Shown: piece after piece, positions 1 through 24,378 of the stretch
How the letters are laid out: each line of letters opens with the position of its first letter
Numbering within the stretch: the stretch's first letter is position 1
IMG/VR virus record: IMGVR_UViG_3300043803_000981
Span: 1 to 24,378 of that record
DNA length: 24,378 nt
Source of the DNA: a virus
Strand: one strand, 5' to 3'
Made by a program: the position numbers and the translations under genes
The notes under the pieces: model-generated
The model's input: only the letters and a program-made list of their open reading frames with translations
Database searches by the model: none
Told to the model about the DNA's origin: nothing

Positions 1-29
1 ATGTTATTTGTGGGGTCGTAGAGTGCCAT
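1..29 (-). CDS. 5' fragment of a further minus-strand gene (possible gp3 position)
   Basis: An ATG on the minus strand (bases 29-27) follows the gp2-like stop by about 18 bases. It opens a frame reading MALYDPTNN before the window ends. A purine-rich ACGGAAA lies just upstream and could be the ribosome binding site. In T4, genes 4, 2 and 3 are neighbours, so by position this could be the gp3 tail terminator. Only nine residues are visible, so this is inference from gene order and not recognition. Continuing the sequence to the left would settle it. Confidence 0.4.
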
Positions 30-47
30 TTTCCGTATTACTATCTA

Positions 48-596
48 TTAGGCGAGCCGCCATATATCCTTCTTTGGCATGCCCTTGAAGCGGTCCAACG
101 GGAAGAAGGGAACAGCCTTCCACTCGGTCTGCGGGATGAACGCGACCTTGGACACGATGTTGGAGTAGTAGTACCTCTTGATGCACTTCCTGTAGGGGGT
201 CAACTTGGGGTCTGATTTCAGCATAGCGTAGGTAATGTTGAAGAAAGCATCGGCACGGGGATTGGTGGCCCAGTTCTTGTCGTTCACATACTTGAGCAAC
301 TGGTTCAGGAAGCCGGATCTGGAACCGGGGGGCAGGTAGTGCAGGTTCAAGCCCAGAAACCCAGCCCCCTTCGGACACAGGATGATGACCACGGGGAACT
401 CGTCCCAAAAAGGCAGGTCATCTTTTGTCTTTGGGTTGTAGCCGAAGAACGCCATGATCCCCGGCTTGATGGACTTGTTCTTGGCGAGCGTCTTTGAGTT
501 GTCAATGAAGGTGCTCTGCCGCATACCCGTCTTGATCTTGGAAAAGCCGGTCTTGGCCAGCCTGTTCAGAGACTGCTGGACTTCTCTCTTGCTCAT
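48..596 (-). CDS. gp2-like putative DNA end protector
   Basis: A 182-residue protein. I place the start at 596 because this ATG overlaps the gp4 stop as ATGA, the usual coupled arrangement; an upstream in-frame ATG at 644 lies inside gp4. The N-terminus is basic. The core has the motif GLNLHYLPP at residues 82-90, preceded by a short beta-type hydrophobic stretch (PVVIILCP), and the C-terminus is rich in Tyr, Lys and aromatics. I know this pattern from many T4-like marine phages, where it is often labelled gp2, the protein that caps packaged DNA ends against host RecBCD. In T4, gene 2 also lies beside gene 4. T4 gp2 is longer (274 residues), so the name rests on synteny plus family memory. 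It could instead be another head- or neck-completion protein. Confidence 0.6.
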   Translation of the reverse strand: MSKREVQQSLNRLAKTGFSKIKTGMRQSTFIDNSKTLAKNKSIKPGIMAFFGYNPKTKDDLPFWDEFPVVIILCPKGAGFLGLNLHYLPPGSRSGFLNQLLKYVNDKNWATNPRADAFFNITYAMLKSDPKLTPYRKCIKRYYYSNIVSKVAFIPQTEWKAVPFFPLDRFKGMPKKDIWRLA

Positions 597-1054
597 TTCT
601 TGGCTCCGAAGATGTTGTCCTCGGTCAGGATGCGGAACCGCCACCCGCGATTCTCACAATAGTCCTCGGCAGCACTCCATTTGGCGGAGTTGATCATCCA
701 GTTTCGGATTTCATAGACCTTTGACTTGGAGACTTTTTTGGTCGTTGGCATCTCGGGTTTGACGGTTTGTTTCTTGGGTTTGACCTCAATGAGGCACTCC
801 TCAACAGACCCATCAGGCTTCCGAAGTCGGACCCAGAAATCAACGAAGTATCGGTGCCTTCTCCCATCCAGAGGGGAGATATAAGGAATGATGACCTCTT
901 CGGATGACCACTCAATGACGGAGTCGTTCTCGTCACAGAATACCATCATCCGACGCTCCCACAGCGACCGATAGAAGCACAGTGAGGGATCGCCTCGGTA
1001 CTTCTCTGGTTTTCGCGGCATGTACTTGCCCTTGTATGGACCCTGCTTGCCCAT
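593..1054 (-). CDS. 4: Head completion nuclease-like protein gp4
   Basis: A 153-residue homologue of T4 gp4 (gp50), which acts late in head maturation before tail attachment. It matches T4 gp4 (150 residues) along its length: KYRGDP near the N-terminus, YRSLWER, YFVDFWVR, IEVKPKK and a C-terminal RFRILTED. The arrangement E33, D72, E90-V-K92 looks like the catalytic set of a TnsA-like PD-(D/E)XK nuclease, which fits the family's naming as a head completion nuclease. I chose the start at 1054 because it follows GAGGTG on the minus strand and places the YKGKY segment as in relatives; the frame extends to 1123 and a later ATG is at 1021. It is the first gene of the minus-strand unit, overlaps the gp2-like gene by 4 bases, and is divergent from gp48. 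Confidence 0.9.
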   Translation of the reverse strand: MGKQGPYKGKYMPRKPEKYRGDPSLCFYRSLWERRMMVFCDENDSVIEWSSEEVIIPYISPLDGRRHRYFVDFWVRLRKPDGSVEECLIEVKPKKQTVKPEMPTTKKVSKSKVYEIRNWMINSAKWSAAEDYCENRGWRFRILTEDNIFGAKK

Positions 1055-1068
1055 CCGACACCTCTGCC

Positions 1069-1076
1069 TATTTATG
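1069..1076 (-). promoter_or_regulatory. Putative T4-type late promoter for gp4/gp2 unit
   Basis: The minus strand reads CATAAATA, one mismatch from the T4 late promoter box TATAAATA. It ends 15 bases before the proposed gp4 start. T4 late promoters use only this -10-like element, read by the gp55 sigma factor with the gp45 clamp, so no -35 box is expected. Confidence 0.6.
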
Positions 1077-1088
1077 GACAGGCAACCA

Positions 1089-1095
1089 CTAAATA
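1089..1095 (+). promoter_or_regulatory. Putative late promoter box CTAAATA for the tail operon
   Basis: CTAAATA resembles the T4 late box TATAAATA and lies 8 bases before the gp48 ATG. With T4-like geometry the transcript would begin around 1101, within a few bases of the start codon, so the AGGTGA at 1095-1100 would be mostly outside the mRNA. The same box recurs at the same distance before the gp8 gene. Confidence 0.6.
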
Positions 1096-1103
1096 GGTGA
1101 GAC

Positions 1104-2291
1104 ATGTTCAACAAGCAAAACATACTTGGTTACATGGATTCCTTCACCAACCCGATCAAGCGGTTGGATTTTTCTCGCGGCACATTCGGAAACTTTGAGG
1201 CTAGGCTCAGGGAGATGAATCGCCGAAACCTCGGTCCGTCCTATTCCAAATACCCATCCGATCTTGGTCTCAATCCGGAGTACCAGACGGTCATGCAGAT
1301 TGACATTTGGGAGAACGACTCCAAGGTGCTGGGTACGAGACGGACTACCGTGGTCAAGGAGTTGGGAGACAAAGTAGTAGGCAGCGTTGAATCCAACAAG
1401 ACAGCAGGCGATGGTCAGGAGAGGGATCCTCTGGACATGGCTCTGGGTGGACTCCAAACGGCTGGAACCGCTCTTGTCGGTGCAGGAAGCCAGATACTGA
1501 ATGCTAGTGTCACCCCCCTCATGGCAGGTGATCTTCGCGGCAAGGGAACCGGCGAGTTCTCGTATACCGAGGAGCAGACTGGTCTTGCGGGAGGAACCAA
1601 GTTCACTGGCAAGAGACTCTATCTCTACCTGCCGTCGGCTATTGAGTCCAAATATGGATTCACATATGAGAGCAAGGATATGTCTTCCTTGGGTCCGCTT
1701 CAGTTGGGTAAAGCCATGGCGGAAGGCAACATGGAACTTGCTGCGGAGTTGGGCAAGCAGATCGGTATGGCCAATCTGGGCAAGGTGGTGGGCAAGGTGG
1801 CTGAGGCGGTCGGGGTTGAGGAAGGCACGCTACAGGCGTTCTCCGAAGCCACGCAGCGACAGGTGGTCAACCCAATGACCGTCCACATGTTCAAGGCGGT
1901 TGATCGTCGCAGTTTCTCCTTCTCATGGACTTTCTACCCGAAGAACCGCGAGGATCTGGCGAATGCCTACGAGATAATCCACACCTTCAAGTACTACGCA
2001 CACCCGCGTAGGTCCGAGGGAGCGGGCAGGTTTTTGGATTATCCCGCCGAGTTCAAGATTCGTTTCTGCAACTATGACGGCACGGAGAACCAATACCTGC
2101 CCAGAATCATGAGATGTGTGGCAAAGAGCGTGTCCGTCAAGTACGGCGAAGACGGTGTGTTCTCCACCTTCCAATACGACCAACTGGGATCTCCTCCGAC
2201 CAAGATCGTCCTCTCGGTGGACTTTGACGAGTTGGAACTCCTCACGCAGGACAGGTTTGAGATTGCACCGGGAACCATCAACTCGCCATAA
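1104..2291 (+). CDS. 48: Baseplate tail-tube cap gp48
   Basis: A 395-residue protein (T4 gp48 is 364) that caps the baseplate hub and is the platform from which tail tube polymerises. The clearest family segment is residues about 256-302, with NPMTVHMFKAVDRRSF, an aromatic SFSWTFYPKN strand and IIHTFKYYAHP; this pattern is shared by gp48 and gp54. C-terminal strands with FSTFQYDQLGSPP also fit. Residues about 110-240 are an Ala/Gly/Leu-rich region (for example LQTAGTALVGAGSQILNA) with a small tandem duplication encoding GKVVGKVA near 1777-1800. It is the first gene of the plus-strand tail operon, preceded by AGGTGA 3 bases before the ATG and a CTAAATA box. gp54 is a possible alternative; gp48 is favoured by the N-terminal MDSFTNPIKRLDF and length. 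Confidence 0.85.
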   Translation: MFNKQNILGYMDSFTNPIKRLDFSRGTFGNFEARLREMNRRNLGPSYSKYPSDLGLNPEYQTVMQIDIWENDSKVLGTRRTTVVKELGDKVVGSVESNKTAGDGQERDPLDMALGGLQTAGTALVGAGSQILNASVTPLMAGDLRGKGTGEFSYTEEQTGLAGGTKFTGKRLYLYLPSAIESKYGFTYESKDMSSLGPLQLGKAMAEGNMELAAELGKQIGMANLGKVVGKVAEAVGVEEGTLQAFSEATQRQVVNPMTVHMFKAVDRRSFSFSWTFYPKNREDLANAYEIIHTFKYYAHPRRSEGAGRFLDYPAEFKIRFCNYDGTENQYLPRIMRCVAKSVSVKYGEDGVFSTFQYDQLGSPPTKIVLSVDFDELELLTQDRFEIAPGTINSP

Positions 2292-2303
2292 GGAGTGGAA
2301 TAG

Positions 2304-3290
2304 GTGGGATACTTTGACTTCATTCCCAAGACCCCGTATCGCATAGAGGATGGCAACGCAACGATTGCCAAGAATATCCTCACGCGCGTACGCATTCTGG
2401 ACGCGACAAAGGATTCGCAGTCCACCTTCCTTGACTACACCATACAAGACGGCGAGAGACCTGAGACGCTGGCGGAGCGTGTGTACGGGAGGTCCGACTA
2501 TCACTGGATCATCCTCATGTTCAATGAGATCATTGATCCTTACTTCAGTTGGCCCCTCAGCAACGACCAGTTGGACGATCAGGTTGAGAAGATCTACGGG
2601 AACGGAAGGAAGGCGTTGTTCATTGATGTGCCGAGCATCCGCCTTGACAGCGAGAAGGTGAACGCCCTGCTTGACCAGAGGAAGCCGTACTTTGAGGTCG
2701 GAAGCACGATCACCCAGATTGATGTATCGGATGGAACCACCGTCCTTGCCACAGGAACAGTGGAAGAGTGGAACCCGACTCTCATGAAACTGGTCGTGAT
2801 GCCCGTCAGCGGGACATTCCGAAAGCAATGGGAGGGGCAGCAGGCAATCCGACCGAACAGCACTACGGACGCTAGTCTGGTTTATGACATTCTGTTCACG
2901 ACCAAGGACGGGACCAAGGGCAAAGCGTGTCTCGTACGGCTTACCGACGAGAACAAGATGGCGATACATCACTTTGAGAACGAGAACGGGGAGGAGGTGT
3001 CCCCATGGACCAACACATGCGACCACCTCAAGTCTCCGTCAAACTGCGATACTTGTTCGGGTGACTTCGGGTGGTGTACGGTGATTGAGTCATATGTGCT
3101 CGGCAACTCGGAGACACCGGTGGTCAGAAAGCCGGAGATTGACGAGACCATGAATGTCTTCGTGGTCACGAACGCCCAGTACGAACTGAACCAAAACGAG
3201 TCCAAGAGACGCATCAAGATGATGCGAAGCGACTTGATTGATGTGGTGTTGAGAGAGTTCCGCAGAATCGTGGATAACACGGTGACATAA
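2304..3290 (+). CDS. 53: Baseplate wedge protein gp53
   Basis: A 328-residue homologue of T4 gp53 (196 residues), the wedge component that links neighbouring wedges around the hub. Family features: N-terminal YFDFIPKTPY, then YTIQDGERPETLAERVYG and YHWIILMFNEIIDPYFSWPLS (the LysM-like part, residues about 45-85), and the C-terminal helix NESKRRIKMMRSDLIDVVLREF (about 298-320). Between them lies an insertion of about 150 residues with a beta-rich segment (about 128-190) and four cysteines at 239, 248, 251 and 258 that could bind zinc. The start is GTG at 2304, supported by AAGGAG about 8 bases upstream; no ATG fits. The stop overlaps the next start by one base. Confidence 0.88.
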   Translation: MGYFDFIPKTPYRIEDGNATIAKNILTRVRILDATKDSQSTFLDYTIQDGERPETLAERVYGRSDYHWIILMFNEIIDPYFSWPLSNDQLDDQVEKIYGNGRKALFIDVPSIRLDSEKVNALLDQRKPYFEVGSTITQIDVSDGTTVLATGTVEEWNPTLMKLVVMPVSGTFRKQWEGQQAIRPNSTTDASLVYDILFTTKDGTKGKACLVRLTDENKMAIHHFENENGEEVSPWTNTCDHLKSPSNCDTCSGDFGWCTVIESYVLGNSETPVVRKPEIDETMNVFVVTNAQYELNQNESKRRIKMMRSDLIDVVLREFRRIVDNTVT

Positions 3291-4768
3291 TGGGAACGAC
3301 AAATGATAGAACCATGGAGAAGCCCGGTGATGTCATCATTGATGATATCACCCTGAAGTCATACAACGGCTTTGAGATGAGCCTCAAGGGTCTGTTCCAG
3401 AACTTCATCCTGTACGAGGACATCTTCTCCAACTACATGACGGGGTCCATCACCATCGTTGACTCGATGAACCTGGTGAAGAACTTCCCCATCATCGGGG
3501 CAGAGACCCTCCGCATCTCGTATTTCACACCGAACTACTTGGATGGGGCGGAGGATCACAAGCCGGTGACCCTGAACTTCCGCACCTTCAAGGTGTCCAA
3601 GTACATAGAGACGGCTCAGGAATCGGCACTCATGGTTACCATTGAGTTCATGTCCGAGCAGGGCATCAAGAGCATGCAGACCAAGGTCTCCAAGGCATAC
3701 ACCAACATGTCGGTCGCCGACATGATCCGCAGCATAGACGAGGAGTACCTTGCGAGCGACAACACCGACTACTCGGATGTGTATTCCGCCATCACATCCG
3801 GTGCTGCGACTGGTATACTCAGTCCCGTCCCCGGTGGGACGATCTTGGGTGCGGCTACCGCAGGGCTGTACGCATACAGGAATCGCGAGGAGAAGATACC
3901 GCTTCGGACATTCACTCCAACCTTTGACCTGCGGTCATATGTCATACCTTATTGGAGTCCCCTATACGCCATCAACTGGCTGTGCCATAGGGCAAGATCC
4001 GAGACGGACACCCGCAAGTGCGACTTCGTGTTCTACGAAAACTCCGAAGGATTTCACTTCACTTCCTTGAGCGACCTCAAGGAGATGGGCAAGTTGCCGA
4101 ACAGGTATCACCACTACACCAATTACCCCGAAGGCTTCCGAAACAAGGAGTCCGAGAGGATGTTGGCGACCGAGATGCGGAATGTCATCTTCGCCAAGAT
4201 ACAGGACTTTTCGGACAAGGCAAAGCAGCAGGCATTGGGAATGCTGGCATCGTCCATCTATACCCACGACCTCACGACCAAGAAATGGACGCTTGATACC
4301 TTTAGTTACGACGACCAGTTTGACAGCAACATGGCGTTGAACAAGAATCCGATCATGCCGCGAGGCAAGAACAACTACTCCACGGCACCGTACGCCCACA
4401 TGAAGATGTACCCCAACTCCTCGTTCACCACGAAGACAGGGATCACCGTCCACGATCCTAACGAGACGGTGCTGAAGAGGCAGTCGTTGCTGAACCAGAT
4501 GAACTCCATGAACATGGTGGTTGAAGTATGGGGCGACACTACCGTCAAGGTCGGCAGCGTGGTGAAATACACTCCCGTTGTGAAGGAGTTCAATAAGAAG
4601 ATTGACAAGTGGGAAGACGATTACCTAAAGGGCTTCTATCTCATCACGGCGATACGCCATGTGATCACCGATCGTGAGCACAAGATGACGATGACCCTCT
4701 CGCGGGACTCGTTCGCCGAGCCGCTGGCCGACCAGAAGAAGGCACAACTTCAGTTGGGAGAACAATGA
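3290..4768 (+). CDS. 27: Baseplate hub protein gp27
   Basis: A 492-residue protein matching the gp27/gpD-type hub that forms a torus with the gp5 spike. Residues about 38-81 (NFILYEDIFSNYMTGSITIVDS, then PIIGAETLRISYFTP) are the tube-like first domain. Residues about 217-264 contain YWSPLYAINWLCHRA and FVFYENSEGFHFTSL, equivalent to the T4 segments around FVFVWQDIMG. The C-terminal part from about 400 (LNQMNSMNMVVEVWGDTTVKVG, YLKGFYLITAIRHVI) is the second beta domain. It is about 100 residues longer than T4 gp27 (391). One addition is a Gly/Ala-rich hydrophobic stretch at about 168-197 that T4 lacks. It is co-translated with gp53 (TAATG) and gp5 (ATGA), as expected for hub partners. Confidence 0.85.
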   Translation: MGTTNDRTMEKPGDVIIDDITLKSYNGFEMSLKGLFQNFILYEDIFSNYMTGSITIVDSMNLVKNFPIIGAETLRISYFTPNYLDGAEDHKPVTLNFRTFKVSKYIETAQESALMVTIEFMSEQGIKSMQTKVSKAYTNMSVADMIRSIDEEYLASDNTDYSDVYSAITSGAATGILSPVPGGTILGAATAGLYAYRNREEKIPLRTFTPTFDLRSYVIPYWSPLYAINWLCHRARSETDTRKCDFVFYENSEGFHFTSLSDLKEMGKLPNRYHHYTNYPEGFRNKESERMLATEMRNVIFAKIQDFSDKAKQQALGMLASSIYTHDLTTKKWTLDTFSYDDQFDSNMALNKNPIMPRGKNNYSTAPYAHMKMYPNSSFTTKTGITVHDPNETVLKRQSLLNQMNSMNMVVEVWGDTTVKVGSVVKYTPVVKEFNKKIDKWEDDYLKGFYLITAIRHVITDREHKMTMTLSRDSFAEPLADQKKAQLQLGEQ

Positions 4769-6306
4769 GCGTCCATAATCATGAACCTATGAAGCCGGAC
4801 TTCATGGGAAAGAACGGGTTCGTGTGGTGGCAAGGAGTCGTTGAGGACATCTACGATCCTCTTCGTCTCGGGCGTGTGCGTGTGCGTGTGCTTGGGTGGC
4901 ATACGGATGACAAGGCGGCGATCCCCACGGACAGCCTTCCTTGGGCTGCGGTTCTCATGCCCGCGAACAACCCGTTCGTCAGCGGCAAGGGATGGTCTCC
5001 CAACGGGCTGCTACAAGGTTGCTGGGTGGTGGGGTTCTTCCGCGATGGCTTGAACGGACAGGAGCCAGTGGTCATGGGGACCATCGGTGGCATCAACACC
5101 ATCACCATCCCCCTGCCGTCTCCGGAGGACATGCCGTTCGGATATGGGTTCGGCGGTGCGTTCGCCGACTATGCCGCCAACATGATAAAGCAGAGGGAGA
5201 AAGAGATCGTCTCGGTTCTGGACAAGACCAAGAACGACGCGGGTCTCAAGCCCAACCAGTTGCCGCAGAATCCCGTGATTGACACAAGCCGTGGGTTCGC
5301 CGATCCGGAGGGTGTCTATCCCATGGTCTCACGCATGGGTGAGCCTGACACCAACCGTCTCGCACGCGGGGAGAATGTCCAGTACACAATCGTCAACAAG
5401 AAAAACAACAGCCGCGTATCCACCGAGACCGCCATCGCGGGATACTGGGCCGAGCCGGTGTCAGCATATGCCGCCAAGTACCCATTCAACCATGTCTATG
5501 AGTCGCCCGCTGGACATGTGATTGAATATGACGATACGCCCGGCTCAGAGCGGCTTCATTGGTATCACTGCTCCGGCACATTCAACGAGGTCCATCCCAA
5601 GGGCGGCGAGGTCCACAAGGTCGTTGGCAACGCATGGGACATCACCATGAACGACAAGATGATCTATGTGAAGGGCAATGCCTCGTTCAACGCTGGCAAG
5701 ACCCTCAAGATCATGATGGGCAAGGATCTGGACATAGAGGTGGCGGGCGATGTCAAGATGCTGGTGAACGGCAACATGACCACCGATGTCAAGGGCAATT
5801 TCCTACAGAAGATCAAGGGGTCTTACACGACGGTCAGCGAGGGACCGATGGTTCTCATATCCCCCCGCATTGACCTCAACCCCGAGGGAGAGCAGCCGTC
5901 AGCCGTTGACACTCTCATGGACAAGGCACGCGATCTGGTCAATGGATTGATCGGTTGGTTCTCCACGCCGGAGACCACGGTGGAGACAACCGCGGAGCAG
6001 CCGCCGGTCCAGCCTCCGGTTGAGGAGTTCAAGGAGGCTCCGCAGGAAGGGACACCACAAGATAAACCTGATCCAGATGAACCGGCAACATTTGATCAGA
6101 TCAAGGCAAGATACGGCATGCTGACCGATGAATCGGCACAATACCTTGAGTTGTTGATCATACCGATGAACAAGGTTGATTCGGTCGTTTCCAGCACAAA
6201 GGGGTCTTTGCGGAGTGATTTCAACGATCCAGACAAGCAACTTCTCGGTCTTACAAGAACGGCCAAGAGACAAGGACTTGACACATTTGAAGATTTTGAA
6301 GGATAA
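4765..6306 (+). CDS. 5: Baseplate hub spike gp5, lysozyme domain absent, C-terminally extended
   Basis: A 513-residue central spike. Residues about 18-118 are the OB-fold: WWQGVVEDIYDPLRLGRVRV, LPWAAVLMPANNP and VVMGTIGGI match T4 gp5 closely. The T4 lysozyme domain (about 170 residues) is missing, as in cyanophages; residues about 120-230 form a short linker with GFADPEGVYP. The gp5C part begins near 235 (YESPAGHVIEYDDTPGSERL, GTFNEVHPKGGEVHKVVGNAWDI) and continues as an octapeptide-type beta-helix (VKGN, VAGD, VNGN and VKGN turns) to about 370. Then comes an odd tail: a helix, a Pro/Glu-rich linker at about 406-442 and a 70-residue C-terminal domain encoded in more A/T-rich DNA. The gene overlaps gp27 by 4 bases. 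Confidence 0.92.
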   Translation: MSVHNHEPMKPDFMGKNGFVWWQGVVEDIYDPLRLGRVRVRVLGWHTDDKAAIPTDSLPWAAVLMPANNPFVSGKGWSPNGLLQGCWVVGFFRDGLNGQEPVVMGTIGGINTITIPLPSPEDMPFGYGFGGAFADYAANMIKQREKEIVSVLDKTKNDAGLKPNQLPQNPVIDTSRGFADPEGVYPMVSRMGEPDTNRLARGENVQYTIVNKKNNSRVSTETAIAGYWAEPVSAYAAKYPFNHVYESPAGHVIEYDDTPGSERLHWYHCSGTFNEVHPKGGEVHKVVGNAWDITMNDKMIYVKGNASFNAGKTLKIMMGKDLDIEVAGDVKMLVNGNMTTDVKGNFLQKIKGSYTTVSEGPMVLISPRIDLNPEGEQPSAVDTLMDKARDLVNGLIGWFSTPETTVETTAEQPPVQPPVEEFKEAPQEGTPQDKPDPDEPATFDQIKARYGMLTDESAQYLELLIIPMNKVDSVVSSTKGSLRSDFNDPDKQLLGLTRTAKRQGLDTFEDFEG

Positions 6307-6321
6307 AGAAGGGGGTGATAG

Positions 6322-7095
6322 ATGAGCGTAGCACTTATCAACGCATCAAAGGCGGCGGCGAACTACAAGACGGCGAATGCCGTCAGCCAGTCCGGTCAAA
6401 CGCCCCCAAACTCGTCAACAGCGACGAATGCCAAGAAGTCAACCGGCTCCGGCAAGATGTACAGCGTGGAGAGCATTGAGGGTTACCAGAGTGCATCAAG
6501 CCTGAACTCGTACGCGGCGTTGTCGGCACAGCAGAAGGCGACGGCAAGCACCAGCGAGGATGTCAGCATCAAGGGAGCGATTGCTGTCCCCGTGGCGACG
6601 GACTTCTCGGAGTCCAAGAAGAGCCTGAACGAAGTTGCGGCTACAAAAGGCCAGTTGGCTTCCGTCCCCGACATTGATGTCTGCTCTTTCTTGAGCAAGA
6701 TACCGCCCATCAAGATTGACCTGAATCCGGACTTGGGTGGAGGAAATCAGTTGTCCGATTTGATCGGTGAGATCAACGGGATCACGCTCAGGGGCATGCA
6801 GATGGTATCGGATGCCATCGTCGGGGTGGTCGGTGGGATCGGTGCCGCCATCGGTGACACCGCCAAGGCAATAGATGATGCAATACCGGACATCAAATGT
6901 GGTTCGCCTCCACCCGAGATCACCGTGGACCTTCCTATACCTACGGCTTCGGCCCTGACCCAACCACCTGTTCCCGCTGCTCCGACACAGGTAGTTCCCG
7001 ATGTAGAGTACGGCACGGACCCACAGATCACAATTGAAAGTCCGGATGTGACCGTCAAGAGCATAGACGATGTCTTGGATGCGGGTGAATTCTGA
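6322..7095 (+). CDS. Unrecognised low-complexity protein in the hub region
   Basis: A 257-residue protein that I do not recognise. The N-terminal 110 residues are rich in Ala, Ser, Thr, Lys and Gly and look disordered. A middle part has VPDIDVCSFLSKIPPIKIDL. Residues about 159-180 are a Gly/Ile/Ala/Val stretch (SDAIVGVVGGIGAAIG) that could be a membrane-active or buried helix, followed by DIKCGSPPPE and a Pro-rich segment to the C-terminus (KSIDDVLDAGEF). Two cysteines flank the hydrophobic stretch. A strong ribosome binding site (AGGGGGTG) lies about 5 bases before the ATG. Lying between the gp5 spike and the PAAR tip, it probably belongs to the central needle or is a tail-tip chaperone (inference). 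The stop overlaps the next gene by one base. Confidence 0.7.
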   Translation: MSVALINASKAAANYKTANAVSQSGQTPPNSSTATNAKKSTGSGKMYSVESIEGYQSASSLNSYAALSAQQKATASTSEDVSIKGAIAVPVATDFSESKKSLNEVAATKGQLASVPDIDVCSFLSKIPPIKIDLNPDLGGGNQLSDLIGEINGITLRGMQMVSDAIVGVVGGIGAAIGDTAKAIDDAIPDIKCGSPPPEITVDLPIPTASALTQPPVPAAPTQVVPDVEYGTDPQITIESPDVTVKSIDDVLDAGEF

Positions 7096-7925
7096 TGGTA
7101 CAGATGGTAGGCACACAACCAATTGATTTTTATTACCCAGATGGGTTGAGCGGTCAAGCCATAACTCCATCCAACAACAACGAGGGGTGCATAGATTGGA
7201 TTACGGAAAGAATAATAAACTATCGCTACGCAGGCGCAGACGCACAGAGACCCATATTTGAGAACACCCTCATCGGCAAGAACCGGACGGGTTGCGACAG
7301 CCCGTCGCTCCGTGTGAGTGCCGAATACAGGAGACAACTGGGACCGAACAACCCATCCACCGGCAGGAGGACAACGCAGACCGTCTGCTCCGGAGTTGGT
7401 CCGATAAAGTATGCCTACATCACGGGTAAGTTGCCGGACACCCTGACCTTCAACATTGATACAGGAAGTTTTGAGGGGTGCATTCCGGAACTGGACACCT
7501 TCCTCGGCAAGGATGTCCTCGGCTCGGAGATGACACCACCTCGGACCGCGAGCGGAGCGGACGGTCTGGCGGTCTCTGACTACGGCTTCAACTACGGCGA
7601 GCAGGAGCCTCAGAGATATGACGAGACAAACTACGCGAGCGGGGGGTCAAGTGCTCTGTATTTGGGAGGATTTGGTACTGCAATCTCCATTCCGTTCATT
7701 GCAAGGGCGTTTGATTCGTCCGATCCGTACGGCAACTATATTGATGGGGAGTTCGTACTGAATGTCCTGAACAATTGGTCATCCGATCGTGACTCGCTCG
7801 TCCTAAATATCAGGAATCAGATGTACCTTGACGGTAAACCAGTGACGAACGCCGAATATCTTAACGGCATGAAGGCTAAGGGTTACTTCAACGACATCGG
7901 GACATGTACTTGCGACGAGGAGTGA
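7095..7925 (+). CDS. Hub-region protein with an Ig/cadherin-like (He_PIG-type) segment
   Basis: A 276-residue protein. It contains PIKYAYITGKLPDTLTFNIDTGSFEGCIPE (residues about 103-132, quoted in parts: KLPDTLTFNIDTG then FEGCIPE), which fits the pattern LPxGLTxxxxTGxxxG of putative Ig (He_PIG) domains, and later FIARAFDSSDPYGNYIDGEF plus VLNNWSSDRD, which fits the closing strands of the same fold and the NNWSxDRD motif I associate with cyanophage structural proteins. The two halves are separated by about 70 residues of Gly/Ser-rich sequence. Several cysteines are spread through it, ending in CTCDEE. It is translationally coupled to the gene before (TGATG) and sits one base before the PAAR gene, so a role in the spike complex is likely. 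Precise function unknown. Confidence 0.7.
   Translation: MVQMVGTQPIDFYYPDGLSGQAITPSNNNEGCIDWITERIINYRYAGADAQRPIFENTLIGKNRTGCDSPSLRVSAEYRRQLGPNNPSTGRRTTQTVCSGVGPIKYAYITGKLPDTLTFNIDTGSFEGCIPELDTFLGKDVLGSEMTPPRTASGADGLAVSDYGFNYGEQEPQRYDETNYASGGSSALYLGGFGTAISIPFIARAFDSSDPYGNYIDGEFVLNVLNNWSSDRDSLVLNIRNQMYLDGKPVTNAEYLNGMKAKGYFNDIGTCTCDEE
7803..7809 (+). promoter_or_regulatory. Possible internal late promoter box CTAAATA
   Basis: CTAAATA lies inside the 3' part of the Ig-like gene, 118 bases before the PAAR start. It could give extra late transcription of PAAR and the genes after it. Fewer than one copy per strand is expected by chance, and this one lies within a codon run, so support is weak. Confidence 0.3.
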
Positions 7926-7926
7926 T

Positions 7927-8214
7927 ATGCCCGCAGCCCACCGAAAAGCCGATCTATGCACAGGACACGGATGCTTCCCGCCAAGACGAAATCTTGACGG
8001 CTCGTCCAATGTGTTCGTCAACAGCCTTGGTTGGCACCTGAAGGGTGGGAAGTGGGCAACTCATTGCTGTGGAGATTCATGTCATCAGAGCACTACTGCG
8101 GAGGGTTCCTCTTCCGTTTTTGTAAACAGCAAGCCAGCGACCAGAATCGGTGATCCGGTTGACTGCAATTCGGCATGCGGTAGAGGAAGCCCAAATGTAT
8201 TCGCAGGAGGTTGA
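7927..8214 (+). CDS. 5.4: PAAR-repeat spike tip (gp5.4)
   Basis: A 95-residue PAAR protein, the length expected for T4 gp5.4 (97). The sharp metal-stabilised cone sits on the distal end of the spike and first touches the membrane. Three repeats of the signature hairpin are visible: SSNVFVN at 26-32, SSSVFVN at 61-67 and SPNVFAGG at 88-95, plus the family RIGDPV at 73-78. Potential metal ligands are C11, H14, C16, H46, C47, C48, C52, H53, C80 and C84, which is cysteine-richer than the three-His one-Cys site of T4. The ATG follows GAGGAG by 5-6 bases. The gene ends just before the membrane-anchored GAF-like gene, with an AGGAGG for the latter inside its last codons. Confidence 0.92.
   Translation: MPAAHRKADLCTGHGCFPPRRNLDGSSNVFVNSLGWHLKGGKWATHCCGDSCHQSTTAEGSSSVFVNSKPATRIGDPVDCNSACGRGSPNVFAGG
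8205..8210 (+). promoter_or_regulatory. Ribosome binding site AGGAGG that fixes the start at 8220
   Basis: AGGAGG, a full Shine-Dalgarno sequence, lies 9 bases before ATG 8220 but directly touches TTG 8211. The spacing therefore supports the ATG as the start of the following gene over the longer TTG reading. Confidence 0.75.
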
Positions 8215-8219
8215 CTGAG

Positions 8220-8849
8220 ATGATTTTAGGAATCGCACCGGAGTCGTGGTTCAATATCGGGTTCGGAATTGCCTGTCTTGCCGCCGGTCTGTTGGGCGGA
8301 TGGGGATGGAAGGGCAAGGTGGACAAAAAGGGAGAAGAACGCGAGAAGGAGGATGCCTCCATCAGCAAGTCCGACTACCAGACGAGGCACAGCAATGTCC
8401 ATGACCTGCTGACCACCCTGAGAGTTGAGACCGGAGCCACCCGTGCCAAGATCGGTCACTTCCACAACGGCGGCAAGTTCCTTGACGGAAGCCCCATGAA
8501 GAAGTTCAGCATCACCCATGAGTCGTGCGTGCGGGGGGTTCCCTATGACGGACCGCAGTTGCAGAACATTCATGTGACCCTCTTCTGGGACATGATTGAG
8601 AACATGCGGGACAATGGGGGCGGTCTTCACAAGACTGATGACATGCGGGACGGTTACTTCCGTTCCTACAACAAGTCCAACGACACCGTCGCATACGGCA
8701 TCCTGCCGATCATCAAACAAGACCTGTACATAGGGTTCATCATGCTGGAGTGGTTTGACGATCAGACCCCTCCACACGACGATCCCAGTTTCGTAAGCAC
8801 TTTCCGACAGATGCGGGATTACATTGAGTTGGAACTCGCATTGAGGTGA
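8220..8849 (+). CDS. Membrane-anchored GAF-like protein of unknown function
   Basis: A 209-residue protein. Residues about 8-28 (SWFNIGFGIACLAAGLLGG) form one strong membrane segment, followed by a charged stretch (KGKVDKKGEEREKED) that by the positive-inside rule would lie in the cytoplasm. The remainder reads like a GAF-type sensor fold: VHDLLTTLRVETGATRAKIGHFHNGGKFLDG, quoted in part as LLTTLRVETGATRAKIGHFHNG, then FSITHESCVRGVP, AYGILPIIKQDLYIGFIMLEW. I recall similar membrane-plus-GAF-like proteins in assorted phages, all without a known role. Here it sits between the PAAR tip and gp25, coupled to both. It could be a virion protein inserted in the host membrane during injection, or a host-membrane protein made late in infection. 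No catalytic motif is visible. Confidence 0.75.
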   Translation: MILGIAPESWFNIGFGIACLAAGLLGGWGWKGKVDKKGEEREKEDASISKSDYQTRHSNVHDLLTTLRVETGATRAKIGHFHNGGKFLDGSPMKKFSITHESCVRGVPYDGPQLQNIHVTLFWDMIENMRDNGGGLHKTDDMRDGYFRSYNKSNDTVAYGILPIIKQDLYIGFIMLEWFDDQTPPHDDPSFVSTFRQMRDYIELELALR

Positions 8850-8852
8850 CCT

Positions 8853-9233
8853 ATGGCTAAGTTCGTGGATCTGGACATCAACTTTGACCGCAACCCCTTC
8901 ACGGGAGATGTCGTGGTCCGCACCGAAGAGGAAGCGGTCAAGAGATCGCTTCGCAACCTGCTCCTCTACAAGAGAGGGGAGAAGCCTTTCCATCCCGAAA
9001 TCTCCTCTGGACTGATTGACCTTCTGTTTGAGCCTGTTGATCCCATCATGGTCATGGAACTGCGGAACCGCATCACCCACATGATCGCCAGATACGAACC
9101 CCGCATCAAGGAAGCCGAGGTAGATGTGGCACATGTGATAGATAAGAACGAGATCCGCGTGACCATCAAGTTCGCGATGTTCAACATCCAGCGGGTGTTC
9201 AGCACAACCATTACCCTCCAGAGGATGAGATGA
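8853..9233 (+). CDS. 25: Baseplate wedge protein gp25
   Basis: A 126-residue homologue of T4 gp25 (132), the conserved sheath-initiator wedge protein also present in type VI secretion (TssE). It keeps the family's SLRNLLLYKRGEKPFHPEISSGL segment (in part: RNLLLYKRGEKPF), LFEPVD, the EPR triad at YEPRI (residues about 89-93) that engages the gp6/gp53 core, and a final beta strand. The start ATG has GAGGTGA a few bases upstream, in the tail of the GAF-like gene. It overlaps gp6 by ATGA. All expected features are intact. Confidence 0.95.
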   Translation: MAKFVDLDINFDRNPFTGDVVVRTEEEAVKRSLRNLLLYKRGEKPFHPEISSGLIDLLFEPVDPIMVMELRNRITHMIARYEPRIKEAEVDVAHVIDKNEIRVTIKFAMFNIQRVFSTTITLQRMR

Positions 9234-11134
9234 GCAACAACACGGCAAACACCCCGATTGACTCGCTTGAGTTTGACCAGATCAAGACGAACCTGAAGGA
9301 CTACCTGCGTGGGCAGCAGCAGTTCAAGGATTACGATTTTGAGGGGTCGTCCCTGTCCATCATCCTTGACCTCCTCGCCTACAACACCCACTATCAGGCA
9401 TATTACGCCAACATGGCGGCGAACGAGTCATTCCTTGACTCCGCCGTCATCCGCCCATCGGTCGTTTCGCTTGCCAAGCACCTTGACTATGTGCCTCGCT
9501 CCAAGAAGGCGGCAACGCTCGTCGTGGATGTTTTATATGACAACGATGTTACCGATCAGGTCATCGGGGGCAAGTTGTTCCTTGAGAAGAATCGGGTCTT
9601 CCGTGGGGTGGACCAGAACGGCAAGGCGATCAACTTCGTCAACCTACAGACGCATCAGGTGACTCGGCAGGGAGGGGTCAACGCCGCGAGAGGGGTGGTG
9701 CTTTCCCAAGGCAACCTCAAGTCCGTCTCGTTCATCGCGAACACCACGGAAGTGGTCGCTCCCACCTTCACCATCCCCGACAAGAACATAGACATTGATA
9801 CCCTGAACATCATCGTCCAGCGTTCCACCACCACCACCGAAGGATCGGCGAACCTGTGGGTACGAGGCAGGGACATCACCAAGTTGAGCGGGGACACCCG
9901 CGTGTTCTTCGTTCAGGAGGGCAGCAACGGCTTCTGGCAGTTCTACTTCGGGGACGGCATCCTCGGAAGGCAGATCCAGAACGGCAACCTCATCACAGCG
10001 ACCTACCTAACGACATCGGGTTCGGCTGGCAACGGGATCGGTTACAACGATGACATCCGTTACGCCGGAACCATACAGAATGCCCTGTCCGTGTCCGTAC
10101 AGACCGAAGATGACGGGACGGTCATCCCATCGTTCGGGGGCGAGGACGAGGAGAGCATTGACTCAATCAAGTTCTATGCCCCTCGCACCTATCAGGCGCA
10201 GGAGCGTGCGGTCACCGCGGACGATTATCTCGCCGTGCTGGGACGGGAGTACTCCAGCCGAGCCGACTCCTACTTCATCTGGGGAGGCGAGGAGAACATC
10301 CCGCCGCAATACGGCAAGGTGTTCATCAGCATCCGTCCCAAGCAGGGTCGTCGGCTGTCTTTCGGCGAGAAGCAGGCGATTGAGAAGAGCATTCTGGGAG
10401 AGCGCAATCTCGTCACGATCACGCCCGAGGTGGTGGACCCCGATTTCCTGTACATCATCCCCACCATCACGGTCTATTACGACGAGGCCAAGACGGTCCT
10501 CAACTCAACCGGCATCGCAAGCAAGGTCCGCGACTTCGTGCTGGTCTACAATGGCGAGGAACTGGGAGGCTTCCAGAAGAACTTCCGATCGTCCAACTTC
10601 ACCTCGCTGATTGATGCCTTGGCTCCGACCATCAACTCCAACACCCTTGAGTTGAAGTTGGCGAAAGCACTTGAGCCGTCGTTGGGCAGGTCATCCACCT
10701 ATACGGTGCGATTTGACAACGCTCTGTATCACCCGATTGACGGCTACACTCCCATCTTGAGCAGCCAGTCTTTCGTATATCAGGACGCGACATCGTCTGC
10801 CTTGGTGAAGCCGAATGTGACCGCCTACCTTGAGGATGACGGCTACGGGATCGTCCGCATCTACAAGATCGTCAACAACTCAAAGGTCATCATCAAGCCC
10901 AACATCGGCACGATTGACTACGAGACGGGACTGGTGACCCTGAAGAACTTCGCTCCGGTGACGCTTGCGGATGGCAGGACGGAAATCCGCATCACGGTCC
11001 AGCCGAGGAATCGGGACATCTTCTCGCGGCGCAACCAGATCATTGAGATTGACATTGATGGTGTCTCCGTCACCGCCGTGCCCGAGAAGACCAAGATTTA
11101 CAATTCATCCACCGATTCAACATTCCCGAGGTGA
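9230..11134 (+). CDS. 6: Baseplate wedge protein gp6
   Basis: A 634-residue homologue of T4 gp6 (660), which forms the iris-like ring of wedge dimers and drives sheath contraction. The N-terminal FDQIKTNLKDYLRGQQQFKDY, YDFEGSSLSIILDLLAYNTHY and AANESFLDSAVIRPSV are diagnostic for gp6/baseplate-J proteins. The central part has the FGDGILGRQ loop and TADDYLAVLGREYSS (residues about 329-344), the J-like domain. The C-terminal third (VFIS..PKQGRRLS, then FKKNFRSSNFTSLIDAL-like segments) also follows the family. It overlaps gp25 by 4 bases and stands three bases before the next gene. I see no insertions or breaks. Confidence 0.94.
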   Translation: MSNNTANTPIDSLEFDQIKTNLKDYLRGQQQFKDYDFEGSSLSIILDLLAYNTHYQAYYANMAANESFLDSAVIRPSVVSLAKHLDYVPRSKKAATLVVDVLYDNDVTDQVIGGKLFLEKNRVFRGVDQNGKAINFVNLQTHQVTRQGGVNAARGVVLSQGNLKSVSFIANTTEVVAPTFTIPDKNIDIDTLNIIVQRSTTTTEGSANLWVRGRDITKLSGDTRVFFVQEGSNGFWQFYFGDGILGRQIQNGNLITATYLTTSGSAGNGIGYNDDIRYAGTIQNALSVSVQTEDDGTVIPSFGGEDEESIDSIKFYAPRTYQAQERAVTADDYLAVLGREYSSRADSYFIWGGEENIPPQYGKVFISIRPKQGRRLSFGEKQAIEKSILGERNLVTITPEVVDPDFLYIIPTITVYYDEAKTVLNSTGIASKVRDFVLVYNGEELGGFQKNFRSSNFTSLIDALAPTINSNTLELKLAKALEPSLGRSSTYTVRFDNALYHPIDGYTPILSSQSFVYQDATSSALVKPNVTAYLEDDGYGIVRIYKIVNNSKVIIKPNIGTIDYETGLVTLKNFAPVTLADGRTEIRITVQPRNRDIFSRRNQIIEIDIDGVSVTAVPEKTKIYNSSTDSTFPR

Positions 11135-11137
11135 TTC

Positions 11138-12970
11138 ATGGGCATTGATGACAACAAGCAACTGTCGGAGTTGGTGTCAAGCCAACTGCCCGAGTTCGTG
11201 CGGGTGGACCACCCCACGCTTGTTGCCTTCCTTTCGGCATACTACGAGTGGCTTGACCTTCGGAGGGACAGCGGCTTGCTGGTATCCCCGATGTCCATGC
11301 GAGATGTGCCGGATGTGGACCGGACGATGGACCAGTTCATCGCGGAGTTCAAGAGCGAGTACCTGTTCCAGTTTCCTGAGTCTCTGGCGGTCAGTTCGCA
11401 GACCGGAATGCCCGTTGACGATCGCAAACTCATCAAGACCATCAAGCAGTTCTACCGAGCCAAGGGCACGGAGAAGGCATATGAGTTCCTGTTCCGCATC
11501 CTGTACGATACGGGGGTTGAGTTCTATTACCCCAAGCAGGACATCCTTCGCCTGTCCTCCGGCAAGTGGGTACAGAACAACTACCTGCGGGTCTCCAATG
11601 TGATCGGCGACAGCATCTTCCGTGCGGCTGGCAACAACATCGTGCAGAGGGACTCGTCGGGCATTCTTGCGACGGCAAGGGTCGTCAGCGTGTCCGTATA
11701 CCAGAAGGGCAACTTCAATGTCGCCGAACTGCTCATCAGTGGTCGTAACGGAACCTTCCGCACGGGCGCGAGATACGGCTTTGAGTTCACGGACGGAGAC
11801 GAGACATTCAGGGAGAATCGCATCTACAGCGTGGTCTCCTCGGTCAACATCACCGATGGAGGTGAAGGATATCGTCCGGGTGATAGGGTCGTGTTTGAGT
11901 CCACGGGATCGGATGTCGGACAGAGAGCCTATGGCACCGTGACGCAGGTGGACTCGGCAGGCACCGTCCAGAAGATCAAGATTGAGGACTTCGGCATCAA
12001 CTACGAGGTTCCCCCGATCGTCAGGATCAACAGCGTGAGCGGTTCGGGGTTCGTGGGGACGGCTGTTGTAGGTTCCCTATGCTCGGAACTGGGCTACTAT
12101 GCCAACAACGACGGCAGGTTGAGCACCAACAAGGTCATTCAGGACAACCATTTCTACCAGAACTGGTCGTATGTCCTGAAGTCGGAGGTGGTCATTGATA
12201 CCTACCGAGAGGCCATCCGCAAGTTGATTCACCCCGTGGGTACGGCGATGTTCGGCTCCGTGTCGGTCAAGCGTTGTACTAAGGACAATCTGGGGCAGAA
12301 TGTGGTCCTTGACTCGTTCAAAGTGCCTTACATCGGCAACTACCTCCCGTATACCTTCAGCACATACGACAACCTCAAGAACTGGTTCGGGGACACCGGC
12401 ACGGCTGGATATCACCCCGAGGTTCATGATAGGCTGATTAGATTGACGAGTCCCACCGACCCCCCGCAGATTTCCGGAAACCCTATCAGCAACTCCATAT
12501 CCTTCGTGGAGTCAACCATAGGTGCATTGGGACAGACAGGTGTCTCTGGATACACGGGAGCCGCATATACAAGACCACTCAACTCGGATGAGCCGTACTG
12601 GTTCGTGTACGAGCACCCGAACAACAGCCCGTCAATCGCAAACACCAAGCACATTGCCAAGGTTTGGTCCGACCAGTTGAGGGGCAGATGCGACTTCCTG
12701 TCATGGCCCGAGTGGACGCTCCAGAGCGGGACCGACGAGGATCGCAAGGATTGGGAACTTGCGATGCCCACCGGAACCACCGGTTGCTGCGTCGGCGTGG
12801 ACGGGCAGACGGTCAGTTCCTATGGTGGATTCACTGGAACGAACCGATGGAGATCGGACAATACCTTCAAGTACGCCGAGTTGGTCTATGCCGAGGACGA
12901 GAGTGAATTCCGGAAACTGACCGCTAGGTCTTTCTTTGAGATGGGTGTGGGGGACAAGAACTTCAACTGA
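11138..12970 (+). CDS. Baseplate wedge protein in the gp7 position
   Basis: A 610-residue structural protein. Residues 1-150 contain LPEFVRVDHPTLVAFLSAYYEWLD, quoted in part, FIAEFKSEYLFQFP, and LIKTIKQFYRAKGTEKAYEF with FLFRILYDTGVEFYYPKQD. This pattern follows gp6 in cyanophage genomes and is usually labelled baseplate wedge or gp7-like. Beta-rich repeats occupy about 150-335. NHFYQNWSYVLKSEV and AIRKLIHPVGTAMFG (about 337-375) are also family features. From about 390 on, a C-terminal region of about 220 residues is unfamiliar, with CCVGVDG and Trp-rich parts. It is much shorter than T4 gp7 (1032), so orthology is by position. It begins 3 bases after gp6. Confidence 0.75.
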   Translation: MGIDDNKQLSELVSSQLPEFVRVDHPTLVAFLSAYYEWLDLRRDSGLLVSPMSMRDVPDVDRTMDQFIAEFKSEYLFQFPESLAVSSQTGMPVDDRKLIKTIKQFYRAKGTEKAYEFLFRILYDTGVEFYYPKQDILRLSSGKWVQNNYLRVSNVIGDSIFRAAGNNIVQRDSSGILATARVVSVSVYQKGNFNVAELLISGRNGTFRTGARYGFEFTDGDETFRENRIYSVVSSVNITDGGEGYRPGDRVVFESTGSDVGQRAYGTVTQVDSAGTVQKIKIEDFGINYEVPPIVRINSVSGSGFVGTAVVGSLCSELGYYANNDGRLSTNKVIQDNHFYQNWSYVLKSEVVIDTYREAIRKLIHPVGTAMFGSVSVKRCTKDNLGQNVVLDSFKVPYIGNYLPYTFSTYDNLKNWFGDTGTAGYHPEVHDRLIRLTSPTDPPQISGNPISNSISFVESTIGALGQTGVSGYTGAAYTRPLNSDEPYWFVYEHPNNSPSIANTKHIAKVWSDQLRGRCDFLSWPEWTLQSGTDEDRKDWELAMPTGTTGCCVGVDGQTVSSYGGFTGTNRWRSDNTFKYAELVYAEDESEFRKLTARSFFEMGVGDKNFN

Positions 12971-12994
12971 CGAACGAATCAGGTTCAGCGAGGG

Positions 12995-13468
12995 GTGTTT
13001 GATGTCCGTCCTTCCCTGAACATCACCTCGCCAAGAAACGGGTCAACATTCTCGTTCACGCCCAATCCGGAGAATGACCCCGAACTGTCCAAGGAAGAGA
13101 TCCTGAAGATTGGGGGAGACAAGTTCCAATACAGGGCGGTGCTTCCTGTGGAATACGAGATCGTCAATCCGCAGGCCATGATTGACTACCCGATCGCCGG
13201 AGTCATGGCCATTCTAGACAACGGGCAGAAGATATATGACTACAGGTTGAGCGGCTCCGTTTTCTTCTCTGGGGTGGAGGATGGGAAGCACACCATCACC
13301 GTCAAGTTCTTTGACGATAAGAAACGACCGATGGAATACCTGCCGACATCCACCATCACCGTGGTGTATGGGCTGAACCCTGCCAAGAGCGGCATCCTCT
13401 TCTCCACCGTACAAGGACCGATTTCACTATCCACGGCGATATCCGAAGTCTTGGTCTCGGAGGTCTAA
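12995..13468 (+). CDS. Small Ig-like structural protein
   Basis: A 157-residue protein starting with PSLNITSPRNGSTFSF, the opening strand of bacterial Ig-like domains, and continuing with YRAVLPVEYEIVNPQ, AGVMAILDNGQKIYDYRL, and GVEDGKHTITVKFFDD followed by STITVVYG. These are consistent with a single beta-sandwich of about 115 residues, followed by a short C-terminal strand. The only in-frame start after the upstream stop is GTG at 12995; its ribosome binding site is poor (GAGG abuts it), so translation may depend on the gene before, which ends 24 bases earlier. It lies between the gp7-like and gp8 genes and is probably a baseplate decoration or a connector to gp8 (inference). Confidence 0.75.
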   Translation: MFDVRPSLNITSPRNGSTFSFTPNPENDPELSKEEILKIGGDKFQYRAVLPVEYEIVNPQAMIDYPIAGVMAILDNGQKIYDYRLSGSVFFSGVEDGKHTITVKFFDDKKRPMEYLPTSTITVVYGLNPAKSGILFSTVQGPISLSTAISEVLVSEV

Positions 13469-13471
13469 ATA
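13465..13471 (+). promoter_or_regulatory. Putative late promoter box CTAAATA before gp8
   Basis: CTAAATA overlaps the stop codon of the Ig-like gene and ends 7 bases before the gp8 ATG, almost the same spacing as the box before gp48. The nearest good Shine-Dalgarno (GGAGG, 13459-13463) is upstream of the box, so a transcript from here would lack it and be leaderless or nearly so. Confidence 0.55.
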
Positions 13472-13478
13472 AGAAGCC

Positions 13479-15770
13479 ATGGCTTGCGATCCATTCCTCC
13501 AGAACCACAAGAGAGTCGCCGCAGACCGCCTGATGGGCATCTATGATGACCTAGACGGTAACAACCTGTTCCTGTCCATAGGCAGAGTTGCCGAATGGCC
13601 AGACGAACAGAGTCCCCCCGTCAATCAGGACAGCGTCCAGTCCGAGACCGATTTCTGGAGACGGGTTCTTGCCCACAAGCGGATTGATCGGCAAGATGTG
13701 TCTCTGGTTGTCCGCAGATATGACTGGGAGAGTGGACAGGTCTATGCCGCCTACAGGGACAATGTTGACCTCTACGATGACCTGAACCCATCCAGATTCT
13801 ATGTGCTGGTTGATCAGGAGAGGGTCTACAAGTGCATAGACAACAACGGAGGAGCAGCATCCACCGTCCCTCCCACGCACACGGACGCGGAGATCCGCAG
13901 GCTTTCGGACGGCTACCGGTGGAAGTTCCTGTACCAAATTTCCGAGTCCAAGCGAAAGTTCCTGACCAAGACGCAAGGTGATGCCATCGGATACATGCCG
14001 GTGGAGTATGTGCCTTACCTGAACCAGAACGACGAGCGGTTTCTCCAGTGGAACATCCAGAACGCGGCAGTCAACGGGGAGATCGGGTTCGTCTACTTGA
14101 ATCCGGAAGTCGCCCCGTTCGTCTACACGGAAAAGTGCTTGCTTCCCAGCAACGGGAATGATGTGGTCGGCTCATTTGCGGTCGGTGCCACCTTCGTGAA
14201 CATCACATCTTCGCTCATGATTCCGGCGGATGATTACTACAACAACATGGTCCTGTCAATAGACAGCGGTCCGGGACAGGGTCAGCGAAGGAGAATCTCG
14301 TCATACAAGGGATTGACCACCTATTCGCAGGTCATCTTGGACCAGCCTCTCTCTGCTGCTCTGGTGTCCGGTGCCACAGGTTCAAAGTTTTCAATCGTGC
14401 CGAACATACGGGTGGTTGGAGACGGCACCGCATACAACAAGCAGTACAACCCATATGCCACATCCGCAGAGGTGCTGGTCCGCATCGGCGGCACAAGCGG
14501 TGTTCCTGAAACGGACGGTTCTTGTCTGGATATCAATGAGGCAAGAGTGGTTGATTCCATTGAACTGGTTGATGGGGGCAAGGATTACACATTTGCGTCT
14601 CTACAGGTGGTCGCCGGGCTGACCATGCCAAGCAGAAAAGCCTTCTTGGGCATAGACAACTTCGGCATACCCGTCATGTCTCCCAAGGGAGGACATGGTT
14701 CGGATGCGGTGAAGGAACTCGGTGCGTCATCGTTGATGATCGTCAAGGACTTTGACCGGACCGAAGACGGCACGATCAGCACCAGCAACGAGTTCCGTCA
14801 GGTCGCCATCATCCTGAACCCGTTGCTGGAGGAAAAGCAGGTCCGGCTGAACTTCCGAACCAACGGGCTTCCCGCCTCATTCGTCGTGGGTGCTACGGCA
14901 ACCCAGACAGGAATGACCGCCACCGGAGAGGTGGTGTCGTGGTATGTGGGAGCCACCGGTTTCACCGGAACATCCGAACTCGTTCTCACGAACATTCGGG
15001 TCGGTGACTTTGCGTATGGTGCGACCGTCGGTAACTTCACAGTCTCCCGTGTTGATGAACGAACCGTGGCAGGGACAGAGGTGCGACGGCTCGTTCGCAT
15101 GGAACTGGTGCCTATTGACGAGTTCGGGATCAACAACGATGACTTCAAGCGAGGTCTCCTTGTTCAAGGAATGGGTGACATCGCCGATGGTCTGCTCCCG
15201 TCAAGAACCATCGGCGAGATCTACTCATGGGAACCGGAGCCTGCCACAAGCCGACTTGGTTTCCTCTATGTTGAGAACACCAGCGGCGAGTTCAAGGTGG
15301 GAGAGGCAGTCACGCAGGTCAATCCTGTCACCAATACGATGGTCAACGGCATCACGGGAATAGCCAAGATCGCCTCGCTCACGACCGTGGTCAGAGGAAA
15401 GAAAACCTACGACCAGACATCTGAGGTGGTCCTTTCCGCAGCGGTGGGCGCGAACAATTTTGCGGCGGATGATTTCACCGAGGACGGATATCTTAAGTTC
15501 GTTTCTGGTCTCACCGAATCCAATGGTTATGTGGTGGAATGGGTTCCCACGGGAACGACAGGATACATGCGACTCAGCGGAACGAACGGAAGATTTGTAT
15601 CCGGAATGTCGGTGGCCAGTCCATCAGGCATCACCGCTTCCATCACCAGCGTCTTGGGGCAATCCGAGATGCAATACGGCTCGGGAGACATCCTATACAT
15701 ACAGAATGTCCGCCCCATCGCCCGAAATTACGACCAACGAGAAGAGTTCAAGATAGTCATAGACTTCTGA
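13479..15770 (+). CDS. 8: Baseplate wedge protein gp8, enlarged
   Basis: A 763-residue gp8. The N-terminus has the gp8 hallmarks: NLFLSIGRVAEWPDE (T4: IFITFGRSEPW), a metal-poor beta core, YKCIDNNGG, and DGYRWKFLYQIS (T4: DGYVWEYLFEI) near 148-160. FRQVAIILNPL (about 439-450) equals T4 FRQISIITNPL, and the last strands ILYIQNVRPIARNYDQ plus EEFKIVIDF equal T4 MIYMENRPPIIMAMDQ plus EEINILFTF. T4 gp8 has only 334 residues: here extra beta-rich modules sit at about 215-430 and about 455-735, rich in GATG, GTTG and VGAT turns. gp8 bridges gp7 and gp10 at the baseplate edge, so the added mass would enlarge the periphery. The next gene begins 9 bases later. Confidence 0.9.
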   Translation: MACDPFLQNHKRVAADRLMGIYDDLDGNNLFLSIGRVAEWPDEQSPPVNQDSVQSETDFWRRVLAHKRIDRQDVSLVVRRYDWESGQVYAAYRDNVDLYDDLNPSRFYVLVDQERVYKCIDNNGGAASTVPPTHTDAEIRRLSDGYRWKFLYQISESKRKFLTKTQGDAIGYMPVEYVPYLNQNDERFLQWNIQNAAVNGEIGFVYLNPEVAPFVYTEKCLLPSNGNDVVGSFAVGATFVNITSSLMIPADDYYNNMVLSIDSGPGQGQRRRISSYKGLTTYSQVILDQPLSAALVSGATGSKFSIVPNIRVVGDGTAYNKQYNPYATSAEVLVRIGGTSGVPETDGSCLDINEARVVDSIELVDGGKDYTFASLQVVAGLTMPSRKAFLGIDNFGIPVMSPKGGHGSDAVKELGASSLMIVKDFDRTEDGTISTSNEFRQVAIILNPLLEEKQVRLNFRTNGLPASFVVGATATQTGMTATGEVVSWYVGATGFTGTSELVLTNIRVGDFAYGATVGNFTVSRVDERTVAGTEVRRLVRMELVPIDEFGINNDDFKRGLLVQGMGDIADGLLPSRTIGEIYSWEPEPATSRLGFLYVENTSGEFKVGEAVTQVNPVTNTMVNGITGIAKIASLTTVVRGKKTYDQTSEVVLSAAVGANNFAADDFTEDGYLKFVSGLTESNGYVVEWVPTGTTGYMRLSGTNGRFVSGMSVASPSGITASITSVLGQSEMQYGSGDILYIQNVRPIARNYDQREEFKIVIDF

Positions 15771-15779
15771 GGATGACCG

Positions 15780-18700
15780 ATGCCATCATACGACCCCAAC
15801 CTGTTCAATGTAGACCCCTACTACGATGACTACTCGGAGGACAAGAAGCATCTCCGCATCATGTTCCGTCCGGGCTACGGCGTTCAGGCACGGGAACTGA
15901 CCCAACTCCAGACCATCCTCCAGAACCAGATTGAGCGGTTCGGCTCGCATGTGTTTGACGAGGGCAGCATCGTCCTTGACGGGCAAATCACGACCAACAA
16001 CCTGAAGTATGCTCGCGTCACTCTCGGTTCGGGCGTGACGCACACCGACTTCATCGGCACGACCATCTATAACAACAGCATCGCATCCCCATTCACCGCA
16101 GCATATGGACGGGTAGTTCATGCCGAAGGTGGGATTGTCGGCGACCCATCTCCGGTCCTGTTCTTTGAATACCTCGCGGGCGGGACGGGATTCACATCTT
16201 CCAATGTGATTGCGGCGACCGCGTCCAATGAGCAAACCATCACAGCCACCGTCACCGGTTCGGTCGGAAACGCGACCGTCGTTTCGGTAGACAGGGGTGT
16301 CCGTTTTGTGGAAGGGTATTTCGTCCTGAACGATGCCCAGTCCATCGGTGCTTACAGCCTTTCCGGAAGCATGCGTTCATATGAGAGTCCGACCACAAGC
16401 GTCGGCTTCGCGGTGAACAAGGAGTTCGTCACATCGGATGATGACGAGACCCTCACAGACCCCGCTTTCGGATACTACAACTACTCCGCACCGGGTGCAG
16501 ACCGATTCAAGATTGACCTCGTCCTGTCGCAGCGTGGATATACGGCGACCGACACCACCAGCACGGACAACTTCACCCGCGAGGGTTTCGTTGAGTTCAT
16601 GCGGATCGTGGACGGCGACATCGTCAAGGTGGAGAAGTACCCCGACTATGCGATGCTTGAGGACACCTTCGCCCGACGCACATATGATGAGTCCGGAAAC
16701 TACACGGTCGTTCCGTTTGACCTCACCATGAGAGGAATCTCGGGTAACGACACCACGCTCAAGGCTCACCTCAGCCCCGGCAAGGCATATGTGTTCGGGT
16801 ATGAGTTTGAGACGCAGGGTGTCACCCGTCTCAACATTGACAAGGCACGGACAACCCGTCAGGTGGAGCGTGTGTTTGACCGCGAGGTCGGTCCTTACAC
16901 TAAGGTCATCTTCTCGGGCATCACGGGAAGCATCCCGTCGGGTCTACAGGACTTCGGTCTTGACCCGGTACTCATCATGGTCACCGGATCGTCCGGTCAG
17001 GGAGATGCCAACAAGCGGATCGTGGGAGAGATAGGACGCGCACGCATGCGCAGGGCTGACCTGTATGCCAATCCGGTCTTCAACCTCTCTCTGTATGACA
17101 TCGCCTTCACGATGACTGGAGCCGATTTCAGCCAAGTGGAGCGTTTCTTCGTATCGGGAGTGACTCATTGTGACCGACACTTGTTCGCCGTCACGGGAGG
17201 CTCCGCGTCGTTGGGTGCCCTCAGCGAGTCATCTTTGTTGTGGGAGATTCCTGACGGTTCCGTGATGAGCACGCTGGACGACATTGACATCGCGTACACA
17301 TACCGGACATCTGTCGTTCCTAATGCGTTCCCCTACAACACCACCATATCAATACCGACAATCGGCAACAATTTCTCCGTGTCCACCACGGAAGTCTCGC
17401 TGCCGAATGCCGATGTCATCGTGTTTGACCAGAACGGTAGGATCCTCGGAGGAACCGCCGCACGCAACGGAACGAGTCTGGACATCACGGTTTCGGGATC
17501 CCTCTCGCAGTCAAACCGCCTCCATGTCATGGCATCGGTTGACTACGATACCAATGATCCGACAATCAAGACCAAGACCGTCTTGACGGAAAACATTACG
17601 CTCACGGGCGCATGGGGATCCGCATTGACCGGAGATGGAAGAGGAAGCACGGCAGATACCCTCTACTTCAATGGGTATGTTGATGTCATCTCTGTTCTTG
17701 CACTCACCGGAAGCAGGGACGGAAGCAGCACGAACCTGCTCCCATACTTCACCTTTGACAATGGCCAGCGTGAGGACATGTATGACTGGTCAAGGATGAT
17801 CATGAATCCGGGCACGACCGGTGTCACCGGAGCATACACGGCGACCATTTCCAGATATAGCAGAAGCGGTGGGACATTCTTCACCGCTGAGTCCTACACG
17901 GGAGGAAGCCTCACCTCTGACTATGTGCCGACATTCACGGCGAAGTCAGGCACGGTCTATCGGTTGAGGGATTGCATTGACTTCAGACCAGATCGTGGAG
18001 CCACCTTCTCATCGGTGTCGCAGGTATCTTCATCCTCAATCATCCCGACCAACACGGCGGCGAACGACAGCCAGTTCAAGTATACCCATTTCCTGCCGAG
18101 GATTGATAAAGTTGCGTTGACCCGCGACCGCAACTTCTCGGTCATCAAGGGTGTCCCCGCACTCAATTCTGAGCCACCGGCGGACAATCCTAACGCGATG
18201 ACCCTGTACAGTCTCGGTGTCAATCCGTTCACTTTCGGTCCCGACGATGTGACCGTCCGACAGGTTGAGAACAAGCGATACACCATGCGGGACATCGGCG
18301 ACCTTGAGAAGAGGATTGAGGCGGTTGAGTACTACACCACCCTCAACATCCTTGAGCAGGATGCCAAGTCCATCTCGGTCAAGGATACCGCAGGCGACGA
18401 GATGCCGAAGCGTGGCATCGTGGTTGACCAGTTCAAGGGACACATCGTCTCGGACAACGCCGATCCGATGTTCGCTGCGAGCATTGACTACGAACTCAAC
18501 GAGTTGCGTCCGTCGTTCATTGCGACATCGTTCTCGCTCACCGGAGGCACTCTTGTCGGCATGACCGGCAACCGGACCGACAAGGTGTTCGTCATGAACC
18601 ACACGGCGAGCGGGGAGATCGCCAACATCGTTTCCAGCGACTACATCAAGATCAACCCCTTCGGAGTGGTCTCGTTCCTCGGCAACATGAAGATCAGCCC

Positions 18701-20726
18701 ATCGTCGGATGTCTGGTTTGACACGGGCAAGCGTCCGAAGGTGCAGGTCAATGTCGGTGGCGAGAACGACAACTGGCAGTCAGGAGCATTCAACGGCTTC
18801 GGCACCCGTTACAACGACTGGGAGTCCATCTGGTTTGGAAAGAATCTGAGTGCGGAGAAAGTCTCCAAGCCAAACCTGTCCCCCTCACGGCTGATCAATG
18901 CCAAGGTTGATGGCGTTGCCCTGAACAGCCTAAATTCGTCCACTACGCCTGACTCCATCAAGAAACGGGTCGTTGAGAAGTCGGTCATCAAGGATGTCCT
19001 CCCGATCGCAAGGGAGAATGCCATCAACATCACCGCCAAGGGACTTAAGCCGAACACTCCGTTCTATGTGTATTGCGATGATCTGTATGTGACACCATTC
19101 TGCACGGGTCAGAGCGTCACGGACACGAAAGGCGAGATCACGAATCTAGCCTTCCTCTTCAATCGCACCAGCGTCGGCAACAACTACGGGTTCAATGAGC
19201 AGAATTTCCCCGTGGGACGGCATGTCATTCGCATCGTGGGCAGCGAATCGCCCGTCACAAATGTGAACACTCTGATTGAGAATCCCGACACATGGACCAT
19301 GTCTGCCGATGCGGTCTATGTGGCTGAGGGCTTCTACGACTCGCTTTCCGAGTCTAATATCCTCTCCACCAGACTGCCGTTGACCAAGAGAAAGTCGGCC
19401 AAGTCCACCCGCGTCATCTCCAACCTCTCGGAAGTGGTGAACAGTGCGGGAGAGGTGGTCGGCTATCAGGAGCCGCTGTGCCAGACTTTCCTTGTGGACG
19501 CGAACAAGTACCCGAACGGCATGTTCGTCAGTTTCATTGACCTGTACTTCCGTGCGAAGGACTCATCCATGACCGTTCCCGTGAGCGTGGAGATCAGACC
19601 CACGGTCAACGGCTATCCTCACCCGTCAAGAGTCCTGCCTTTCGCATCCTCCACCCTGTACTCAGATTCGGTCAACATCGGCGATCGGGTGGATTCGGGC
19701 GATGATGACAAGACGAGATTCCAGTTCAGCACTCCGGTCTATCTGTTGCCGGGCACGGAGTACGCCGTGTGCGTCTCCACCAACTCCCCCGTTTACTCGC
19801 TCTTTACATCAAACATCGGCTCGTTCGCCATCAAGGACAACGAGAGCGATCCGGACCTCACTGTCGCCAAGCAGCCCAACTTCGGCTCGTTGTTCAAGAC
19901 CCAGAATGCCGGTAAGTTGACCAAGACCGAGAACGAGTTGCTCTGCATGAGGGTGGGTGTGTGCAAGTTCACTTCCGGAACGAACACCATCCAGTTCAGC
20001 AAGAGCGATGCGTTTGGCTCGGATGTCGCGAAGTATAATAGCATCCGGTTCAACACGGCGGTGTCTCTGCCGGAGGGTTGCTCATACACGATTGGCTTTG
20101 ACAATCCAGCAGTGGGATATGAGCCGGGGAAGAACATCATCCCGACAACCGGCATCATTGACCTGAATGCGGTCAACGCGAATGCCATTCTGCTGTCTTT
20201 CACGACAGCCGACACCTATGTCTCGCCCATGTTTGACCTTGAGCGGTCAAGCGTGGTGATGACGAAGAACATCATCAACTCCAACTCCAACACGACCACC
20301 AACGGAGAACTGGAGCCGACGAACTATGCGGTCACCGAAGCCAGTCGGGCAAAGGCACGCTACATCACGAAGCGGATCACCCTTGAGCCGGACATCACGG
20401 CACGCAATGTCACCGTGAAGATGTCGCTCTCCAATCCGGTCAACCGCTACAACGAACAGACCCTTCTGTCCTCGTCGGTGAAGGTGTTCATCCGTCCGCT
20501 TCCGGTCGGGGAGACGGATTTCAATAAGGTCAAGTACATTGAGTTGACACCGAGCGACACCGGCTACTCGTACACGGACGGAGACTTCCGAGAGGTGACA
20601 TTCACCAACATCGGCGACGAGACGCTGCCGGAGTTCAACTCGTTCTCCATTAAGGTCGCGATGTTCGGGGACGACAATGGCATCGTGTACCCGCGCGTAC
20701 GCAACCTGCGGGTGGTCGCGACATGA
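15780..20726 (+). CDS. Giant DUF4815-type baseplate/tail-fibre structural protein
   Basis: A 1648-residue protein. The first 70 residues (NVDPYYDDYSEDKKHLRIMF, RPGYGVQARELTQLQTILQN, QIERFGSHVFDEGSIV) are the DUF4815 N-terminus common in cyanophage giants that follow gp8. Other landmarks: YRLRDCIDFRPDRGA at about 721, a helical coiled-coil part YTMRDIGDLEKRIEAVEYYT at about 835-865, CQTFLVDANKYPNGMFVSFIDLYF from about 1234 with IRPTVNGYPHPSRVLP and LLPGTEYAVCV (a jelly-roll-like carbohydrate-binding type), and KRITLEPDITARNVTVKM near 1530. It probably stands in for T4 gp10-like or proximal-fibre attachment functions at the baseplate rim (inference). It overlaps the next gene by 4 bases. Confidence 0.85.
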   Translation: MPSYDPNLFNVDPYYDDYSEDKKHLRIMFRPGYGVQARELTQLQTILQNQIERFGSHVFDEGSIVLDGQITTNNLKYARVTLGSGVTHTDFIGTTIYNNSIASPFTAAYGRVVHAEGGIVGDPSPVLFFEYLAGGTGFTSSNVIAATASNEQTITATVTGSVGNATVVSVDRGVRFVEGYFVLNDAQSIGAYSLSGSMRSYESPTTSVGFAVNKEFVTSDDDETLTDPAFGYYNYSAPGADRFKIDLVLSQRGYTATDTTSTDNFTREGFVEFMRIVDGDIVKVEKYPDYAMLEDTFARRTYDESGNYTVVPFDLTMRGISGNDTTLKAHLSPGKAYVFGYEFETQGVTRLNIDKARTTRQVERVFDREVGPYTKVIFSGITGSIPSGLQDFGLDPVLIMVTGSSGQGDANKRIVGEIGRARMRRADLYANPVFNLSLYDIAFTMTGADFSQVERFFVSGVTHCDRHLFAVTGGSASLGALSESSLLWEIPDGSVMSTLDDIDIAYTYRTSVVPNAFPYNTTISIPTIGNNFSVSTTEVSLPNADVIVFDQNGRILGGTAARNGTSLDITVSGSLSQSNRLHVMASVDYDTNDPTIKTKTVLTENITLTGAWGSALTGDGRGSTADTLYFNGYVDVISVLALTGSRDGSSTNLLPYFTFDNGQREDMYDWSRMIMNPGTTGVTGAYTATISRYSRSGGTFFTAESYTGGSLTSDYVPTFTAKSGTVYRLRDCIDFRPDRGATFSSVSQVSSSSIIPTNTAANDSQFKYTHFLPRIDKVALTRDRNFSVIKGVPALNSEPPADNPNAMTLYSLGVNPFTFGPDDVTVRQVENKRYTMRDIGDLEKRIEAVEYYTTLNILEQDAKSISVKDTAGDEMPKRGIVVDQFKGHIVSDNADPMFAASIDYELNELRPSFIATSFSLTGGTLVGMTGNRTDKVFVMNHTASGEIANIVSSDYIKINPFGVVSFLGNMKISPSSDVWFDTGKRPKVQVNVGGENDNWQSGAFNGFGTRYNDWESIWFGKNLSAEKVSKPNLSPSRLINAKVDGVALNSLNSSTTPDSIKKRVVEKSVIKDVLPIARENAINITAKGLKPNTPFYVYCDDLYVTPFCTGQSVTDTKGEITNLAFLFNRTSVGNNYGFNEQNFPVGRHVIRIVGSESPVTNVNTLIENPDTWTMSADAVYVAEGFYDSLSESNILSTRLPLTKRKSAKSTRVISNLSEVVNSAGEVVGYQEPLCQTFLVDANKYPNGMFVSFIDLYFRAKDSSMTVPVSVEIRPTVNGYPHPSRVLPFASSTLYSDSVNIGDRVDSGDDDKTRFQFSTPVYLLPGTEYAVCVSTNSPVYSLFTSNIGSFAIKDNESDPDLTVAKQPNFGSLFKTQNAGKLTKTENELLCMRVGVCKFTSGTNTIQFSKSDAFGSDVAKYNSIRFNTAVSLPEGCSYTIGFDNPAVGYEPGKNIIPTTGIIDLNAVNANAILLSFTTADTYVSPMFDLERSSVVMTKNIINSNSNTTTNGELEPTNYAVTEASRAKARYITKRITLEPDITARNVTVKMSLSNPVNRYNEQTLLSSSVKVFIRPLPVGETDFNKVKYIELTPSDTGYSYTDGDFREVTFTNIGDETLPEFNSFSIKVAMFGDDNGIVYPRVRNLRVVAT

Positions 20727-20935
20727 TGCGACGGGAGAGGGTCAGGAACGAGAACTTGGTCCGAGACCCGAGGACCACTGCCCTCCTGTCCACGGACAAG
20801 GATGCCATACTCGCCTACGAGCGGAAGAAGCGGGAGCGACAGGTTCAGGAAGACCGGCTAAATACGCTGGAACGGGAAGTCGCTGCCCTGAAGGAACAGG
20901 TCGCACAACTACGCAAGAACGGTAACGCCCCATGA
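20723..20935 (+). CDS. Small coiled-coil protein between giant and fibre
   Basis: A 70-residue, very charged protein. It has LVRDPRTTALLSTDKDAILAYERKK, quoted in parts (LVRDPRTTALLSTDKDA), and a C-terminal heptad stretch RLNTLEREVAALKEQVAQLR with Leu/Val at a/d positions, a clear coiled coil. I have seen the same pattern (LVRDPxxxALLxTD then a heptad helix) in short genes at this location in T4-like cyanophages. It is likely a trimeric joint or chaperone for the neighbouring fibre (inference). Start and stop overlap both neighbours as ATGA, which argues that it is a real, co-translated gene. A second ATG follows the first at once. Confidence 0.8.
   Translation: MMRRERVRNENLVRDPRTTALLSTDKDAILAYERKKRERQVQEDRLNTLEREVAALKEQVAQLRKNGNAP
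20858..20864 (+). promoter_or_regulatory. Possible internal late promoter box CTAAATA
   Basis: CTAAATA lies inside the coiled-coil gene, 67 bases before the fibre gene start, a plausible distance for a late promoter with a normal leader. It also encodes Leu-Asn in a conserved helix, so it may be coincidental. Confidence 0.35.
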
Positions 20936-23900
20936 GTTGCACAGCATCCGATCTCATCAAAATCCAGCCCCTCACCCTTTCGGACACCTTCCACACATGG
21001 TTTGACCGGACCAACGAGGTCATTGATGCCGTCAGTGCCGTCAACATCTACAATGTGTCGGTAGGGGTGACCAGCGGTCTTGGGATCGTCAACGACTGCG
21101 CGAATGGCAACTACAACGGGACGATAGTGATTGACACCAATGTCGGCGGCGGTGTCGGCATCGGTCCCGCGAACTACAAGACCAACCAGATCGTCATGGA
21201 TTTCGCGGACCTGCCGTTCTATCTTGACGGCGGGGTCTCGGCGAATCCGGCGTTGAATGACTACTACGCACTCAGCGACTTGAGCGACACATCTCAGGGA
21301 CCGGCAGGAACCCCGAAGAAGATCGCCGCGCGTTACATGCTGCCCCCCAAGGTCACGATGGGTCAGACGGGCGGGGGCACGCTGGAGATTGAAGGAAGTC
21401 TCGTTGTAAAAAACAACTTGAGCGTACTTGGTGATACCACATACATTCAGGTTAGCGACATTCGGGTTGAGGACAAGATCATTGAGTTGGCATCCAGCCC
21501 CTATACGGCATTTATGATAGAGGGGGCAGCGTCTGATATTGGAGATATTGAATCCGGAATGACTGCATATGGATGGGGAGAAGGCGATTGGCCCAATCCC
21601 AACAATGAAGACATCATTTTCAAGATTCGTTCAATTCAAAGACAGTCATCCGGCACGACCGCATACATTGAAATTCACAGAATCTCCGAGGGAACTCCGG
21701 AAGAGATTCAACAAAATAGCGTCATTGAAGTTGATCCTGATGGTCTTGGATTGACTTTTGATGTCACAACAAATCCCGTGGGCGGAAATGGACTGGTTAC
21801 GGATGTGGAACTTTCTCCCGCGGGTGTCCGAATCAAGGGAGACGAGGGAGACAAGGACTTCCTCTGGACCAACACATACAATCGCTGGGCGACCAACACG
21901 AACCTCGGCGTTTCGGACAAGGACTTGTTCGTCGTATCGTCCAAGTTCGGCTCCTATGGGTTTGAGGACGCTTCGCGGGACAACATCTTCACCTTCGTCG
22001 GTGCGTCCGGTCAGGATGTTACCCTCTCCATCGCAAACGGCAGCCTGACGGTCACCGGTGACGGATGGGAAAACTCGGCATGGAAGTTGGTGAAGCATGC
22101 CACCCCCGGTGCGTTGCGGGCTTACCAGAGGATGTCGCTCATCCATGACAGCGGTGCGACTGCCTATCCCATTGCCACTTTCTATGCAGGAAGGACCGGT
22201 CCCGTGTACGCGGGCGTGGGCGTGAGCGGGTGGGCACAGCACCTCAATGTGGACATGGTTGACGGGGCGCATGCCACACAGACCCCGACCGCATACTCCA
22301 TCCCTGTCGCATACTCGGACGGCAAGATTGACCCGAACTGGCTCATGGCAGATGCAATCCGCAAGGACATCGTGGTGTCCGGCGGTCATGCCTTCCAAGT
22401 CGGCGATGTTGTCCGATACGACGCTCTGGGTGGCTTGACCTTCGCCATCGCGGACACCATCCCGACGGCAGAGGCGATCGGCATGGTCTCGGAGGTTGAC
22501 GGCAACACGGTCACGGTGACCACAAGAGGGTATATCGCCAACATCCCAATCGCAGGAACAAGGTTTGGAAATTTCCCATATCCCGCCGTCACGGGAAGCG
22601 TCTACTTCCTAAGTGCAGACAATTCGGGGCGGCTCATCGCCAATCCGGATACAGGCGATCTTGACGCAGGACAGGTCCGCAAGGCCATGTTCCTCGCGGA
22701 CGGGGTCAGCAGCGGTTATGTCTTGAACTATGTCGGCTCGGTGTTCGGTGGCGACTCCACCGACCGCGTCTACCTGCCGCTCCTCACGCCCGTGGGTTCT
22801 GTCCAGCCGTTTGCCGGTGCGACCTCCGGAGTTCCGGAAGGATGGCTCCTGTGCGATGGCAAGTCGCATGTCAAGAACTCATACCCCGACCTCTTTGATG
22901 CGATCGGCAACGCCCACTTCGCGAACGCCAAGATGTCCGGCTCCAGCGGAACCATCATCGTCTTCGCCGACAACATCCGGAACCTCGCAGCCAACAATCC
23001 GGTCGTGATTGAGTGGACAAATTCAGACGGACAGGTCGTGTCCTCCAATTGCACGGTCAGCAGCGTAAACTCCGGAGCCAGAACGGTCACCTTGACGGGC
23101 ATCGGAACTGCACTCCCGACCACGGATGGTGTTGATGTCCGTGTCTATGGTCGCGTGGCGGGTCAGGACACCAACATGGTGTTCTTCGTCCCCGACCTGC
23201 GTGGCAGGACTCCGGTCGGGGTGTCCACCCCGTCCATTGGTCTCGGCGTTCAGGGAGGCATGACTGCGGCGACCCTGCCCGAGCACAAGCACTTCTCGGT
23301 GGATACCGCCATCGGAGATGGTCCACAATCGGCTGCGGCAGTCGGTAGTCCTTATACCGGCGGTCTGTCGGCTGGCTCGGTCAGCAACACGATTCCTACC
23401 ATGCCTCCCTACATCGGGATGCATTGGATCATCCGTGCCATCAAGACGCTGCCTGCATTGATAATCACGGGTCACCACCATGACTCGCGATACATCCGCT
23501 TTGATGCGGCACAGTCGGTCCCCGCGGGAACTGTTGGGGGCATTGGTGGCGGATTGAACCAGTTCCATGTCAACGCAGCGGTCTTGAGCGACGGCACGCT
23601 GGGCAGAGACAAGTTTGAAAATAGACTTGCCATCCAGTACCACGGCGATGGAGTGACGGGTCTTGGTGACTGGGAGTTTTGGGCAAGCACTCTACCCGCC
23701 GCAGGTTCATACACCTACTTGGGGGCGAATACATCCCAGTGGTGGTCTCAAGCCGCCTTGAATGTGATGGGTGGAGATGCCAGCAGGGCAGTAATCAACA
23801 TCTTCAACAACAACGCGAATTGGTGGTCACCGTCTGCGGGTCGTGCGGACGAGATGGGATTGAATTTTTATGGTGTAGGCATATCTGGCGCAACCGCCCC

Positions 23901-24378
23901 CGCTAGATTTGCTGCGGGAATCAGAGCCAGCATTCAACAAATTGATGTTGATGGGATTGATCTCACCGATCCTAGTAGAGTGGCATTGGGTTCTATAACC
24001 GGATCCAACAGAAGATACTTTGACATATCTCTCGGGGGTATCACGGACGGTAGACCTGCATTTGCGATCTACAGGGACGAGCATCCATCTGTCGCCGGAT
24101 CCAATTCAAACGCTGGATGGGACAAAACCATACGGTATCGCTTGCCCCACGGACTCACATCGGAGAGCGTCCACAAGGGATACATGACTCATGTCATGCT
24201 TCGCTATGGAAGAGAACTGGTGGAGTACACCGGCACCTCCCTGAGCGGCTCGGATCTCCATGTGACGGGTGCGGTCAAGATCGGACAGGGATCTCTGTCA
24301 AGCACCCTTGATTCCGATGCCAAGATACTGACGGTGGATTCGGACACAGGCGTGGTGCATACCCGCAAGATGCTTGAG
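20932..24378 (+). CDS. Tail fibre with split, internal phage tail-collar domain (3' end outside window)
   Basis: Open for 1149 codons from ATG 20932 (ATGA overlap with the coiled-coil gene) to the right edge, with no stop. The N-terminus (DLIKIQPLTLSDTFHTWFDRTNEVIDAV, in part LIKIQPLTLSDTFHTWFDRT) matches cyanophage fibre N-termini. Residues about 156-190 (GSLVVKNNLSVLGDTTYIQV, then VEDKIIELAS) are the fibre module seen in many phages. A tail-collar domain spans about 621-844: VGSVQPFAGATSGVPEGWLL, CDGKSHVKNSYPDLF, FFVPDLRGRTPVG and MPPYIGMHWIIRAIK. Within it is a beta-rich insert of about 80 residues (about 665-750). GHHHDSRYI follows near 846, then at least 300 residues ending with LHVTGAVKIGQG and VDSDTGVVHTRK. 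It should mediate receptor binding. More A/T-rich patches near 21400-21800 and 23600-24160 suggest swapped modules. Confidence 0.85.
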   Translation, partial: MSCTASDLIKIQPLTLSDTFHTWFDRTNEVIDAVSAVNIYNVSVGVTSGLGIVNDCANGNYNGTIVIDTNVGGGVGIGPANYKTNQIVMDFADLPFYLDGGVSANPALNDYYALSDLSDTSQGPAGTPKKIAARYMLPPKVTMGQTGGGTLEIEGSLVVKNNLSVLGDTTYIQVSDIRVEDKIIELASSPYTAFMIEGAASDIGDIESGMTAYGWGEGDWPNPNNEDIIFKIRSIQRQSSGTTAYIEIHRISEGTPEEIQQNSVIEVDPDGLGLTFDVTTNPVGGNGLVTDVELSPAGVRIKGDEGDKDFLWTNTYNRWATNTNLGVSDKDLFVVSSKFGSYGFEDASRDNIFTFVGASGQDVTLSIANGSLTVTGDGWENSAWKLVKHATPGALRAYQRMSLIHDSGATAYPIATFYAGRTGPVYAGVGVSGWAQHLNVDMVDGAHATQTPTAYSIPVAYSDGKIDPNWLMADAIRKDIVVSGGHAFQVGDVVRYDALGGLTFAIADTIPTAEAIGMVSEVDGNTVTVTTRGYIANIPIAGTRFGNFPYPAVTGSVYFLSADNSGRLIANPDTGDLDAGQVRKAMFLADGVSSGYVLNYVGSVFGGDSTDRVYLPLLTPVGSVQPFAGATSGVPEGWLLCDGKSHVKNSYPDLFDAIGNAHFANAKMSGSSGTIIVFADNIRNLAANNPVVIEWTNSDGQVVSSNCTVSSVNSGARTVTLTGIGTALPTTDGVDVRVYGRVAGQDTNMVFFVPDLRGRTPVGVSTPSIGLGVQGGMTAATLPEHKHFSVDTAIGDGPQSAAAVGSPYTGGLSAGSVSNTIPTMPPYIGMHWIIRAIKTLPALIITGHHHDSRYIRFDAAQSVPAGTVGGIGGGLNQFHVNAAVLSDGTLGRDKFENRLAIQYHGDGVTGLGDWEFWASTLPAAGSYTYLGANTSQWWSQAALNVMGGDASRAVINIFNNNANWWSPSAGRADEMGLNFYGVGISGATAPARFAAGIRASIQQIDVDGIDLTDPSRVALGSITGSNRRYFDISLGGITDGRPAFAIYRDEHPSVAGSNSNAGWDKTIRYRLPHGLTSESVHKGYMTHVMLRYGRELVEYTGTSLSGSDLHVTGAVKIGQGSLSSTLDSDAKILTVDSDTGVVHTRKMLE

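Follow-up and report, generated by a model that had tools for sequence, protein, structure and literature searches.

A membrane-anchored GAF-fold protein encoded beside phage baseplate genes, a tentative candidate for a role in lysis timing

Few of the genes with which T4-like phages lyse aquatic bacteria are known. GAF domains are typical ligand-binding sensors, and a literature search of incomplete coverage found no paper that describes one in either a holin or a virion protein. Among the described systems closest to the protein that we report here is holin T of phage T4, together with the other class III holins (PF11031; PDB 6PX4, 6PSK, 6PXE). Our protein shares with them a length of about 210-220 amino acids, a single membrane helix and a linker helix that extends into a C-terminal GAF-fold domain. 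T lies in the membrane with its N-terminus inside and its C-terminus outside. It needs an N-terminal cytoplasmic amphipathic helix for hole formation, while its globular domain has been argued to serve regulation (PMC12162936). A T5-like member of the class adjoins an endolysin gene, as do homologues of our protein in Leptospira and Nonlabens phages.

The window that we analysed is a whole virus record of 24,378 bases, and the open reading frame under study, at 8220-8849, is called X throughout. The window holds a T4-like baseplate operon that runs from the tube cap through a gp53-like wedge gene, the hub, the gp5 spike, two unassigned genes, PAAR, X and gp25 to gp6 and more wedge and fibre genes. 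The original prediction had put a membrane-anchored, GAF-like protein between PAAR and gp25, and this placement is borne out, with five bases from the PAAR stop to the start of X and three from the end of X to gp25:

7927..8214, + strand: PAAR spike-tip gene, upstream neighbour of X (PF05488, E 4e-9; phrog_281, E 1e-27)
8205..8210, + strand: Shine-Dalgarno-like AGGAGG, read from the sequence, 9 bases 5' of the X ATG and within the 3' end of the PAAR gene
8220..8849, + strand: X, ATG start, 209 amino acids, predicted to cross the membrane once and to carry its GAF-fold domain at the C-terminus
8853..9233, + strand: gp25 baseplate wedge gene, downstream neighbour of X (PF04965, E 3e-13)

The reading frame is not due to chance, since 80 listed viral contigs encode close relatives of X (33-92% identity) at the same position. 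Two features of the genes 5' of X may be recorded here. A 276-residue gene at 7095-7925, immediately 5' of PAAR, has no Pfam or PHROG match, yet nearly all close relatives keep it at this position. Further upstream, at 4765-7095, a gp5 of 513 residues is followed by an unassigned gene of 257 residues; in the distant relatives L081 and L057 gp5 has 716-742 residues and the 257-residue gene has no match, so that a gene split or fusion is possible.

X has one hydrophobic segment, at about residues 11-29, with about ten residues ahead of it and a charged stretch, predicted to be a linker helix, behind it, in agreement with the original prediction. The AlphaFold2 model, built with 53 sequences, has a mean pLDDT of 86.7 and comprises helix 7-46, helix 52-71 and an alpha/beta domain at 75-208; its elements from residue 52 onwards are H52-71, E75-82, E95-103, H119-130, E136-138, H146-153, E158-166, E169-178 and H190-208. 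The parts of X are placed as follows:

8250..8306, + strand: membrane helix, residues 11-29, from hydropathy and charge count; part of model helix 7-46
8307..8357, + strand: charged linker helix, residues 30-46, from sequence and model
8373..8846, + strand: predicted GAF-fold domain, residues 52-209, model pLDDT mostly >90, matching phytochrome GAF domains at Z scores of up to 17.1
8463..8522, + strand: conserved motif H82-N-G-G-K ... G90 ... S97-x-T-x-E101, spanning the end of strand 1, the loop after it and strand 2, from a 26-member alignment

A fold search had been proposed, for residues 45-209, as a check on the GAF-like assignment; residues 52-209, compared with solved structures, returned phytochrome and cyanobacteriochrome GAF domains (Foldseek E down to 4e-8), the best match being a phytochrome GAF domain with a Z score of 17.1 and an rmsd of 2.7 Å over 144 residues. 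By this model, residues 52-209 are predicted to adopt the GAF alpha/beta fold, despite the absence of any Pfam match, including to PF01590 (GAF), for the window protein; five of the 26 family members do match PF01590 weakly (best E 5e-4), and a PDB sequence search with X gave no match. The likeness to the phytochrome and cyanobacteriochrome GAF domains (PF01590) is one of fold, whereas X has neither their chromophore-domain partners nor a kinase or cyclase output, and neither Pfam nor the model revealed any output domain besides the GAF fold. Interferon-gamma matches obtained in profile searches covered only about 44 residues and were taken as chance.

The FHNG motif that had been described as conserved-looking proved to be conserved across the family: H82, N83 and G90 are invariant in 26 of 26 members, the most distant of which is 14% identical to the window protein, and G84, G85, S97 and E101 are kept in 23-25 of the 26. 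The HNGG motif region is conserved far above the rest of the GAF-fold domain, and its near-invariance over strand 1, loop and strand 2 suggests a functional site, beyond a role in the scaffold.

No lysine or arginine precedes the membrane helix of X and six occur in the 20 residues that follow it, so that the positive-inside rule predicts the N-terminus outside and the C-terminus inside; these residues are commoner after than before the helix in all of the 157 X proteins compared. The GAF-fold domain is thereby predicted to lie in the cytoplasm, and we infer that X inserts into the membrane, in this orientation, and oligomerises. Such an arrangement would also be expected if X had no connection with lysis and were a cytosolic ligand sensor or a host-takeover factor tethered to the membrane; binding of a small molecule or of a host protein by the GAF pocket and the HNGG motif would then change the physiology of the host membrane. 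The ligand-binding habit of GAF domains, the selective conservation of the motif and the predicted cytosolic domain of all 157 members argue for this possibility, and the gene contexts of X, which differ between branches, agree with it; however, X has no output domain, an absence that we count in favour of a role in lysis timing, and a sensor of this kind leaves unexplained the adjacency of X homologues to endolysin genes in three different cassettes described below. We regard it as unlikely, though not negligibly so.

Sequence comparison shows X to be one branch of a broad phage family without assigned function, as the original prediction had stated. PHROGs 14038, 30125 and 38864, all lacking an assigned function, are sequence homologues of X in which the X branch is poorly represented: X itself matches PHROGs 14038 and 30125 weakly but significantly over residues 55-109 (E 1.5e-5 and 6.8e-5), other branches match strongly, and the family HMM recovers members of PHROGs 14038 and 30125 at 46-80 bits. 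A second clade, found with a protein of Microcystis phage Mel-JY01, comprises 107 relatives and lies in a different late region, and further branches occur in Ma-LMM01-like Microcystis phages, the crAss-like phage cr127_1, Leptospira phage LE1, Leptospira plasmid-prophages and Nonlabens phage P12024S. Two scans of 84,980 genomes with narrow patterns gave no cellular homologue, and within the plasmid collection homologues were confined to the Leptospira plasmid-prophages. Phage S-RSM4 also has a gene between its PAAR and gp25 genes, but that gene is unrelated to X.

A survey of gene neighbourhoods, another of the checks proposed, found the order PAAR-X-gp25 in all of the 80 closest contigs in which both flanks are present. 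This fixed position, together with a ribosome-binding site inside PAAR, is consistent with X being a virion or baseplate-associated protein, either a needle chaperone or a protein delivered to the inner membrane during injection; the homologue of phage cr127_1, which adjoins tail ring protein 2, and that of Mel-JY01, which lies between the capsid gene and phoH, point the same way. We also took a sample of 80 contigs anchored on gp6 instead of X, some of which are truncated, so that the count of X is a lower bound: X is present in at least 19 of the 80, where it precedes gp25 in 18 cases and PAAR in the remaining one. Many of these contigs have gp25 directly after PAAR, without X, and cultured relatives have other small genes at this position, so X is not present wherever the baseplate operon is. 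Since the same baseplate genes occur without X in more distant T4-like phages, we consider X a stable accessory and not a core part of the baseplate; the earlier phrase "needle operon" is right about where the gene lies, but the part in the needle that it implied does not follow, as relatives with these baseplate genes do without X. Placement in a structural operon is a property of the window clade, and other branches have X away from tail-structure genes or in lysis cassettes. A virion or baseplate role is, in our estimation, quite improbable. Two individual loci of the gp6-based comparison may be described: at L336:770-1483 X lies upstream of PAAR, with one ORF between them, instead of between PAAR and gp25, and at L270:3305-3999 PAAR is followed directly by gp25, without X, in a contig whose gp6 shares 45% identity with the gp6 of the X-carrying L081.

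An accessory distribution of this kind, with many contigs having the same baseplate genes and no X, could also be that of a moron of late operons whose product, a membrane protein, serves superinfection exclusion or anti-defence. Two very weak matches can be cited for this, one of a structural relative, P12002L_0031 of a Polaribacter phage, to a SieA-like PHROG (E 1.4e-3), and one of a single family member to SieB (E 0.12). Both are near chance, however, and the stable single position of X in the window clade would be unusual for a moron, so that we judge this explanation rather improbable. P12002L_0031, whose gene lies beside an M15 peptidase gene, is a structural neighbour of X but not a sequence homologue, and for that reason we have not counted it as evidence of homology.

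The first of two pointers to lysis is the company kept by X homologues in other branches. In Leptospira phage LE1 the homologue is gp48, which scores 45.9 bits on the family HMM and whose gene overlaps a downstream M23 endolysin gene by four bases (ATGA), and in the Leptospira plasmid-prophages lcp3 and pLiSL21 the homologue (79.6 bits) overlaps a downstream M15-type endolysin gene by four bases as well. The M23 and M15-type enzymes are unrelated, with no significant blastp match, whereas the X homologues beside them are related (E 2e-17), as would be expected for a lysis cassette in which the enzymes have been exchanged. The paper on LE3 and LE4 had reported that holin or lysin genes were not identifiable in the phages analysed there (PMC6078989). 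The third cassette is that of the Nonlabens phage, in which gp12 (89 bits), annotated only as hypothetical, is followed by an endolysin gene (phrog_894, E 5e-45) and then by a predicted holin gene (phrog_3427, E 3e-31):

L345:5845-7428: P12024S three-gene cassette gp12-gp14, X homologue, endolysin and holin

The presence of a separate predicted holin two genes downstream of gp12 favours a partner role for the X homologue in that phage.

Against a link to lysis, Pfam and PHROG scans of the genes neighbouring X in the window gave no endolysin, and annotation places none directly beside X in the crAss-like phage, the Ma-LMM01 group, Mel-JY01 or the window clade. Ten long X-carrying records were without the lysozyme, M15, M23 and amidase families, and only SLT domains were found, in small proteins encoded away from X, several of which have an N-terminal hydrophobic segment:

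L346 (G003:36407-36709): small SLT-domain protein
L347 (G001:132602-132907): small SLT-domain protein
L348: small SLT-domain protein
L349: small SLT-domain protein
L350: small SLT-domain protein

These putative transglycosylases are candidates for exported endolysins; given their own hydrophobic segment and their separate location, a large-hole holin may not be needed in the phages concerned. In ten long X-carrying records no T-holin gene was found with PF11031, so X is not an obvious duplicate of T.

We compared X with T itself, using a model of the T4 gene:

L179:3001-3654: T4 t gene, modelled; periplasmic domain compared with GAF domains, Z 14.6

In a fold search the T model returned its own crystal structures (Z 28) and next phytochrome GAF domains at the Z score just given: by structure comparison, the periplasmic domain of T4 holin T is a GAF fold. 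Among viral models, T retrieved largely the same phage proteins with a membrane helix and a GAF domain as X did, and the search with X returned T-type holins with E values of 1e-5 to 3e-5; the T4 holin crystal structures were absent among the 50 solved-structure matches listed for X, an absence to which we attach no weight. The order membrane helix, linker helix, globular domain is the same in the two models, and the GAF fold common to both proteins is solved for T and predicted for X. X differs from T in its opposite predicted topology and in lacking the N-terminal amphipathic helix, and the HNGG motif, invariant in the X family, is absent from T.

Sequence homology between X and the T holins was considered and rejected. 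The PF11031 profile does not match X, and hhalign of the X profile against PF11031 was not significant (E 0.018, probability 2.5%). With the family HMM, 34 of 76 T holins reached at least 4 bits, against 5 of 1,203 other phage ORFs and none of 304 shuffled or reversed T sequences; as there is redundancy among the T sequences, and as generic GAF domains from the PDB score equally high, we take this enrichment to speak for a shared fold but not for common descent of X and T in particular. We do not class X as a T holin because it departs from T in three defining features, namely the PF11031 profile, the topology and the N-terminal helix, two of these by prediction or profile only.

From the neighbours of its homologues and the architecture shared with T, we hypothesize that X is a lysis-timing membrane protein, either a holin or a regulator of one, a reading that is the best supported of those considered, though tentative, and to which we give somewhat less than an even chance; under it, X would also influence lysis in the phage to which the window belongs. 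Of the roles that the original prediction had listed, late lysis timing is the one to have gained from the endolysin-adjacent homologues and the likeness to the T4 holin in architecture and fold, and no specific support emerged for injection, host-state sensing, superinfection exclusion or anti-defence. As a lysis-timing protein, X would be produced late, at the same time as the virion proteins, and build up in the inner membrane. Its assembly there would be controlled by the GAF-fold domain, whether by associating with itself, with a partner protein or with a ligand. Once this control is lifted, either the membrane helices would cluster, so that the membrane is depolarised or opened, or a separate holin would be set free, and in both cases the cell-wall enzyme of the phage could then act. 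If the SLT proteins are endolysins exported without a large hole, X would act by membrane depolarisation or regulation.

A bolder form of the hypothesis is that X represents a new and very widespread class of phage lysis protein, bitopic and with a cytosolic GAF-fold sensor, in which the time of lysis is set by a host metabolite bound at HNGG, and that this class is the topologically inverted counterpart of the T4 holin with its periplasmic GAF fold; taken jointly, these two propositions seem to us improbable. With the X family, well over 100 contigs of uncultured phages, as well as several phages in culture, gain a concrete lysis candidate. An uncharacterised family is linked to lysis cassettes and, through the common GAF fold, to the T4 holin, and this leads to the testable prediction that a metabolite-sensing fold may regulate phage lysis from inside the cell.
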